Positions 1 through 60,760 of a stretch of DNA of 60,760 bases are shown here, in pieces. The stretch is from the IMG/VR virus record IMGVR_UViG_3300030060_000709, positions 1 to 60,760 of that record. One strand, written 5' to 3'. The position numbers were made by a program, and so were the translations under genes. The notes under the pieces are model-generated. The model worked only from the letters and a program-made list of their open reading frames with translations, searched no databases and was not told the DNA's origin. Position 1 is the first letter of the stretch, and the number at the start of each line of letters is the position of its first letter. Source of the stretch: a virus.

Positions 1-1
1 T

Positions 2-124
2 GAGTCTAACATTACAATACCGCTTATTGATACAAGCACTATGATGCCTGTGCTGATGGGTATGTTAGGACTTGGTGCAATGAGAAGCGTTGAAAAAGTA
101 CAAGGAGTATCGAGAGAAAAATGA
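2..124 (+). CDS. C-terminal fragment of a putative holin (GTA 3-TM type)
   Basis: The window opens inside this gene; 40 codons and the stop remain. The fragment holds a Met/Leu/Gly-rich hydrophobic stretch (about residues 13-27) followed by an Arg/Lys/Glu-containing tail that includes RSVEKVQG. This hydrophobic helix plus charged tail resembles the end of the three-transmembrane holins described for gene transfer agents and marine phages, which open the inner membrane so that endolysin can reach the peptidoglycan. Position supports this, as the endolysin lies about 160 bp downstream. The stop overlaps the next start (ATGA). The family assignment rests on a short fragment and on context. Confidence 0.5.
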   Translation, partial: ESNITIPLIDTSTMMPVLMGMLGLGAMRSVEKVQGVSREK

Positions 125-297
125 TTGGTTGGCTATATGAAAAACATTTGAAGTTATTTTTTGGGCGCGAGTTCAAACGTGTTCGTGCGCGAGACAACAA
201 AGGACGTTACGTAGCAGATGACAAATCTACGCCTGATAAGAACGAAGCGTATATTAATGTGTCGGCTGCATTAAACGCTGGAAAAAATGAAGACTAG
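121..297 (+). CDS. small basic protein in the lysis module (58 aa)
   Basis: The start overlaps the holin-like stop by ATGA and the end overlaps the endolysin start by 11 bp, so the reading frame is fixed by translational coupling. The protein begins with a short amphipathic stretch (IGWLYEKHLKLFFG), then an Arg/Lys-rich segment and a polar tail. I see no signal peptide and no membrane span long enough for a spanin. I do not recognise the family. Its place between holin and endolysin suggests a lysis accessory or a passenger gene. Confidence 0.7.
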   Translation: MIGWLYEKHLKLFFGREFKRVRARDNKGRYVADDKSTPDKNEAYINVSAALNAGKNED

Positions 298-739
298 CGC
301 AGAAGGTGTTGCCCTCATTAAAAAATTTGAAGGCTGCAAGCTGGAGGCTTATCAATGCAGCGCGTCAGTTTGGACAATTGGCTGGGGAACAACTAAAGGA
401 GTTCAAGAAGGGGATACCTGTACGCAAGACGAGGCTGATGCTTTTCTGGAGGATGACCTGTTTGAATTTGAAAAGACAGTACACAAACACGTTAATGTAC
501 CTCTCCAACAAAATGAATTCGATGCGCTCGTATCTTGGGTATACAATCTTGGTGGAACTAACCTTCGGGAATCTACTCTTCTTATTCGCATTAATGACAA
601 CACTGACAGCAGCCGCGCTGATATTCCTTATCAAATTAGAAGATGGAATAGGGCTGGCGGCAAAGTTTTAGATGGGTTGGTTAGACGCAGGGAAGCAGAA
701 GCATTATTATGGCAAGGTAAAGATTGGACTCATGTGTAG
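287..739 (+). CDS. endolysin, T4-type lysozyme (glycoside hydrolase family 24)
   Basis: A 150-aa muramidase predicted to cleave the glycan backbone of peptidoglycan at lysis. The N-terminal FEG places the catalytic Glu at residue 15, and the signature continues as EAYQCSASVWTIGWGTT, ending in the conserved Thr30. Where many relatives have Asp between these residues, this one has Cys24, a known variant of the E-8x-D/C-5x-T triad. The core SWVYNLGG and a C-terminal RRREAEALLW also fit the family. There is no signal-anchor at the N-terminus, so export probably depends on the holin. The ATG is internal to the previous gene. Confidence 0.93.
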   Translation: MKTSAEGVALIKKFEGCKLEAYQCSASVWTIGWGTTKGVQEGDTCTQDEADAFLEDDLFEFEKTVHKHVNVPLQQNEFDALVSWVYNLGGTNLRESTLLIRINDNTDSSRADIPYQIRRWNRAGGKVLDGLVRRREAEALLWQGKDWTHV

Positions 740-746
740 GTGACAT

Positions 747-2597
747 ATGCCGTTACAAAAGATAGCTTTCAAGCCCGGAGTTGACCGTGAAAACACTCGT
801 TACACCAGTGAAGGCGGTTGGTACGAAAGCGATAAAGTGCGTTTTAGACAGGGTATGCCTGAGAAGATCGGTGGTTGGACTCGTCTATCTGATAACACTT
901 TTTTAGGTGTCTGTCGTTCTTTACACTCATGGGTTACTTTAGCTAATTTAAAACTAACTAGTGTAGGCACACACCTTAAATATTATATAGAACGTGGTGG
1001 TGAGTATAATGATGTAACACCTCTACGTGCCACTGTGTCTCTTTCAGGACCGTTTGCTACTTCTAGTGGGTCTACTACTGTTACTGTTACAGATGCTAAC
1101 GGTGGATATAAAAATAATGATTTTGTTACGTTTAGTGGAGCTTCTGCTGTTGGAGGATTAACACTAAACGGTGAGTTTCAAATAACGTACAGCACAGGTA
1201 ATACATACACCATAACAGCTTCTTCCGCAGCGAGTTCTAGTGCTTCTGGTGGAGGCACTGTATCAGCAGCTTATCAGGTAAATACAGGAGCAGAATTAGC
1301 CGTTCCGCTTGAAGGATGGGGTGCGGGTGATTGGGGAGAAGGCACTTGGGGTGTAGGTGGTACAGGTGTAGAAAGGTTAAGAGTATGGAGTCAAGGTAAC
1401 TTTGGAGAAGATTTAATAATTGGATTTAAAGGCAGTCAGTTATTTTTCTGGGATGCGTCTGAATCAACTCCTCTGTCCACCAGAGCTACTTTATTAAGTG
1501 CAGAATCTGGTGCTTCTAACATACCCACGGCACAAAATATAATACTTGTATCTGACAATCGTTTTGTATTTTGTTTTGGTGCGAATACGCTAGGTAGTTC
1601 AGCACAAGACCCTCTTTTATTGCGGTGGTCTGACCAAGAAAACGCTGTTAATTGGACCCCTTCTGCTACTAATCAGGCAGGTAGTTTAAGGTTATCACGA
1701 GGTTCTGAGATAATAGCTGCCGACCAGATACGACAAGAGATATTAGTTTGGACTGACTCTTCGATATACGCATTACAGTATGTAGGCGCACCCACCGTAT
1801 GGACTTCTCAATTAGTTGGTGAAAACATTTCTATCATATCGCAGAAATGTGTGGCTGTAGCTGATAACGTAGCTTACTGGTTTGGTAAAGATAAGTTCTA
1901 CATGTATGACGGAACAACAAAAGTGCTTCCATGTAATGTCAAAAAGTATGTGTTTAATGACATAAATTTAGATAATTCAGAGCAGATATTTGCTGGTACT
2001 AATGAGGGTTTTGATGAAATATGGTGGTTTTATCCGTCTGCTTCTAGTTCTACTAATGACAGGTACGTTATATATAATTATGTCCAGCGTATATGGTATT
2101 ACGGAACTCTTGCTAGGACTGCTTGGTTAGATGTAGGTATAAATGACTTTCCTAGAGCCGCTACCAGTAGCAGTAATAATTTAGTACAACATGAAGTAGG
2201 TGTGGATAATGCAGAAACAGCTACCCCTGCTGCTATAAACGCATCTATAAGTTCTGCCCAGTTTGATTTAGATGATGGGCATAATCTAATGTTAATATCT
2301 CGTATGATGCCTGATGTTACATTCTCAGGATCTACATCAGATTCACCCTCTGTTGTTATGTCTGTATCCGCGTTGAAAAACTCTGGGTCTGGTTTTAATG
2401 ACCCGTTATCTGAAAGCGGCAATAGTAGTGGCACCGTAACAAGAACTGTAACCACACCTATAGAACAGTTTACAGAACAGATATTTTTACGTGTACGCGG
2501 TAGACAAGTTTCTTTTAAAATAGAATCTACGGAAACAGGTGTAACTTGGCAACTGGGTTCGCCACGGCTTGATATGCGACCAGACGGGAGGCGGTAA
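747..2597 (+). CDS. P22 gp10-like head-closure/tail hub structural protein
   Basis: A 616-aa protein starting PLQKIAFKPGVDRENTRYTSEGGWY followed by KVRFRQGMPEKIGGW. This opening is characteristic of a family widespread in short-tailed phages and related to the P22 packaged-DNA stabilisation protein gp10, which plugs the portal after packaging and joins the tail. Most of the protein is beta-rich with Ser/Thr/Gly loops, consistent with a virion component. It is the first gene of the large plus-strand structural block and overlaps the next gene by one base (TAATG). The start is 7 bp after the endolysin stop. The exact position in the particle is inferred from family knowledge. Confidence 0.75.
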   Translation: MPLQKIAFKPGVDRENTRYTSEGGWYESDKVRFRQGMPEKIGGWTRLSDNTFLGVCRSLHSWVTLANLKLTSVGTHLKYYIERGGEYNDVTPLRATVSLSGPFATSSGSTTVTVTDANGGYKNNDFVTFSGASAVGGLTLNGEFQITYSTGNTYTITASSAASSSASGGGTVSAAYQVNTGAELAVPLEGWGAGDWGEGTWGVGGTGVERLRVWSQGNFGEDLIIGFKGSQLFFWDASESTPLSTRATLLSAESGASNIPTAQNIILVSDNRFVFCFGANTLGSSAQDPLLLRWSDQENAVNWTPSATNQAGSLRLSRGSEIIAADQIRQEILVWTDSSIYALQYVGAPTVWTSQLVGENISIISQKCVAVADNVAYWFGKDKFYMYDGTTKVLPCNVKKYVFNDINLDNSEQIFAGTNEGFDEIWWFYPSASSSTNDRYVIYNYVQRIWYYGTLARTAWLDVGINDFPRAATSSSNNLVQHEVGVDNAETATPAAINASISSAQFDLDDGHNLMLISRMMPDVTFSGSTSDSPSVVMSVSALKNSGSGFNDPLSESGNSSGTVTRTVTTPIEQFTEQIFLRVRGRQVSFKIESTETGVTWQLGSPRLDMRPDGRR

Positions 2598-2791
2598 TGT
2601 CTACAGATCTTACAGATTACGGCATTGATTTTCGTGCTCCTGTACTACCTCGTCCCCCTATTGATTATTCTCAAGAAGCATTTGATAGATTTAATAATAC
2701 CCTGCGTCTGTACTTTAACCAGTTAGACGATGCGTTACGTAACGACACGTTGGTAAATCAGGGTGAAGCAATGAGTTGGTTTATAAGCTAA
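2597..2791 (+). CDS. small conserved phage protein (64 aa)
   Basis: The start is coupled to the gp10-like gene by TAATG, and the stop overlaps the next ATG in the same way. The sequence is acidic-aromatic with a central amphipathic helix (EAFDRFNNTLRLYFNQLDDALRND) and no Cys. Short proteins of this kind commonly follow the gp10-like gene in related phages, where they are thought to be minor virion or assembly proteins. No function can be assigned. Confidence 0.75.
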   Translation: MSTDLTDYGIDFRAPVLPRPPIDYSQEAFDRFNNTLRLYFNQLDDALRNDTLVNQGEAMSWFIS

Positions 2792-3114
2792 TGGCTAATA
2801 CATACGTAAATGCAAAGGTTGATCTTACTACTACTGACATAACTACGTTGTATACGTGTGCTGCACTTACAACAGGTATTGTCAAATCTATATTAGTCTC
2901 TGATGATTCTGGTAGTGGAGATACTATAACAGTCACTATTACCAATGCTTCTGATGCAATATTCAGTTTGTTCAAGGTAAAAGCTGTAAGTGCTAATACA
3001 ACAGTAGAATTACTAACTGCACCACTTGTTGTACAGACAGGAGAGATATTAAAAGTACAAGCTGCAACAGCTAATAGGCTTCATGTAGTAGCCAGTATTC
3101 TGGAGGTTACATAG
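2791..3114 (+). CDS. small beta-rich virion protein (107 aa)
   Basis: I start this at the ATG that overlaps the previous stop (TAATG), not at the ATG five codons upstream, because the coupled start matches its neighbours. The protein has alternating Thr/Val/Ile-rich strands around a central SILVSDDSGSGDTITVTI segment, typical of small jelly-roll or fibre-like decoration proteins, and no signal peptide or membrane span. It overlaps the next GTG start. It is probably a structural protein on the head or tail surface; the precise role is unknown. Confidence 0.65.
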   Translation: MANTYVNAKVDLTTTDITTLYTCAALTTGIVKSILVSDDSGSGDTITVTITNASDAIFSLFKVKAVSANTTVELLTAPLVVQTGEILKVQAATANRLHVVASILEVT

Positions 3115-6100
3115 TGGCTGACGTAGAAGAAAAAGATCCAAATGACACTTTAGATCAAACACTTCCTAATAACCCAGATCAATCTGAAGCAACAGAAAGT
3201 GACTCTTACTGGAATTTTCTTGAAGATGATGAATTTCAATATAAGTTATCAAATACAGAACTATTTCAAGAATGGCAAGACAGTGCGCCTAGAGATCGTT
3301 TTACTGAAGAGTTTTCTTTAGCTCGTTATCCTAAACAAGGGGTAGCAGGGTCTGGCCCTTTTGCTGTTCCAGAGTGGTTTCCTAAATCTTACATCGCGTA
3401 TGCAAATACGTTTGATCCTTATATGTCCAACCGTTTACAAGAAACGGTGTTTCCTTCTTTTGGTAATGTTACCGAAGAATACTTAGATGATTTAACAGGT
3501 TTAGATTCATCCGTAGGTGATTTTCTTATTATAGGAATTACCCCACCTGATATTCTTGCTGCGAGTACAGACATAGAAAAATTGTGGAATCCAGAAACGC
3601 AAGCCTTTGAACCTAACCCAAATTACAACCCTGATGTAGGTGGATATGACAACATATACGATTTATACATCAACGATAAAACATATCTAAGAGATACAAA
3701 CCAGATAGGTACTTTGAGTGGAGAAAGTCTTGCAGATCAAGATTGGTTTGATGAAAGTAAACAAGAAATATTACGTAAGTTTGTAGAAAATCAAAGTCAT
3801 CCTAATTTTGATGATAACTATTTAGATGATACTGCTTCTATAGGTAAAGCTATAACGTGGGGAGAGTTTAGAAAAGCGTTAGCTAAAGGTGTAGATCCTG
3901 ATAAAGTATTTGCAGAACTAGAAAAACTATCTGAGTTACCCCAAGAAAAGTTTGCAGAAGGGCCGTTAGTTGATACAGCACAAAATTTAGTTGTTGAACG
4001 ATTTAAAGAAACTAGAGATGCTTTTTATAGCGAACTAAATGATTTTCGTGAGAATGATGGCACTGCATTTGTAGAGACATATGCATACCTACCCGTCCAA
4101 GACAAACTGCGATATTTAAACTCTTTGTACGATAGTAAAGAAATAAGTGAAGAGGAGTACGAAGGACTATTTGTACAAGAAATAAACGCTTTATATAACC
4201 CTGAGTTTACTCCTAATAATTTAAAGTTTGTAGAAATAAACGACAAATTTTATCTCGACACGTCTGGCTCTCAAGAAACAAAAGAATACCACCTTTATGA
4301 CGCTGATAATCAATTTTATGGCGACTATGATGATTATGAGTTTTTTAGTCAACTAGGTGGTACAAAAGGTGGTCCTACTGATGACTTTGATCCTAGTGGA
4401 TGGGACTTTCTTGACCCTATTGTAAGCGTAGTCTCTATGTTTGCTCCTGTTGTAGGTGCTATTTATACAGGAGTTAAAGCCCTGTCAGGAGAAGGTTTAA
4501 ATACAGGTGATTGGCTACGAGCGTTGCCGGGAATTGCCCAAGGGATTGAAATGGGGGCTGAAGCAGCGGGGTTTCCAGATTTTAAAACAACAACAACTCT
4601 TGGTGACTTATTTCCTGTTTTTAAAGGCACAATAATAGGAGGCACGACTGTAGGTATACCCACAGGAGGGGCAGGAAATGTTGCGGCACAAGCAGGATCA
4701 ATATTAGCCGGAGAAGGTGGGATATTTAAAGAGATAGGCGAAATAATAGTTGCTGCTGATACAGTTTCTAAACTACCTAAAGATCAAACAAGTGATACTG
4801 ATATAAATGGTAACGGAGTGTCTGATTTTGAAGAGGGTATAATCGTAAACTTTAGAGGAGCTATGGAAGACGAAGGAATTTATATTCCTGAAGACGTTTT
4901 TGCTGTAAATGATTACGGACAGTTTATAGGTGTTGACGGTAATCCTATAAGTTTTATTACTGTAATAGAACAAATTACCGATATTTTTAGAAAAGAAAAA
5001 CCTAGAGCCTTTGCTGATATGGTGATTAACACACCTAGCGAATATGCTGTCACTTTAAAAGATTTTCTTGGTGCTGCTTATTATAATTTAGCTGTATCTT
5101 TTGTGGCAGAAAAATCTTTAGATGAAGGTACAAAAGAAAGTTTATTTAGCGAAATGGCTCGTGAAGGTTTTTTACAAGCCTCACAAAACATAGCTGAAAT
5201 GGCTAACGGTCTGTTAGAAGCTGAGAATCTTTATTTTGAAAATGCAGAATTTGCTAGGTATGCAGAACATATTAATAAATTAGCAGAAAGTGGAAGAAGT
5301 CCAGAAATAGCAGAAAGCATGAAAGCCTTTGATGAGTATATGAGTAGCTACATAGACGTAGATACTATAACCGTTCCTACTAAAAAAGAAACAATAGAAG
5401 AAATAAAAGAAACTAATTTTTTAAATATCCTTCTTGCAACTGATGATAGGGTAAGAGAAGAAAGAGAAAAAGTAGCCACCGAAGGTTATGTAGGTTCTGA
5501 TGGAAAACTTTATACAGGAGAAGAAGCAACTACTCGTTGGGATGCTAATAAGATAGAAGAAATAGCCAAAGATAGAATAAGTGCTATAACAGGATTTAAT
5601 GGTGCTGTTAACGGTGTTAGATCTATGACAGGAGCCATAGTAGAAGCACCAATAGCTGTTGCTGTAGAAGTGATTAGTGAAGTATTTGAAGAAGTCCCAA
5701 GTATACTTACTCAAATGATTGCTACTATGGGGGCTAAAAAGTATTTAAAAGGATTAAATAAAGCCGTTCCTGACAAATACATTAAATTATCTCAAGACAG
5801 AATAAAAGACATGGCTGTTAAAGCTGGCCTTACCGCTGGTTTTGCTTATGATTTTGCAGAAGGCTATGGGTTGGGTGTAAGTGAAGGTTTTAATGCTGCA
5901 ATGGAAACTCAGTATGAAGTGCTTTATAACAAGTATAAAAATTCAGATGTGTTTAAAAATTATACAAAACAACTAAACCAACAAGTTAGTGATGGCATTT
6001 TACCTGAAGAACAGTACAACGAAAAAGCTCAAGAATACCTTAAAAGTTTAGTAGAGACTCCAGAAAACATGGAGTTTATAAGAGGACGAGCTATTGAAGT

Positions 6101-9100
6101 TGGTCAAGAACAAGGAATGTTTAGCGCATCTATACAAACAATGATGGGTGCAATGGGATTTAGTTCAGCAGCAGACAAACTAACGCTTGAAAAAATATTT
6201 GGTAAAAAAGCCATTAAAGAAATATCTAAAGTAGCTGATGGCACAGTTTGGAAACAAATAAAAAGTTATGCAGAACGCACAGGGAAAAATTTTACTACCG
6301 ATGTAAGAGAATTAGCTAATTCATGGTTAAAAGAAGCCTTTGGAGAAGGTGTAGAAGAAGGAGCACAAACAGATAATCTAAATAAGCAGCTTCTTAATTT
6401 AGACCCAGATAATGTTACAGGTATAGATAGACCTAAAGATGCTTTCGCTTCTGCAACGCTTGGAGCAGTTTTAGGTCTTGAGTCTTCTTCTCTTATGACA
6501 TCATCTATGTGGGCGGTAGATACATCGTTAAATTTAGCAGAAGCAGGAATTGAGATACCTTATATATTAAGAGAAAATTATATTCAAGGAGCTTATAAAA
6601 ATTCTGTTACTACGCCTAGTGGTGAAGTACTAGAAGGAGAATATATACCTGCTAGAGCAAATTCTGAAAACAGTATTGCTACTAATGCAGTAGTTTTATT
6701 TAATCCTCAAGTTAACAATGCACTAACACTTAATTCTGACGGCACTCCTGTATTTACTGAAACTGAAGTAATTCAAGTATTAGATAACGTAGGAATAACC
6801 ACTGATAGTTCTCCTCGTGTATATACAAGTATATTAAACGAAATTGATGACGAAAATTATATTAGTCCTTTTGAAGCAAAAGAGGTATTTGCAGATGAAG
6901 ATTATGTACCTACAGAAGCAGAAGTAGATCAGTTTATAGGTAATACTTTTGGTGATAGCACTATCGGTCAAGGAATATATGAATATGTAGATCCTCGTCA
7001 GTTAACTGAAGAAGAACTTGATTTAATTATAGGAGATATAGATGTAACACTGACTGCCGAACAAAGAGCAGAACTTATACGTCAGTATACCGAACCTTTA
7101 GATAACCAAACTAGAGTTCAAAATTTTATAGATAGCTTAAATTTAGAGCCTGAACCAGAGCCTACTACCTATACTGCTGGTGAACTGGTTGGTCCAGATG
7201 AACAAGGCAGATACCGTATTGCAGGTGAGGACGGTGAAACACTAAGTGAAGAATTCTACGATAAAGATGGTAATCCTTACGTAGCTCCTACTACTACTAC
7301 TACTACCTATACTGCTGGTGAACTAGTTGGCCCAGATGAACAAGGTAGGTATCGTATTGCAGGTGAGGACGGTGAGACACTAAGTGAAGAATTCTACGAT
7401 AAAGATGGTAACCCTTATGTAGCTCCAGATACTACTACTACTACTACCACTACTACCTATACTGCTGGTGAATTAGTTGGTCCAGATGAACAAGGTAGGT
7501 ATCGTATTGCAGGTGAAGATGGTGAAACATTAAGTGAAGAATTCTACGATAAAGATGGTAATCCTTACGTAGCTCCAGACGATACAGGTGGTAAAGACGA
7601 TACAGGGGGTAAAGATACAGACGATACACCTACTACCACCACACCTACTCCTGCTACCACAAGTATTCCACAGTTTAGTAAAGAAAAAGACTATCTTGAA
7701 GGGGATGTTGTTACTGATGTAAATGGAGTTCTTTATAGAGCAGATAGACTTGTAAACAAAAATACTGCTGGATTAGGTAATGATTATTATTGGCAACGAA
7801 TAGTTACTATAGACTACGATCCCAATCTTGAGTATAGACAAGGTGATATTGTAAATCGAAATGGTGTTTATTATAGAGCCAAAAGCGAAATAATTGCTAA
7901 CAGTGCTGGATTAGGTAATACAGAGTATTGGGCACCAGTACCAATTTCGGGTAATGCTAGAAACTTTACAAATTTAGATAGAGACACAGGTGCAGATACA
8001 GATGCAGATCCAGTAGGTACAGATGCAGATCCAGTAGGTACAGGTGTAGATCCAGATACAGGTCTTACAGAAGATCAAATAAAACAGATAGTGCAGGGAG
8101 TGTTAGACGGTCTACCTGCTAGTATATCCACTGAAGATATGCAAAATGCTATAGCAACAGCATTAGCCAATCTACCTGCTGGTATATCCACTGAAGATGT
8201 GCAAAATGCTATAGCAACAGCATTAAATAACGCTGATTTATCTACCCTAACAGAGGCACAAGTACAAGGTATTGTAAATAACGCTGTAGAACAAATAACA
8301 GGTGATATAAGTGATGTACAAGGCACTGTAGATAGTATTACAGATCAAGTAACTAAAGCAGAAGAAGCAGGAATAGCAAGGGACGAAGCCTTAGAAGGTG
8401 CTATAGATCAGGTTGCCACAGACTTAGGATTAACCAGAACACAATTACTAGAAGCTATAGGTGAAACAGAACAGACGCTACTTAGTAGATTGGGTGAAGT
8501 AGAGACAGAACTTTCTAGTGATATACAGTTAGTATCAGAGTTTGTAGGTAAACCTGCCCAACAAGTAACGCAAGATGACATAGATTTTGTTGCAGATGTT
8601 ATAGCTCAACAAGAAGCAACGACAGAATTAGCAGTTCTCACTGAACAGCAATTACAGTATGATGTTAATCAAGATGGCGTGGTTGACATAAATGATCAAG
8701 TCATGTTAGAACAGGCTATGGCAGGGCAAGATGTTGCATTACAGGGACGTTTTGCCCCCACAGGTTTATATGAACAGGCTGCACAGACACAACAAGATAT
8801 AGAAACAGCCCAAGAGTTAGCTACACAACAGGCAATACAAACACAACAGCAGATACAAAGCACTGCTGCTGAACAAACAAGACAAAGAAGAGAAGATCAA
8901 TTTTTAAGAGATTTGTTGCTTGAAGAACCACAAACAGCAACAACGCAACAGATGGGTGTAGCTAATATACCGTATTTATACGATATAAGTGGGCAGAGTA
9001 TATTTGCACCTACAAACAGAACGCAGTTGTTTTCGCCATACGGGGATAGTAACGTGGTGCCAATAACACCACAGAACCAACAAAATAAACCACAGTTAAG

Positions 9101-9167
9101 GCCATTTGCAAAAGGTGGTTTGATAAGACGTAACAATGCGCTGTTACGGTTAATAGGAGAAGATTAA
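3114..9167 (+). CDS. giant virion protein with repeats (2017 aa), possibly an internal/ejection protein
   Basis: Translation begins at GTG overlapping the previous stop. The acidic N-terminal third has no recognised domain. The middle (about 430-1150) contains Ala/Gly-rich helices and an EGVEEGAQ segment like one in the 2248-aa protein, suggesting a common class of ejected proteins. Residues about 1351-1488 hold three near-identical modules separated by poly-Thr linkers. They are followed by two modules with the pattern Y-x-GD-V-x-NGVxYRA...YW, resembling chitinase-type carbohydrate-binding domains (about 1516-1610). Then come a coiled-coil/Gln-rich region and a DVNQDGVVDIND dockerin/EF-hand-like calcium loop near residue 1850. 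Another DINGNGVSDFEEG calcium-loop-like motif lies near residue 565. The carbohydrate-binding features could equally suit a tail appendage. Confidence 0.7.
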   Translation: MADVEEKDPNDTLDQTLPNNPDQSEATESDSYWNFLEDDEFQYKLSNTELFQEWQDSAPRDRFTEEFSLARYPKQGVAGSGPFAVPEWFPKSYIAYANTFDPYMSNRLQETVFPSFGNVTEEYLDDLTGLDSSVGDFLIIGITPPDILAASTDIEKLWNPETQAFEPNPNYNPDVGGYDNIYDLYINDKTYLRDTNQIGTLSGESLADQDWFDESKQEILRKFVENQSHPNFDDNYLDDTASIGKAITWGEFRKALAKGVDPDKVFAELEKLSELPQEKFAEGPLVDTAQNLVVERFKETRDAFYSELNDFRENDGTAFVETYAYLPVQDKLRYLNSLYDSKEISEEEYEGLFVQEINALYNPEFTPNNLKFVEINDKFYLDTSGSQETKEYHLYDADNQFYGDYDDYEFFSQLGGTKGGPTDDFDPSGWDFLDPIVSVVSMFAPVVGAIYTGVKALSGEGLNTGDWLRALPGIAQGIEMGAEAAGFPDFKTTTTLGDLFPVFKGTIIGGTTVGIPTGGAGNVAAQAGSILAGEGGIFKEIGEIIVAADTVSKLPKDQTSDTDINGNGVSDFEEGIIVNFRGAMEDEGIYIPEDVFAVNDYGQFIGVDGNPISFITVIEQITDIFRKEKPRAFADMVINTPSEYAVTLKDFLGAAYYNLAVSFVAEKSLDEGTKESLFSEMAREGFLQASQNIAEMANGLLEAENLYFENAEFARYAEHINKLAESGRSPEIAESMKAFDEYMSSYIDVDTITVPTKKETIEEIKETNFLNILLATDDRVREEREKVATEGYVGSDGKLYTGEEATTRWDANKIEEIAKDRISAITGFNGAVNGVRSMTGAIVEAPIAVAVEVISEVFEEVPSILTQMIATMGAKKYLKGLNKAVPDKYIKLSQDRIKDMAVKAGLTAGFAYDFAEGYGLGVSEGFNAAMETQYEVLYNKYKNSDVFKNYTKQLNQQVSDGILPEEQYNEKAQEYLKSLVETPENMEFIRGRAIEVGQEQGMFSASIQTMMGAMGFSSAADKLTLEKIFGKKAIKEISKVADGTVWKQIKSYAERTGKNFTTDVRELANSWLKEAFGEGVEEGAQTDNLNKQLLNLDPDNVTGIDRPKDAFASATLGAVLGLESSSLMTSSMWAVDTSLNLAEAGIEIPYILRENYIQGAYKNSVTTPSGEVLEGEYIPARANSENSIATNAVVLFNPQVNNALTLNSDGTPVFTETEVIQVLDNVGITTDSSPRVYTSILNEIDDENYISPFEAKEVFADEDYVPTEAEVDQFIGNTFGDSTIGQGIYEYVDPRQLTEEELDLIIGDIDVTLTAEQRAELIRQYTEPLDNQTRVQNFIDSLNLEPEPEPTTYTAGELVGPDEQGRYRIAGEDGETLSEEFYDKDGNPYVAPTTTTTTYTAGELVGPDEQGRYRIAGEDGETLSEEFYDKDGNPYVAPDTTTTTTTTTYTAGELVGPDEQGRYRIAGEDGETLSEEFYDKDGNPYVAPDDTGGKDDTGGKDTDDTPTTTTPTPATTSIPQFSKEKDYLEGDVVTDVNGVLYRADRLVNKNTAGLGNDYYWQRIVTIDYDPNLEYRQGDIVNRNGVYYRAKSEIIANSAGLGNTEYWAPVPISGNARNFTNLDRDTGADTDADPVGTDADPVGTGVDPDTGLTEDQIKQIVQGVLDGLPASISTEDMQNAIATALANLPAGISTEDVQNAIATALNNADLSTLTEAQVQGIVNNAVEQITGDISDVQGTVDSITDQVTKAEEAGIARDEALEGAIDQVATDLGLTRTQLLEAIGETEQTLLSRLGEVETELSSDIQLVSEFVGKPAQQVTQDDIDFVADVIAQQEATTELAVLTEQQLQYDVNQDGVVDINDQVMLEQAMAGQDVALQGRFAPTGLYEQAAQTQQDIETAQELATQQAIQTQQQIQSTAAEQTRQRREDQFLRDLLLEEPQTATTQQMGVANIPYLYDISGQSIFAPTNRTQLFSPYGDSNVVPITPQNQQNKPQLRPFAKGGLIRRNNALLRLIGED
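7164..7578 (+). repeat. three in-frame protein-module repeats with poly-Thr linkers
   Basis: Three copies of a roughly 126-bp module (starts near 7167, 7305 and 7455; offsets 138 and 150 bp) encode YTAGELVGPDEQGRYRIAG and the following EDGETLSEEFYDKDGNPYVAP. The modules differ only at synonymous or near-synonymous sites. The ACT/ACC (Thr) linkers between them vary in length, which points to recent expansion by slippage or recombination inside the gene. Confidence 0.9.
8112..8231 (+). repeat. 60-bp tandem duplication within the giant virion gene
   Basis: Two adjacent 60-bp copies encode LPAxISTEDxQNAIATALAN-type 20-residue units with only a few base differences. The duplication keeps frame and lengthens a predicted helical/coiled-coil region. 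Confidence 0.8.
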
Positions 9168-10855
9168 TGAGTAGTCTTTGGGATGATTTTACAAGTTCTG
9201 TAGGCAGTGCTGCAACACAAGCAGGAAATTTTCTTACTACAGGTACGGGTAATAAATTAGGTAATTTAGCACTGGGTTTAGGGGCCGGATACCTTGCTGA
9301 CAAAACAGGTCTTCTTGATGCTAACATACCCCAAGTAGGGTATCAGGGAGATATTCCTGACTATACAGCGGTTAGAGAACGTGTAGACACTGATCCAGAA
9401 AGACGTACTGGTGGTAGAAATCAACGTTATTTTACTGACTTACAGTTTGCAGAAAATCCTAATACTTCTGCTCCATCTATGACTCAAGCGCAAGCGCAAG
9501 CTGCACAACAAAGAAAACTTTTAGAAGAACGTAATAAATTAGTTAAACCTATGGCTACTGGTGGCATAACTAATTTAAGTCAAGGACGTTATTTGTCTGG
9601 TTCTACTGATGGTATGGCAGACGTTGTACCTGCACGTATAGATGGGGGGCAAGAAGCACGTTTGAGTGACGGTGAGTTTGTTATTCCTGCTGACGTTGTA
9701 AGTCATCTTGGTAACGGTAACTCTGATGCAGGTGCTAAACAACTGCACGGTATGATGGACAATGTACGTATGGCACGTACAGGTAAAAAAGCACAAGGCA
9801 CCCAAATAAACCCCGATAAATTTATGCCTAAAATGGCACAAGGTGGTATAGCTAAATTTAGCAATGGAACGAAAAATCCTATAACAGGTACAAATCTTTT
9901 ATCTTCTGCGGCTGCAAAAACAACTGATAGTGGTGTAAATCAAGTTGCAGGTAAAGAGTCTTCGTTATCTAGTTATGTAGGACCATATGTAACAGAGATG
10001 CTAGGACGAGGACAAGCTCTAGCTAGCCAACCTTACCAAGAGTTTCAAGGACCGCTTACAGCAGGTACTACGCCCTTACAACAAAAAGCATTTGAAGGTA
10101 TTGGTGCACTACAAACACCAACTATGGGTGCTTTTACCCCAACCACTTTCGGCACAGAACAAGCTACCCAATACATGAATCCATATCTAATGACTGCTTT
10201 ACAACCGCAGATAGATGAAGCTAGGCGACAAGCAGAAATACAACGTGTAGCAGACGCAGGTAGATTGACCAGAGCAGGTGCGTTTGGTGGTTCACGTCAA
10301 GCAGTCATGGAGGCAGAAGGTAGACGTGGTTTAGCAGATCGTATTGCTAGAATAACTGGAGAAGGCTACAGAGATGCATTTAACAGAGCACAGCAACAAT
10401 TTAATGTAGAACAAGAACGCGAAAAAGCTGCTCAACAAATGGCTAACCAGTACGGGTTTGAAGTTCTTGGTGGATTTGGATCAGCAGGTGCTAAACAAAG
10501 AGCGATAGAACAACAAGGTCTATCCGCAGACATGGCGCAGTTTGAAGAAGAAAGAGACTTCCCGTACAAGCAAGTTCAGTACATGCAGTCTTTATTACAA
10601 GGTTTACCTTTAGAAGCGCAGTCAGTGCAATATTCACAACCTAGCACGTTGTCTCAAATTTTAACGGGCACTAAAACAATAGATGAATTAGTTGGTAATG
10701 TTGGCGGTTTAGGTGATTTATTTGGGTTAAACCTTTCTGGGCAACCTGCAAATAATATACCTGATAATGCAAATCCAAGTTCTGTACCAGTGACTGATTT
10801 GAGTATGACAACTCAACAGATTGACAACCAAAATCAAGGGAATTACACAATATGA
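9167..10855 (+). CDS. virion-associated protein with DGEFVIPADVVSHLGNG motif (562 aa)
   Basis: Coupled to the previous gene by TAATG. An N-terminal Gly/Ala-rich hydrophobic stretch (about residues 22-46) is followed by a domain containing ARLSDGEFVIPADVVSHLGN and a helical segment ending in MARTGKKAQG. This segment recurs in large tail or internal proteins of many short-tailed phages. The second half is Gln/Ala/Glu-rich helix (MANQYGFEVLGGFGSAGAKQ region). I infer an internal core or tail-tube component made with its large neighbours. No enzymatic motif is visible. Its end overlaps the next gene by ATGA. Confidence 0.65.
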   Translation: MSSLWDDFTSSVGSAATQAGNFLTTGTGNKLGNLALGLGAGYLADKTGLLDANIPQVGYQGDIPDYTAVRERVDTDPERRTGGRNQRYFTDLQFAENPNTSAPSMTQAQAQAAQQRKLLEERNKLVKPMATGGITNLSQGRYLSGSTDGMADVVPARIDGGQEARLSDGEFVIPADVVSHLGNGNSDAGAKQLHGMMDNVRMARTGKKAQGTQINPDKFMPKMAQGGIAKFSNGTKNPITGTNLLSSAAAKTTDSGVNQVAGKESSLSSYVGPYVTEMLGRGQALASQPYQEFQGPLTAGTTPLQQKAFEGIGALQTPTMGAFTPTTFGTEQATQYMNPYLMTALQPQIDEARRQAEIQRVADAGRLTRAGAFGGSRQAVMEAEGRRGLADRIARITGEGYRDAFNRAQQQFNVEQEREKAAQQMANQYGFEVLGGFGSAGAKQRAIEQQGLSADMAQFEEERDFPYKQVQYMQSLLQGLPLEAQSVQYSQPSTLSQILTGTKTIDELVGNVGGLGDLFGLNLSGQPANNIPDNANPSSVPVTDLSMTTQQIDNQNQGNYTI

Positions 10856-12813
10856 TCCCACAACAAAACGTAGCTCCTGCACCAGCAACAGTTGGCATAG
10901 GTACTCTTCAAGATCAAATAGACGCTCGTAAAACTATATATGGCGGTAATCCTGATGCTTTAGCAGCTAGACAAGGTGTAACTAAAGCCATAGTAGACGC
11001 TGCTGCTTTAGAAAATGTTGTATCTTCAGCAGAAGCAGGTGCAAGACAAATAAATGCTGCTCAAGAGTTAGCTGATAAAAATATAATTGAACAAAATCTT
11101 GACCAAGCTGTTGCTTTAGTGTCCAGAGAAAAAGCCGCTGCAATGGACAAAGTAATGACAGAACGTGAAAAAGATCGTCGTAAAAATTTACGAGAAGTGG
11201 GCACTCCTACTATTTCTAGTGGTCCTCAAAGTGAAATTTTAGTTGCTAGTGCAGGTGGACTTATGCCCATACCTCGTCCTGCCCTACAGAAAATGTCACA
11301 GGGTGGAATACTAGGTTTTCAAAGAGGTGCTACTGTCCCTGCTGCAACAGAAACAACAGATGAAGAACAAGGTGCTCTTGACAATTTTATTAATTTTGTA
11401 ACAGAAAATTTTAATGAGTTAGGTCTTGCTGGTGTTATAGCTTATGACCAACTTAGAAATAGACGAATAGACCAAAAAGTTGTTAATTTTTTTAAAAATG
11501 CAAAAGTGCCCGGACCAGCAGGTAAAGTTTTCAATTTCGCTAAAGGACTTGCAGATAAAGTATTTAGACGAGAAAGAAGAACTGAGCCAGTTGCAGGAGT
11601 GTCATCGGGGCCAAAAGCAAAAGAAATTACAATTCCGGGGCCAAAAAGTGGTAGAGAACTTGACCCTAGTGCAATAGCTATTGGAACAACAGCAGGAATT
11701 AGTGCTGTGGATACACTTCTTGGCGATGATGCTACTCCAATAACTGAAGAAGAACAAAAAGTAGCTACAGAAGCTGAAGATAAAAGTAAAGGTCAAGGTA
11801 TAGGTCAAGTTGGAACAGGACAAGAGCCAAGTGCTACGGATACAGCAATAGCAGGTATATTATCTCAACCCACTCCCACTAGAGAAGGTATAGATAAAAC
11901 AAAAGTTAGCGGTGCTTTAGAACGCACTGGAGTTTTAGGTAATTTACAAGATGCTTCTAAAAGAGATCCTCAAGCAGCAATGGACTCCCAATTAGAAGAC
12001 TACTACAAAGATGTTGATAGGACAGGTATAGCATCGAGATTAGGTGATAGACTACAAAAAATTGAAGACTTTGATGCAGAGCGTTTTTCACCTGAAGCTA
12101 GAAGAAGAGCAAGGGGTCAAGCCTTTATTGAAGGAGCTATACAAGGAGGCACTGCTAGGACTGGTGTATTAGCGGCTGAAAGATTTGGTAGAGACACACA
12201 AGCCGCAGAACGTGCATCTCTTCTTGAATATTTAGAAAAAGATAAACAAGCAATAGATGTGGATAGGCAGATAGTCAAAGATGGAAGGACTGTAGCTGCT
12301 CAAATATACGGAGATGTTTTAAAAGAAAGGTCTGATGCAAATTCAGCTTTAGCTAACGTATCTGCTAGAGATGCAGAAGCAGCAGATAGAGAATTTAAAA
12401 TGCGTTTAGAAGCTAACAACAACAAACTAGCAAGAGCTTTAGATGCAATAAGAATAAGAAGTCAAGAAAAAATAGGTACTATAAACAATGACATACAAAG
12501 AGATCAGTTAGAGATTGAAGCTATTACAGCTATAGAAGATATTCGTGCCACACAACAGGCGTTACTTGCTACCGATGAGCGATTTGTAGCTGGAAGAGCT
12601 GTAGCTGCTGAACGAGCTGCGGGTAAAAAAGAATTTAATGATGAAGATAAAGTAAATTTATTTTATTACGAAAACGCTAAAAAACTTTTAGATGAATTAA
12701 GTGGCGTATCAGGACTAACAAGATTTATAGGTACAACGGCTAAACAAGAAGTTAAAGATAAAAACGAAGATGTAGAAAGTCCTCTTGAAAAAATTATTGC
12801 AGATGCGACTTAA
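10852..12813 (+). CDS. putative internal virion protein, helical (653 aa)
   Basis: The start overlaps the previous stop (ATGA). The protein is mainly Ala/Glu/Lys/Arg/Gln-rich helix. It carries a GGLMPIPRPALQKMSQGGILGFQRG segment near residue 140, of the same style as the MAQGGIAKFSNG segment of its upstream neighbour, so the two may share a short membrane-active or assembly motif. The C-terminal third is a long predicted coiled coil. The size, composition and place between two giant proteins suggest a component of the ejection core. I recognise no named family. Confidence 0.6.
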   Translation: MIPQQNVAPAPATVGIGTLQDQIDARKTIYGGNPDALAARQGVTKAIVDAAALENVVSSAEAGARQINAAQELADKNIIEQNLDQAVALVSREKAAAMDKVMTEREKDRRKNLREVGTPTISSGPQSEILVASAGGLMPIPRPALQKMSQGGILGFQRGATVPAATETTDEEQGALDNFINFVTENFNELGLAGVIAYDQLRNRRIDQKVVNFFKNAKVPGPAGKVFNFAKGLADKVFRRERRTEPVAGVSSGPKAKEITIPGPKSGRELDPSAIAIGTTAGISAVDTLLGDDATPITEEEQKVATEAEDKSKGQGIGQVGTGQEPSATDTAIAGILSQPTPTREGIDKTKVSGALERTGVLGNLQDASKRDPQAAMDSQLEDYYKDVDRTGIASRLGDRLQKIEDFDAERFSPEARRRARGQAFIEGAIQGGTARTGVLAAERFGRDTQAAERASLLEYLEKDKQAIDVDRQIVKDGRTVAAQIYGDVLKERSDANSALANVSARDAEAADREFKMRLEANNNKLARALDAIRIRSQEKIGTINNDIQRDQLEIEAITAIEDIRATQQALLATDERFVAGRAVAAERAAGKKEFNDEDKVNLFYYENAKKLLDELSGVSGLTRFIGTTAKQEVKDKNEDVESPLEKIIADAT

Positions 12814-12818
12814 AATTT

Positions 12819-15800
12819 ATGGCTACTTTAGCTCAAATAGATCGTGCTATAGAGAAATATTCTGAACGTGGTAATCAAGAATTAGTTGATGAGCTATTTA
12901 AAGAACGAGCTAGAATACAAGATATTATATTAGAAAGACGTTATGGTAAATCTGTTTCTGATGCGGGCATACTTGAAAATATAGGCAAAGGTCTTGGCAC
13001 AGGGTTTACAGGGTTTTTAGAAACTTCTGCAATAGGTGCTGCTACTCTTCTTGAAGAAGAAAACGAACTTGCAGCCCGTAAAAAAATCAAAGACTTCTTC
13101 GATATAGAAGCTCTAAAAGGAGCAGACGAAGAATCCCTACCGTTTCAAATCTCTGCTGGTCTTGGCTCTATAGCAGCCCTAGCTCCTACCGCATTTCTTG
13201 GTGGTTCTGCTCTTCCTACTGCGGGTGTTTTAGCTGCTGGTGCTGGTGCTGGTGAAGCTAGTGAACGTGCTCGTGACTTTGGTGCAACTGAAGGAGAACG
13301 TAGTCTTGCAGCTTTAAAAGGTATTGCTGTAGGAGCCACAGAAGTATTACCACTTGGCAGAATATTCCAAGGTCTTGATAGGTTTGGAGATTTAGGTAAA
13401 AACTTACAGATTCCTGAAATACAAAAAGTGTTAAACAAACTTGGTCCCGAATCTATAGACGGTATAAAAAGTAGAATACAAAGTGCAGCAGGGACAACAG
13501 TGGTAGAGGGCGCACAAGAAGGTGCAGCCGCAATATTACAGAATCTTATCGAACAAGGATACAACCCAGAAAAAGAGCTAGTAGATGCTGGAGTGCTAGA
13601 AGAAGCGTTCATAGGCGGTACTGCGGGTGGTATATTCCAAGGACTTGTTGATTTTCTTGTTAAAGGAAAGGACAGAACACCTGACACAGATACAGACACA
13701 GATACAACTGTTGATACTGATGAAGCGGCAAGGCTCGGTGCTACTGGCATTGACGAAGAGGCAAGGCTCGATGCTACTGCTGTAGTTACAAAAGAAGAAG
13801 CTGCTGACATTGATAAAAAAATTATTGATGAAGTTGCAGGAGAAGAAGGAAAAGTAACTGAAGAAGATCCAACAATAATAACTGAAGAGGAAGATGCTAA
13901 CCTAGAATACCAAGCTATGTTAGAAAGGTATGATAAAGAGGCTGAACTAAAAGCAGAAGAATTAATAAAAGAAATAAATGCAGAAATAGATGCTGCTATT
14001 AATGCGGGTGCTAGTGATGCAGAACTAGCTGCCATAGTGGAAAGTTATGGTGGAAAAGAAAATATTTATCTTAAAGCTGCAATGCTACGTAGTAAAAAAG
14101 AACGAGAGACTACTGATGCTACAGGAAAAGAAGATTTATCGGCTGTTAGCACCAAAGAACTAAAAGCTAGACTTATTGCAGAAAAAAATAACGAAGCAAT
14201 ACAAGTTGAACTAATGCGTAGATCTCAAAAGGAGGCTGATGATGCAAGAGTTGACGAAACAAGAGTTGGAACTGGCGTTTCAGATGATACATCAGGCCAA
14301 ACTGGAAAGGATGTCACTACAGTTACAGAAACTGACGATGCAAGAGTGGTTAGTGATGGAAAAGGTGTTAGAACTACTGATGTACGAAAAACAGAAGAGC
14401 GAGGTGCATTAAACGATCCTCGGTTTGCTAGTTATTTATCTAACCTAAACCCAAAAGGGACTATAAATCAAATAGCAGAACAAAATAGTGAAGGGTTCGA
14501 TATTAAGTCAATGGACGAATTTATTGCTATAAATAATGACACAAAAAAACTTAGATTTAGAGAAGGTAACACACCAGAGTTTATAAAAAACATACTTGGC
14601 CCAAAGGTAGAATCACTTGACGTAGACAAACTACAAAGATTAAAACAACAACAAAAAGCAACACAAAAAGTAGATAAACAAATTGGCACAAAAGAAGAAT
14701 ATGAAGAAAGTGTTAGAAAAAGGTTAGAAAAATATCCTGATGCAGAAACAGTACCGTATGAACAAAGAAGGGCTGAGTATAATAACCAGCTTAAAGTAGA
14801 TCGTTACGTAGAAAAATTTGATAACCCTACCGATGCCATAGCTAATGCAATCTATGAAGTGGCTGATGAACAAGCTCAAACTCAAAAAATTAAAGAAGGA
14901 ACAGAAGAAAAAGGTGAAGAAGATCTTGGGTCGGATATAGACCCATTAGAAAATGTGTACGAAGGGTTAGGAGGAGCAAACGCTGAAGCTCTTATAACTT
15001 GGACACAACAAAACCTCTCTGAACCCGTGCGAAACAGAATAGCAGCTAGATTAGAAGCAACTAGGGATGGTATATCTGCTATAAGACAAAGAGTTGAAGA
15101 GGGACTAGAAGAAGGTTTTGATACAGATGCGTTTCGTAATGCAGAACTTTTAGACAGATACGTAAACGAAAAAATAAATTTTCAAACAGTTGATCTTTCA
15201 AAAACAAGAACAGACACTGGGCCAAATGAATTTTTTGATACAAGAGCAGACGCTCTTTATAGAACAAGACCTTTTATTACTGATACAGAGTTAACAAAGT
15301 TAAAAAAAGACCAAGACAAAACAAGCGTTGTTTCCACAGGTGCAGAAGTTTCTACAATAGAAGACGATGTTGGAGATGACGATGTTGGAGATACAACCGA
15401 TGTTGATCCAAGAATAAATGTAATTCAAGCAGCAGCTAGAAAAGTTCAAACTAAAGAAGATAAAACTAAAAAAGTAACTCCTTTTCAACAAAGAGTAGAT
15501 GATCTTGTAAACGCTAAAATAGAAACTTTATCTAAAAAAGATAAAACTAAACTTTCTGGTATGGGTAAATCTTTAAAAGATACGTTAGACACAACGCTTC
15601 GTTCTATACGGATGCAAGAATTAGAAGATACTAAATCAAAACAAAGAGACCCTGACGAATTTGACAGAAGAATTTCTTTAGAAATAGCTGATAATTATTT
15701 TGCAACGATGAAATCCGACGATTTAATAGATGCAGCGGAATTAGCAAGCCAAACCATTGATATGCTCAAAAATAAATTACCGACAGGGTATGTCAACAAG

Positions 15801-18800
15801 TTAGACGGTATGGTGGACGACTCTGTAGCAACTCTAATTAAAGAGGGTGATTTAAGTGGTGCTCTCCAAGAATTAAGTAACACCTCCACAGACAAAAGAG
15901 TAAAGCAAATTGCTCGTGTTCTTTCTGGGGCTGTAGGAACAAACGCTAAAGTTGAAATTATGGAGTCAGGCGATAACTACGCTAAAGGTAACATAGCTTA
16001 TATAAACCAAAATAAAGAAACAGACGGTGGGTTATATGTACACACGGTGTTGCATGAAGCAGCGCACGTTGCTGTAAATAACATAACAGATAATAAACCC
16101 TCTCACCCCATGACTAGACAATTAAATAGATTGTTTGAACAGGTCAAAGATAATTTAGAAGGTGACTATGGAGTTAACAACCTACAAGAGTTTATATCTG
16201 AGGCATTAAGTAATTCTAGTTTCCAAAGTAGTCTAGCTGCTATATATCCTGATGGTAAACCCATAACTGCTTTAGGGCGTTTCTTTAGAAGTATCACTAA
16301 TTTCTTACGTAAGATAGCAGGTATGGAAACCAAACCATTAGATTCTGCCTTAGATCTTGTCGATAGAGAACTTATAGCATTTTTATCGCCTACCCCGGCT
16401 ACTAGAGATAGTGGGTCTATGAGTGCATACGCATCACGAGATGGTGCAAAGAAACTTGCCAAAGAGATAGGTGACATACAAAAAGGTTTTGCTCGTCCTA
16501 CACCTAAATTTCAAGATGACTTTGGTAGAGAAACCTTAGATATAACAGATAAAATGGCTAACATTGCATCTAAATCAGGCATATTTTCTACTTTTGATAG
16601 TTTAACTATGGGAGATGTAGCGAAGGCAAGAGGTTTTGGTGATTTAGGTACACAACTTCACCAGTTAATACAGTCAGTGCGTGGTAAAAAAGCAGAATCC
16701 GACAGGCTAGTAAAAGAAGAAGTAACTAAAGTTTCAAATTGGGCAAAGAAAAACCCTAAAGAAATGGAAATGTTAAATGACTTAATTTACAGCCGTGAGT
16801 ATGGTGCCACTATATACCAAGTGGACCCAACATTGACTCTTCAACAGGCTAAAGATAGATATATAACAACAAACAAAAAAGGAGAATCTAAATACGAAGT
16901 TGACAAAGAAAGCGGTAAAGAATTGTTTAGTATATGGAACGAACAACAAAAGATATGGAGTAAATTAGAAAAAAGCGGTGGGCACAAAATATACACTGGT
17001 ATGCGAGATATGTACAAACGGCAGTACAAGCAACTTGAAAGAGTTATCAGGGGTCGTTTAGATGAAGTTGTAGGAGAAGATAAAAAAGCTGCTGCCGAGT
17101 TAAAGAAGTCTGTTTACGATAGACTTTTTGATAATAAAACTTTAGATGTGTATTTCCCGTTAGTGCGGTCAGGTAAATACAAGCTGACTTATTCCCAACC
17201 AGTAGAAAAAGGTAAAGAATTAGCTGAACGAGATACATTTGTTGTTTTGATGTTTGAGACCGAAGCAGAAAGAGATGCTCAAGCAATGAAAGCAAGAGCC
17301 GACAAAAAATTAAACATAACGGTTAGTGATGGTGATATAAGTTTTGACAGTTACAGAAACAACCCAGACGGTTCTTTTGTAAACCAAGTGTTAACTACTT
17401 TAGAGAAAGCGCAAGCATCGAATGAAGTTAAACAGGAAATAATGGATCTGTTTGTGAAAGCACTACCTGAGACCTCTTTTGCAAAATCACTAGCACGTAG
17501 AAAAGGTTTTGAAGGGTACGAAAAAGACGCTATATTTGCTATGCGTTCAAAAGCCTATGATCTTGGTGCCCAAGTAGAGCGTCTTAAAGTAACAGGTGAA
17601 ATATATAAGGTAGAGGATGCAATAGTAAAAAAAGGTGAAGAGTTAAATAGGGCTTTAGAAACAGCTAACCAAAAAAGCACCACCAATGCGATTGTTGATG
17701 ACTTGTTAAAACGTGCTAAATTTACTAAATTCGGTGCATCAAACAAAACGCTTGACGGTATCGCTAGGAATCTAAACCAAGGAGCGTTTATCTATACAAT
17801 AGGATTTAACGCTTCCTCTGCGTTAGTTAACGTAAGCCAACTCCCCATGTTTGTATACCCTATGTTGTCTGCCCGTTATGGAGCATCTAAAACTTATCAG
17901 GCAATGCAAGAAGCTACAGGTATAACTTTCTCCAGTAGGAATGCTATAGATGCTTATTTTGATGCAGAACCCGTAATTGAAAAAGACAAAGATGGTAATG
18001 ACGTACCAACAGGAGAAGTAAATTATACTCTTAAAAAAGACCTACCTAAAAATCTTGAAAAAGTTTTTGGTCCTCTTGATGTATTAGTTAAACGAGCGTC
18101 CCAAAGATCTTATCTAACACAATCCTTTTTAGCAGACGCTTTAGGGTTAGATGAGTCTACCCAAACTTGGGAGTTTTTATCTGAGAAATTAGGTTTAGAA
18201 CGAGCTAAAAGAGTGCCTTCATCTGACATAAATCCTTTTACAAAAGCATTAAATTCCATATCTGCCACGTCTGCAATTATGTTCAATGCAGGAGAAAAAT
18301 TTAACCGTCAAACTACTTTGGTAGCATCTTACAATTTAGCGTTAGGAGAGATAACTAAAAACAATCCAAAAGACAAAGATGGCAATCCTAAAAACGTAAC
18401 TGACGCACAAAAAGCAGAAGCCGCAGATCAGGCTATGGATATGACCACACAATACAACGGTGGTGCAGTAATAGAGACAGGTGCGAGAATATCACAAGAT
18501 AGTCTTGGTCGTGTTGCATTTATGTACAAAAATTTTGGTATGCGTATGTATACTACGATGTTCCAAACAGGTAAAAGATTTTTAGATAATGCATACGCTC
18601 CATCACCAAACGAAACAGCGGCTGAGAAAGCGCAACGAATATTAGAGCGAAACATAGCAGCAAAACAGTTAATTGGTATACATGCATCGTCCATATTGTT
18701 AGCAGGAGCACAAGCAGCCCCCCTATACAGTTTGTATCAATTAATTGCGGGTGCATTTAATTTACTTTATGAAGAAGACGAAGAAGGTAAAGCTAGATTA

Positions 18801-19565
18801 GATGATGTCGATACAATGGCACGTCAATACCTAACAGAAGGTTGGTATAAAGGTCCGTTGGTTCAGTTATTAGGTATAGATTTTTCAGAGAGAATTAGAT
18901 TAAATAATTTACTTTTTCAAGAAAACAGGTTTAATTACAATCCTTCTCTTGAAGAGAATCTATTTTATTACTTTGGTGGTCCTGCATTTAGCACAGCTAA
19001 AAGATTTGAAAGAGGGATTGAAAATTTAAGAGCAGGAGAAGTTGAAAGGGGTATAGAAAATTTTATACCTCCCGCAATTACTAACGCCTATAGAAATACA
19101 CTTGGTCGTTACGCTGAAGAGGGGAGCATATTAACAAGAAGAGGAGATCCAATAGCTTCTGATTTAAATGCGGGAGATTTATTTGCAGGTGCTATAGGAT
19201 TCCCCCCGATTGAATATACTCAAGAACAAGACTTTAAAAATACTGAACAGCGTATAAAGAAAGAAGTCAATGCAGAACGAGCAAAAATACTACGAGATCG
19301 CAACATAGCTATAAACAACGGTGACGCGATTGGTATAAGAGAAGCAACTCAAAAAGCCATTGATTTTAACCGTAAGTATAGAGATGTAACTACTAACCGT
19401 ATAACTTTTGAATCTATGAAAAAATCTTTATCTGCCTTTAGAAGATATACTGAAGAGATGAGGGGTACTTCATCTAATATGTCAGGTGGGTACGAACGTT
19501 ATTTCTTAGATAAAAGAGATACGTATGACAACTCTACAATCTTATCTCAGTTGCTAGGGGACTAA
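12819..19565 (+). CDS. giant internal virion protein with zincin motif (2248 aa), polyvalent-protein-like
   Basis: The N-terminus has Gly/Ala-rich hydrophobic helices (about residues 105-155) and a VVEGAQEGAAAILQNLI segment, as expected for a membrane-interacting ejected protein. Around residue 1079 lies LHEAAHVAVNN, a zinc-metallopeptidase HExxH motif (H1079, E1080, H1083), with a possible third ligand in NLQEFISEAL about 45 residues later. The C-terminal third (for example ARISQDSLGRVAFMYKNFGM) resembles domains of large polyvalent phage proteins. Such proteins enter the host with the DNA and carry several enzymatic modules. The protease activity is inferred from the motif only. The gene ends in a 4-bp convergent overlap with a minus-strand gene. 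Confidence 0.72.
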   Translation: MATLAQIDRAIEKYSERGNQELVDELFKERARIQDIILERRYGKSVSDAGILENIGKGLGTGFTGFLETSAIGAATLLEEENELAARKKIKDFFDIEALKGADEESLPFQISAGLGSIAALAPTAFLGGSALPTAGVLAAGAGAGEASERARDFGATEGERSLAALKGIAVGATEVLPLGRIFQGLDRFGDLGKNLQIPEIQKVLNKLGPESIDGIKSRIQSAAGTTVVEGAQEGAAAILQNLIEQGYNPEKELVDAGVLEEAFIGGTAGGIFQGLVDFLVKGKDRTPDTDTDTDTTVDTDEAARLGATGIDEEARLDATAVVTKEEAADIDKKIIDEVAGEEGKVTEEDPTIITEEEDANLEYQAMLERYDKEAELKAEELIKEINAEIDAAINAGASDAELAAIVESYGGKENIYLKAAMLRSKKERETTDATGKEDLSAVSTKELKARLIAEKNNEAIQVELMRRSQKEADDARVDETRVGTGVSDDTSGQTGKDVTTVTETDDARVVSDGKGVRTTDVRKTEERGALNDPRFASYLSNLNPKGTINQIAEQNSEGFDIKSMDEFIAINNDTKKLRFREGNTPEFIKNILGPKVESLDVDKLQRLKQQQKATQKVDKQIGTKEEYEESVRKRLEKYPDAETVPYEQRRAEYNNQLKVDRYVEKFDNPTDAIANAIYEVADEQAQTQKIKEGTEEKGEEDLGSDIDPLENVYEGLGGANAEALITWTQQNLSEPVRNRIAARLEATRDGISAIRQRVEEGLEEGFDTDAFRNAELLDRYVNEKINFQTVDLSKTRTDTGPNEFFDTRADALYRTRPFITDTELTKLKKDQDKTSVVSTGAEVSTIEDDVGDDDVGDTTDVDPRINVIQAAARKVQTKEDKTKKVTPFQQRVDDLVNAKIETLSKKDKTKLSGMGKSLKDTLDTTLRSIRMQELEDTKSKQRDPDEFDRRISLEIADNYFATMKSDDLIDAAELASQTIDMLKNKLPTGYVNKLDGMVDDSVATLIKEGDLSGALQELSNTSTDKRVKQIARVLSGAVGTNAKVEIMESGDNYAKGNIAYINQNKETDGGLYVHTVLHEAAHVAVNNITDNKPSHPMTRQLNRLFEQVKDNLEGDYGVNNLQEFISEALSNSSFQSSLAAIYPDGKPITALGRFFRSITNFLRKIAGMETKPLDSALDLVDRELIAFLSPTPATRDSGSMSAYASRDGAKKLAKEIGDIQKGFARPTPKFQDDFGRETLDITDKMANIASKSGIFSTFDSLTMGDVAKARGFGDLGTQLHQLIQSVRGKKAESDRLVKEEVTKVSNWAKKNPKEMEMLNDLIYSREYGATIYQVDPTLTLQQAKDRYITTNKKGESKYEVDKESGKELFSIWNEQQKIWSKLEKSGGHKIYTGMRDMYKRQYKQLERVIRGRLDEVVGEDKKAAAELKKSVYDRLFDNKTLDVYFPLVRSGKYKLTYSQPVEKGKELAERDTFVVLMFETEAERDAQAMKARADKKLNITVSDGDISFDSYRNNPDGSFVNQVLTTLEKAQASNEVKQEIMDLFVKALPETSFAKSLARRKGFEGYEKDAIFAMRSKAYDLGAQVERLKVTGEIYKVEDAIVKKGEELNRALETANQKSTTNAIVDDLLKRAKFTKFGASNKTLDGIARNLNQGAFIYTIGFNASSALVNVSQLPMFVYPMLSARYGASKTYQAMQEATGITFSSRNAIDAYFDAEPVIEKDKDGNDVPTGEVNYTLKKDLPKNLEKVFGPLDVLVKRASQRSYLTQSFLADALGLDESTQTWEFLSEKLGLERAKRVPSSDINPFTKALNSISATSAIMFNAGEKFNRQTTLVASYNLALGEITKNNPKDKDGNPKNVTDAQKAEAADQAMDMTTQYNGGAVIETGARISQDSLGRVAFMYKNFGMRMYTTMFQTGKRFLDNAYAPSPNETAAEKAQRILERNIAAKQLIGIHASSILLAGAQAAPLYSLYQLIAGAFNLLYEEDEEGKARLDDVDTMARQYLTEGWYKGPLVQLLGIDFSERIRLNNLLFQENRFNYNPSLEENLFYYFGGPAFSTAKRFERGIENLRAGEVERGIENFIPPAITNAYRNTLGRYAEEGSILTRRGDPIASDLNAGDLFAGAIGFPPIEYTQEQDFKNTEQRIKKEVNAERAKILRDRNIAINNGDAIGIREATQKAIDFNRKYRDVTTNRITFESMKKSLSAFRRYTEEMRGTSSNMSGGYERYFLDKRDTYDNSTILSQLLGD

Positions 19566-19777
19566 TAAGTTCTCCATATACGAACTCCTAATTTACAGTC
19601 CTCAATTAATATCCTAGTTTCTATACCCCAACTTTTCAATTCAAATATGCGTTTACACTCTGTGATAGTTTTCTTTGTGTTAATGCAAGGTATAAAAACA
19701 GAAGCGTTTATTACCATACTATTCCAGTCAACTATTATTTTTATACCGTCTGGATCTAAATCATCCAACATCAACAT
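19562..19777 (-). CDS. small hypothetical protein (71 aa)
   Basis: The last gene of the minus-strand block. Its start lies within the end of the primase-helicase gene (17-bp overlap) and its stop overlaps the convergent plus-strand stop by 4 bp. The protein starts MLMLDDLDPDG and has an isoleucine/valine-rich middle (IKIIVDWNSMVINASVF), a Cys-containing helix, and the C-terminal LGVRIWRTY. I do not recognise it. The tight packing favours a real gene. Confidence 0.55.
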   Translation of the reverse strand: MLMLDDLDPDGIKIIVDWNSMVINASVFIPCINTKKTITECKRIFELKSWGIETRILIEDCKLGVRIWRTY

Positions 19778-22487
19778 CTTTTGGCTCTATCAAATTCATA
19801 CCACTACAATTTATAAGTAACACTCTCGACACACCTAAGTCCAAAGATACCCCTTTACTCAGTCGAATAGTCGTGGATTTAGCACCCATCTTCTCTTTTA
19901 GATCCTTAACGAAAGACCCCCAGTTTATTGATTGTTTCAAACAAGAAGCCTTGAGGTGTTTGGGCAGCAGGTATATTAGTTCAGTGTCTGGTTCGTAACG
20001 TCCTACTATTCGTATCTTAGGATCTGTCTCTGGTATAACCAACTCATCACTAGCTCGTAGATCAGCAGTGCTTTTTATCCTTAGTATGTTACCCCAGTTC
20101 TCGTATATGTAAGCAGTTACTACATCCTGTACAGATATTGCCATATCTTCAATGTTCCTTTTGTTCTCTTCTATAAGTTCTAGTGCGAATGCAGCCAATC
20201 GTTTGCTAGAGTAATCTATCAAACCAAGTTTTGTAGCTATCAGAGCACCTGCTAAAGTACATGCCACTTTCCACGACCAGAATCTATTCTCAGGTTTTAA
20301 ATCAGCCTTCTCGTCTATCTTCTTTTGTATCGTCAGCAGTATACGTCTAGTTTCGTCTATGTTGTTGATTACCCACTGTATGTATATTGGCCCTGCATGA
20401 CCGTAAACACTTTTTGCTTTGGTCTGATGTTTATCGGTCAATGCCTTACTCAAAGTATTATCAAATAGTTTAATGGGTCGGCACTCCATCATTCTCTGTG
20501 CCTCTGCTTCTGGTGCATCTTTCACAGTAGATATACATTCTAGTACGCTTTTGTTACCTGACGTAACAGAAATCAAAGCCCACGGTTCACCCCTGCTTCT
20601 TTCTAAGTTCGCGCCTCCTGTCATACGGTTTCTCTGTCTACCACTTGACAGTTGGTAAACAAAGTCAGATAACTCCTTGGGGTCTGCGTTGGTCAGTTCG
20701 TCAACATAGAATGGTAAGTTATGGTATATCTCACCACGTAACATCAAGCTAGAGTCGGTGTCCACTCTATCAAGCACCAGTTCTTCTGGTTTACCCCATG
20801 CCCCCATTGCTACGTGTTTAGCGGTTGTCTTACCAAGACCAGATTCCTGACTGTGTAAATGCAAGCTGCCACAAGCTACAGGAGTGAGAGCCATGAGAGG
20901 AGAGCCAAAGGATGTGGCTACTATATACTGGTGTAACTCGAACCCTTTGCGGTTGTAGAAGTTGGCAGTCTCTGTCCATTCTTCCAAAGTGCCTTTAGGT
21001 TCAAAAGCATAGAACAAATTCTTAGTGGCCTTTGAGGGAGGGTTATCCTCTATCCTATCCCCGAATATCTGCTTGTCGCCTACTATGAACGATTCAAACT
21101 CCTCACCCACCCATCCAAACTGTGTGTGAGCATCTTGTGTTTCTGTAGTAGCCTGTAATTCGTTTATCCATTTAATTGTGTAGTGCATTATGTCATCCAT
21201 CCTCGCTACGGCAACACCGTGTTTAGTCATCCCTTTACGAAATTCTTGTGGTGAAGTAACAACAGTCAAAGGTATTGTAAATTCACGCATTGGATCTTTT
21301 GGTAAATGCAGTCGCATAACCACGCTCTCTCCCTCATCAGGATCTTCTATGCGTTTAGTTACATAAAGATCGTAAGGGTATATCTGTCTCTCTTCTGTCT
21401 CTCCGTCTTTATCTTTAGTTCTTATGTAAACACCACCGTTTGCCCCTCTAAAATAGGGTGGGGGGTATTTAGGTATGTTGGGTGCGTTACCTTCCTTTAT
21501 ACGTATACCCAATGTTATAGGCGAAGACTTCTTACTCCAGTGTGGGCAGTCACCACACACTCCAGTACGGTGCTCGTTTATAGTTTCACATTTATGCACG
21601 TACTTTGTTGTGTCGTATTTATTATCTGTCTCTTCTGGATCGTATGCAGAATATTTACTTGATAATTTGTGTGCTCCATCCCTACCCCCGTCTACACAGT
21701 GTTTGACTATGGAGATTGCATCAAACCATAACGGTTCACTCACATCCTCTGGATTCTGCCATACGTGTTTCATCTGAGCGCATTTCTTGAGCACGTCCTT
21801 AAAATAACTTTCTTTGTTACTTAACAGCCGTTGTGCCAGAACACCAAAGTCCTCCATCTTAGATGGTTCACCTATGGGTTCATCTCCCACCAGAGTAGCG
21901 AAGGCTTCAAAGTCTATCAGCCCTCTGCCTCTCAAACATTTAACTGGAGTTGGTGGATCTGTCTTGTGGTTATGCGTGTTAGGTAAACGAAGCACTCTAG
22001 CCGCATCAGATGTAACAGCGGCATCTGCTTTGAGATCGTGTGTAGCACAAAGTTTTTTTAGTCGCTCTGCTACTGGAGACCAATCTTCATATACAACATG
22101 TTCAGACAATGCCCAATAAGCATGTATACCCCTGCCAGAATTAACGATGATTGGTGCAGGGAATTGACACGTCTTACAAAATCTTTTTAAATCTTTTATA
22201 GCTTCCGATTGATTGGGATAATCTTTACCCTCACCGCAATCTAAATCCAAAAAGAAAGATTTAAGTTTGTGTGTGTTCGTAACCTTACGTGAGTCGCTTT
22301 CTTTAAATGTGCTAAGAGCAAAATAAGAGTCGTAACCTTTCTCGTCTAAATCCTGAGATTCCTGTATAAGTTCTGCGAATGTGGAATGAAACTTCTGTAC
22401 TCTTTTTCTACTTTGCGTGTTGTATGCAAACGTGCAATACAACCCTTCATCTGACACGACCTTTTCTAAAAATTCTTGTGTATCCAT
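19761..22487 (-). CDS. primase-helicase (AEP/PrimPol-type primase fused to a P-loop helicase)
   Basis: A 908-aa replication enzyme. The N-terminal half carries the archaeo-eukaryotic primase signature: SFFLDLDCG with D81 and D83 as metal ligands, and SGRGIHAYW with H122 for nucleotide binding, as in RepB-like or PrimPol primases. A Cys-rich segment (KCETINEHRTGVCGDCPHW) near residues 300-320 may bind zinc. The C-terminal half has Walker A SGLGKTTA near residue 550, a Walker B-like LPFYVDEL, and a downstream SVTSGN resembling a sensor motif, as in DUF927/primase-C-terminal-type helicases. It probably primes and unwinds the phage DNA together with the gp2.5-like protein and DNA polymerase encoded upstream. 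Confidence 0.85.
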   Translation of the reverse strand: MDTQEFLEKVVSDEGLYCTFAYNTQSRKRVQKFHSTFAELIQESQDLDEKGYDSYFALSTFKESDSRKVTNTHKLKSFFLDLDCGEGKDYPNQSEAIKDLKRFCKTCQFPAPIIVNSGRGIHAYWALSEHVVYEDWSPVAERLKKLCATHDLKADAAVTSDAARVLRLPNTHNHKTDPPTPVKCLRGRGLIDFEAFATLVGDEPIGEPSKMEDFGVLAQRLLSNKESYFKDVLKKCAQMKHVWQNPEDVSEPLWFDAISIVKHCVDGGRDGAHKLSSKYSAYDPEETDNKYDTTKYVHKCETINEHRTGVCGDCPHWSKKSSPITLGIRIKEGNAPNIPKYPPPYFRGANGGVYIRTKDKDGETEERQIYPYDLYVTKRIEDPDEGESVVMRLHLPKDPMREFTIPLTVVTSPQEFRKGMTKHGVAVARMDDIMHYTIKWINELQATTETQDAHTQFGWVGEEFESFIVGDKQIFGDRIEDNPPSKATKNLFYAFEPKGTLEEWTETANFYNRKGFELHQYIVATSFGSPLMALTPVACGSLHLHSQESGLGKTTAKHVAMGAWGKPEELVLDRVDTDSSLMLRGEIYHNLPFYVDELTNADPKELSDFVYQLSSGRQRNRMTGGANLERSRGEPWALISVTSGNKSVLECISTVKDAPEAEAQRMMECRPIKLFDNTLSKALTDKHQTKAKSVYGHAGPIYIQWVINNIDETRRILLTIQKKIDEKADLKPENRFWSWKVACTLAGALIATKLGLIDYSSKRLAAFALELIEENKRNIEDMAISVQDVVTAYIYENWGNILRIKSTADLRASDELVIPETDPKIRIVGRYEPDTELIYLLPKHLKASCLKQSINWGSFVKDLKEKMGAKSTTIRLSKGVSLDLGVSRVLLINCSGMNLIEPKDVDVG

Positions 22488-22505
22488 TATTTATTCCAAG
22501 GCAGG

Positions 22506-22548
22506 GTAGCAGGGGTGCATAAGCACCCTTTTCGGTATTCCTAGCTAC
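22506..22548. promoter_or_regulatory. intergenic hairpin between the SSB and primase-helicase genes
   Basis: The 77-bp gap contains the inverted repeat GGGTGC-ATAA-GCACCC (22513-22528) inside a longer pair GTAGC/GCTAC (22506-22510 and 22544-22548). On the plus strand it is followed by TTTT. On the minus strand, the direction of the flanking genes, it has no T-tract, so it is more likely an RNA-stability or attenuation structure than a full terminator. Confidence 0.4.
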
Positions 22549-22564
22549 TTGGTTTGTTTGGCTG

Positions 22565-23230
22565 TTAGTCATCCCACTCATCAACAATATCAGATATGTC
22601 TGTATCGTCATCAGTAGGCTTACTAGCCTTTTTCTTCACTGCCTTCTTTGGTTCTGGTGTTGGTTCTTCCTCTTCAACCGAATCAAAGATATCTGCTGTT
22701 ACCGCTTCACCTCCATCAAGACTATAACCATCAGTAGCCTCAAATGGTGAACGTGCTTCTGGTGTTTTAAGCTCCACCACTTGTATAGCAACTGGTCTCA
22801 ATCTTACACCGCCAGTCATCCCGTGTGGGTGAAACGTCACTGCTATGTTAGCAACACTGCCAGACCCTAACTGAAATCCTTCTGGAAATTCCTTGTTCTT
22901 GGAATCAAAAATTTTAGGTGGTGTAACAGGGTTACCGTCATAAGCAGCGGTTTGTCTACACTTACCAACAAATTTATCATCCTCTGACTTCTCAGGTTGA
23001 GGTACTTTTGCGGGCCACCCCTTCTGCTTTTTCTCTTGATAGGCTTTTGACATTTCAGTCCATAGATCTTTTGCTTGATCCTTGTCCATCAAAAACTGTA
23101 CTTCATATACTGCACCGTCATCAGTAGGGTCACAAGGTACACTTCTACCTCGTTCACCTGCACTGCTATCAAATCTATAGGGACGGTCAACTTTGGGGTA
23201 CAACACTTCTACTTGCTTCAATATATACAT
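22565..23230 (-). CDS. single-stranded DNA-binding protein, T7 gp2.5-like
   Basis: A 221-aa protein with a beta-rich OB-like core (YEVQFLMDKDQAKDLW near residue 42; SVANIAVTFHPHGMTGGVRLRPVAIQVVEL near residues 126-155) and a disordered Lys-rich linker ending in an acidic tail, DDDTDISDIVDEWDD. This layout matches the T7 gp2.5 family, whose acidic tail contacts polymerase and helicase. It lies directly upstream of the primase-helicase gene in the same operon and probably coats the displaced strand. The start is the ATG at 23230. The family call is by pattern and context. Confidence 0.8.
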   Translation of the reverse strand: MYILKQVEVLYPKVDRPYRFDSSAGERGRSVPCDPTDDGAVYEVQFLMDKDQAKDLWTEMSKAYQEKKQKGWPAKVPQPEKSEDDKFVGKCRQTAAYDGNPVTPPKIFDSKNKEFPEGFQLGSGSVANIAVTFHPHGMTGGVRLRPVAIQVVELKTPEARSPFEATDGYSLDGGEAVTADIFDSVEEEEPTPEPKKAVKKKASKPTDDDTDISDIVDEWDD

Positions 23231-23243
23231 GAGTTTTTCCTTC

Positions 23244-23894
23244 TTACGTTGCGTTTAGTTCAAAGCCTTCAGTAACATCAAAGGGAGAGTTTGGTATGAC
23301 AATAAAACTGGTTGCCATATGTGCGTCTACATGGTTCTGCATTTCATCCACCGTAGACAACTCCTCACCCGTCAATGATCGCATTGGCTTGAAGAAAAGT
23401 TTTGGTACATTACTGCTTGAGTCAAAGTACATTCTTGTTAGAACGGACGATATCTCGCTACCTCTGCTAGACAAGAACTTCATGTACTCTTGCATTGGTA
23501 GATGGCCCCCTTTTGCTTTTCCGTATATGGACGTAGCAGGGAGTTTTAGTCTATACATAGTATCGAACTGTCCTTCAAAAGCAACAGCTATATTCTGTAT
23601 AAACTTGCAAGCTCTACCACGATTCTGTCCTGACCCACGTATGTTGTGCGTACAGTCTAAACAGCGGTTTGCTTGTTTATTTTCTTCAAGGACACCTTCT
23701 GCGGGACGTTGGTTATCGACAGACCAACACGTAGGTGCTTTCTGAATATTCTGCTCATACTCGCCCTCGTAATAGACTCTCGACACATTAGCCATATCCA
23801 CCACAACAATGTCCTTGAAGTTTGCATCCATCGTAGTCCGTTGTCCGTGTCCCACGATAGAGAATTTTTTATTGCGTATACTGATTCGACGCAC
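23244..23894 (-). CDS. conserved phage replication-module protein with Cys cluster (216 aa)
   Basis: Starts at GTG two bases after the upstream stop; the N-terminus MRRISIRNKKFSIVG supports this start over the internal Met22. The middle has C57 and a motif NRCLDCTHNIRGSGQNRGRACKF, giving a plausible four-Cys zinc site. The C-terminal half is helical/beta mixed. Proteins with this Cys arrangement commonly sit beside the gp2.5-like gene in phages, and their function is unknown to me. A DNA-binding or recombination-mediator role is only an inference. Confidence 0.7.
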   Translation of the reverse strand: MRRISIRNKKFSIVGHGQRTTMDANFKDIVVVDMANVSRVYYEGEYEQNIQKAPTCWSVDNQRPAEGVLEENKQANRCLDCTHNIRGSGQNRGRACKFIQNIAVAFEGQFDTMYRLKLPATSIYGKAKGGHLPMQEYMKFLSSRGSEISSVLTRMYFDSSSNVPKLFFKPMRSLTGEELSTVDEMQNHVDAHMATSFIVIPNSPFDVTEGFELNAT

Positions 23895-23896
23895 AC

Positions 23897-24124
23897 TTAG
23901 AAATCCAAGTCTACCATTTCATCACTAAACTCAATCGGTGCTTCTTTCTTTTCCGACTTCTTAAAAGATGCTTCGACCTCAGATATTTTAAATCTGTATG
24001 TCTTAGCAATCTTTAAATAACATTCACTGGGTAGAGTTTTATTGCTCATCCAAGAACGTATCGTAGGAATAGATACTGCTAAATGGTCTGCCAGTTCCGA
24101 TATAGAAACATATTTTTCTGTCAT
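23897..24124 (-). CDS. small helix-turn-helix DNA-binding protein (75 aa)
   Basis: The first 55 residues, YVSISELADHLAVSIPTIRSW and following KTLPSECYLKIAKTYRFKISEVE, fit a MerR/excisionase-like helix-turn-helix with the recognition helix at about residues 18-26, followed by an acidic tail. It overlaps the upstream gene by ATGA. It may be a regulator or an accessory replication protein, and it is a candidate (unproven) binder of the palindromes found in this window. Confidence 0.7.
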   Translation of the reverse strand: MTEKYVSISELADHLAVSIPTIRSWMSNKTLPSECYLKIAKTYRFKISEVEASFKKSEKKEAPIEFSDEMVDLDF

Positions 24125-24516
24125 TTCTTCCTCACTGCGATAGCATATTCGCTGTCTACGTTAAGACCCTTCGGCACAAGGTCGGGATTCTCTTCCAAAA
24201 ACTGTCTAACATTGCTTTGGTTGAGACGTTTATCAAAAAACTCTGGCACTTGATTCTCCATAATAAATTCATACATGGACGACCAATCAGATGTCCAATA
24301 CCTTGTCTTGGTTGATCTGTAGAATAAACCTGCTGAAGTACGTACACTTTCAACATTTTGTTCTGCACAGTAATCAAGCAACGCTTGTTTGACCTTATCA
24401 AGTTGATTCGTAAGAGCAGAGTCCTCTTCCTTATATTTGGCAGATAGTTCAGACCTACGATCTTTTATCTTCAAGTAAGTCTCAACTAATTTTTCTGGTG
24501 TCAATGCCACAGACAT
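24121..24516 (-). CDS. conserved phage protein of early operon (131 aa)
   Basis: An N-terminal coiled-coil (about residues 8-50: LVETYLKIKDRRSELSAKYK and on) is followed by a compact domain containing VRTSAGLFYRSTKTRYWTSDW and NVRQFLEENPDLVPKGLNVDSEY. I know closely similar sequences from many marine phage contigs, always next to replication genes, but no function. The coiled-coil plus small beta domain is loosely like nuclease inhibitor or Gam-like proteins; that remains a guess. It overlaps the downstream HTH gene by ATGA. Confidence 0.7.
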   Translation of the reverse strand: MSVALTPEKLVETYLKIKDRRSELSAKYKEEDSALTNQLDKVKQALLDYCAEQNVESVRTSAGLFYRSTKTRYWTSDWSSMYEFIMENQVPEFFDKRLNQSNVRQFLEENPDLVPKGLNVDSEYAIAVRKK

Positions 24517-24561
24517 TCTCCGTTTGGTGATAAAGGGTATAGAATAATGATATTTGATTAC

Positions 24562-26091
24562 TTAATCAAGTATTTCTTGATATAAACTGATAATTTGTGT
24601 GTGAACGTCTATCCTACTGTCCAGTAATTTATACACACGTTTCTCTATGCCTGACCCTTGGAGTTGCACGACTGTGCATTTGTGATCTTGACCTGACCTG
24701 TGTACACGGGCATTGGCTTGGGCATACGTTTCTAAACTACTGGTCGGCCCCCACCATACAACTGTGTTAGCTGCTGTAAGCGTTACACCATGTGCTGCTG
24801 CTTGTGGCTGTATCACGAGCACACGTATATCGTCTTGTGTTTGAAAGCGTTTAAATATATCGGTTCGTTTTGGAGCAGACACATCTCCACGTATATACTC
24901 TGTGCGTATGCCATCTTTGTTTAGTTTGTCAGTAATTAAATCTATAGCATGTTTGAACGGTACAAACACAAGCACTTTCTTACTTGATTCGTCTATGACC
25001 TCACGCAATACTTTATAGCGGTGCGATATATCAAACTCTAAAGCATCTCCTTCGTCTGTATACACAGCACCACTCGATATCTGTAAGAGTTTGTTCATGT
25101 TGACTGCTGCATTGACCGCTGTTATCTGCTCACCTGCGGCTTGCATGACCATCTTACCTTTCAATTCTTTATAATATTTCTTCTGTTGTCGTGTCAGTTC
25201 TACTTCTCGTTTTGTGTATACCATAGGAGGTAGATCAAGACACTCCTCTTTAGTGAAACGTATCGCAGGTTGTAACGCATTATAAACAATAGTCGATGAA
25301 TCTGGTTTTGGCATCCACTTAAACTGGCTTACCCTTATCATTACCTGATCTCTAAACGAACCGTAAAATCTAGGAACACTGTTGGGGTTTATTATTTTAG
25401 CTAAACCGTATGCATCCAAAGGACTCTGTGCAGCAGGTGTGCCTGTCATCATCCACACCCACGTATCAGGTTTGACCATCCTGTTAAGAACTTTCCAACG
25501 ATCTGTACGAGCATTTTTGTAATGCGTTGCTTCGTCTACAATTATTAAATCTCTATCCTGTAAATCTTTTTCAAGTATCGCTAACCCATCGTAGTTAGTG
25601 ATTATGTACTCCGCATCGTTGGCTACTATTTCTTTACGCTTCTTAGCAGAACCATACGCTATGTCTACAGTTCTATGCATAGCAAATTTAAATAAGTCAT
25701 CCCGCCAAGCAGAATCCATAATAGACAGTGGGCATACAATAAGCACACGGTTAATTATGCCTTGGGATAATAAATAATCAGATGCCCAGATAGCAGAGGC
25801 AGTCTTACCTGTCCCCTGTTCATTGAAACAAAAGGCTTTTTTACGAAGTGTTAAAAATGCAGCGGTGGTTTTCTGGTGTTCAAACGGTGCGTATTGCCCT
25901 GTCCATTTGTATTTCTTTTCTATCGGAGAGGGTGCTTTGATGTTCATGTCCCTCAAAATCCTACACTCATCAAGCCCCCATCTGACCACTACTTTGTTGT
26001 CTGGTAATACTTTGCTATGACTTATGGCATCACTTACTTTATGTGGGTCTCTGACTCTAAGAACGAGTGCTCTATCATCTATTATTTGCAT
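24562..26091 (-). CDS. SNF2/SWI-type DNA helicase/ATPase
   Basis: A 509-aa superfamily 2 helicase. Motif I is NEQGTGKTASA (residues 90-100), motif II is VDEATH (185-190), motif III is MTGTPAAQS, and motif VI is QANARVHRSGQ. A Q-motif-like FEHQKTTAAFL precedes motif I. Both RecA-like lobes are present, without extra DNA-binding domains, as is usual for phage SNF2 proteins. Family members translocate on double-stranded DNA and may remodel replication or recombination intermediates. It is about 45 bp from the upstream gene of the 24.5-kb group and after a 229-bp gap from the SNase gene. Confidence 0.92.
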   Translation of the reverse strand: MQIIDDRALVLRVRDPHKVSDAISHSKVLPDNKVVVRWGLDECRILRDMNIKAPSPIEKKYKWTGQYAPFEHQKTTAAFLTLRKKAFCFNEQGTGKTASAIWASDYLLSQGIINRVLIVCPLSIMDSAWRDDLFKFAMHRTVDIAYGSAKKRKEIVANDAEYIITNYDGLAILEKDLQDRDLIIVDEATHYKNARTDRWKVLNRMVKPDTWVWMMTGTPAAQSPLDAYGLAKIINPNSVPRFYGSFRDQVMIRVSQFKWMPKPDSSTIVYNALQPAIRFTKEECLDLPPMVYTKREVELTRQQKKYYKELKGKMVMQAAGEQITAVNAAVNMNKLLQISSGAVYTDEGDALEFDISHRYKVLREVIDESSKKVLVFVPFKHAIDLITDKLNKDGIRTEYIRGDVSAPKRTDIFKRFQTQDDIRVLVIQPQAAAHGVTLTAANTVVWWGPTSSLETYAQANARVHRSGQDHKCTVVQLQGSGIEKRVYKLLDSRIDVHTQIISLYQEILD

Positions 26092-26320
26092 ATTGTGTTT
26101 ACATCACCAAATGGTTTACGTGGCAGCTCCGGGGAGTAACTGAAGATAGCATAGAAGATAACCTGTATGATCCTGCTTCGCCCCTCGATAGGATCAGGTC
26201 GAGAATATTGGGAAAAGGAACAAAACCCTCGGACTTCCTAGATTTTGTATAGCCAGATGAAATCAAACACCCCATGGAGAACGAGGAGCTATACCTTTTA
26301 CAGACGGATCTAAGCACCGT
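26092..26320. other. gap in the minus-strand operon; possible small or decayed gene
   Basis: A minus-strand frame (26099-26317, GTG start, 72 aa) would tile the gap almost exactly, but it lacks a clear ribosome-binding site and its composition (Ser/Arg/Cys-rich) is poor. A plus-strand frame reading WQLRGVTEDSIEDNLYDPAS and ending at a TAG near 26252 looks more protein-like. It continues in the same frame past the stop with PDEIKHPMENEELYLLQTDL. This could be the remnant of a plus-strand gene. I cannot decide between the two. Confidence 0.3.
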
Positions 26321-26680
26321 CTACGCCCACACTTTGCGTTTCTTGCCACCCCAATACTCCACGGCATGGCCTTGTTTAACCAGTATCTCGCAAATATTTT
26401 TGCCATCTGATGTGTAAGGAATACCAAGCACTCTCCCATACTTACCCTTACCTAACGACTCCAATAATATTTCCTCTCCACATAGCAGCTTGAGTTTCAT
26501 AGCAGCAGCTTTACCTAAAACTTTTTCTGCCTTGTTACGTGTGCGTGACTCAGGTGTGTCAATTCCTGCAAGCCTTACTCGTGTTTTGTGCCATATGTCA
26601 AAGCCCAAATCCAAGTTCACATCGATAGTGTCACCGTCCACCACCCTGAGTACCTTTGCGTTATAGCAGAAAGGCTTCAT
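26321..26680 (-). CDS. staphylococcal nuclease-like (thermonuclease) protein
   Basis: A 119-aa SNase-fold enzyme. The core signature VVDGDTIDVNLDLGF is followed by RVRLAGIDTPESR, giving D17, R36, D41, T42 and E44 at positions equivalent to the calcium and catalytic residues of staphylococcal nuclease, and GKYGR provides R83. All key residues are present and there is no signal peptide, so it would act in the cytoplasm, for example in host DNA degradation or recombination. It overlaps the upstream basic-protein gene by ATGA. Length is close to the minimal family domain. Confidence 0.9.
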   Translation of the reverse strand: MKPFCYNAKVLRVVDGDTIDVNLDLGFDIWHKTRVRLAGIDTPESRTRNKAEKVLGKAAAMKLKLLCGEEILLESLGKGKYGRVLGIPYTSDGKNICEILVKQGHAVEYWGGKKRKVWA

Positions 26681-26949
26681 TTCTTTTTCTTCTTTAAGTT
26701 GCGGCTACGGTTTGCTGATTTACTTTCTATACGCACACCATCTTTGTTTTTACCACCTCTACTCAATGCTTTCTTGTGGCTAACGTCCTTACCTTCACGT
26801 TTGTCAGCCCGACCATCTTTATTAGCATCTTTTCCTGTTCTATCCATCTTACGCCTCGCACGTTGGCGTTCCATCCTTGCCTTATGTTCTTTACTACCCA
26901 CAGGTGGGTTCTTTTGTTTCTTACGATCTGCTTTGTTTTTGTACGGCAT
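26677..26949 (-). CDS. small basic HNH-like protein lacking zinc cysteines (90 aa)
   Basis: Extremely Lys/Arg-rich. The C-terminal half, KDVSHKKALSRGGKNKDGVR and following ESKSANRSRN, has the shape of the HNH endonuclease core (H..PLs.GG...N), but the usual second acidic/His pair and the Cys pairs are not evident. It may be a degenerate HNH nuclease or a nucleic-acid-binding protein. It is translationally coupled on both sides (ATGA to the SNase gene; shared base with the RecB-like gene). Confidence 0.65.
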   Translation of the reverse strand: MPYKNKADRKKQKNPPVGSKEHKARMERQRARRKMDRTGKDANKDGRADKREGKDVSHKKALSRGGKNKDGVRIESKSANRSRNLKKKKK

Positions 26950-27620
26950 TAGTTCCTCCCGTTATACACACACTCTGTGACTACACAATGTTGTCTACAA
27001 AGACCACTAGGATTAGCGTTCCAAACGCCAGTTTCATATGCTTTCTCCATCCTGTCAAACCCCTTGTACCATTTGACCCATAAGCTCGATGCTGTCGAAT
27101 AGTCATAATTTTCTTTCACCAGTTCTTTGCATACAACAAACAGTAGCCCTGCACGTACCCTTTCCACCATTGGAAAGTGTTTGAACACAGAAAGCGACAT
27201 TAGTTCTAACTGTCCTTTGTCTGCATACCGACTATTTTTACTGGTTTTATAATCAACAACCCACGCTAAGTTGTCCTCTTCATCTAAGATAATCAGATCA
27301 CATATACCCCTGTACCAAGCGTTACGGTCACTAAAACGGCAAGGTTCTAAATCCTCTGTAAGACCCATCCTGTGTTCACATATCTTAGTCCCTTTCTTTG
27401 CCATCAAAGAATCTAACACGGGTTTACCGTACATAAATTTAGGTGGTAAAGGTTCTCCATCTCTGACATAACGCTCTGCCGCCCTGTGAAACTCGTTGCC
27501 ATAAAACATCGCACTGGACGGTTTCTCTACATAATCCTTTGCAACTTTCAAATGGTAGAACTGCTTGGGGCATTGCTCAAACGCTTTCAGTCTGGAGTAT
27601 GACCACGGTGCGGCACTCAC
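26949..27620 (-). CDS. PD-(D/E)XK nuclease, RecB/Cas4-like
   Basis: A 223-aa exonuclease-type protein. The start motif WSYSRLKAFEQCPKQFYH is typical of RecB-family domains, with the His of the active site in YGNEFHRAAERY. The catalytic block is YRGICDLIILDEEDNLAWVVDYKTSK (D of ICD, D and K of DYK). Cys18 together with the C-terminal C-QHCVVTEC cluster may hold an iron-sulphur cluster as in Cas4/AddB. It starts at a GTG overlapping the polymerase stop (GTGA). The family context suggests end processing in replication or recombination. Confidence 0.85.
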   Translation of the reverse strand: MSAAPWSYSRLKAFEQCPKQFYHLKVAKDYVEKPSSAMFYGNEFHRAAERYVRDGEPLPPKFMYGKPVLDSLMAKKGTKICEHRMGLTEDLEPCRFSDRNAWYRGICDLIILDEEDNLAWVVDYKTSKNSRYADKGQLELMSLSVFKHFPMVERVRAGLLFVVCKELVKENYDYSTASSLWVKWYKGFDRMEKAYETGVWNANPSGLCRQHCVVTECVYNGRN

Positions 27621-29440
27621 TCTTCACAATCTCCGTATGATTTACCTGTGAACGCTTCACAGTCTAGCGGCAGTCCCTCTGCCCACTCTGGTGTCTCACG
27701 CATACATTCCTCTATAAAGTGCTTGGCTTCTGTCACCTCATCATCCAACACACAACATACCAACGAGTCATGCACAGTCAACACAACCCTATGTTTCTTG
27801 TTAATTTTTAGCATCTGTTCTGCTATAATACACCGCGCAAACGCTTGGCACACGTTCTCTATCACCTTGCCACCGTATATCTTGGTTCGGCCTCTACGAG
27901 ATTTATAATCGAACTGCAACCCTCTTTCTTCTTGTTTAGATTTAATATCTTCGTACTGCATCATAATCCCTGACGGTAATAGTATGCCGTTGTCTTTGTA
28001 CTTTATAATGCCGTTTGTGCCGTATCTTCCCTTGTCTTTGTTGACTAGATCTACCAACATGTTCTGTGCTTTCTGCCATAGGTCAACAATCTTATCGTTA
28101 GTCTCACGATAAACTTTTACAATCCTACGACTTTCCTCAATGCTTATGTCTACACCAAAAGTTGCCAACTGATCTTGGAATCTATATGACCCCATGCCGT
28201 AGCCACAACCCAATATGGTAGTCTTACCAACAAACCGTTGTTCTTTTGTGACCTCACTTTCGGGCACACCATAAATGCTCGATGCCATCTTTACATACAC
28301 ATCTTCTTTATTGGTAAAAGCCTTCACCAAGTCTTTTTGCTCTGCCACCCACGCCAACACACGGGCTTCGATCTGAGATGAATCACAGTCTATGAGTGTG
28401 TAGCCATCAGGTGGGACTATGCACTTCTTTAAAACTTTACCGTTCTCGCCACGACTTGGTAAGTTCTGTATGTTGATCTTGTCATCACCACCCCATCTTC
28501 CTGTATGTGCAGCATAGTATCTTATCGGTACAGGTAGTAATCCACGCTTGGCTATGTCGATAAACCTTTCAGTGCGTGTCTCTTCAAGTGTGCTTTTAAC
28601 ACCAAGGCGTGTAGTCACAAGTGTTTGCACCATGAAGTTGTCGTGATCTAACAGGTTGGTAAACTTCTCATCCGTCTTAGCAAAAGCAAATGTCATCTTA
28701 CCGTTTGCAGGACTCTTCTTCATTGGTGGTTTTACACCATGTTCTTCTAGTATCTTTGCAAACTTGGGGTTACTCATTAACTCTTCTCTGCTGAGTCCAG
28801 AGAACTTTAGCATCTGTTCTTTCTTGTGGCGTGTAGCGTCTAGGTGCTTCTCTAGTTTCGCCAAGTCAAGATCTATCATAGGTTGTGTAAACATCCTAAG
28901 AGTCTTGTCAATGATGTGCATCTCTTTCTTTGGAAACTTCGGTGCCATGCGCTTGAACAAACCATAGGTCAATTCGACATCGTTTATACAATAGTCACCA
29001 AACTTGTCCAGTTCAGCGTCAGTAAAGTCATTGCGACCTTTACCTACGGTGTTCTGTATCTCACCACCTTTCGCGCCAAGTCCATAAAGTTTAGCCAGTG
29101 AAGCCAAACTAACGCTAGTTTCGACACCATGTATAGCACGACCCATACACATAGTGTCAGCATATACGCGAGGGTTAATACCAAAAATCCAACTAAGTAT
29201 AGACCCATCAAACATGGTATTGTGAGCCAGTAAAAAACTTTTGTCCCAATCAAAATCTTCAAGATAGTCTTTAATTTCTCCATGCGTACCGCTCGCCCAT
29301 TCTGTTTCTTCGTTGTTTAGTTTTACTCCTACACCAATCACTTCAAAACGAGGATCACGTATGTATGCCTCTGTGGTCATCTTACGCAAAGAAAACGTCT
29401 TGTCATAGTACGTTTCAAAATCTAGAGTTATCAAATTCAT
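27617..29440 (-). CDS. polA: DNA polymerase I (family A) with 3'-5' exonuclease
   Basis: A 607-aa replicative polymerase. The exonuclease motifs are LDFETYYD (D7, E9), AHNTMFDG (N73, D78) and YCINDVE (D154). The polymerase motif A is DCDSSQIEAR with D353 and E358, motif B is R402-FVG-K406-TTI-L410-GCG-Y414, and motif C is VLTVHDSL with D558. There is no 5'-3' exonuclease domain. The residue at the site equivalent to E. coli Phe762 is Leu, a variant that metagenomic studies have linked to slower or temperate-like replication. It is the core of the replication module and is coupled to its neighbours by 4-bp overlaps. Confidence 0.95.
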   Translation of the reverse strand: MNLITLDFETYYDKTFSLRKMTTEAYIRDPRFEVIGVGVKLNNEETEWASGTHGEIKDYLEDFDWDKSFLLAHNTMFDGSILSWIFGINPRVYADTMCMGRAIHGVETSVSLASLAKLYGLGAKGGEIQNTVGKGRNDFTDAELDKFGDYCINDVELTYGLFKRMAPKFPKKEMHIIDKTLRMFTQPMIDLDLAKLEKHLDATRHKKEQMLKFSGLSREELMSNPKFAKILEEHGVKPPMKKSPANGKMTFAFAKTDEKFTNLLDHDNFMVQTLVTTRLGVKSTLEETRTERFIDIAKRGLLPVPIRYYAAHTGRWGGDDKINIQNLPSRGENGKVLKKCIVPPDGYTLIDCDSSQIEARVLAWVAEQKDLVKAFTNKEDVYVKMASSIYGVPESEVTKEQRFVGKTTILGCGYGMGSYRFQDQLATFGVDISIEESRRIVKVYRETNDKIVDLWQKAQNMLVDLVNKDKGRYGTNGIIKYKDNGILLPSGIMMQYEDIKSKQEERGLQFDYKSRRGRTKIYGGKVIENVCQAFARCIIAEQMLKINKKHRVVLTVHDSLVCCVLDDEVTEAKHFIEECMRETPEWAEGLPLDCEAFTGKSYGDCEE

Positions 29441-29658
29441 CGCTCCAACCTTTCTATCTCTGCATCAATATAAAATTTAATTTTCTTGGCATCACGTAAC
29501 TTGTCACTGTGGGATGCCTCACCGTATCGGTAGCACGATCTAAATATCTCCCCGATCTGTGCGTTCATGTCCTTGTGGCTAATCAGGTGTTGAAGTTCAG
29601 TTGCGTGTTCGGGTAGTTGGTAGTAAGACGCTGTGCTGCCGTCACTTTTGTTTGTCAT
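29437..29658 (-). CDS. small conserved protein, DUF3310-like (73 aa)
   Basis: The core YYQLPEHATELQHLISHKDM, then IGEIFRSCYRYG and a Lys-rich helix DAKKIKFYIDAEIERL, follows the pattern of the DUF3310 family. That domain also occurs at the end of the T7 gp1.7 nucleotide kinase. The protein is short and lacks any P-loop, so a kinase activity is not indicated. It overlaps the polymerase gene by 4 bp and the VRR-NUC gene by 17 bp. Confidence 0.65.
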   Translation of the reverse strand: MTNKSDGSTASYYQLPEHATELQHLISHKDMNAQIGEIFRSCYRYGEASHSDKLRDAKKIKFYIDAEIERLER

Positions 29659-30043
29659 TTTTTCTCCTATTCACCATCTCTTTGTGTGTAAACACTGCAC
29701 CAAGGCTCGATGCTGCCGAGTCTGAGACCAGTTCCCGCGTCTGTTTGTTGTATGCTATGTAGTCCTGTATCAACCTCACAACATCATCGACGTTCTCTTC
29801 GTTTATCACCAGTGCTACACCTCCTGCATCTCTTATGTCTTTCAAGTTCTTCTCTTGCAGTGGCGTGGGTTTGTTCTTACCTGCCTTGCACTCAAGCCCA
29901 AAGAACATGCCTTGGTAGCACCCAACGATATCGGGCACACCCGACTTACCATACCCACCTGTCACTGGATAGAAATGGTACGTGTCCATCTCTTTAAGAT
30001 ACTTCATCACCTTCTGTTTCACTTTGCTCTCTGGCGTAGCCAT
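29642..30043 (-). CDS. VRR-NUC domain nuclease
   Basis: A 133-aa restriction-fold nuclease. The catalytic block is GKSGVPDIVGCYQGMFFGLECKAGKNKPT, giving the G-PD...E-x-K pattern, with an N-terminal E5 (ATPESKVKQKVMKYL) as in Holliday-junction-resolvase-like VRR-NUC proteins. It probably resolves branched DNA made during replication, before packaging. It is the first gene of the polymerase group whose function can be recognised, and it overlaps small genes on both sides. Confidence 0.85.
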   Translation of the reverse strand: MATPESKVKQKVMKYLKEMDTYHFYPVTGGYGKSGVPDIVGCYQGMFFGLECKAGKNKPTPLQEKNLKDIRDAGGVALVINEENVDDVVRLIQDYIAYNKQTRELVSDSAASSLGAVFTHKEMVNRRKNDKQK

Positions 30044-30131
30044 CTGCTATATCCTCTAGTGCGTCAACAATATACTCCAACAACTCAACTACCTCTTGGT
30101 TGTCTATGCTCACTTCTATCTTTATCTTCAC
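29994..30131 (-). CDS. tiny acidic protein (45 aa), overlapping frame
   Basis: A GTG-started frame beginning MKIKIEVSIDNQEVVELLEY and ending EGDEVS. It is strongly acidic and helical, and reads as a normal protein, whereas the alternative frames here do not. It overlaps the VRR-NUC gene by 50 bp and the gene upstream by 47 bp. The function is unknown. The long overlaps lower confidence. Confidence 0.5.
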   Translation of the reverse strand: MKIKIEVSIDNQEVVELLEYIVDALEDIADGYAREQSETEGDEVS

Positions 30132-30267
30132 TCACTATGCCCCTGCGTAACCACGCATCGCTTTTTATTATAGCTTCTAATTGCTTCTTTCTTTCTACTA
30201 CCAATGTGGGTTTACTATTTGCCCTGTCAACATAAGATGTGTGGTAACTTTGTATCTTTGCTTTCAC
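30085..30267 (-). CDS. small basic protein (60 aa), first gene of the polymerase operon
   Basis: Starts at GTG with a good AGGAG Shine-Dalgarno five bases upstream, located just downstream of a 25-bp palindrome and a terminator, so it is probably the first gene of the replication transcript. The protein begins MKAKIQSYHTSYVDRANSKP and has a helix VVERKKQLEAIIKSDAWLRR. No family is recognised. Confidence 0.6.
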   Translation of the reverse strand: MKAKIQSYHTSYVDRANSKPTLVVERKKQLEAIIKSDAWLRRGIVSEDKDRSEHRQPRGS

Positions 30268-30289
30268 ACCTACTCCTGTATTCTTCTAC

Positions 30290-30314
30290 TGTATGACCAA
30301 ACTCTGGTCATACA
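30290..30314. promoter_or_regulatory. palindrome copy 1 (operator/promoter candidate)
   Basis: A 25-bp imperfect palindrome with left arm TGTATGACCAAA and right arm ending TGGTCATACA. It lies 22 bp upstream of the GTG at 30267 and just after the terminator at 30324-30347, the position expected for a promoter or operator of the replication operon. It is one of six copies in the window. Confidence 0.75.
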
Positions 30315-30323
30315 CTTGGGCAT

Positions 30324-30347
30324 AAAAAAAGGGAGCCGAAGCTCCCT
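30324..30347 (-). terminator. rho-independent terminator (minus strand)
   Basis: Stem GGGAGC/GCTCCC with a four-base TTCG loop (minus-strand reading) followed by a run of seven T. It ends the unit that contains the tas gene, the guide array and the 86-aa gene, and separates it from the replication operon. Confidence 0.88.
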
Positions 30348-30379
30348 CAAAAGTGCTGATTGTTATTGGAGAAACATTA

Positions 30380-30640
30380 TCAGCTAGGTCGTAAACCGTA
30401 AACCAAGTATTCGTTTTCACGCAGTCTTTTACCTATACCATCCACCGCACGTACCCAATCGGCTTCTTTCTTGCTCGTAATATATAGAACTGCCAAACGT
30501 CCTTGCATCCACTCTGGGAGTTTATCTATCGAATCATACGCTCCCAAAAGTTCGTTGTCAATACATTCCATACCAATACATGATATATCGACACGTTTAG
30601 TATTATTGTCTATTACTACGTAATAAGCACTGTTGTCCAT
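30380..30640 (-). CDS. hypothetical protein downstream of the TIGR array (86 aa)
   Basis: I place the start at the ATG at 30640 because it has an AGGAG ribosome-binding site seven bases upstream, not at the in-frame ATG 16 codons earlier, which has none. The protein begins MDNSAYYVVIDNNTKRVDIS and contains LPEWMQGRLAVLYITSKKEADWVRAVDG. It appears to be a small alpha/beta protein of unknown family. It is transcribed in the same direction as tas, immediately after the array, and ends before a terminator. Confidence 0.7.
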   Translation of the reverse strand: MDNSAYYVVIDNNTKRVDISCIGMECIDNELLGAYDSIDKLPEWMQGRLAVLYITSKKEADWVRAVDGIGKRLRENEYLVYGLRPS

Positions 30641-30655
30641 GCTATTCTCCTGTTT

Positions 30656-30673
30656 GTTATAACATGTTATAAC
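30656..30673. promoter_or_regulatory. 18-bp perfect palindrome at the distal end of the array
   Basis: GTTATAACA followed by its exact reverse complement TGTTATAAC, 3 bp before the first array box and about 15 bp upstream of the ATG at 30640. It could be an operator, a promoter element for the 86-aa gene, or an RNA hairpin marking the end of the guide precursor. Confidence 0.55.
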
Positions 30674-30676
30674 TTT

Positions 30677-31552
30677 TGACTCGTTCAATCAGACTGGTTT
30701 TCTTGAACTTCTTGACTCGCTTGCTCGAACTGGTTTTCTCCTGCGGCATGACTCGCTTTGTACTCGTTGGTTTTCTAAACTTCCATGACTCGCTAACACT
30801 ATTTGGTTTTCTACATAAATGTGACTCGCTTTTGACCGTTGGTTTTCTAGAGTGTTGTGACTCGCTTGATCAATCTGGTTTTCTCCCTAATCCTGACGCG
30901 CTATTCGGTCATGGTTTTCTTCCTTTTTGTGACTCGCTTTTTTGCCTAGGGTTTCTCGTTATTGATGACTCGCTAACTGGAAATGGTTTTCTTGTCCTCG
31001 ATGACTCGCTTGATTTTTAATGGTTTTCTCACCATCTTTGACTCGCTTACCGACTCTGGTTTTCTCCAAATGGTTGACTCGCTTTCCAATTTTGGTTTTC
31101 TGTTTAACGCTGACTCGCTTCATTGAGGTGGTTTTCTAATTCTCATTGACTCGCTCATTTGCCGTGGTTTTCTCCACTGGTGTGACTCGCTTTGCTTTGC
31201 TGGTTTTCTTGTTCCATGTGACTCGCTCATGGGAAATGGTTTTCTTCCTTGCCCTGACTCGCTTTTTGGTTATGGTTTTCTCAAAATCTTTGACTCGCTC
31301 ATCCACGTTGGTTTTCTTGGGAACCCTGACTCGCTTGGCCTAGCTGGTTTTCTTCCTTTTTGTGACTCGCTTACCGACTCTGGTTTTCTCTAAATGGTTG
31401 ACTCGCTTTTTCATTTTGGTTTTCTTTAATAGAATGACTCGCTCCACGCGGCTGGTTTTCTCCACATGGTTGACTCGCTTTCCTTCCTTTGGTTTTCTGC
31501 GTTAATATGACTCGCTCGTCCATGTTGGTTTTCTTTCCTAACTTGACTCGCT
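30677..31552. repeat. TIGR array: 24 units of two boxes and two 9-nt spacers, 36-bp period
   Basis: Read on the plus strand, each unit is box A TGACTCGCT, a variable 9-mer, box B TGGTTTTCT, and a second variable 9-mer. There are 24 complete units plus a final box A at 31544-31552, three bases from the tas stop codon. Unit starts run 30677, 30713, 30749, 30786, 30822 and so on to 31508. The period is 36 bp, except for three units of 37 bp where the first spacer has 10 nt (units 3, 10 and 23). Boxes are nearly invariant; the exceptions are TGACTCGTT (unit 1), TGACGCGCT (unit 7) and AGGGTTTCT (unit 8). All but a few of the 48 spacers are unique. This is the layout of tandem interspaced guide RNA arrays, processed to 36-nt tigRNAs carrying two spacers. 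The transcribed strand is not proven; co-transcription with tas would read the minus strand. Confidence 0.95.
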
Positions 31553-31555
31553 TGG

Positions 31556-32419
31556 TTATGCGACCTTGTGGTGTATGCCCAACTTGGCTTTGCTGTACTC
31601 GTCTGCGACAGGTAGACCTTCCAGTGTTCGCCATGCTGTGTACAGATCCACAAGGAACCGCTTGACAGTATAGCGTATCGCCATGTTGTTTATGTGTGCC
31701 TTGGTTTTCTCAGCGTGAACTGGCATGTGTTGTATGCGGCTCTTGTAATTATCGTAGACCTCACGGTACTTACCATTGGTCTTAACAAACGAAGAACCCA
31801 AAACACCAATCAATTTAGTCTTCATAAAGGGATTGAACGATATACCTTTCTTGGTCTGCTCCTTACCCTCTGAATCCAAATAAGTCTGATCCACCAGATG
31901 TTCTTTTATGCGAGACCGACCCTTATCACCCACGACATCAAGCCCTGCGTATGCCCATAATGAACTCGCATACTGCGCTTTGTGAATGTCGAAGCCACTA
32001 ATTATGACAGCCGCCATCGTTGGGCCGACACCTTTCACATCTTCCAAGAAATGCTTGTAGATCGGAAACTTCTTGACCGCATAGGTGATCTGCTTGAGTG
32101 CGTTCTCTTCTGCCGCCACCAGATCGAAATACTGCTGTATCAATGAGAACTCACTGTACTCCGAGATCAACCCATCTTCCTTGAATCGACGTGGAGTCAT
32201 GGTCACAATGCCATCGGTAATCTTCTTGTAACTTGTTCTAAGATTACTCAGTAACAACTTGGCATCAGTGTCCAGAGTCTCCTCCGACTTGCTTGGTTCC
32301 TGACCAATCTTGATCTTGAAGTTTGCTACTACATTATTACCTACTCTGATGCGTGTCTTCTGCATACTATAGAACCCATTGACTGCTGCTTTTAACATTG
32401 CACTTTGAATATCACTCAT
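31556..32419 (-). CDS. tas: Tas protein (TIGR-associated, Nop/IS110-like domain, no nuclease domain seen)
   Basis: 287 aa from the ATG at 32419, chosen because GGAGAAAGG precedes it and it overlaps the upstream stop by 8 bp; an earlier in-frame start adds 26 poor residues. Residues 55-130 are helical. Residues 128-161 (VKGVGPTMAAVIIS...LWAYAGLD) form the helix-hairpin-helix-like Transposase_20 core shared by IS110 transposases and Nop-domain proteins. The C-terminus (AHINNMAIRYTVKRFLVDLY, 241-260) is basic. No DEDD/RuvC acidic tetrad and no HNH motif is visible, and there are no insertion-sequence ends. The guide array begins at its stop codon. Known Tas proteins bind DNA through tigRNAs; this one would be a nuclease-less (TasA-like) form, so binding or regulation is more likely than cutting. 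Confidence 0.9.
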   Translation of the reverse strand: MSDIQSAMLKAAVNGFYSMQKTRIRVGNNVVANFKIKIGQEPSKSEETLDTDAKLLLSNLRTSYKKITDGIVTMTPRRFKEDGLISEYSEFSLIQQYFDLVAAEENALKQITYAVKKFPIYKHFLEDVKGVGPTMAAVIISGFDIHKAQYASSLWAYAGLDVVGDKGRSRIKEHLVDQTYLDSEGKEQTKKGISFNPFMKTKLIGVLGSSFVKTNGKYREVYDNYKSRIQHMPVHAEKTKAHINNMAIRYTVKRFLVDLYTAWRTLEGLPVADEYSKAKLGIHHKVA

Positions 32420-33614
32420 TTCCTTTCTCCTCGTCGTTAATGTATATAAAGTATAAGTCCTCGTCGTGTCTGAACCCCACGTCCTCCACGTTGTCACCCA
32501 CCTCTAGCATCGACAACACACTAAGTGAACCACGTAAACTCTCGCTTATGTTGTCATTGGTAAATGTCATCGGGCGGTTGTCATCGTCAGTCAACTCCCA
32601 TATTTCTCTTTCATAAGCGGTGGCGTTAACGATGCGGTGTAAACTATATCTCTGCACACCATGTCTATCTTCGTAGACCCGCACTGCATCCATGTCGTAG
32701 GTCTTGCCACGTATTTCTTCGTAGTGTTTGTACACGTCACGCAACTCTCTCACCCTCTGTTCAACCACGTTGGATAGAAACTCATGCCCTGTGTCTAGCA
32801 GATTGTAAAGCTCTTTTGCCAACTTAGAATTGGCGCTACCGATAAGCTCCCTAACCTTTTCAAGTTTGTCATCCTTATCGTGCGCTCTATCGCGTCTATG
32901 CTGATTGGCTTTGTAACCTGCATCATCTATGGTTTGTCTCAATGATTCTGCCTCAGTAAACGGTCTGAACTCTGCTGAAGCACGGCTTACTGCTGCTTCT
33001 TTTGCACCATAAAATGCCATGTGATAAATCTTATTCTCTGGGATGGATTTATTATTGATGATGTGTCTTGAGTACAACACGTACTTCTTCTTGCCTGTCT
33101 TGGTTTTTGAGTAATCACCGTAAGCAATCCACCCAAGGCAATACATATCTTGTGGACGGTACACATGGACTTTAGCAGGTGCTTCATAATTAAAATCTCT
33201 TACCCATTCATACTCGTCATAGTCATAGATTTTATCTAGGTCTACCTTACCATCCCTCTCGTGAAATATATCTCTGGGGTAATTTACGCGACCCAAGTCA
33301 CCGAAGAAACTAAGTGCCCCACCAAACGATTTATGTAGTGAGCGGATATAGTTCTTCAAACAGTTTGTGCTACGGATAACTCGACGCATATTTTCCAACT
33401 TTGATTCACCACGCCTTATGTCGTGCCTTTCTAAACGGTCGTTGTAAGAATACGCAGATACGTAAAACTTACTTTCGTCGTGTACTTCCATATCTTCTGA
33501 GTCAATAAGTATTTGCTTGCTACCTTTCTCAACCAGTTCAGATACTTGTATTGGTCGGTGTTCGCCATACAATTTATAACCTGTTTCCTTACCTGTCAGC
33601 TTTCTAAACTTCAT
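32412..33614 (-). CDS. hypothetical protein upstream of tas (400 aa)
   Basis: Directly upstream of tas with an 8-bp overlap, so the two are translationally coupled. The sequence is mixed alpha/beta and charged. It has a SFGGALSFFGDLGRVNYPRD segment near residue 95, an aromatic-rich block RPQDMYCLGWIAYGDYSKTK, a long helical middle (EAESLRQTIDDAGYKANQHR onward) and a basic-acidic C-terminus. I know of no characterised family. The coupling raises the possibility that it works with the TIGR system, but it may be a passenger of the same early operon. Confidence 0.75.
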   Translation of the reverse strand: MKFRKLTGKETGYKLYGEHRPIQVSELVEKGSKQILIDSEDMEVHDESKFYVSAYSYNDRLERHDIRRGESKLENMRRVIRSTNCLKNYIRSLHKSFGGALSFFGDLGRVNYPRDIFHERDGKVDLDKIYDYDEYEWVRDFNYEAPAKVHVYRPQDMYCLGWIAYGDYSKTKTGKKKYVLYSRHIINNKSIPENKIYHMAFYGAKEAAVSRASAEFRPFTEAESLRQTIDDAGYKANQHRRDRAHDKDDKLEKVRELIGSANSKLAKELYNLLDTGHEFLSNVVEQRVRELRDVYKHYEEIRGKTYDMDAVRVYEDRHGVQRYSLHRIVNATAYEREIWELTDDDNRPMTFTNDNISESLRGSLSVLSMLEVGDNVEDVGFRHDEDLYFIYINDEEKGNE

Positions 33615-34509
33615 CTTCGTTCTCCTGTCGTATGGGTAGATACTTGTAAAAGTCGCAGTGTGTGTTCACCAGATTGTTGATCTGTGTCTTGAATTTGTTT
33701 CTGTCGGTGAACTGTTCGGGGTACACATACTCACGTTTAACATTGTCCCAATGCATACTGTGACCGCTTGTTCGTATGTGTCGCATGAAATAAGTCAGTA
33801 GATCAACACGCTGTGTGTCGTCATATCTTCGTAGTATTGTTCGTACCCTTTCTGTGGTGGGAGTATCAGCAACGGTTGGTCTGTGCTTATCTATGCCGCC
33901 CTTCAGAACTGGAGCCATGATGCAAGCCCAATCAGAGAAGTCACGTATCGCACTGGCATACTCACGCTTGGTCTCTTTGTCCACCAACTTCTTAGCACGT
34001 AACCATCTAGGCGTGAGAAGTGACCATACCACCAAATCGTGACGAATTTGCTTTCTCTCAAACAGATACTCTCGGTACTCAGTGGCTTGCATTACATATG
34101 CACCTCCGCTCGTCGTTGCCCACGAACCTACAGATGGGGGTAGGTAATACTTCTCACCTTTAAGGTGTATGTGTTGTGATGCGTAGTCCATCGGGTACGG
34201 CACATACCTATTAAGAAAGCTGATGACTGCATTTGAGTGGGAACTTATGCCATGACATATCGTGACAAACTCCCTACTCCTTCCTTCTCGTTCCCAAGTG
34301 ATGAGTGGGTAAAGATCCCCATTGGGTATGTGTCCTGAGTATTCACCTGTCATGCCTAGCACGTACTTGTCATCGTTTACTTTGACGATCCGTTCATGCT
34401 TGCGCCTACGATCACCTATGGGTCTTATGTCATCCTCCAACGTGTGGTGTTTACTCTTCATGGGTTTGATACTGTCGTACCAGTTTTCTACTTCTTCAAA
34501 AGTATTCAT
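33604..34509 (-). CDS. hypothetical protein, first gene of the tas operon (301 aa)
   Basis: Starts 25 bp downstream (minus sense) of a perfect 25-bp palindrome and overlaps the next gene by 11 bp. The N-terminus ENWYDSIKPMKSKHHTLEDD and IRPIGDRRRKHERIVKVNDD resembles a family common in marine short-tailed phages, without known function. A central VTICHGISSHSNAVISFLNRY and a basic helix RWLRAKKLVDKETKREYASA follow. No catalytic motif is evident. Confidence 0.72.
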   Translation of the reverse strand: MNTFEEVENWYDSIKPMKSKHHTLEDDIRPIGDRRRKHERIVKVNDDKYVLGMTGEYSGHIPNGDLYPLITWEREGRSREFVTICHGISSHSNAVISFLNRYVPYPMDYASQHIHLKGEKYYLPPSVGSWATTSGGAYVMQATEYREYLFERKQIRHDLVVWSLLTPRWLRAKKLVDKETKREYASAIRDFSDWACIMAPVLKGGIDKHRPTVADTPTTERVRTILRRYDDTQRVDLLTYFMRHIRTSGHSMHWDNVKREYVYPEQFTDRNKFKTQINNLVNTHCDFYKYLPIRQENEDEV

Positions 34510-34534
34510 CTGTTTCTCCTCTGTATAAATTTAC

Positions 34535-34559
34535 TGTATGACCAAACTTTGGTCATACA
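34535..34559. promoter_or_regulatory. palindrome copy 2, perfect (operator/promoter of the tas operon)
   Basis: A perfect 25-bp palindrome: arm TGTATGACCAAA, one central C, then the exact reverse complement of the arm. It lies between the stop of the 49-aa gene and the start at 34509, so any regulator binding it would control the three-gene unit ending in tas and probably the array. Confidence 0.8.
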
Positions 34560-34560
34560 C

Positions 34561-34710
34561 CTAGCCTTGTTGTATCCGCTTCCATGCGGCTTCGATTTCT
34601 TCCTTGGTGTATGGGTTAGCCGCACCATTGAACCACGGAGATGTGGCGTACTTCACCAAAAACTCCATGATCGCCTTTGCTTCACCCCATTCCATTCTCT
34701 CGTCAGTCAT
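34561..34710 (-). CDS. small conserved protein (49 aa)
   Basis: A complete frame beginning MTDERMEWGEAKAIMEFLVK and ending AAWKRIQQG. Its ATG shares a base with the stop of the VWA gene (TAATG), which supports it strongly. The fold is probably two helices with an aromatic-rich loop (YATSPWFNGAANPYT). The function is unknown. Confidence 0.72.
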   Translation of the reverse strand: MTDERMEWGEAKAIMEFLVKYATSPWFNGAANPYTKEEIEAAWKRIQQG

Positions 34711-35903
34711 TACATATTCCTCGATTCAATATGAGTTACCTTGCCCACGTTAGGCTTGGCTCCCTTGTTATCCAATATTGCCCAGAGTAAAGGGCAACTC
34801 CAATCACCCCAACTACCTGCCAAGTAGCCATCAGTCAGAACAATGACTGCTTGGGGAGTGATGCGTTCTTCCTTCATGTACTCAGTGACGCACTCAACCT
34901 CTGTGCCGCCACCACCCACAGGTTTAGTAGACTTGGTGAGATTATCTATCTCGTCCATCTCATAGGTCTCGTCACCTGCTATCTTGTGACCCCAGTAGAT
35001 CAATCGCACCTTGTCTGGTTTTACTGTGGTGCATATCCCCTTGACCTCAGTGAGAAACAATGTGAGTTCACGCTGTCCGATAGACCCAGACGTATCGACT
35101 GCGAGTACAAGTTCTTCGACCTTCTCTGAGACACCACTTGGCATGTAGATACCCTGCCCAATGAATCTGCGGTTCGGTCTGTTCCATGTCGAGAAGTCCT
35201 TACCTGCACAGGTAGCGTTGATAAACTCACGTAACATCTCACGCCAATCGACTTGTGGCTTGAGCAACTCATCGAAGTCACGATCAACGTTATGTCCCAA
35301 CTTACCTGCCGACAGCGCACCTTGGCGTATGGCTTCATCGATGTCCCGTTCGAGTTGACGTTCTTCATCTTCTGATAGACCGTCAGCACCCTCCCAGTCA
35401 TGTTCGTCCAGTGGCTCGCCATGTCCACCTCCGCCACCTCCACCACCGCCTTCTTCTTGGTCTTGCTTGAGGATGTCGAATACTTGCTTGGCGTTCATGC
35501 CACGGAATCGTTCATCGATGCACCCACCATCAGGTAGCTTGGCGAACCCATCCCTGTTCTCATCTTGTATCTTGAGATTGATGACGAAATCACATGCCAT
35601 GTTTGCCAGTTTGCCATCTTGATCCCACAGATCACGCCACGTTGTAAGGTGTCGAAACAACTTGTGGTAGTTTTCGTGCAGTACCAGCCCGCGCAACTCA
35701 GCGTCAGTCAGTCCAATAATAAACTTGCGACCATACCTCTCGTCACGTCCGTTGGTATAGGCTGTTGGCACGTCATCTTCTACTGTCTTGTCACCAATCA
35801 TCAGTACACCTGCCAGTGCTGTGTACTTAGGTTCAGCCATGATAGCGACCACTGCCTTGTTCAGACGTTCTTCGCCTGTCAGTTCTCTGTTACCAATTAA
35901 CAT
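34710..35903 (-). CDS. VWA domain protein with metallopeptidase-like N-terminus (partner of MoxR ATPase)
   Basis: 397 aa. An N-terminal domain has GLVLHENYHKLFRHL, an HExxH zinc-metallopeptidase motif (H76, E77, H80), as in the DUF2201-type putative metallopeptidase domain. A linker with a run of nine Gly (152-160) follows. The C-terminal von Willebrand factor A-like domain has the MIDAS motif DTSGS (D270, S272, S274) and a later VLTDGY. Paired with the MoxR-type ATPase encoded 11 bp upstream. In cellular systems MoxR-VWA pairs act as chaperone-like remodelling machines; their role in phages is unsettled. Confidence 0.88.
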   Translation of the reverse strand: MLIGNRELTGEERLNKAVVAIMAEPKYTALAGVLMIGDKTVEDDVPTAYTNGRDERYGRKFIIGLTDAELRGLVLHENYHKLFRHLTTWRDLWDQDGKLANMACDFVINLKIQDENRDGFAKLPDGGCIDERFRGMNAKQVFDILKQDQEEGGGGGGGGGHGEPLDEHDWEGADGLSEDEERQLERDIDEAIRQGALSAGKLGHNVDRDFDELLKPQVDWREMLREFINATCAGKDFSTWNRPNRRFIGQGIYMPSGVSEKVEELVLAVDTSGSIGQRELTLFLTEVKGICTTVKPDKVRLIYWGHKIAGDETYEMDEIDNLTKSTKPVGGGGTEVECVTEYMKEERITPQAVIVLTDGYLAGSWGDWSCPLLWAILDNKGAKPNVGKVTHIESRNM

Positions 35904-35914
35904 CTTGTCACCTC

Positions 35915-37012
35915 CTACTTCTTGTCTGCACTGAACAGATAGTTGTTAGCTACCGCCCAGTCTGTGAATTTACCATTAGCTACAACCACCTTGCGATGTT
36001 GGTATGTCTCGCGTATGGCTTGGTTGACAAACATACCCTGCGCTTCAGTGTCGAGCCGCACCATGTAATCCATCCATGCGTCAATCCACTTGTTACTCAT
36101 CTCCATCAGTGCCTTAGTCACCACCATGCAAACTGCCGCTGTACTGTCAGGCACAACTGCGGTCTTGGGGTTGTTCTTGAGTGACTCAAGTGATGGTAGC
36201 TGATCGCCAATCTTTACAAACGCCATCAAGTCCATCGCTGTACGCTCACCAACAGCACCCATGAGTAGTGCAGTCAGGGTGTGATCGTCTAGGTTGTGAC
36301 GTTGCTTGAGTACGTCAGATGCAGCATGACCACTGCGCGGTGTGAAGAATGACCTACGCTCTTGACGTGGGTGGAAAATGTACAGATTGTCATCGGGATC
36401 TTTGACCTGTGTGAAGTCTTGGAACAATGCGGTCTTGTACTCTTTGACGAACCCAAGCAATGCCAGATCAAAGTCGTTGCGTATGCCATAGGCTATGTAG
36501 TCATCAGCCGTTGGCTTCTTCATACGGACTAGGACAAGTCTATTCCGTGCATGGGGTGGTAGCATGTCACCCACGTTCTCAGCGCCAAGGTTAGTGGTGG
36601 CAAATATTATCGAGTCAGGGTGTAGTGTGTAACCACCGATCTTGCGCTCCAACATAAGTCGTAGCAGTGAGTTCTTGACGGCAGTGTTAGCCTTGCCATA
36701 CTCGTCAATCATCAAGAGCACTGGTTTGTGGTGATGTGCGCCCAGTTCTTCGTTGGTCAAATACTGAACGTACCCAGAGCCGTCATCCATGTGGGCGATG
36801 TTAGGTATGGTGATATCACCCAAGTCCTTGGTGGTACAGTCAAAGTAGCAAGGCATGTGCGTGGCTTTGACTGCGGCTAGCATCGGTAGCATCGATGACT
36901 TGCCAGTGCCCATGTGACCTTCGACCAACATAGTCCGTAGGTGACCTGTGTGTAACAGTGCGTTAACACACTGATCGATTGATAATGCGTAAATATCTTT
37001 TGCGTCTGACAT
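35915..37012 (-). CDS. MoxR-type AAA+ ATPase
   Basis: 365 aa. Walker A is EGHMGTGKSS (residues 31-40), Walker B is LLMIDEYGKA (D103, E104), sensor 1 is IIFATTN, and PPHARNRLV provides the arginine region. The arrangement matches MoxR-family ATPases, and the next gene is its VWA partner. It starts 18 bp downstream of a 25-bp palindrome. The probable role is ATP-driven remodelling of a protein target chosen by the VWA partner, possibly with the upstream 302-aa protein. Confidence 0.9.
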   Translation of the reverse strand: MSDAKDIYALSIDQCVNALLHTGHLRTMLVEGHMGTGKSSMLPMLAAVKATHMPCYFDCTTKDLGDITIPNIAHMDDGSGYVQYLTNEELGAHHHKPVLLMIDEYGKANTAVKNSLLRLMLERKIGGYTLHPDSIIFATTNLGAENVGDMLPPHARNRLVLVRMKKPTADDYIAYGIRNDFDLALLGFVKEYKTALFQDFTQVKDPDDNLYIFHPRQERRSFFTPRSGHAASDVLKQRHNLDDHTLTALLMGAVGERTAMDLMAFVKIGDQLPSLESLKNNPKTAVVPDSTAAVCMVVTKALMEMSNKWIDAWMDYMVRLDTEAQGMFVNQAIRETYQHRKVVVANGKFTDWAVANNYLFSADKK

Positions 37013-37030
37013 AATAGTTCTCCAATGTGG

Positions 37031-37055
37031 TGTATGACCAAACTCTGGTCATACA
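37031..37055. promoter_or_regulatory. palindrome copy 3 upstream of the MoxR gene
   Basis: Arm TGTATGACCAAA; the right arm differs from perfect symmetry at one base (CTCTGG in place of CTTTGG). It sits between the 302-aa gene stop and the MoxR start. Confidence 0.75.
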
Positions 37056-37061
37056 GTTAGT

Positions 37062-37970
37062 TTACATATCAAGTGTGGGTATCTGTGCTATCGCGTCATC
37101 CATAGCACGTTTGGTTTCGGCACGGAGCCGAGAGTCTTGCCGTACAGCATCAGGTGTAATGCCATGCAGTGCATCTTCAATCCGCAAGCGCATTGCTTCC
37201 ATCTGACAGTCGCCAGTGACATTGCACGTCTTGAGCATTTCAAGCATGTGATGCATATTGGTAAACAACGTATCGCGGAACGTCTTTGACCCTGTCTTTG
37301 TTGCTTTGTCATCTTCCGTAGGTTCGGCAAACTTGTCCGACATATTCGACAAGCAAGTATGCAACTGAGTCCAAAGGTCATTCATTGCCCCTGAAATCTG
37401 TTCGTTGTAATACTCCTTGTAGTGTGTGGTCAATGTTTGCTTGGTTTCGTTACCAACGTCCACACGAAAGTCACCTGCATCAGGCACAGGCATATAGCTA
37501 ATGTGGAATCGGAACTTATCGCGGATCTGATCGGGGTGGGGATAGTCGCTAGGATCGAACAAGTCACCCAGACGAACTTGAGCTTGAGCCAACTCAAAAG
37601 GGTAGGCGCGGTCGAAGTCATCGACCAGTTTGTAGAACTCGTTCTGCCACTCAGTCATCTCAGGATGAAACTTGAAATACTGTTCAGTGGATAGCAAGCG
37701 CGGTCCGGTGTCTGCCCAAGGTAGGGTGCGCTTGTAGGATGCGTTACGTGCGTTCTTACTTTGCTTGTCAATCGCGTGTAGTGTGGCACAGTCACCCAGT
37801 AACTTCTTAGTGACAGTAGCCGTACCGCGATCTGCCTTCTTGTCGGTGGTTACTTCCTCGGACACAGCCTTGTCCTTCTTGCGTCCTGTCCAACAGTTGA
37901 TGCGAACCTCAACTAACATTGCGCTAGAAGAGATACTTGGTGTGTCGATCTCAGTTGCTTCAAAGTTCAT
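37062..37970 (-). CDS. conserved protein of the MoxR-VWA cluster (302 aa)
   Basis: The N-terminus contains SSAMLVEVRINCWTGRKKDK and a helix-rich block, then ARNASYKRTLPWADTGPRLL and FKFHPEMTEWQNEFYKLVDD. The composition and partner genes recall a DUF3150-like protein that I associate with MoxR-VWA clusters; I hold this only loosely. No enzyme motif is seen. It has its own palindrome 27 bp upstream, and another separates it from the MoxR gene, so it may be regulated in parallel with its partners. Confidence 0.65.
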   Translation of the reverse strand: MNFEATEIDTPSISSSAMLVEVRINCWTGRKKDKAVSEEVTTDKKADRGTATVTKKLLGDCATLHAIDKQSKNARNASYKRTLPWADTGPRLLSTEQYFKFHPEMTEWQNEFYKLVDDFDRAYPFELAQAQVRLGDLFDPSDYPHPDQIRDKFRFHISYMPVPDAGDFRVDVGNETKQTLTTHYKEYYNEQISGAMNDLWTQLHTCLSNMSDKFAEPTEDDKATKTGSKTFRDTLFTNMHHMLEMLKTCNVTGDCQMEAMRLRIEDALHGITPDAVRQDSRLRAETKRAMDDAIAQIPTLDM

Positions 37971-37997
37971 AATGTTTCTCCAATGTTGTTTTGAATC

Positions 37998-38022
37998 TGT
38001 ATGACCAAAGTTAGGTCATACA
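37998..38022. promoter_or_regulatory. palindrome copy 4 upstream of the 302-aa gene
   Basis: Same outer arms TGTATGACC/GGTCATACA as the other copies, with a changed centre (AAAGTTA). It lies 27 bp upstream of the ATG at 37970. Confidence 0.72.
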
Positions 38023-38127
38023 CCTAAATGTAAAATGTAGGATACACCTTACATTTTCAATTATGACATAAATACCATTCTGTGTCAAGTCATCACATTT
38101 TGTATTATATAGTAATAAGTAGTGTTA

Positions 38128-38463
38128 TGTAACACATTGTAACACATTGTAACAACATGAGATGTCGTAAGTTATTGATAATTAAGTAGTGTTACAATGT
38201 TACGTTTTTTCGGGAATTTTGAGGGGAAATATTTACGCGAGGGTGGGAGGGAGATTTTTGTTACAAAGCAAAAAAACCCAACGTAACCATAAACATTCTA
38301 TATAAAATGTTACATTATAAATATATAGATAGAATAGTACTAGATGTTACAGTTTATTAAGTAGTATCTGGTACTCATTGTTATGATGTATCACAATATA
38401 TCACTAGATAATAATGTAACATTATTTTGTTACATTGTGTTACATTGTGTTACGTTTGTTACA
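38128..38463. other. candidate replication origin with TGTAACA iterons
   Basis: An AT-rich stretch without genes. TGTAACA occurs at 38128, 38138 and 38148, exactly 10 bp apart. The reverse complement TGTTACA/G occurs at 38428, 38438, 38448 and 38457 (spacing 10, 10, 9). The two phased clusters face each other about 300 bp apart. Further single copies lie at 38190, 38198, 38259, 38308, 38345 and 38415. Helically phased iterons around an AT-rich core fit an origin or a large operator. No initiator gene is identified. Confidence 0.5.
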
Positions 38464-38468
38464 TTAGG

Positions 38469-38604
38469 CTCAACGCAGTATCGGAACTGGTTTCTTTGCC
38501 TGTATGACCAGAGTTTGGTCATACACATGACTGACTCAGCGCAGCAGGGGAACTGGTTTCTGTGATGTGCGTAATGACTCAACGCGGCAAGGGAACTGGT
38601 TTCG
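38469..38604 (+). repeat. three 27-bp direct repeats near the origin candidate
   Basis: Copies at 38469-38495, 38535-38561 and 38578-38604. The shared pattern is CTCAACGC, then GGAACTGGTTTCT after a short variable part. Copies 2 and 3 are preceded by TGA, so they begin TGACTC and end TGGTTTC, echoing the two TIGR boxes but with 22 rather than 18 bp between box starts. Copy 5 of the 25-bp palindrome lies between copies 1 and 2. Confidence 0.7.
38501..38525. promoter_or_regulatory. palindrome copy 5, inside the repeat region
   Basis: Arms TGTATGACCA/TGGTCATACA with centre GAGTT. Unlike the other copies, it has no start codon just downstream; it stands between two 27-bp repeats, about 530 bp from the next minus-strand start. 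It may serve the origin region or a non-coding transcript. Confidence 0.72.
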
Positions 38605-38611
38605 TGGGGCG

Positions 38612-38637
38612 AAAAAAAAGCCCCACCGAAGTGGGGC
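38612..38637 (-). terminator. rho-independent terminator (minus strand)
   Basis: Minus-strand stem GCCCCAC/GTGGGGC with loop TTCG followed by eight T, directly after the 74-aa gene. Confidence 0.9.
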
Positions 38638-38642
38638 ATTGG

Positions 38643-38867
38643 CTAGTTGGAGAGTCCAACAATTTCTTTTAGGTATTCAATGCCAGTCTTATCTTGCTGA
38701 CACAATAGTTGGTAGGTTTTTATTTGCGGATTGATTGATTGGATTATGTCACCCATATCGTTATGAAACATTAGTTCTATATGTTCACTAGGGATCATGT
38801 TGCGGAGCTGGATCAATTGCTGTTCCAGTTTTAACAGTTCGTTCAATGTGTGCTTGTGACTATACAT
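38643..38867 (-). CDS. small helical protein (74 aa)
   Basis: Lies between two strong terminators, so it is a single-gene unit or is reached by read-through. GGAG precedes the ATG by about nine bases. The N-terminal 30 residues (HTLNELLKLEQQLIQLRNMI) form a coiled coil; the rest is mixed. No family is recognised. Confidence 0.65.
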   Translation of the reverse strand: MYSHKHTLNELLKLEQQLIQLRNMIPSEHIELMFHNDMGDIIQSINPQIKTYQLLCQQDKTGIEYLKEIVGLSN

Positions 38868-38879
38868 ATCTTAAACTCC

Positions 38880-38906
38880 AAAAAAAGAGGGGCCATCCTT
38901 GGCCCC
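38880..38906 (-). terminator. rho-independent terminator (minus strand)
   Basis: Minus-strand stem GGGGCC/GGCCCC with a six-base loop and a T-rich tail (TCTTTTTTT), directly after the 225-aa gene. Confidence 0.85.
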
Positions 38907-38914
38907 GTAGTTGG

Positions 38915-39592
38915 TTAGTGGGTGGGTTCCCCAAGTGCATCGGGAGATAACTTGATACCATTATCTTGCAATGTACCGCGAAGCGTATCTAGCAAAGATA
39001 GCAGAGACATATTTTCTGGCATGTCTTGCGGCTCTAGTTTCTGAAGTGCTCTTAGCAGATTGTTAGCTTGCTGTGTAGCAATATCAATGGGTGCCCTCGC
39101 GTTCTTGATAGCTTGGTTTTCTTCGCTATCTTCGCGCTTAGTTGGATCTAAACCTCGGTCCACTTTATTACAGTACGTCCTAGCGGCATCGCACTTTTTA
39201 TCGAGCCATTTGGGAAAGTTACTGACAGTTTTACGATACTGCTTGTAAAACTTGTGTTTGCTGTTACCAGCAGACTTGGCCCAAGCTGGCGGAAACCCAG
39301 CCAAATAGCTGGCTCTAAAGCCGTCATAAAATGCATCGCCACCCAATCGCAGAGTATCATTCTTGGGTAGCAAGTACCGCCACATATCTGGGCCGTACTG
39401 CTTGTGCATTTCTTCCAACAGGGTATGAACTGCTTTTACTTGGGTTGATCTAAGCGTTTCAATCTTACCCTTGAACGCTTCCTTTTGCTTCGCTAATAAC
39501 TTCTTAGCGGTAGCTTCTTTTGTAGAGCATTCATGCTCTGCTTGCACAGTTATTTTTACTGCTTGTGCAACAGTATGCTTTACTTTAGCCAT
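38915..39592 (-). CDS. hypothetical early protein, first of the minus-strand block (225 aa)
   Basis: Starts 33 bp downstream of palindrome copy 6 and ends at a strong terminator, so it forms its own unit. The N-terminal 70 residues are a Lys/Ala/Glu-rich coiled coil (AVKITVQAEHECSTKEATAK onward). The middle is aromatic-rich (LGGDAFYDGFRASYLAGFPP) and the C-terminus is helical. It is likely among the first genes expressed, and I recognise no family. A host-takeover role would be a guess from position only. Confidence 0.7.
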   Translation of the reverse strand: MAKVKHTVAQAVKITVQAEHECSTKEATAKKLLAKQKEAFKGKIETLRSTQVKAVHTLLEEMHKQYGPDMWRYLLPKNDTLRLGGDAFYDGFRASYLAGFPPAWAKSAGNSKHKFYKQYRKTVSNFPKWLDKKCDAARTYCNKVDRGLDPTKREDSEENQAIKNARAPIDIATQQANNLLRALQKLEPQDMPENMSLLSLLDTLRGTLQDNGIKLSPDALGEPTH

Positions 39593-39625
39593 GGCTAAAT
39601 ATTCCTTTTTTAAAGTTAATAAAAG

Positions 39626-39650
39626 TGTATGACCAAACTTTGGTCATACA
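39626..39650. promoter_or_regulatory. palindrome copy 6, perfect, at the divergent promoter region
   Basis: Same sequence as copy 2: a perfect 25-bp palindrome with arm TGTATGACCAAA. It lies upstream of the 225-aa gene, at the left edge of the divergent region from which the terminase operon runs to the right. Confidence 0.8.
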
Positions 39651-39945
39651 GTGAATCGACATGACTTGCTGTCGATTGTTCCAATATAGCATAGAATGGA
39701 ATTATATCAAGGCAAATGGGGGTATTTAGTACTGTATCTTATGGTGACCCCCCACCCCCCTCGCTGCTGCTCTGGTTCCATACGTGTCTATATATTACTA
39801 ATTTTCACGAACAAATCTGATTTTCCCAGAACTCACACCCCACCCCCTCTATATAGGGAAGTACCCCCCTTTGGAGTCCCAGAGCCTTGTAATCAAAAAA
39901 TTTTTCTGGTATATAGGCACTTTCGGTTTAGACCTGCGAACAGAT
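39651..39945. promoter_or_regulatory. divergent intergenic region with inverted repeat and C-tracts
   Basis: No gene is seen here. The inverted repeat AATCGACA...TGTCGATT (39654-39677, 8-bp loop) lies next to palindrome copy 6. TAGAAT near 39691 could be a plus-strand -10 box, without a convincing -35. Runs of C occur near 39745-39760, 39838-39850 and 39864-39870, in an otherwise AT-rich genome, just before the terminase genes. A packaging (pac/cos) signal is possible. Confidence 0.4.
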
Positions 39946-40554
39946 ATGACACTTACACTCAAACCAGAGTTAGGTATTGCCATTCCCGACGAGGTAAAAC
40001 AGCTAGATCTACCTGAAAGAATGGAGGCTGCTGCTAACACAGCCGTAGCATTAGAAGATCACGGTTTAGATATTGTCCCCAGCAGAGAAGACAGGGATGT
40101 CGCTGCTACTTTGACTAACGCTTATGCGGAAGATCCCGAAAAATTATCTAAAAAAGCCAACGCGAATCGTGTTTCTGAGTTAACCCCCGCATCAATCGTA
40201 CTAACAAGTAACCTTTTACAAGAATTTGGACACGCAGTTGTCGAATCTTCAGTGCAAGTCAGGCATTTGGTAACAAACAAACTACTTCTGGAGACTGAAA
40301 ACGCTGATCCCAAGCACCGACTCAAGGCTTTAGAGCTTCTGGGTAAGATTTCAGACGTAGGATTGTTTGCCGAGAAGTCCGAGATCACTATAACCCACCA
40401 ATCGACAGACGATTTACGTGCAAAACTACGTGGTAAGCTAGAGAAACTGGTAAACCCACCAGAAGATGAAGAAGATATTGTTATATTTGACGATGAACCG
40501 ATAGATGTTTGCGAAGAACTGGGGTTTGACGATGAGGAAGAAGAAAGATCCTAA
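39946..40554 (+). CDS. putative terminase small subunit
   Basis: 202 aa from the ATG at 39946, which gives a natural N-terminus (MTLTLKPELGIAIPDEVKQL); the in-frame ATG 25 codons earlier adds an unlikely hydrophobic leader. The C-terminal half, VRHLVTNKLLLETENADPKH then LKALELLGKISDVGLF and ITITHQSTDDLRAKLRGKL, is a conserved helical block that I know upstream of large terminase genes in related phages. The acidic C-terminus is typical too. Its role in recognising phage DNA for packaging is inferred from position and similarity. Confidence 0.7.
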   Translation: MTLTLKPELGIAIPDEVKQLDLPERMEAAANTAVALEDHGLDIVPSREDRDVAATLTNAYAEDPEKLSKKANANRVSELTPASIVLTSNLLQEFGHAVVESSVQVRHLVTNKLLLETENADPKHRLKALELLGKISDVGLFAEKSEITITHQSTDDLRAKLRGKLEKLVNPPEDEEDIVIFDDEPIDVCEELGFDDEEEERS

Positions 40555-40822
40555 AGTAGGTACAGGTAAAAAGCCAAAAGGTTCGGGTCGTAGGCTGTAT
40601 ACAGACGAGAACCCCAAGGATACAGTGCCTATAAAGTTTGCGACAGAGGCAGATGCTCGTGATACGGTACGTCGAGTCAAAAATGTCAACAAACCCTTTG
40701 CCAGAAAGATACAAATCCTTACAGTTTTGGAACAAAGAGCTAAAGTTGCAGGTAAACCCAAGCAAGCAGCCATAGCTAAACGTGGGAAAGAGGCTATCAG
40801 GCGTAAACATGGACGAAAATGA
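40532..40822 (+). CDS. small basic protein of the packaging module (96 aa)
   Basis: Start at the ATG at 40532, overlapping the end of the previous gene; this begins MRKKKDPKVGTGKKPKGSGR. The middle KFATEADARDTVRRVKNVNK and the very basic C-terminus suggest nucleic-acid binding. Its stop overlaps the large terminase start by 14 bp. The same small gene is regularly found between small and large terminase genes in related phages. No activity is known. Confidence 0.72.
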   Translation: MRKKKDPKVGTGKKPKGSGRRLYTDENPKDTVPIKFATEADARDTVRRVKNVNKPFARKIQILTVLEQRAKVAGKPKQAAIAKRGKEAIRRKHGRK

Positions 40823-42356
40823 GTTTTCTGAAGATGAAATCCAGCGGATGTTGGACAATATCGACTCTTTTTCTACAGAAGAGGTGGTAGAGATCAATCG
40901 TATCGTGGATGAACTGGCAACTCGTAGACAAAACAAACTAGCATACGACGATTTGATAGAGTTTTGCAAGCGAATGCAGCCAGATTACATAGTGGGTAAG
41001 CATCACAGGATTCTGGCTAACATGTTGATGGATATTGAGAAGGGAGCTAAGGATAGAGTCTGTGTAAACATCCCCCCACGGCATGGTAAGTCCCAGTTGG
41101 TGTCTATTTTCTACCCAGCGTGGTTTCTTGGCAGGAATCCTACGAAAAAAGTGATGATGGTGTCGCATACCACGGACTTGGCGGTAGATTTTGGTCGAAA
41201 AGTACGTAATTTGATCTCAACTGACGAGTATGCACAGATATTTCCTACGGTAAAGTTGGCAATAGACTCTAAATCCGCAGGTCGGTGGAACACGAACTCA
41301 GGTGGTGAGTATTATGCCTGTGGTGTAGGTTCAGCACTGGCTGGTCGTGGAGCAGACTTACTATTGGTAGATGACCCCCACTCAGAACAAGATGTAATTA
41401 ACGGTAACTTCTCGACATTTGAGAAAGCCTACGAATGGTATACGTTTGGAGCACGAACACGTCTGATGCCCGGAGGTCGGGTAGCTATAGTCCAGACACG
41501 TTGGCATATGGATGACCTGACAGGGCGTGTAGTTAAGGATATGGCGCAGAATGAACGCTCAGATCAGTTTGAGGTCATCGAGTTCCCTGCTATTTTAGAG
41601 ATAGAAGATGCCGAAACTGATGAGATAGTAGAAAAACCGCTGTGGCCTGAGTTTTTTGATCTTGAAGCTCTGCTTCGTACTAAGGCATCCATGCCTACAT
41701 TCCAGTGGAACGCACAGTATCAGCAGGAACCCACGGCAGAAGAAGCTGCACTTGTGAAGCGGGAGTGGTGGAATATGTGGATGGCTGATGAACCGCCCAT
41801 ATGTGAGTATATAATTATGTCGCTCGATGCTGCGGCAGAAAAACACAATCGTGCTGACTACACAGCACTGACTACATGGGGTGTGTTTCTCAACGAGGAA
41901 ACAAACGAGTATAATATAATTTTACTCAATAGTATAAAACAGCGGTTAGAGTTCCACGAACTGAAAGAGTTGGCATTGGAAGAGTATAAGTTCTGGGAAC
42001 CTGACTCGTTTATTGTGGAGAAAAAGAGTTCTGGGGTTGCACTGTATCAGGAAATGCGTAGGATGGGATTACCTGTGTCGGAGTATACCCCACATAGAGG
42101 GTCAGGTGACAAGCTCGCACGGTTAAATTCTGTATCTGATATTGTAGCTTCTGGGTTGTGCTGGGTTCCACCGACAAGGTGGGCCGAAGAAGTTGTTGAA
42201 GAGATAGCAGGGTTTCCGTTTATGAGTAACGATGACCTTGTGGATTCTACCGTCATGGTGTTAATGAGGTTCAGACAGGGTGGGTTTATACGCTTGCCGA
42301 GTGATGAGCCAGAAGATCAAAGATATTTCAAGCGTAAAGCGAGTGGGTATTACTGA
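40809..42356 (+). CDS. terL: terminase large subunit
   Basis: 515 aa from the ATG at 40809 (MDENEFSEDE). The N-terminal ATPase has Walker A NIPPRHGKSQ (residues 87-96) and Walker B LLLVDDP (184-190), with a coupling motif region VQTRWHMDDL. The C-terminal RNase H-like nuclease has MSLDAAAEKHNRADYT for the first Asp, VEKKSSG, and SNDDLVDSTVM for the last acidic pair. It packages the concatemeric genome into the prohead through the portal encoded next. Gene order small terminase, basic protein, large terminase, portal is compact. Confidence 0.95.
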   Translation: MDENEFSEDEIQRMLDNIDSFSTEEVVEINRIVDELATRRQNKLAYDDLIEFCKRMQPDYIVGKHHRILANMLMDIEKGAKDRVCVNIPPRHGKSQLVSIFYPAWFLGRNPTKKVMMVSHTTDLAVDFGRKVRNLISTDEYAQIFPTVKLAIDSKSAGRWNTNSGGEYYACGVGSALAGRGADLLLVDDPHSEQDVINGNFSTFEKAYEWYTFGARTRLMPGGRVAIVQTRWHMDDLTGRVVKDMAQNERSDQFEVIEFPAILEIEDAETDEIVEKPLWPEFFDLEALLRTKASMPTFQWNAQYQQEPTAEEAALVKREWWNMWMADEPPICEYIIMSLDAAAEKHNRADYTALTTWGVFLNEETNEYNIILLNSIKQRLEFHELKELALEEYKFWEPDSFIVEKKSSGVALYQEMRRMGLPVSEYTPHRGSGDKLARLNSVSDIVASGLCWVPPTRWAEEVVEEIAGFPFMSNDDLVDSTVMVLMRFRQGGFIRLPSDEPEDQRYFKRKASGYY

Positions 42357-42364
42357 GGTGATGT

Positions 42365-44812
42365 ATGGCTGTTGATAAAGGTATAACCGTTGCCCCCCAA
42401 GGTATAGACGAAGCGGCTCTTGCGGAAGAACCGACAGAGTTGGAGATAGAGATTGTAAATCCAGACATGGTGACTTTGGATGATGGTAGCGTTGAGTTAA
42501 CACTCATACCCGATGCTATGCCCCTAGATATGACACCATTTGATGCTAATCTGGCAGAGTTTCTTGATGAGAGTTTTCTAGCTAGTTTAGCAAACGAGAT
42601 GTTAGAACTTGTAGATTCTGATATGGACAGTCGGAAAGAGTGGGCAGATACCTACGTCAGGGGATTAGATATTATAGGTTTTAAATATGACGAGCGCACC
42701 ACTCCTTGGGAAGGAGCCTGTGGTGTGAACTCTACAGTGCTTGCCGAAGCGACTATACGATTCCAAGCAGATACAATGAGTGAGACTTTTCCTGCGGCTG
42801 GTCCTGTTCGTGTAAAGATTATAGGCGAAGAAACTAAAGAAAAGGATGATGCAGCTATTCGTGTAAAAGCTGACATGAACTATCAGTTGACCGAGAAGAT
42901 GGTAGAGTACCGCCCTGAACATGAACGCATGTTGTACAGTCTTGGTTTGGCAGGTTCTGCGTTTAAGAAGGTTTACTTTGATCCTAATATAGGTAGACAG
43001 GTCGCTATATACATTCCGGCAGAAGATGTCATTGTACCTTATGGTGCGTCTAACATAGAGTCTGCGGAACGTGTTACTCATGTAATGCGAAGAACAAAAA
43101 ACGATGTCCGTAAACTACAGGTTAACGGGTTTTATAGGGATGTAGATCTAGGAGAGCCTGTACCTTATCACAGTGATATTGAAGAGAAGAAAGCCGAGGA
43201 TGGTGGATTCTCTATGACTGATGACGATAGGTATTCTCTATACGAAATACATGCTGATGTTGTTCTTGAGGGATTAGATGACGATGAGGAGGAGATAGCA
43301 AAACCTTACGTTATTACTATGGATCGTGGTAGTAGTGAAATACTAGCCATAAGACGTAACTGGAACCCTGACGATGAGTTGATGTTAAAACGTCAACACT
43401 TTGTACATTATGTCTATGTGCCCGGATTTGGTTTTTACGGTCTTGGTTTGATACACATCATAGGGGGGTACGCTAAAGCAGGTACATCTCTCATAAGACA
43501 GCTTGTAGACGCTGGAACACTGGCTAACCTTCCGGGCGGTTTGAAGTCTCGTGGGCTACGGATCAAAGGTGATGACACCCCCATAGAGCCGGGGGAATTT
43601 AAGGATGTAGACGTACCATCAGGTAGCATTCGTGAGAACATCATGCCCTTGCCGTACAAGGAACCTAGTCAAACACTTCTTGCACTTCTTAACCAGATAA
43701 CTGATGAAGGCCGTAGGTTAGGTGCAATCAGTGACATGAACATATCTGATATGTCAGCTAATGCACCTGTGGGAACAACGCTTGCTTTACTTGAAAGAAC
43801 TTTGAAGCCAATGGCAGCGGTACAGGCTCGTGTTCACTATGCTATGAAGCAAGAGTTCAAGATGCTCAAAACCATAATAGGTGAATACGCTCCGGCAGAG
43901 TATGGGTATGAACCGTTTCGTGGAGCTATAACAGCACGTAAGTCTGATTACATGATGGTAGATGTTATACCTGTCAGTGATCCCAATAGTTCTACGATGG
44001 CACAACGTGTGGTTCAGTATCAAGCTGTCTTACAGATGGCTCAACAAGCTCCACAGATTTACGATCTACCACAGTTACACCGCCAGATGATTGAAGTGTT
44101 AGGTATAAAGAATGCAGATAAACTTGTACCCACTAAAGACGATGCTAAACCCGCAGATCCTGTAAGTGAAAATATGAATGCTCTGAACGGTACACCACTA
44201 AAAGCGTTTATCTACCAAGACCATGACGCACACATGGCAGCACATCAAGCGTTTATACAAGATCCAACCATAACTCAAACCATTGCACAGAATCCTCAAG
44301 CACAACAGATAAATGCTGCGCTCCAAGCACATATAGCAGAGCATCTTGGGTTTAAGTATCGTAAAGAAATGGAAGAGAAAATAGGTGCGCCACTACCTAA
44401 TCCTAACGCAGAACTTGCAGAAGAGTTAGAAGTTCCGTTATCAAGAATGTTGGCTAAAGCAGGAACACAACTTAACCAGAAACATCAACAAGAGATAGCT
44501 CAAGCGCAAGCACAAGCTAAAGCACAAGACCCTGTACTACAGTTACAACAAGCAGAGATACAAGTTAAACAAGCTGAAGTACAGCGCAAGACACAAAAAG
44601 ATCAAGCAGATACTCAGATTAAACAAGCAGAACTACAGTTGAAAGCACAGAAGACTCAATCAGATGCGAATATGGATGCTGCTCAACTTGCACTAGATAA
44701 ACAAGAGTTAGATTTAGACGCTCAAAAAGCAGGAGCAAAACTTGCTGCGGATAGAAGAAAAGATAATACCAAATTAGATTTGGATTTACTAAGGGAGACT
44801 ACCAAGAGGTAA
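42365..44812 (+). CDS. portal protein (P22-like)
   Basis: 815 aa, in the size range of portals from short-tailed phages. The clip/wing region has DERTTPWEGACGVNSTVLAE and PHYRP-like MVEYRPEHERMLYSLGLAGS. The crown/stem contains FYGLGLIHIIGGYAKAGTSL and GAISDMNISDMSANAPVGTT, and a long Gln/Ala-rich C-terminal coiled coil (about 700-810) forms a barrel-like tail, as in P22 gp1. It forms the dodecameric DNA gate of the head. Confidence 0.9.
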   Translation: MAVDKGITVAPQGIDEAALAEEPTELEIEIVNPDMVTLDDGSVELTLIPDAMPLDMTPFDANLAEFLDESFLASLANEMLELVDSDMDSRKEWADTYVRGLDIIGFKYDERTTPWEGACGVNSTVLAEATIRFQADTMSETFPAAGPVRVKIIGEETKEKDDAAIRVKADMNYQLTEKMVEYRPEHERMLYSLGLAGSAFKKVYFDPNIGRQVAIYIPAEDVIVPYGASNIESAERVTHVMRRTKNDVRKLQVNGFYRDVDLGEPVPYHSDIEEKKAEDGGFSMTDDDRYSLYEIHADVVLEGLDDDEEEIAKPYVITMDRGSSEILAIRRNWNPDDELMLKRQHFVHYVYVPGFGFYGLGLIHIIGGYAKAGTSLIRQLVDAGTLANLPGGLKSRGLRIKGDDTPIEPGEFKDVDVPSGSIRENIMPLPYKEPSQTLLALLNQITDEGRRLGAISDMNISDMSANAPVGTTLALLERTLKPMAAVQARVHYAMKQEFKMLKTIIGEYAPAEYGYEPFRGAITARKSDYMMVDVIPVSDPNSSTMAQRVVQYQAVLQMAQQAPQIYDLPQLHRQMIEVLGIKNADKLVPTKDDAKPADPVSENMNALNGTPLKAFIYQDHDAHMAAHQAFIQDPTITQTIAQNPQAQQINAALQAHIAEHLGFKYRKEMEEKIGAPLPNPNAELAEELEVPLSRMLAKAGTQLNQKHQQEIAQAQAQAKAQDPVLQLQQAEIQVKQAEVQRKTQKDQADTQIKQAELQLKAQKTQSDANMDAAQLALDKQELDLDAQKAGAKLAADRRKDNTKLDLDLLRETTKR

Positions 44813-44815
44813 TTT

Positions 44816-45013
44816 ATGGCTAAAACCGTCTTTGACGTGCTACGAGATAAAATCGAAGAAGATAAATCTTCTGCATCAGAATTTCTAAATAGTGGGGGAG
44901 CACAAGACTATTCCCAGTATAGAGAAATAACAGGCATGATCCGAGGTCTGAATGCTTGTTTAAACCACGTTAATGACCTCTCGCGCAATTACTTGGAAGA
45001 TGATGATGACTGA
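44816..45013 (+). CDS. small conserved protein (65 aa)
   Basis: Begins MAKTVFDVLRDKIEEDKSSA and ends in an acidic DDDD tail. Helical, with EITGMIRGLNACLNHVNDLS in the middle. It sits three bases after the portal and overlaps the GroES-like gene. Similar short proteins occur between portal and capsid genes in marine phages; the function is unknown. Confidence 0.72.
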   Translation: MAKTVFDVLRDKIEEDKSSASEFLNSGGAQDYSQYREITGMIRGLNACLNHVNDLSRNYLEDDDD

Positions 45014-45383
45014 ACCAATGCAACAATCGTTGATAGATGATGACTTAGAACTTGAATTACCAATACCTGTGGGATACAGAGTCCTAGTGGCTATGCCTGA
45101 TGTTGAAGAAACATTCGGTGATAGTGGCATTATTAAATCCAGTAAAGAAATACATCTGGATACCGTGATGTCTACTATTGGTCTTGTATTAGATGTAGGT
45201 GAAGAAGCCTACTCTGACAAAGATCGTTTCCCCAGTGGGCCTTGGTGTAAACAAGGGGACTATGTAATGTTCCGCATGAATACAGGTACAAGGTTTAAAG
45301 TACGTGGTAAAGAATATCGTCTGATGAATGACGATTCAATCGAAGCAGTTGTAGCCGATCCTCGTGGCGTAACACGAGTGTAA
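45006..45383 (+). CDS. GroES-like co-chaperonin
   Basis: About 125 aa. I take the ATG at 45006, overlapping the previous stop, though 45018 is possible. The pattern LPIPVGYRVLVAMPDVEETF, SGIIKSSKE, VLDVGEEAYSD, FPSGPWCKQGDYVMFRMNTG and the C-terminal strand YRLMNDDSIEAVV follow the GroES beta-barrel. The protein probably joins the host GroEL to fold capsid proteins, in the manner of T4 gp31, and its place just before scaffold and capsid genes supports this. Confidence 0.82.
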   Translation: MTEPMQQSLIDDDLELELPIPVGYRVLVAMPDVEETFGDSGIIKSSKEIHLDTVMSTIGLVLDVGEEAYSDKDRFPSGPWCKQGDYVMFRMNTGTRFKVRGKEYRLMNDDSIEAVVADPRGVTRV

Positions 45384-45393
45384 GGAGTATAAA

Positions 45394-46365
45394 ATGGCGT
45401 TTCAAAAAGTTGAGTACACATTTCCTGAAGGGGAAGATGATAAGGAAATTGAAGTAGAACCTGCAAGTGAACAGAAAGTTGAGAAACCCTCTAACGCTAA
45501 GAAGGAGAGTGATAATGAACTTGAAATCGAAATTGTGGATGATGTACCTAAAGCTGACCGTAACCGTAAGCCTTCTGAGCCTCCGACTGAGGTTACAGAT
45601 GAGGAGTTGGAAGATTATTCTGACAAAGTACGTAACCGAATTAAACATTTTAGCAAAGGTTACCACGATGAAAGACGAGCTAAAGAAGCTGCTCTTCGGG
45701 AAAGAGAAGAATTTGAAAGATATGCAAAACAGTTAGTTGAAGAAAATAAAGAGCTTAAAGGCACTGTAGATAAAAACCAAGAAGCTCTTTTAGAACAAGC
45801 TAAGAAAACTGCTGCTGGTGAAATGCTTATTGCTAAACGCCAGTATAAACAAGCCTATGAAGCAGGTGATGCAGATAAGGTAGTTGAAGCACAAGAAAAG
45901 TTGACTGCTGCTAATATAAAAGTAGACAGACTTAAAAACTTTGAACCTAGTGCTTTGCAGACCAGTGAAGAAACTCCTAAAGCACCAACATCGCAACCAG
46001 TTGATGAAAGAGCCGCAGAATGGGCGAAAGAAAACTCGTGGTTTGGTTCTGATAAAGAGATGACAGGTTATGCAATGGGGTTGCATGAGAAACTTGTTTC
46101 GGATAATATCGACCCAAATAGTGATGAATACTACGAGACTATAAATTCTCGTATGCGGAAGTTGTTCCCAGAACAGTTTGATGAAGAAATTATAGAGGAA
46201 GAACAAGAAACTAAACGACAGCCTAATGTAGTCGCACCCGCTACGCGGAGCACAGCACCTAAAAAGGTTCGACTATCTTCGACACAGGTGGCTATTGCTA
46301 AGAAACTTGGAGTTCCTTTAGAACTATACGCCCAAAAGGTTGCAGAAGAGATGAGGAAAGCGTAA
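45394..46365 (+). CDS. scaffolding protein
   Basis: 323 aa, acidic and largely helical, with an acidic N-terminus, a Lys/Glu coiled coil (about 75-170: NRIKHFSKGYHDERRAKEAA onward) and a basic C-terminal segment with TAPKKVRLSSTQVAIAKKLG. The composition and place before the major capsid gene are typical for scaffolds, which guide prohead assembly and then leave. It overlaps the next gene by one base. Confidence 0.8.
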   Translation: MAFQKVEYTFPEGEDDKEIEVEPASEQKVEKPSNAKKESDNELEIEIVDDVPKADRNRKPSEPPTEVTDEELEDYSDKVRNRIKHFSKGYHDERRAKEAALREREEFERYAKQLVEENKELKGTVDKNQEALLEQAKKTAAGEMLIAKRQYKQAYEAGDADKVVEAQEKLTAANIKVDRLKNFEPSALQTSEETPKAPTSQPVDERAAEWAKENSWFGSDKEMTGYAMGLHEKLVSDNIDPNSDEYYETINSRMRKLFPEQFDEEIIEEEQETKRQPNVVAPATRSTAPKKVRLSSTQVAIAKKLGVPLELYAQKVAEEMRKA

Positions 46366-46814
46366 TGGCTAAAAACAGAATTGACCGTGAACACGAAACC
46401 CGTGAGAAAACGGCCCGTAAACAGGCTTGGAGTAGGCCAGAAGTATTGCCTTCACCTAACGACGAGCCGGGCTACGCATTTCGCTGGATACGAGTAAGTA
46501 CACAGGGTAATGTTGATGCCCCAAATGTTTCCTCAAAATTACGCGAAGGTTGGGAACCTGTCAAAGCAACGGATCATCCCGAAATTACTATGGTTACCGT
46601 AGAGCAAGAACGCTTTAAAGATAATATAGTAATTGGTGGGTTAATGCTTTGTAAGGCTCCATCAGAATTAGTTGAAGAACGTACAGATTATTACGATTTG
46701 CAAGCTAAGTCTCAGATGGAGTCCGTGGACAACAACCTCATGCGCGAAAACGATCCACGAATGCCTCTTTTTAATGACCGTAAAACTAAAGTTACTTTCG
46801 GTAAAGGGGCGTAA
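46365..46814 (+). CDS. conserved head-module protein (149 aa)
   Basis: Coupled to the scaffold gene by TAATG. The first 30 residues are basic (MAKNRIDREHETREKTARKQ). The core has FRWIRVSTQGNVDAPNVSSK and LREGWEPVKATDHPEI and a later ERFKDNIVIGGLMLCKAPSE. Similar proteins lie at this point in related phages. A head-assembly role is inferred from position. Confidence 0.7.
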   Translation: MAKNRIDREHETREKTARKQAWSRPEVLPSPNDEPGYAFRWIRVSTQGNVDAPNVSSKLREGWEPVKATDHPEITMVTVEQERFKDNIVIGGLMLCKAPSELVEERTDYYDLQAKSQMESVDNNLMRENDPRMPLFNDRKTKVTFGKGA

Positions 46815-46842
46815 CTGAAAATTATACTTTGAGGAAAGTATC

Positions 46843-47667
46843 ATGGCATATCCAACGATAGATGCCCCATACGGGTTAAAGCCTGTTAACCTCATCGGAG
46901 GTCAGGCGTATGCTGGGTCTACTCGTGAATATCCTATCCTTAATAACTTGGGCACCGGAATCTTCTATGGAGATTTAGTGGCTCTGGTTAGGGGGAATCT
47001 ACAGAGAATCAGTGTTACCACTGGTACGGCTGGTACTGTAGTAGGTGTATTCTTGGGCTGTAGTTATACAGATCCCAATACGAGCCAACCCACTTTTAGG
47101 CAAAACTATCCTGCTAGTACAGCGGCTGGTGATATAGTAGGTATTGTAGCTGACGATCCTGACTTGGTTTTCAAGGCAGTGGTCTGCTCTGCAACTACTA
47201 CTGTTGCATCTGGTGCTCAAGCAATGGTAGGACAGAATCTTGCGATGATAAACAATACTGGTAGCACTTCTACTGGTAACTCCAAGAATGCTGTTCTTGC
47301 CCCCGATGACACTCCTGCAACTACGGATGCTTTACCGCTTCGTATGCTGAGTGTGGTTGAGGATAGTCTAGTGTCACTTGGCACTGCTACTTATGCTTCT
47401 ATTTCTACTGCTACTGTAACTTGTTCGGCATTGCCGCAAGCTCTGGTGGTTGGTACAGATGTAGGATCACTAGATAGCAATGGCAACTACGTTGCTTCTG
47501 GATCTTTTGTAGACACGGCTGCTGCGGCTGGAGCAACTACGGTTGTTCTAAACCAAGCACCGATTGCTACACTGAACTCGACTCTTGTGTTCAGGCAGTA
47601 TCCAGAGGTTCTTGTTAAACTCAACTTCGGTCAGCATGAGTATTACGATGCTACCGGAACTGCGTAA
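46843..47667 (+). CDS. head structural/decoration protein (274 aa)
   Basis: Opens MAYPTIDAPYGLKPVNLIGG, a conserved form in phage head-associated proteins. Beta-rich and Ala/Thr/Gly-rich, with little charge, and an end RQYPEVLVKLNFGQHEYYDA. It lies immediately before the major capsid gene, so a decoration or auxiliary capsid role is likely. GAGGAAAG precedes the start. Confidence 0.68.
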   Translation: MAYPTIDAPYGLKPVNLIGGQAYAGSTREYPILNNLGTGIFYGDLVALVRGNLQRISVTTGTAGTVVGVFLGCSYTDPNTSQPTFRQNYPASTAAGDIVGIVADDPDLVFKAVVCSATTTVASGAQAMVGQNLAMINNTGSTSTGNSKNAVLAPDDTPATTDALPLRMLSVVEDSLVSLGTATYASISTATVTCSALPQALVVGTDVGSLDSNGNYVASGSFVDTAAAAGATTVVLNQAPIATLNSTLVFRQYPEVLVKLNFGQHEYYDATGTA

Positions 47668-47680
47668 GGAGGTCTGAGAA

Positions 47681-48589
47681 ATGGCTATTTCAAGAGCGCA
47701 ATTACTTAAAGAACTCCTTCCCGGCCTTAACGCTTTGTTTGGGTTGGAGTACGCAAAGTATGGTGAGGAACATTCTGAGATCTATGAAACAGAGACTTCA
47801 GATCGATCCTTTGAAGAAGAAACTAAGTTGTCTGGCTTCTCTGCCGCACCTGTTAAGAATGAAGGTGCTGCAATTGAGTATGATAATGCTCAAGAAGCGT
47901 TCACGGCTCGCTATACGCACGAAACAGTGGCGATGGGTTTCAGTTTGACAGAAGAAGCTATCGAAGATAATCTCTACGATACTTTGTCAGCCCGATACAC
48001 CAAAGCACTTGCTCGCGCAATGGCGTACACCAAGCAGGTTAAGGCTGCGGCAATATTGAACAATGCGTTTAGTTCTACCAACGTCTATGGCGATGGTGTT
48101 TCGCTTTGTTCAACGGCTCATCCACTTGTTGCTGGTGGCACTAACTCAAACCGTCCTACCACGGCTTCTGATCTTAACGAAACTTCTTTGGAAGCGGCTG
48201 TTATTCAGATTGGTCAGTGGACTGATGAGCGTGGCCTGTTGATTGCTGCACAACCTACTAAACTCATTATTCCCTCAAACCTGCAATTCGTTGCAACTCG
48301 TTTGTTGGAGACTGAGGGACGAGTAGGAACGGCAGACAACGATCTCAATGCAATCCGCAATAACGGTGCTATCCCTCAAGGTTATTCAATTAATCATTAC
48401 CTGACGGATACCGATGCGTGGTTCTTGATGACAGACGTGCCTAATGGCTTGAAGCACTTTGTTCGTACCCCAATGTCTACATCTATGGATGCAGATTTTG
48501 ATACGGGCAACTCTCGCTACAAAGCCCGTGAGCGTTACTCCTTCGGTGTATCCGACCCACTTGGGATATTCGGAAGCCCCGGAGCTTAG
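47681..48589 (+). CDS. major capsid protein (HK97-fold, Mu gpT-like)
   Basis: 302 aa. The N-terminal MAISRAQLLKELLPGLNALF, followed by YETETSDRSFEEETKLSGFS, then FTARYTHETVAMGFSLTEEA and an A/P-domain with NRPTTASDLNETSLEAAVIQ, fits the Mu-like major capsid group seen in many marine phages. The C-terminus has RYKARERYSFGVSDPLGIFG. A strong AGGAGG lies before its ATG, suggesting high translation, and a rho-independent terminator follows it. Confidence 0.88.
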   Translation: MAISRAQLLKELLPGLNALFGLEYAKYGEEHSEIYETETSDRSFEEETKLSGFSAAPVKNEGAAIEYDNAQEAFTARYTHETVAMGFSLTEEAIEDNLYDTLSARYTKALARAMAYTKQVKAAAILNNAFSSTNVYGDGVSLCSTAHPLVAGGTNSNRPTTASDLNETSLEAAVIQIGQWTDERGLLIAAQPTKLIIPSNLQFVATRLLETEGRVGTADNDLNAIRNNGAIPQGYSINHYLTDTDAWFLMTDVPNGLKHFVRTPMSTSMDADFDTGNSRYKARERYSFGVSDPLGIFGSPGA

Positions 48590-48610
48590 ATTAGTAAGGC
48601 GGCATACTAA

Positions 48611-48634
48611 GGGGGGCTTACGCTCCCCTTTTTT
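48611..48634 (+). terminator. rho-independent terminator after the major capsid gene
   Basis: Stem GGGGGGC/GCTCCCC (one G-T pair) with a TTAC loop followed by six T. It divides the capsid transcript from the downstream tail genes. Confidence 0.88.
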
Positions 48635-48636
48635 AT

Positions 48637-48755
48637 TTGACATCGTTTAAGGTATCATGCAGTATTGATACATATCGGGATTATCCGGTAAATCTGACAG
48701 GCCCGACTGACGACATGCAGACAGATTTACTTAACTCGCATGTGAGGACAACTTA
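48637..48755 (+). promoter_or_regulatory. structured leader of the tail operon
   Basis: The region between terminator and next gene contains TTGACA (48637-48642; no clear -10), the inverted repeat GTATCA...TGATAC (48652-48671), and a long stem GTAAATCTG/CAGATTTAC (48688-48696 with 48722-48730). GAGG lies 8-11 bp before the ATG. It is a candidate 5' leader or promoter region for the tail genes. Confidence 0.45.
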
Positions 48756-49373
48756 ATGGCGAACACTACTTTTAACGGACCAGTCCGTTCAGAAAATGGC
48801 TTTCAGGATATTTCTGTAGCCGAAAGCACTGGTGTAGAAACCACCAACTCTACTTATAGCAACAATGCTTCTATTGGCGGCACATTAGCTGTAACTGGTG
48901 CAACTAGCTTATCTTCTACGTTAGTTGGTCAATTGTTTCCGGTTACAAGTGCAACTGATGCTACACTTGCACCTACCGCAGCACAATCTGGCACTATTTT
49001 TAGTCTTAATAGAGCAGCAGGTATAACAGTTACGTTACCTGCGGCTTCTGCTGGTATATTCTACGAGTTCCATATTGGCACTACATTTACGGGCACCTTT
49101 ATATTACAAGGAGCTTCTAGTGCAGATACTTTCCAAGGAATGGTGTTCCAACTTGATAAAGATGAACTTGGTAGTGTTGTAGCTTTAAACGAAGATATCG
49201 ACACTGCCGGATGGAATGTTCCTGCCGCTGCTGATTATAGATTAACTATGGATGCTGATACTGACGGACGTTTTATTGGTGGGCATATTCGATGCGTAGC
49301 TATTACAGATGCTATATGGCTTCTGAATGGACATGTATTTGGTGACGGCACTGTTTCTCATAGCTTTAGTTAA
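48756..49373 (+). CDS. virion structural protein (205 aa)
   Basis: Starts MANTTFNGPVRSENGFQDIS, similar in style to head or tail fibre proteins with repeated NGPVxSxNGF openings. Beta-rich, with ASIGGTLAVTGATSLSSTLV and a C-terminal strand-rich domain (FIGGHIRCVAITDAIWLLNG). It follows the structured leader, so it would be the first gene of a transcript. Head decoration or fibre is the likely role. Confidence 0.65.
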   Translation: MANTTFNGPVRSENGFQDISVAESTGVETTNSTYSNNASIGGTLAVTGATSLSSTLVGQLFPVTSATDATLAPTAAQSGTIFSLNRAAGITVTLPAASAGIFYEFHIGTTFTGTFILQGASSADTFQGMVFQLDKDELGSVVALNEDIDTAGWNVPAAADYRLTMDADTDGRFIGGHIRCVAITDAIWLLNGHVFGDGTVSHSFS

Positions 49374-49388
49374 TCTAGGAGGTTAACA

Positions 49389-49994
49389 ATGTCCTCTGAT
49401 ATTCAATCGACTTTTATAGAGGCCGCAACTGCTGATCCTGATGGTATATCTACAGCCGCTGCTGTTGGTAATAATGCTGCGCTTACCATCGGAGGTGCTT
49501 TAGCCTCTGGTGGTAGTGTTACATTTGACCAACCTAGAAACATCACTATATTAAGTGCTGGCGATGACTCCGGTATTTCTTTTACCGCAGTAGGGACTGA
49601 TGAAACGGGTGCAGCCGCTACCGAATCTATAACAGGTGTAGATAGTGATACAGCAACAGGATCACAAATATTTGCTACGATTACATCCATAACTGCTGTT
49701 GGAGATCCAGCGGGTAACGTAAGTGCCGGATCGGGAACTTCTATTCTTGCTCCCATGTTTCAAGGACGTATGCGGTTAAAAGGGTTGTACGCAGTAAACA
49801 CTGGCACTGCTGGAACTATTACGTTTCGCCAGACTAATTCCTCTGGAGAGATACGTATGCAGTTTAATACGGTAGCCGCAGCAAACTCTACAGAATATCC
49901 AGATGTACCTGATGATGGGATAGTATTTGTAGATGGTGGATACATATCGTACACACAAACTACTATGTCTTCGATAACTGTGTTTTATGCGTAG
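49389..49994 (+). CDS. virion structural protein (201 aa)
   Basis: Ser/Thr/Ala/Gly-rich and beta-stranded, with an Ig-like pattern: ITILSAGDDSGISFTAVGTD and GRMRLKGLYAVNTGTAGTIT. It has AGGAGG upstream. It is probably paired with the preceding protein in the particle. No enzymatic motif. Confidence 0.65.
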   Translation: MSSDIQSTFIEAATADPDGISTAAAVGNNAALTIGGALASGGSVTFDQPRNITILSAGDDSGISFTAVGTDETGAAATESITGVDSDTATGSQIFATITSITAVGDPAGNVSAGSGTSILAPMFQGRMRLKGLYAVNTGTAGTITFRQTNSSGEIRMQFNTVAAANSTEYPDVPDDGIVFVDGGYISYTQTTMSSITVFYA

Positions 49995-50301
49995 TTATTA
50001 CAAAAAAGGTGGTGGTGTCCGTAAAGACAAGGGCATGAAAGGTATGTCTATAAAGAGTGGGGATAAACGCCCCACTAAGTCTGGCGCGGGTATGACAGCT
50101 AAAGGGGTGGCTAAATACAGACGGCAAAATCCCGGCAGCAAACTTAAAACAGCCGTCACAGAAAAGAAGCCTACAGGTAAAAGAGCAACTAGGCGTAAGT
50201 CTTACTGCGCTAGATCTGCTGGGCAGATGAAAAAATTTCCAAAAGCAGCCAAAGATCCTAATTCTAGGTTAAGGCAAGCGAGAAAAAGATGGAGATGCTA
50301 A
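49987..50301 (+). CDS. small very basic conserved protein (104 aa)
   Basis: MRSYYKKGGGVRKDKGMKGM at the start, then KSGAGMTAKGVAKYRRQNPG and a C-terminal RRKSYCARSAGQMKKFPKAA. I know this highly conserved sequence from many phages of this type. It is rich in Lys/Arg/Gly with two Cys. It probably binds DNA or RNA or coats a virion component; no function is established. It overlaps the previous gene by 8 bp. Confidence 0.75.
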   Translation: MRSYYKKGGGVRKDKGMKGMSIKSGDKRPTKSGAGMTAKGVAKYRRQNPGSKLKTAVTEKKPTGKRATRRKSYCARSAGQMKKFPKAAKDPNSRLRQARKRWRC

Positions 50302-50991
50302 GTGGCATATTTGCAATCGAATATACCTCACTTCAAATGTTGGGTGAGGAGAGAGTATACGCACAATCACAATCAGTATCATGGAGAGTATCTTCATGCA
50401 CTTGCAATAGCGGTAACGTGTATACCCGATAGATGTTTAAGTTTTCATTTAGTTTTTACGGGAGCAGAAACATACGATGATGACAACGAGCCAAACGTAC
50501 ATGGTGGCGCAATGTGGGCACGTATGCCTATCACTGCATTAGTAGGAGACACTATATTAGACGAATGGCCTGAAGCTATGACACCAAGATTATGTCAGCC
50601 TTGGGATTGTAGTTCTCGTAATCATCAGGTACATATCTACGACAGAACAAGTTCTAGTCCTTGGATATGTAAAATAAACGGAGAGTTTCATACTGGCAGG
50701 TATATGTTTACAGTAGATTACACTGACAGCCACATATCAGATGATCCTGCTCAACATAAACAGAGTCATGTGTTGGAACTGACAGATGCCGGACCTTGGA
50801 CAGGTAATATAGTAGCTCTACCTAACAACAGAGTAAGAGTTACTAATCCCGCACTTTGGGAGTGTGGAGAAGGCGCACCAGATTTTAGACCCAGCCAGTG
50901 GACACATAGTGCTGAGTGTGATGATAGTTATATGGACCCAAGCATAACATTTGATAATTTATACGCGGAGACTGAAGATGGCGAAGAGTAA
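50302..50991 (+). CDS. conserved virion-module protein (229 aa)
   Basis: Begins at GTG directly after the previous stop (no space). Rich in Trp, Cys and His: HFKCWVRREYTHNHNQYHGE, then IPDRCLSFHLVFTGAETYDD and PRLCQPWDCSSRNHQVHIYD. It looks like a compact beta domain. I know similar sequences from marine phage contigs but no function. Confidence 0.7.
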   Translation: MAYLQSNIPHFKCWVRREYTHNHNQYHGEYLHALAIAVTCIPDRCLSFHLVFTGAETYDDDNEPNVHGGAMWARMPITALVGDTILDEWPEAMTPRLCQPWDCSSRNHQVHIYDRTSSSPWICKINGEFHTGRYMFTVDYTDSHISDDPAQHKQSHVLELTDAGPWTGNIVALPNNRVRVTNPALWECGEGAPDFRPSQWTHSAECDDSYMDPSITFDNLYAETEDGEE

Positions 50992-51109
50992 AGCAAAGAC
51001 GACAAAGAAACCTGCGGCTACATTAACTAAAGCACCCGCAGCAGAACCAATTATTAAAATCGTATCTAAGGCTGATGCAAAAGCGGCAGCTAAAGCAGTG
51101 CAAAGTTAA
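50978..51109 (+). CDS. tiny Lys/Ala-rich protein (43 aa)
   Basis: MAKSKAKTTKKPAATLTKAP at the start, and DAKAAAKAVQS at the end. The ATG overlaps the previous gene by 14 bp and the next gene follows after AAGGAG. Composition suggests nucleic-acid binding or a flexible packing peptide. Confidence 0.6.
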   Translation: MAKSKAKTTKKPAATLTKAPAAEPIIKIVSKADAKAAAKAVQS

Positions 51110-51121
51110 GGAGAATTTATC

Positions 51122-52339
51122 ATGGCGTTACCAGCAATTGCAGCAGCATTAGCTCCCGTGGTTACCGCAGTTACGCGGCAAGGTATGGCAAAAGCAATCC
51201 AAAAATTTGGTAAAGATAAAGTACAAAAAGCAGCCGCTGCCTACGCAAAAAAAACAGGTAAAAAATTAAAAAAAGGTGGTACAGGAGGAGTACAAGCTCC
51301 TAAAGATGATACTGCTTCTATGATAGCTAAAGATGTAGCTAGAAAAAAACGAGGAGCAAAACAAAGAGTAGCTACTAGCTCTCAGAGTAAAGATTTTAAC
51401 GCTCCGGGGTTGGGCGTTTCTGGCAAAGCTCCTGCTACTAGAGGACCAAGGGGTGTAGCTACTAGAGGAGGAAGGGGTGTATCTGCCAGAACTAAAGATG
51501 CAGCTTCAGCAGCTTCTACGGGAGAGGCTTTAACAGGTGAGTTAATTAAAAAACGTAGAGGCCCAAGAACAAGTGTAGTAGCAGGTGTAGGGGCAGGTGC
51601 TCTTGGCGGGGCAGCATTAACTAGCGGAGATAAAAAAACCACCGCTGATAAAACAACTTCTAAAGATACTCCAACTAAAACAAAAACAGGAAGACCCTCA
51701 GTTAATACCAGAGCTACTGCTCCCAAACCAAAAAAACCAGATGCAAGACAAGGAATGGGGCCACGTAGCGGTAAAGATACAAATATTGCCTCAAGAGGTA
51801 GTAAAAAACCTGCTGCATCTGGTGACTATACAAAATATAAAAGTATCGCTGCGGCTAAAAAAGCAGGGTCTCTGTATTATGATAAAGACGGTAAAAAAAT
51901 GGCAGCGGTGTTCAAAGAAGATTTGGGTGAAGGTGAATCTTTACGTGATTTTATGAACAAAAAACTTGGTAAGACCCGAAGAAAAGATTTGAAAGGAGGC
52001 GGCATGATGAACACCAAGATGAGTACCAAGGGCGGCATGAAAGGTGGTGGCATGACCAAAGGTTACAGTAGAGGTGGTCTTAAAAAACCTACCGCAGACC
52101 AGAAAGGTTTAAAGAAACTACCAACAAAAGTTCGTAACAACATGGGCTTTATGAAAGCTGGTGGTATGGCTACCAAAGGTTACGCCAAGGGTGGCATGTC
52201 TACTAAAGGTGGTATGAAAGGTGGTGGTATGGCTACCAAAGGCAACACTAAAGGTGGTGCTAAGAAGACGACAGGTAAGGGTAAAGTCCGAGGAGCAGGA
52301 ATAGCCAAGCGTGGTGTACGTCCAGCTAAGATGCGATGA
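51122..52339 (+). CDS. basic Gly/Lys-rich repeat protein (405 aa)
   Basis: A short hydrophobic N-terminus (ALPAIAAALAPVVTAVTRQG) is followed by a long basic Ser/Thr/Lys region and one short ordered segment, YKSIAAAKKAGSLYYDKDGK. The C-terminal 110 residues hold repeats of the form MATKGYAKGG and STKGGMKGGG. Such low-complexity basic proteins are frequent in this gene block of related phages. A structural or DNA-condensing role is inferred. Confidence 0.65.
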   Translation: MALPAIAAALAPVVTAVTRQGMAKAIQKFGKDKVQKAAAAYAKKTGKKLKKGGTGGVQAPKDDTASMIAKDVARKKRGAKQRVATSSQSKDFNAPGLGVSGKAPATRGPRGVATRGGRGVSARTKDAASAASTGEALTGELIKKRRGPRTSVVAGVGAGALGGAALTSGDKKTTADKTTSKDTPTKTKTGRPSVNTRATAPKPKKPDARQGMGPRSGKDTNIASRGSKKPAASGDYTKYKSIAAAKKAGSLYYDKDGKKMAAVFKEDLGEGESLRDFMNKKLGKTRRKDLKGGGMMNTKMSTKGGMKGGGMTKGYSRGGLKKPTADQKGLKKLPTKVRNNMGFMKAGGMATKGYAKGGMSTKGGMKGGGMATKGNTKGGAKKTTGKGKVRGAGIAKRGVRPAKMR

Positions 52340-52497
52340 GACGATACTATAAAAAAGGTGGCAAGATTTGTCCGGCTGGTAAGTCTTGGGCAAAACGTAC
52401 CTTTGATACTTACCCATCAGCTTATGCAAATATGGCTGCTTCTAAATACTGTAAAGATCCTAATTACGCAAAGGGATCTAAGAAGAAGAAAAAGTAA
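52336..52497 (+). CDS. tiny basic Cys-containing protein (53 aa)
   Basis: Begins MRRYYKKGGKICPAGKSWAK and contains YPSAYANMAASKYCKDPNYA. The ATG overlaps the previous stop by 4 bp and the stop overlaps the next ATG (TAATG). The sequence is a well-known conserved miniature protein of such phages; function unknown. Confidence 0.72.
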   Translation: MRRYYKKGGKICPAGKSWAKRTFDTYPSAYANMAASKYCKDPNYAKGSKKKKK

Positions 52498-52826
52498 TGG
52501 GTGAGTTAAAGAAGTGGGTTAACCAAGACTGGGTGCGTATAGGCACTGACGGTAAGATCAAGGGTAAGTGTGGTACGTCTAAAGACAAAAAGAACCCTGA
52601 TCGTTGCTTACCTAGAAGTAAGGCGCAATCGCTTAGTAAGAGTCAGAGAGCAGCTACGGCTAAAAAGAAAAAACGTGCAGGGTCGAAGGGGAAAACTGTG
52701 GTTAAAAACACGAAACCAGCTACGGTAAAAATGAGTGGTGGTGGACTTGCCAGAAGAAAGCGAAAGATAGCCAAAGGTTGTGGTCAAGTCATGGAGAACA
52801 GGCGAAAGAAAACTCTTCATATATAA
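52497..52826 (+). CDS. small basic conserved protein (109 aa)
   Basis: MGELKKWVNQDWVRIGTDGK then KCGTSKDKKNPDRCLPRSKA, and a C-terminal KGCGQVMENRRKKTLH. Four Cys in two groups plus a Lys-rich middle suggest a small metal- or nucleic-acid-binding protein. Coupled to the previous gene by TAATG; conserved beside head-tail connector genes in related phages. Confidence 0.7.
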   Translation: MGELKKWVNQDWVRIGTDGKIKGKCGTSKDKKNPDRCLPRSKAQSLSKSQRAATAKKKKRAGSKGKTVVKNTKPATVKMSGGGLARRKRKIAKGCGQVMENRRKKTLHI

Positions 52827-52835
52827 GAGGTAATA

Positions 52836-53525
52836 ATGGCTACTTCGGGAACTACAGCATTTGACATGAACTTCACGGAGATCGCTGAAGAGGCGTGGGA
52901 ACGTGCAGGTCGTGAAATGCGTTCTGGTTATGATCTTAGGACTGCCAGACGTTCTATGAACTTGTTAACTATAGAATGGCAGAATCGTGGTATTAATCTC
53001 TGGACCATAGATGAAGGCACTATCAATATGGTCGAGGGTACTTCTCAGTATGATTTACCCGCAGATACTATAGATTTATTGGAACAAGTTATTCGCACAA
53101 ATAGCGGAGTAACTGCAACACAATCTGATCTTAACATAACACGTATTAGCGTAAGCACCTACGCATCAATCCCTAACAAGTTAACGCAAGGTAGACCTAT
53201 ACAGGTTTACATTGAGAGGTTACGTGATAACCCGAAGATAAACGTGTGGCCTGTTCCAGATCAAAGTAGTTATTATGTTTTTAAATACTATCGTATGAGG
53301 CGTATACAGGATGCTGGTAGCGGTGTAGAAACAGCCGATATGAATTTTAGATTCTTGCCTTGTCTAGTGGCAGGATTAGCTTATTACATAGCCATGAAAG
53401 ATCCTGACTTGGCTCCTAGAATAGAAATGCTAAAAGTCATGTACGAAGAACAGTTTGCGTTAGCTGCTGGAGAAGATAGAGAGAAAGCCCCTGCTAGGTT
53501 TGTCCCTCGTATAGGGTATGTTTAA
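52836..53525 (+). CDS. head-tail connector/adaptor protein (229 aa)
   Basis: Helical N-terminus MNFTEIAEEAWERAGREMRS with RSMNLLTIEWQNRGINLWTI, then a short beta domain and a C-terminal helix with LPCLVAGLAYYIAMKDPDLA. This all-helical bundle with central beta hairpin resembles adaptor proteins such as P22 gp4 or T7 gp11 that bind below the portal. AGAGG precedes the start. Confidence 0.7.
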   Translation: MATSGTTAFDMNFTEIAEEAWERAGREMRSGYDLRTARRSMNLLTIEWQNRGINLWTIDEGTINMVEGTSQYDLPADTIDLLEQVIRTNSGVTATQSDLNITRISVSTYASIPNKLTQGRPIQVYIERLRDNPKINVWPVPDQSSYYVFKYYRMRRIQDAGSGVETADMNFRFLPCLVAGLAYYIAMKDPDLAPRIEMLKVMYEEQFALAAGEDREKAPARFVPRIGYV

Positions 53526-53884
53526 TGGCTAGGTTTGCTTCTAACAAAATAGCTATAGCTGATTGTGATATATGTGGGTTTCAATATAAGTTAAGGGATC
53601 TACGAGATTTAATAGAGAAAGGACGCAACACTAACTTAAAGGCTTGCAATGAGTGTTGGAATCCAGATCATCCACAGTTAAAGTTAGGTGAGTTTCCTGT
53701 AGATGATCCACAAGCTATACGTGATCCACGTCCAGATAAAAGTATAGTAGAATCTGGACCGTTTAGTAGTAGAAACATACAGTGGGGTTGGTATCCTGTT
53801 GGGGGAGGACAAGATCCTTTTGGTTTAACACCTAATGATTTGGTAGCAACAGGTAGCGTAGGTACAGTTACAGTAACAGTTTAA
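53525..53884 (+). CDS. small zinc-ribbon virion-module protein (119 aa)
   Basis: Contains CDICGFQYKLRDL and CNECWNPDHPQ, two CxxC pairs (C14/C17 and C41/C44) that probably bind zinc. The rest is Pro/Gly-rich with GPFSSRNIQWGWYPVGGGQD. Coupled to the adaptor gene by one base (TAATG). It is conserved beside connector genes; function unknown. Confidence 0.72.
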   Translation: MARFASNKIAIADCDICGFQYKLRDLRDLIEKGRNTNLKACNECWNPDHPQLKLGEFPVDDPQAIRDPRPDKSIVESGPFSSRNIQWGWYPVGGGQDPFGLTPNDLVATGSVGTVTVTV

Positions 53885-53894
53885 GGAGTATTGT

Positions 53895-54026
53895 ATGAGA
53901 AAGAAAATGAAGCCCATGAAAATGAAGAATGGTGGTCCGGTGAAGAAGCCCACTAATCGTAAAATAAAAGTGCGTGGTACAGGTGCCGCTACTAAAGGTT
54001 TATTTGCTCGTGGTCCAATGGCATAA
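53895..54026 (+). CDS. tiny basic protein (43 aa)
   Basis: MRKKMKPMKMKNGGPVKKPT at the start and VRGTGAATKGLFARGPMA at the end. Preceded by AAGGAG at 9 bp. The RGTGAATKG motif recurs in short basic proteins of marine phages. No function is known. Confidence 0.68.
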   Translation: MRKKMKPMKMKNGGPVKKPTNRKIKVRGTGAATKGLFARGPMA

Positions 54027-54029
54027 ATT

Positions 54030-54665
54030 ATGACAATGACCTATACACAGCTAAAAACAAATATTAACGACATTTGTGAAAACTCGTTTACAGATAGTCA
54101 GTTAGCTTTGTTTACTGAACAGGCTGAACAAAAAATATATAACGCAGTTCAGTTTCCTGCGTTACGTAAAAATGTGACAGGCACAATGACTTCAGGTAAT
54201 AAATACCTAACAATGCCCAGTGATTTTTTGTATTCTTATAGTCTAGCTGTTATTAGTTCTAGCGGAGTATATACATTTTTGTTAAACAAAGATGTTAACT
54301 TTATGCGTGAAGCATACCCTAATCCTGATACTACAGGTACTCCTGCACATTACGCCTATTTTGACCAAGACAGTTTTATATTAGGACCAACTCCCAGTAG
54401 TAGTTTTTCTACTGAGTTACACTATGGGTACTACCCACAGTCTCTTGTAGATGCGGGTACAACATGGCTTGGTACTGAATTTGATTCGGCATTGTTAAAC
54501 GGAGCGTTAGTAGAAGCTATACGATTTTTGAAAGGCGAACCAGATATGGTGGCTATGTACGACAAGATGTATTCTGAGTCTTTACTGTTACTTAAAAATC
54601 TTGGTGATGGGAAATTACGTGCTGACACATATCGTTCTGGTCAACCCCGATTACAGGTGCAGTAA
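54030..54665 (+). CDS. second connector/adaptor-like protein (211 aa)
   Basis: Begins MTMTYTQLKTNINDICENSF, with the N-terminal helices, TMPSDFLYSYSLAVISSSGV in the beta part and a C-terminal LNGALVEAIRFLKGEPDMVA helix. Same architecture as the 229-aa adaptor gene, so the two may be paralogous rings of the neck or tail (as with T7 gp11/gp12-type adaptors). AT-rich ribosome-binding region. Confidence 0.68.
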   Translation: MTMTYTQLKTNINDICENSFTDSQLALFTEQAEQKIYNAVQFPALRKNVTGTMTSGNKYLTMPSDFLYSYSLAVISSSGVYTFLLNKDVNFMREAYPNPDTTGTPAHYAYFDQDSFILGPTPSSSFSTELHYGYYPQSLVDAGTTWLGTEFDSALLNGALVEAIRFLKGEPDMVAMYDKMYSESLLLLKNLGDGKLRADTYRSGQPRLQVQ

Positions 54666-54666
54666 C

Positions 54667-54954
54667 ATGTTTGATTTAGCTGTATCAAGTGTAGGTTCGG
54701 TAGGAGTAGCTACCACAGAGTATAAAGGACATGATCCTGAGTTTTGGGCAAAAGAAGCAACAGATAAAATAATATCTATAGGAGATAGAAGTCATCCTGC
54801 TATAAGAGAACAGGCAGAGGCGTTTAAGAATCATGTATACTCTGTTATCCTTTATAATATAAAGGAAGCAATTAAAAGCGATAGGACCACTTTATCAGGA
54901 ATGCTTGAAAAAAATCAACAGAAAGAAATGGCAGATATAATTAGGAGATTGTAA
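54667..54954 (+). CDS. small conserved protein (95 aa)
   Basis: I start at ATG 54667, immediately after the previous stop; the earlier frame extension overlaps it heavily. The core is YKGHDPEFWAKEATDKIISI then HPAIREQAEAFKNHVYSVIL and a helix SDRTTLSGML. I know this family from many phages; it is mostly helical and of unknown role. Confidence 0.75.
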   Translation: MFDLAVSSVGSVGVATTEYKGHDPEFWAKEATDKIISIGDRSHPAIREQAEAFKNHVYSVILYNIKEAIKSDRTTLSGMLEKNQQKEMADIIRRL

Positions 54955-55382
54955 TGGCTATAACTCAGGCTATGTGTACGTCTTTCAAGAAAGAGCTACT
55001 TGAGGCAAAACACAATTTTTTAGCAAGTGGCGGCAACAGTTTTAAATTGGCTTTGTATACAAGTTCAGCAACTATAAACGCAAGCACTACGGCATATACA
55101 AGTTCTAATGAAGTGAGTGGCACTGGTTATTCAGCTACTGGAGCAGCACTGACTAATATTAACCCATCTTCTGGCAGCACAACAGGGTTTACCGACTTTG
55201 CTAACCTGACGTTCTCTACAGTAACTATTACAGCAAGAGGCGCACTAATTTATAACGACACTAATTCAGATCGAGCAGTATGTGCTTTAGATTTTGGCGG
55301 AGATAAAACGGCAACGGCAGGAGATTTTACTATAACTTTTCCAACCGCAGATGCAAGTAACGCGATTATCAGGATAGCTTAA
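54954..55382 (+). CDS. virion surface/tail protein (142 aa)
   Basis: Begins MAITQAMCTSFKKELLEAKH then FKLALYTSSATINASTTAYT, a conserved opening of small phage structural proteins. The rest is beta-rich (LTFSTVTITARGALIYNDTN). Coupled to the neighbours by one-base overlaps (TAATG on both sides). Tail or head fibre component is likely. Confidence 0.7.
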   Translation: MAITQAMCTSFKKELLEAKHNFLASGGNSFKLALYTSSATINASTTAYTSSNEVSGTGYSATGAALTNINPSSGSTTGFTDFANLTFSTVTITARGALIYNDTNSDRAVCALDFGGDKTATAGDFTITFPTADASNAIIRIA

Positions 55383-55684
55383 TGGCTAATTTAACAGGTT
55401 GGGGACGGGGTTCATGGAACTCTAGCACATGGGGTGATCCTGATGTATTAGTCCTTACAGGTGTAGCTGCTACCAGTGCTTTAGGAACTGTTACTACACT
55501 TGGCGATGTTAATGTGGCTCCTACAGGTATAGCTGCAAATTCTGCTCTGGGAGATATTATTACAGGTATATCTGTAACTTTTGCGATAACAGGAGTTTCA
55601 GGTACAGGTGCAGTGGGCACTACAAATGTATGGGGACTGATAGATACAGAACAGACACCAAACTGGGAAGAAATAGCCGCGTGA
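55382..55684 (+). CDS. small Gly/Trp-rich structural protein (100 aa)
   Basis: MANLTGWGRGSWNSSTWGDP is followed by two similar stretches, GVAATSALGTVTTLGDVNVA and GIAANSALGDIITGISVTFA, an internal duplication, and ends DTEQTPNWEEIAA. Such proteins occur just before the fibre genes of related phages. Confidence 0.68.
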   Translation: MANLTGWGRGSWNSSTWGDPDVLVLTGVAATSALGTVTTLGDVNVAPTGIAANSALGDIITGISVTFAITGVSGTGAVGTTNVWGLIDTEQTPNWEEIAA

Positions 55685-55694
55685 GGTTTATAAA

Positions 55695-57842
55695 ATGGCA
55701 ACTTATGTAAATGATTTACGATTAAAAGAAATAGGTACAGGCGAATCTTCAGGTACGTGGGGCACCGAAACGAATGTTAATTTAGAATTAATAGGCGATG
55801 CTCTAGGGTTTGCAACTAAAGCAGTCGCTAATGCTTCTACAGATACTTTGACCATTCCTGATGGCACAGCAACAAATGGTGAACCTCGTGCTATGTATCT
55901 AAAACTCACAGGTGGTGGTCAGGCATGTACGGTAACGCTTGCTCCAAATACTGTGTCTAAACTTTGGTTTATAGAGAATGCCACTAGCTACACTCTTTCG
56001 TTTACTCAAGGATCTGGAGCAAATGTAGATGTTCTCGCAGGACAAACTAAAGCCATTGCTTCTGATGGAGGAGGATCGGGCGCGATTCTTTACGATGTCT
56101 TTACTGATCTTTCTGTAGCAGGAGATTTTTTTGCTGCAAATACTATTCAGCCCGGAGGGGATACAGCTTCTGGTGACGCTGCCGCAATAGGATATACTTC
56201 TGCTGAAGGTATTATAGTAACAGGTCAAGGCTCTACATCAGATGTAACAATTAAAAATGATGCTGATGGTACAGTTCTTACCATAGCTACTGGCACTACT
56301 AATGTAGATATAGTAGGCGATGTTACAGCTTCTACTGTAAACGCAGATGGTGACACTGCTGCTGGTGATAATGCCGCAATGGGCTACACTGCCGCTGAAG
56401 GTTTAATTCTTACAGGTCAAGGTAGCACTAACGATGTAACCATTAAGAATGATGCCGATGCAGATGTATTGACCATTGCAACAGGCGGTACAAATGTAGA
56501 TATAGTAGGAGATCTTACCGCAGCGTGTTTTATACCTGACGGGGATACAGCCTCTGGTGATGCAGCAGCGATAGGTTACACTGGTGCAGAAGGTATTATT
56601 GTCACTGGTCAGGGTTCTACATCAGATGTTACTTTAAAAAATGATGCAGATGGTACAGTTCTTACCATACCTACGGGCACAACTAATGTTGATGTTGTTG
56701 GAGACTTAACTGCTGGAACATTAAATGCTGATGGAGATACGTCTTCTGGTGATGCAGCAGCGATAGGTTACACTGGTGCAGAAGGTATTATTGTCACTGG
56801 GCAGGGTTCTACATCTGATGTAACGCTCAAAAATGACGCTGATGGTACAGTTTTAACTATCCCTACAGGTACAACTAATGTTGATGTTGTTGGAGACTTA
56901 ACTGCTGGAACATTAAATGCTGATGGTGATACAGCCGCAGGAGATGCTGCTGCCATAGGCTACACAGCCGCTGAAGGTTTAATTCTCACTGGGCAGGGTT
57001 CAACTAATGATGTAACAATTAAGAATGACGCAGATACCGCAGTCTTTCAAATACCTACAGGTACAACAAACGCTACAATTGCAGGAACGCTTGGTGTGGC
57101 GGGTGGCTCAACAAATGGAGTAGCCATTAGTCAGGGTGCAATTTCTATAAAAAATGGTGGAGCGCAGTCTTACATTGACTTTTATTGTGAAAGCTCAAAC
57201 GCTCACTATGCAAGGATATTAGCTCCTGCACACAGCGCATTTAGCGGCAACATCACGCTGACATTACCAGCCACCACGGATACGTTGGTGGGTAAAACAA
57301 CGACTGATACGTTGACCAATAAAACTCTCACCACACCAACTCTCACAACGCCCATAGCAAATGCAGGGATACAGCTTAAAAATGGTGCGACAAGCGCAGG
57401 ATTTATTGAGTTTTTTGAAGACTCAGATAACGGTACAAACAAAGTTACATTGATTGGCCCTGCTTCTACCGCAGATATAACGCTAACATTACCTAGCTCT
57501 GATGGTGATGACGGACAGGTTTTGACAACTAATGGTTCTGGAGTGTTGTCATTTTCTACCGTTGGTGGAGCCTACAACGCATGGTTGGTAAAAACAGATT
57601 CATATACTGCTCTGGCGGGAGACCAACTTATTTGCAATAAATCTAGCGCAATGACTATCACACTTCCTGCTTCAGCAAGTGCTGGAGATACTGTTACCCT
57701 TAAAAATGTTGGAAATGGGTTAGTCACTGTAGGTCGTAATTCGCAAAACATTGATTCGGTAGCAGCAGATGGTAGCTTACCAAAAGGTAATGCCGTGCAA
57801 TTAGTTTATGTTGATGGGACGATTGGGTTCGTAAGTCTGTAG
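55695..57842 (+). CDS. tail fibre protein with five tandem 64-residue repeats (715 aa)
   Basis: The N-terminus MATYVNDLRLKEIGTGESSG is typical for virion-attached fibre proteins in this group. Residues about 155-474 are five copies of a 64-residue repeat (GDTASGDAAAIGYTSAEGII and on), probably forming an elongated beta-helical shaft. The C-terminal part has IDFYCESSNAHYARILAPAH and a distal VGRNSQNIDSVAADGSLPKG domain, possibly for receptor contact. It is the first of a fibre-chaperone series. Confidence 0.8.
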   Translation: MATYVNDLRLKEIGTGESSGTWGTETNVNLELIGDALGFATKAVANASTDTLTIPDGTATNGEPRAMYLKLTGGGQACTVTLAPNTVSKLWFIENATSYTLSFTQGSGANVDVLAGQTKAIASDGGGSGAILYDVFTDLSVAGDFFAANTIQPGGDTASGDAAAIGYTSAEGIIVTGQGSTSDVTIKNDADGTVLTIATGTTNVDIVGDVTASTVNADGDTAAGDNAAMGYTAAEGLILTGQGSTNDVTIKNDADADVLTIATGGTNVDIVGDLTAACFIPDGDTASGDAAAIGYTGAEGIIVTGQGSTSDVTLKNDADGTVLTIPTGTTNVDVVGDLTAGTLNADGDTSSGDAAAIGYTGAEGIIVTGQGSTSDVTLKNDADGTVLTIPTGTTNVDVVGDLTAGTLNADGDTAAGDAAAIGYTAAEGLILTGQGSTNDVTIKNDADTAVFQIPTGTTNATIAGTLGVAGGSTNGVAISQGAISIKNGGAQSYIDFYCESSNAHYARILAPAHSAFSGNITLTLPATTDTLVGKTTTDTLTNKTLTTPTLTTPIANAGIQLKNGATSAGFIEFFEDSDNGTNKVTLIGPASTADITLTLPSSDGDDGQVLTTNGSGVLSFSTVGGAYNAWLVKTDSYTALAGDQLICNKSSAMTITLPASASAGDTVTLKNVGNGLVTVGRNSQNIDSVAADGSLPKGNAVQLVYVDGTIGFVSL
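56157..57116 (+). repeat. five 192-bp tandem repeats in the tail fibre gene
   Basis: Repeat starts at 56157, 56349, 56541, 56733 and 56925, each 192 bp and in frame. Copies 3 and 4 are nearly identical in DNA, which suggests recent duplication. Copy number is likely to vary between related genomes. Confidence 0.9.
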
Positions 57843-57853
57843 GAGATTAAATA

Positions 57854-58549
57854 ATGGCTGTGTTAGGAAACAAAAAAACATTTAACAAAGACCCATTAAT
57901 GATGCCAAGAGTTATGATTCATAATAGTTATCACTATCGCTTGGTTCCAAGCACTACTTACAATAGTAGTGATAATGCTAGAAATAGGGGTCTTACCAGT
58001 TTTTTCTATAATGATAATAGCAGAGGAAGTCCATATAGTTTTATTACTAGTGCTTCGGCAGCAGACACTTATCGTACTATCGTTAATTTGTCAGGTTTTG
58101 GTGGTTTTCTAACTTATTGTATGGGGCCATACGCAGGAGGAGGGTCAACAACTTGGAAAATTACAGTTGATGGTGTAGAAACAGAAATACTTTGTAGCAC
58201 TGATGGAACTAGCCAAGCAACTGGTGACTTATCTTCAGCGTTAGGGCCAAAAATAAGAGCTATACCTAATTCAGCGGCTATCTATGGAACTGCGGCAGGG
58301 GGTGCAGGTTATACATCTGGTCAAGTTTGGAATTACACTACTTTTAATTCAGATAGAACGACTTATAATCTAGGTCATATACAAAGTTCTTACTATGGTT
58401 TTGATCCTCATCCGCTTGATGCACTAGAATCAAAAGATGAAATTGTTCGATTTGATGTAAGTTTAAAAGTAGAAGTCAAATGTGCTAATGCACAGGCTAC
58501 AAATTCCTCTAGGTCTTATGCTGGTGTTATATACTTTAGGGATCAATAG
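57854..58549 (+). CDS. tail fibre-associated/receptor-binding protein (231 aa)
   Basis: Starts MAVLGNKKTFNKDPLMMPRV; Tyr/Ser/Asn/Gly-rich and beta-stranded, with SFITSASAADTYRTIVNLSG and ITVDGVETEILCSTD. The first residues MAVLGNKK are similar to MAILGAKD of the 331-aa protein downstream, suggesting a shared attachment peptide. It may be a distal fibre part and is followed by a chaperone-like gene. Confidence 0.65.
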   Translation: MAVLGNKKTFNKDPLMMPRVMIHNSYHYRLVPSTTYNSSDNARNRGLTSFFYNDNSRGSPYSFITSASAADTYRTIVNLSGFGGFLTYCMGPYAGGGSTTWKITVDGVETEILCSTDGTSQATGDLSSALGPKIRAIPNSAAIYGTAAGGAGYTSGQVWNYTTFNSDRTTYNLGHIQSSYYGFDPHPLDALESKDEIVRFDVSLKVEVKCANAQATNSSRSYAGVIYFRDQ

Positions 58550-58551
58550 AT

Positions 58552-58851
58552 ATGGAAATAGTTGAAAAAACTTTGCTCAATAATGGTTTGACAAGACACC
58601 TGTATGAAGATGGTTCTTATGTAGATGTTGAGGTAAATCCACCTTTGCCACCAAAAACAGAAGCTGAAATTTTAGCTGAAAACAAAATTAGTGCTAGAGT
58701 TTGGAGAGATTTAGCACTTCAACAGTGTGATTGGATATGTCCAGTTACAGACCACCCAATGTATGAATCGTATATGCTATATCGTAAGACGTTACGTGAT
58801 TGGCCCAGCACTACAGATTTTCCAGATAAGAAACCAGTTTTAGGGAGTTAA
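58552..58851 (+). CDS. tail fibre assembly chaperone-like protein (99 aa)
   Basis: The second half, ARVWRDLALQQCDWICPVTD and YMLYRKTLRDWPSTTDFP, matches the R-x-RD-x-L-x-x-D-W ... YR-x-x-LRD-W-P pattern of phage tail fibre assembly proteins, which help fold the fibre encoded just upstream. Starts two bases after that gene. Confidence 0.72.
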   Translation: MEIVEKTLLNNGLTRHLYEDGSYVDVEVNPPLPPKTEAEILAENKISARVWRDLALQQCDWICPVTDHPMYESYMLYRKTLRDWPSTTDFPDKKPVLGS

Positions 58852-58854
58852 TTT

Positions 58855-59850
58855 ATGGCAATTTTAGGTGCGAAAGATCAATCAAGTGTGCTACCGAGAT
58901 TTATTTTTCAAACAAGCCTAACTTGGGCTTGTCCAGTTGCTATGGAAGCTATTGTTTATGTGATTGGTGCTGGGGGAAGTGGTGGTCATGTAGGATTTAG
59001 TCAGAACGCAGCAAAGACTTGTAACGGAGGAGGTGCTGGTGGTTGCGCTATTTCTAGGTTAAGTTTTTCTGCACAAAATTACACTGTGACCATAGGTTCA
59101 GGAGGTGCAAGAACAGACGGAAATAATAATGGTTCTGCTGGTAATGCAGGAGGAAACTCTGTTTTTTCAGGAACTGGTATTGACACGATGACAGGGAATG
59201 GTGGAGGTGCAGGTAATTATGGTAGTGGAGTTTCTGCTGTAGCTGGAGGTTCGGCTTCAGGCGGCAATATTTCTAACAATACAGGTGGAGGAAGTCCTCT
59301 TGCACAAAATTTAAATAATAGTTGTGGAGGTGGAGGAGTAAACTTTGGAACGGCTGCAAGTCAGGTTGATGGAATGGCATCATTGGCTATGTTTGGATCT
59401 AATTCTGCTTATGCTTATATTCCGGGCGGATCTATGAGAGGTACACTTGGAACGGGTAATAATGGTACTCAATATCATTTAGATAAAACAAACGGTTATG
59501 ACGGACGAAATGCAATGCTCGGTTTTGATTTGTTCAATATAAGAATGCATCATGGATTTGATGATCTCTCTTCTAATGACACTCTGAATACTTCGGGTGT
59601 TATGGGAGGGGATAAACGACAATATTTTTACTACAATAGTTCAAGTCAAGTAACCTTTGCTCAAGCACCTCCTTTTGAAGGTGGTTTTAGTGGGGCTGCA
59701 TCTTATGGTAATAGCACTACAGTTCGTGGTAGTGCTGGAGGTGTGGGCGCAGGTGGTGGTGCATTTACTAATAATAGTAATGGAGGCACTACCTATTCAG
59801 GGCCGGGCGGTTCAGGTTTAGTAATGATCTTTCCAATTACAATGGGGTAA
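58855..59850 (+). CDS. glycine-rich tail fibre/adhesin protein (331 aa)
   Basis: MAILGAKDQSSVLPRFIFQT then a long Gly-rich region (VIGAGGSGGHVGFSQN and many GGGAGG, GGNS stretches), ending AGGVGAGGGAFTNNSNGGTT and LVMIFPITMG. Poly-glycine-type sheets are typical of phage adhesins that bind the host surface (as in T-even gp38). Receptor binding is inferred. Confidence 0.72.
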   Translation: MAILGAKDQSSVLPRFIFQTSLTWACPVAMEAIVYVIGAGGSGGHVGFSQNAAKTCNGGGAGGCAISRLSFSAQNYTVTIGSGGARTDGNNNGSAGNAGGNSVFSGTGIDTMTGNGGGAGNYGSGVSAVAGGSASGGNISNNTGGGSPLAQNLNNSCGGGGVNFGTAASQVDGMASLAMFGSNSAYAYIPGGSMRGTLGTGNNGTQYHLDKTNGYDGRNAMLGFDLFNIRMHHGFDDLSSNDTLNTSGVMGGDKRQYFYYNSSSQVTFAQAPPFEGGFSGAASYGNSTTVRGSAGGVGAGGGAFTNNSNGGTTYSGPGGSGLVMIFPITMG

Positions 59851-59854
59851 AAAT

Positions 59855-60172
59855 ATGTCTGTCTATAAGGTTTATAAAGATACTGACCCGGCTGGAAAAT
59901 TTAATGAAATATTGGCTGATGAAAATTTTGTAAAAGAAAATTACTCTTCTGATGGTTGGTCTTATGAGCTAATAAAAGAATCTGGGCCAACTCAAGATAA
60001 AATTAATTTAGAAGCTAGAATTTGGAGAGATCAAGAGCTTGCAAACACAGACAACATAGCTCAAACACCTGACTTCCCTAACCGCGATGTTTGGTTGTCT
60101 TATAGAAAAGAACTTCGCGATTGGCCTACAACTTCAAGTTTTCCTAATACCAAACCGTCTAAACCAGCGTAA
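59855..60172 (+). CDS. second tail fibre assembly chaperone-like protein (105 aa)
   Basis: ARIWRDQELANTDNIAQTPD and VWLSYRKELRDWPTTSSFPN repeat the same pattern as the 99-aa protein, so the two are paralogues. It follows the glycine-rich adhesin directly, making two fibre-plus-chaperone pairs. Confidence 0.72.
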   Translation: MSVYKVYKDTDPAGKFNEILADENFVKENYSSDGWSYELIKESGPTQDKINLEARIWRDQELANTDNIAQTPDFPNRDVWLSYRKELRDWPTTSSFPNTKPSKPA

Positions 60173-60181
60173 GGAGTTATT

Positions 60182-60478
60182 ATGGAAATTAAACTTTCTA
60201 GTCTAATAAACCTTGCCCCAGCGTTACTGGTCGGTGCTGGTTTAATTGCAAGCTACACAACACTCGAAGCACAGTCTCAGGAAAACGCAGAGGACATCAG
60301 TGAGCTTAGTGAGCAAGTCGATGAAATCGAGGATGAAGTAAATCAACTGCAAAACCAAATGACACGTTCCGAGATCATTCAACAAAACACCGCAGAAGAT
60401 TTGAGCGATGTTAAAGCAGATACGAAAGTTATACTCAACCTTCTCCAACAAAATCAAAGACGGTCTACAACGGACTAA
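60182..60478 (+). CDS. small membrane/coiled-coil protein of the lysis module (98 aa)
   Basis: One hydrophobic span near residues 11-27 (LAPALLVGAGLIASYTTLEA region), followed by an acidic coiled coil (ISELSEQVDEIEDEVNQLQN). This N-in single-span plus coiled coil resembles inner-membrane spanins or accessory holin proteins. AAGGAG precedes the start. Confidence 0.6.
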   Translation: MEIKLSSLINLAPALLVGAGLIASYTTLEAQSQENAEDISELSEQVDEIEDEVNQLQNQMTRSEIIQQNTAEDLSDVKADTKVILNLLQQNQRRSTTD

Positions 60479-60479
60479 C

Positions 60480-60665
60480 ATGCCTACCGTCAAGGAAGCC
60501 ATTGCACAGATCGAGGTTCACGAGAAGGAATGTGCGCTCCGATATTCTGCCATAGAACAACGCCTAGAGTCAGGATCTAAAAGATTTGACAAATTAGAGC
60601 TAATGTTATGGAGTATGTATCCGTTTATTATAACTGTGGCGGCAGTTTTTAAATGGGTTGGTTAA
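60480..60665 (+). CDS. small holin-like/XhlA-like protein (61 aa)
   Basis: I place the start at ATG 60480, two bases after the previous stop; the longer frame from 60408 lies inside the neighbour. Residues 1-42 are a charged coiled coil (EAIAQIEVHEKECALRYSAI); residues 43-60 form one membrane span (LWSMYPFIITVAAVFKWVG). The layout fits small phage holins or haemolysin XhlA-like proteins that act in lysis. Confidence 0.65.
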   Translation: MPTVKEAIAQIEVHEKECALRYSAIEQRLESGSKRFDKLELMLWSMYPFIITVAAVFKWVG

Positions 60666-60760
60666 ATGGAAATCATAGTTTTTGCGTTGATGGTGCAACT
60701 TGCGCCAGAACAAGACGAGCGAGTGGCAAGCTATTGGATTAATCAAAAACAATGTGTGCA
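60666..60760 (+). CDS. small secreted/membrane protein, cut by the window edge
   Basis: ATG directly after the previous stop. The 31 complete visible codons begin MEIIVFALMVQLAPEQDERV and continue ASYWINQKQC. The short hydrophobic N-terminus may be a signal or anchor. Position suggests a lysis-module or spanin-like role; the rest is missing here and probably joins the gene preceding the holin at the start of the window. Confidence 0.55.
   Translation, partial: MEIIVFALMVQLAPEQDERVASYWINQKQCV

What the first reader, a model, noticed from the sequence alone, without database searches (positions are those of the whole stretch)
30677..32419. A complete TIGR-Tas RNA-guided system in a phage
Seen: 24 units with a 36-bp period, each with boxes TGACTCGCT and TGGTTTTCT alternating with two different variable 9-mers, adjoining the stop codon of a gene with an IS110/Nop-type core (VKGVGPTMAAVIIS, LWAYAGL). 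Known: TIGR-Tas systems of phages pair a Nop-domain Tas protein with tandem interspaced guide RNA arrays processed to 36-nt tigRNAs that use two spacers to bind DNA. The period, the two-box layout, the protein and the neighbourhood all agree. A CRISPR array would have one longer repeat and 25-40-bp spacers.
Basis: partly seen in the sequence, partly recalled or inferred. Interest (0 to 1): 0.97.

Follow-up and report, generated by a model that had tools for sequence, protein, structure and literature searches.

The report
TIGR-TasA guide-RNA system in phage
A phage known only from an environmental virus contig carries a complete, nuclease-free TIGR-Tas system (a snoRNA-like protein gene joined end to end with 24 dual-guide RNA units); it belongs to a family described in 2025, and about 50 related loci show how its guide units are inherited, duplicated and reshuffled.

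Summary
Window 30677-31552 holds 25 edge boxes and 24 loop boxes alternating with 9-nt spacers (three of 10 nt), i.e. 24 units, directly behind the stop of a 287-aa gene on the minus strand (31556-32419). The protein passes NCBI's TIGR-Tas cut-off, matches TasR and TasH, and its predicted fold is nearest TasR/TasH; it has no RuvC or HNH domain, so it is a TasA. Edge-box pairs covary across ~600 units (G-C, A-U, G-U kept, A-C avoided), which fixes the transcribed strand as the tasA strand. Comparison with ~50 related loci adds that spacer A-loop-spacer B is inherited as one module while unit order is scrambled; arrays contain diverged unit duplicates; arrays begin at the tasA stop codon and often run into the next gene's start; TasA is under strong purifying selection while spacers turn over. 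No natural target was found in the own genome, in related phages, or by seven exact-pattern scans. A depletion of spacers from their own genome (p about 0.01) is suggestive only.

The parts
30677..31552 (-). TIGR array: 25 edge repeats (AGCGAGTCA on the minus strand) and 24 loop repeats (AGAAAACCA), 24 tigRNA units with two 9-nt spacers each (three spacers of 10 nt)
31556..32419 (-). tasA: 287-aa Tas protein, Nop-type RNA-binding core, no RuvC or HNH nuclease domain
   Evidence: NCBIfam NF052498 122.5 bits, cut-off 100; PDB TasR 9mty 9e-19 and TasH 21kl 3.5e-12 by profile; AlphaFold2 model, Foldseek 4.5e-8 to TasR/TasH
31544..31558 (-). Junction: tasA stop codon (31556-31558), 3 bp, then the first full edge repeat; in many relatives the TGA stop itself lies in a truncated first edge repeat (TTGAGCCA)
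32412..33614 (-). Upstream gene of unknown function (400 aa), overlapping tasA by 8 bp; probable same transcript; not found in related loci
30656..30673 (.). Perfect 18-bp palindrome GTTATAACATGTTATAAC between the last edge repeat and the next gene; function unknown
30380..30640 (-). Gene downstream of the array (86 aa, unknown), with AGGAG ribosome-binding site
30329..30348 (-). Terminator-like stem GAGGGAGCTTCGGCTCCCTT followed by a T run; plausible end of the tasA-array-86-aa transcript
   Evidence: consensus match only

Best explanation
This is a dual-repeat TIGR-TasA system of a tailed phage. tasA and the array are one transcription unit on the minus strand. TasA, as a dimer, binds the precursor RNA at edge and loop boxes; a host RNase cuts inside each edge repeat, giving 24 RNAs of about 36 nt of the form AGTCA-spacerA-AGAAAACCA-spacerB-AGCG. 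Spacer A pairs with one strand and spacer B with the other strand of a DNA site that reads A + revcomp(B), and the complex opens and bends that site. Without a nuclease it should act by occupancy, blocking transcription or replication. The most likely role is interference with DNA that is not the phage's own: competing mobile elements or host defence loci. Shown here: locus anatomy, family membership, predicted fold, strand, pairing in the boxes, A-loop-B as the inherited unit. Inferred from characterised relatives (PMC12045711): processing, dimer, dual-strand DNA binding. Inferred only weakly: the target class (about 0.5).
For: Array anatomy. Family and structure. Loci related to tasA at 92 down to 32% identity mostly carry a dual-repeat array beside the gene; none turned up in 85,000 bacterial and archaeal genomes with the close-relative patterns used. 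Box pairing across 617 distinct units: edge 2-7 G-C 251, A-U 184, G-U 142, A-C only 19 (about 94 expected if independent); edge 3-6 C-G 533, U-G 39, U-A 26, C-A 15. G-U tolerated and A-C avoided shows that the RNA is made from the tasA strand. Unit inheritance: 356 shared units between arrays that are not near-copies, only 22 half-shared, while the following unit is conserved in 46 of 326 cases, as expected if edge-A-loop-B-edge is the functional RNA. Array starts at the tasA stop and abuts the next start codon in relatives. TasA is 78-92% identical to its nearer relatives while four-fold sites are saturated (0.32-0.39), so the protein is under strong purifying selection. Acidianus tailed spindle virus has the same layout: gene B343 ends 2 bp before an annotated repeat region.
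Against: No RNA data. No natural target found (scans 30, 31, 50, 51, 79, 80, 81). Box D reads AG here and not UG as in TasR. The AlphaFold2 model is only moderately confident (pLDDT 76; residues 60-85 below 50). A few loci with diverged Tas (L029/L143, L139, L147) showed no recognisable dual-repeat array in the scanned flanks.
Confidence: 0.9

Rival explanations
1. The tigRNAs act on the phage's own genome: TasA binds its own sites as an RNA-guided repressor or replication/recombination aid.
For: TasA has no nuclease, so self-binding would not be lethal; the protein is strongly conserved.
Against: No site in the phage's own genome matches a unit in the A + revcomp(B) geometry with up to 2 of 18 mismatches, and the 3-4 mismatch counts do not exceed control geometries; spacers are if anything depleted in their own genome; arrays of phages with about 90% identical TasA share no unit with this one.
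Confidence: 0.15
2. The guides target host chromosomal genes (RNA-guided silencing of host or defence genes).
For: A nuclease-free effector fits silencing; one unit (GAAGGACAT/TCCTTACAA and variants) is spread over about ten arrays, as a conserved target would allow.
Against: Host unknown; one exact scan of 85,000 genomes for a duplicated unit gave five unrelated scattered hits, about chance; high spacer turnover argues against mostly conserved targets.
Confidence: 0.3
3. The protein is an IS110-type transposase with bridge RNA beside an unrelated repeat.
For: Weak Pfam Transposase_20 match below cut-off; IS621 in the fold list.
Against: NCBIfam Tas model 122.5 bits versus IS110 15.6; no catalytic N-terminal domain; repeats accompany the gene in about 50 loci.
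Confidence: 0.01
4. CRISPR array, tandem coding repeat or simple satellite.
For: Regular repeat with variable parts.
Against: Two different 9-nt repeats alternate; no cas genes; 10-nt spacers break any frame; spacers differ between relatives while boxes are kept and covary.
Confidence: 0.01

Closest known systems
TIGR-TasA (Flavonifractor plautii FpTIGR, Faure et al. 2025, PMC12045711)
   Same: Solo Nop-domain protein without nuclease; dual alternating repeats, 9-nt spacers, 36-nt unit, array beside the gene
   Different: FpTasA sequence was not compared here. In this phage group the array is intercistronic, begins at the tasA stop codon and is followed by another gene and not directly by a terminator
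TIGR-TasR (Thermoproteota TaTasR, PDB 9mty)
   Same: Same fold (Foldseek 4.5e-8) and sequence homology (3.3e-13; 9e-19 by profile); repeats end in CCA; A-rich loop repeat; box C/D pair plus one more pair in the edge repeat
   Different: TasR has an N-terminal RuvC nuclease, absent here; box D is UG there and AG here
TIGR-TasH (PDB 21kl, 9vzx, 9w02-9w04)
   Same: Homologous Nop core
   Different: TasH carries an HNH nuclease
Acidianus tailed spindle virus B343 + repeat region (KU645528)
   Same: Homologous protein (25% identity, 6e-7) with a dual-repeat array starting right after its stop codon
   Different: Archaeal virus; different repeats (TGCACAcAAGCAA and TCAATAA)
IS110/IS621 transposases and box C/D Nop5
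   Same: Shared RNA-binding core (IS621 E 4e-4; Nop5 3pla weak)
   Different: No catalytic domain, no bridge RNA, no methyltransferase partner

Membership tests
TIGR-Tas (dual-repeat) | Tas protein of the Tas/Nop family | tested here: met
   NCBIfam NF052498 122.5 bits over cut-off 100; TasR/TasH hits in PDB sequences
TIGR-Tas (dual-repeat) | Nop-like fold nearest Tas structures | tested here: met
   Foldseek: top 11 hits are TasR/TasH, E down to 4.5e-8, TM 0.52-0.62 on a pLDDT 76 model
TIGR-Tas (dual-repeat) | Two distinct alternating 8-12-nt repeats with about 9-nt spacers next to the gene | tested here: met
   also in relatives
TIGR-Tas (dual-repeat) | Box C/D motifs shared between edge and loop repeats, with pairing | tested here: met
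   Both repeats start AG and end YCA/CCA; edge pairs 2-7 and 3-6 covary. Box D is AG, not UG
TIGR-Tas (dual-repeat) | Array begins and ends with truncated edge repeat; terminator follows | tested here: inconclusive
   Truncated edge at the tasA stop in relatives; in the window both ends have near-full edges; the next gene follows and the terminator-like stem lies behind it
TIGR-Tas (dual-repeat) | Processing to 36-nt tigRNAs bound by Tas | not testable with these tools
   needs small-RNA sequencing
TIGR-Tas (dual-repeat) | Dual-spacer binding of opposite DNA strands | not testable with these tools
   no targets found; needs a binding assay
TasA subtype | No RuvC or HNH domain | tested here: met
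   287 aa; residues 1-115 predicted all helical, no nuclease domain hit
TasH / TasR subtype | N-terminal HNH or RuvC nuclease | tested here: not met
IS110 transposase | Full IS110 family profile with catalytic domain | tested here: not met
   IS110 model 15.6 bits against cut-off 140; only the Nop-like core matches Transposase_20, below cut-off
CRISPR-Cas | Single repeat type of about 23-47 bp with cas genes | tested here: not met
   no cas match among the neighbouring genes tested

The most novel reading that the evidence does not exclude
In this phage group TIGR arrays evolve without a CRISPR-like adaptation step: whole A-loop-B units are duplicated, drift by point changes, are reshuffled and are exchanged between phages, under selection against matches to the phage's own genome. 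That would answer how TIGR arrays grow, which the discovery paper calls an enigma, and would mean that TasA guides are aimed at foreign DNA.
Probability: 0.45. Interest if true: 0.72.

Novelty: new member of a known kind. Interest (0 to 1): 0.52.

Why it matters
TIGR-Tas systems were described in 2025, and what they do in nature, what they target and how their arrays grow are open. About 40 distinct arrays in one phage group give comparative material on unit inheritance and turnover, fix strand and pairing rules from sequence alone, and supply nuclease-free TasA proteins for testing as small programmable DNA binders.

Tried and rejected
Target search: all distinct spacer pairs in the A + revcomp(B) geometry (gap 0-2) against own and related phage contigs (687 kb): no exact hit, 1 hit with one and 20 with two mismatches against means of 1.05 and 29.7 for shuffled pairs; extended to 1.6 Mb of held sequence, no excess over the reverse geometry. 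Exact scans of IMG/VR for six patterns gave 21, 4, 0, 10, 2 and 6 contigs; the 21 fall into five unrelated sites (11 contigs are one virus), and no other unit matches the contigs found, so I read them as chance. One scan of 85,000 genomes gave five unrelated hits. A period-3 pattern in spacer drift (coding targets) was not seen: 24 of 81 substitution pairs against 25% expected. Recent horizontal transfer of tasA as the reason for its high identity was considered and rejected: synonymous sites are saturated. Self-avoidance: own-genome 9-mer matches 91 against 117 expected, permutation p 0.008, controls at ratios 1.04 and 0.93, but with very heavy masking 54 against 64, p 0.14; kept as suggestive only. 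Rfam and tRNA scans of the window: nothing.

Full report
What is there. On the + strand, 30677-31552 alternates TGACTCGCT (25 copies, 23 exact) and TGGTTTTCT (24 copies, 23 exact) every 18 bp, with 9-nt variable stretches between them, three of them 10 nt. Exact TGACTCGCT occurs nowhere else in the window. The window is an IMG/VR virus record of 60,760 bases. Its capsid and terminase genes are nearest to Planktothrix phage Pag-Yong1, Pelagibacter phages HTVC023P/HTVC027P and Roseobacter phages CRP-901/902, so it is a tailed phage of that wider group; the host is unknown.

The protein. ORF 31556-32419 (-), 287 aa, passes NCBI's model NF052498 (TIGR-Tas) with 122.5 bits (cut-off 100) while the IS110 model gives 15.6 bits. 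By sequence it finds only TasR (9mty, 3.3e-13) and TasH (21kl, 3.8e-6) in the PDB, and 9e-19 and 3.5e-12 with a profile of 21 relatives. The AlphaFold2 model (pLDDT 76) has TasR and TasH as its eleven best fold matches (4.5e-8 to 4.7e-5), then IS621, with Nop5 far below. The first 115 residues are predicted all-helical and no nuclease domain is found, so this is a TasA. NCBI's label 'endonuclease' for the family would mislead here.

Orientation and RNA. On the tasA strand the repeats read edge AGCGAGTCA and loop AGAAAACCA. The A-rich loop repeat and the CCA ends match the published TasR repeats (PMC12045711). Over 617 distinct units from about 50 loci, edge positions 2 and 7 are G-C 251, A-U 184, G-U 142, A-C 19; positions 3 and 6 are C-G 533, U-G 39, U-A 26, C-A 15. 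Covariation with G-U allowed and A-C avoided is what base pairing in an RNA of this strand gives; on the other strand G-U would be the mismatch A-C. Cutting between edge positions 4 and 5 would give exactly 36 nt. The cut site itself is inferred.

Context. In relatives the array starts at the tasA stop codon, often with the TGA inside the truncated first edge repeat (TTGAGCCA), and the last edge repeat runs into the ribosome-binding site or start codon of the next gene (GCGAGACATGG in L014 and L142). tasA itself overlaps the upstream gene by 8 bp. The array is therefore intercistronic and very probably part of the tasA transcript. Processing would cut that mRNA at or just behind the tasA stop; any feedback on tasA expression is speculation. 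The neighbouring genes are not conserved between relatives. Acidianus tailed spindle virus, found independently by the protein search, has the same gene-then-array layout.

Evolution. Relatives at 92-32% identity were fetched from viral contigs, none from 85,000 prokaryote genomes with the same close-relative patterns. TasA (69-92% identical to the twelve contigs compared, 78% or more in most) is more conserved than the capsid protein (61-68%) or terminase (32-50%) of the same phages, but its four-fold sites are at 0.17-0.39 identity: this is purifying selection on TasA, not recent transfer. Units behave as modules: between arrays that are not near-copies, 356 units are shared with both spacers, 22 share one spacer only, and the next unit is conserved in 46 of 326 cases (pairs of related arrays are counted repeatedly, so these are not independent events). 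Arrays hold 28 diverged duplicate units against 5.7 in shuffles; in the window ACCATTTAG/GAGTCGGTA and ACCATTTGG/GAGTCGGTA are such a pair. A few units are shared exactly, odd loop repeat included, between phages whose tasA synonymous sites are saturated (GAAGGACAT-AGCAACCCG-TCCTTACAA in L008, L014, L030), which points to exchange of units between phages. The window's own array shares no unit with any other. I infer growth by duplication, drift, shuffling and exchange; no adaptation gene is seen near the locus.

Targets and role. No natural target was found by any route. Own-genome matches to spacers are fewer than expected (91 against 117, p 0.008; 0.14 under heavy masking). With a nuclease-free effector, high spacer turnover and no self-targets, interference with foreign DNA by occupancy is the reading I prefer (about 0.5), ahead of host genes (0.3) and own genes (0.15).

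Verdict. It is a genuine TIGR-TasA system and a new member of a known kind. The added value is the comparative set of arrays.

Noticed in passing
30656-30673: Perfect 18-bp palindrome GTTATAACATGTTATAAC between the array end and the next gene.
   Followed up: no
34710-37012: Gene pair on the tasA strand: AAA ATPase (PHROG 1297) and DUF2201 metallopeptidase/VWA protein, a MoxR/VWA-like pair, upstream of the two unknown genes that precede tasA.
   Followed up: no
38128-38154 and 38424-38465: Short tandem repeats of period 10 (TGTAACACAT; ATTGTGTTAC) in the gap between the oppositely transcribed halves of the genome; could be iterons of an origin or regulator sites.
   Followed up: no
7162-7615: Near-identical 150-bp tandem repeats inside a 2017-aa ORF.
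   Followed up: no
56160-57035: 4.6 copies of a 192-bp repeat inside a 715-aa ORF; relatives match parts of it at 48-62%.
   Followed up: no
L009:1097-1985, also L010 and L011: Array split in two sub-arrays separated by about 280 bp.
   Followed up: no
L144:2940-4900, L145:2940-4820, L146:4500-5000: Very large phage contigs (225-285 kb) with Tas proteins of 34-37% identity carry long, degenerate arrays upstream of the gene, with AGTGTATCA/AGTCACCCA-like boxes.
   Followed up: partly
L153:2926-3651: Microcystis phage Mvi-JY20 has a Tas relative annotated as hypothetical (30% identity, 241 aa); no repeat is annotated beside it.
   Followed up: partly
L152:6287-6576: The Acidianus tailed spindle virus record also annotates a second repeat region as 'possible viral CRISPR locus', 1.5 kb beyond the TIGR-like array.
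   Followed up: no
spacer position 9 in all arrays: The last base of each spacer, next to the AG box, is rarely C (about 2-5%), so it may belong to the box.
   Followed up: partly
spacers of all arrays: Both spacers are purine-rich (about 60%) on the transcribed strand, which is odd if A and B pair with opposite DNA strands of ordinary coding sequence.
   Followed up: no
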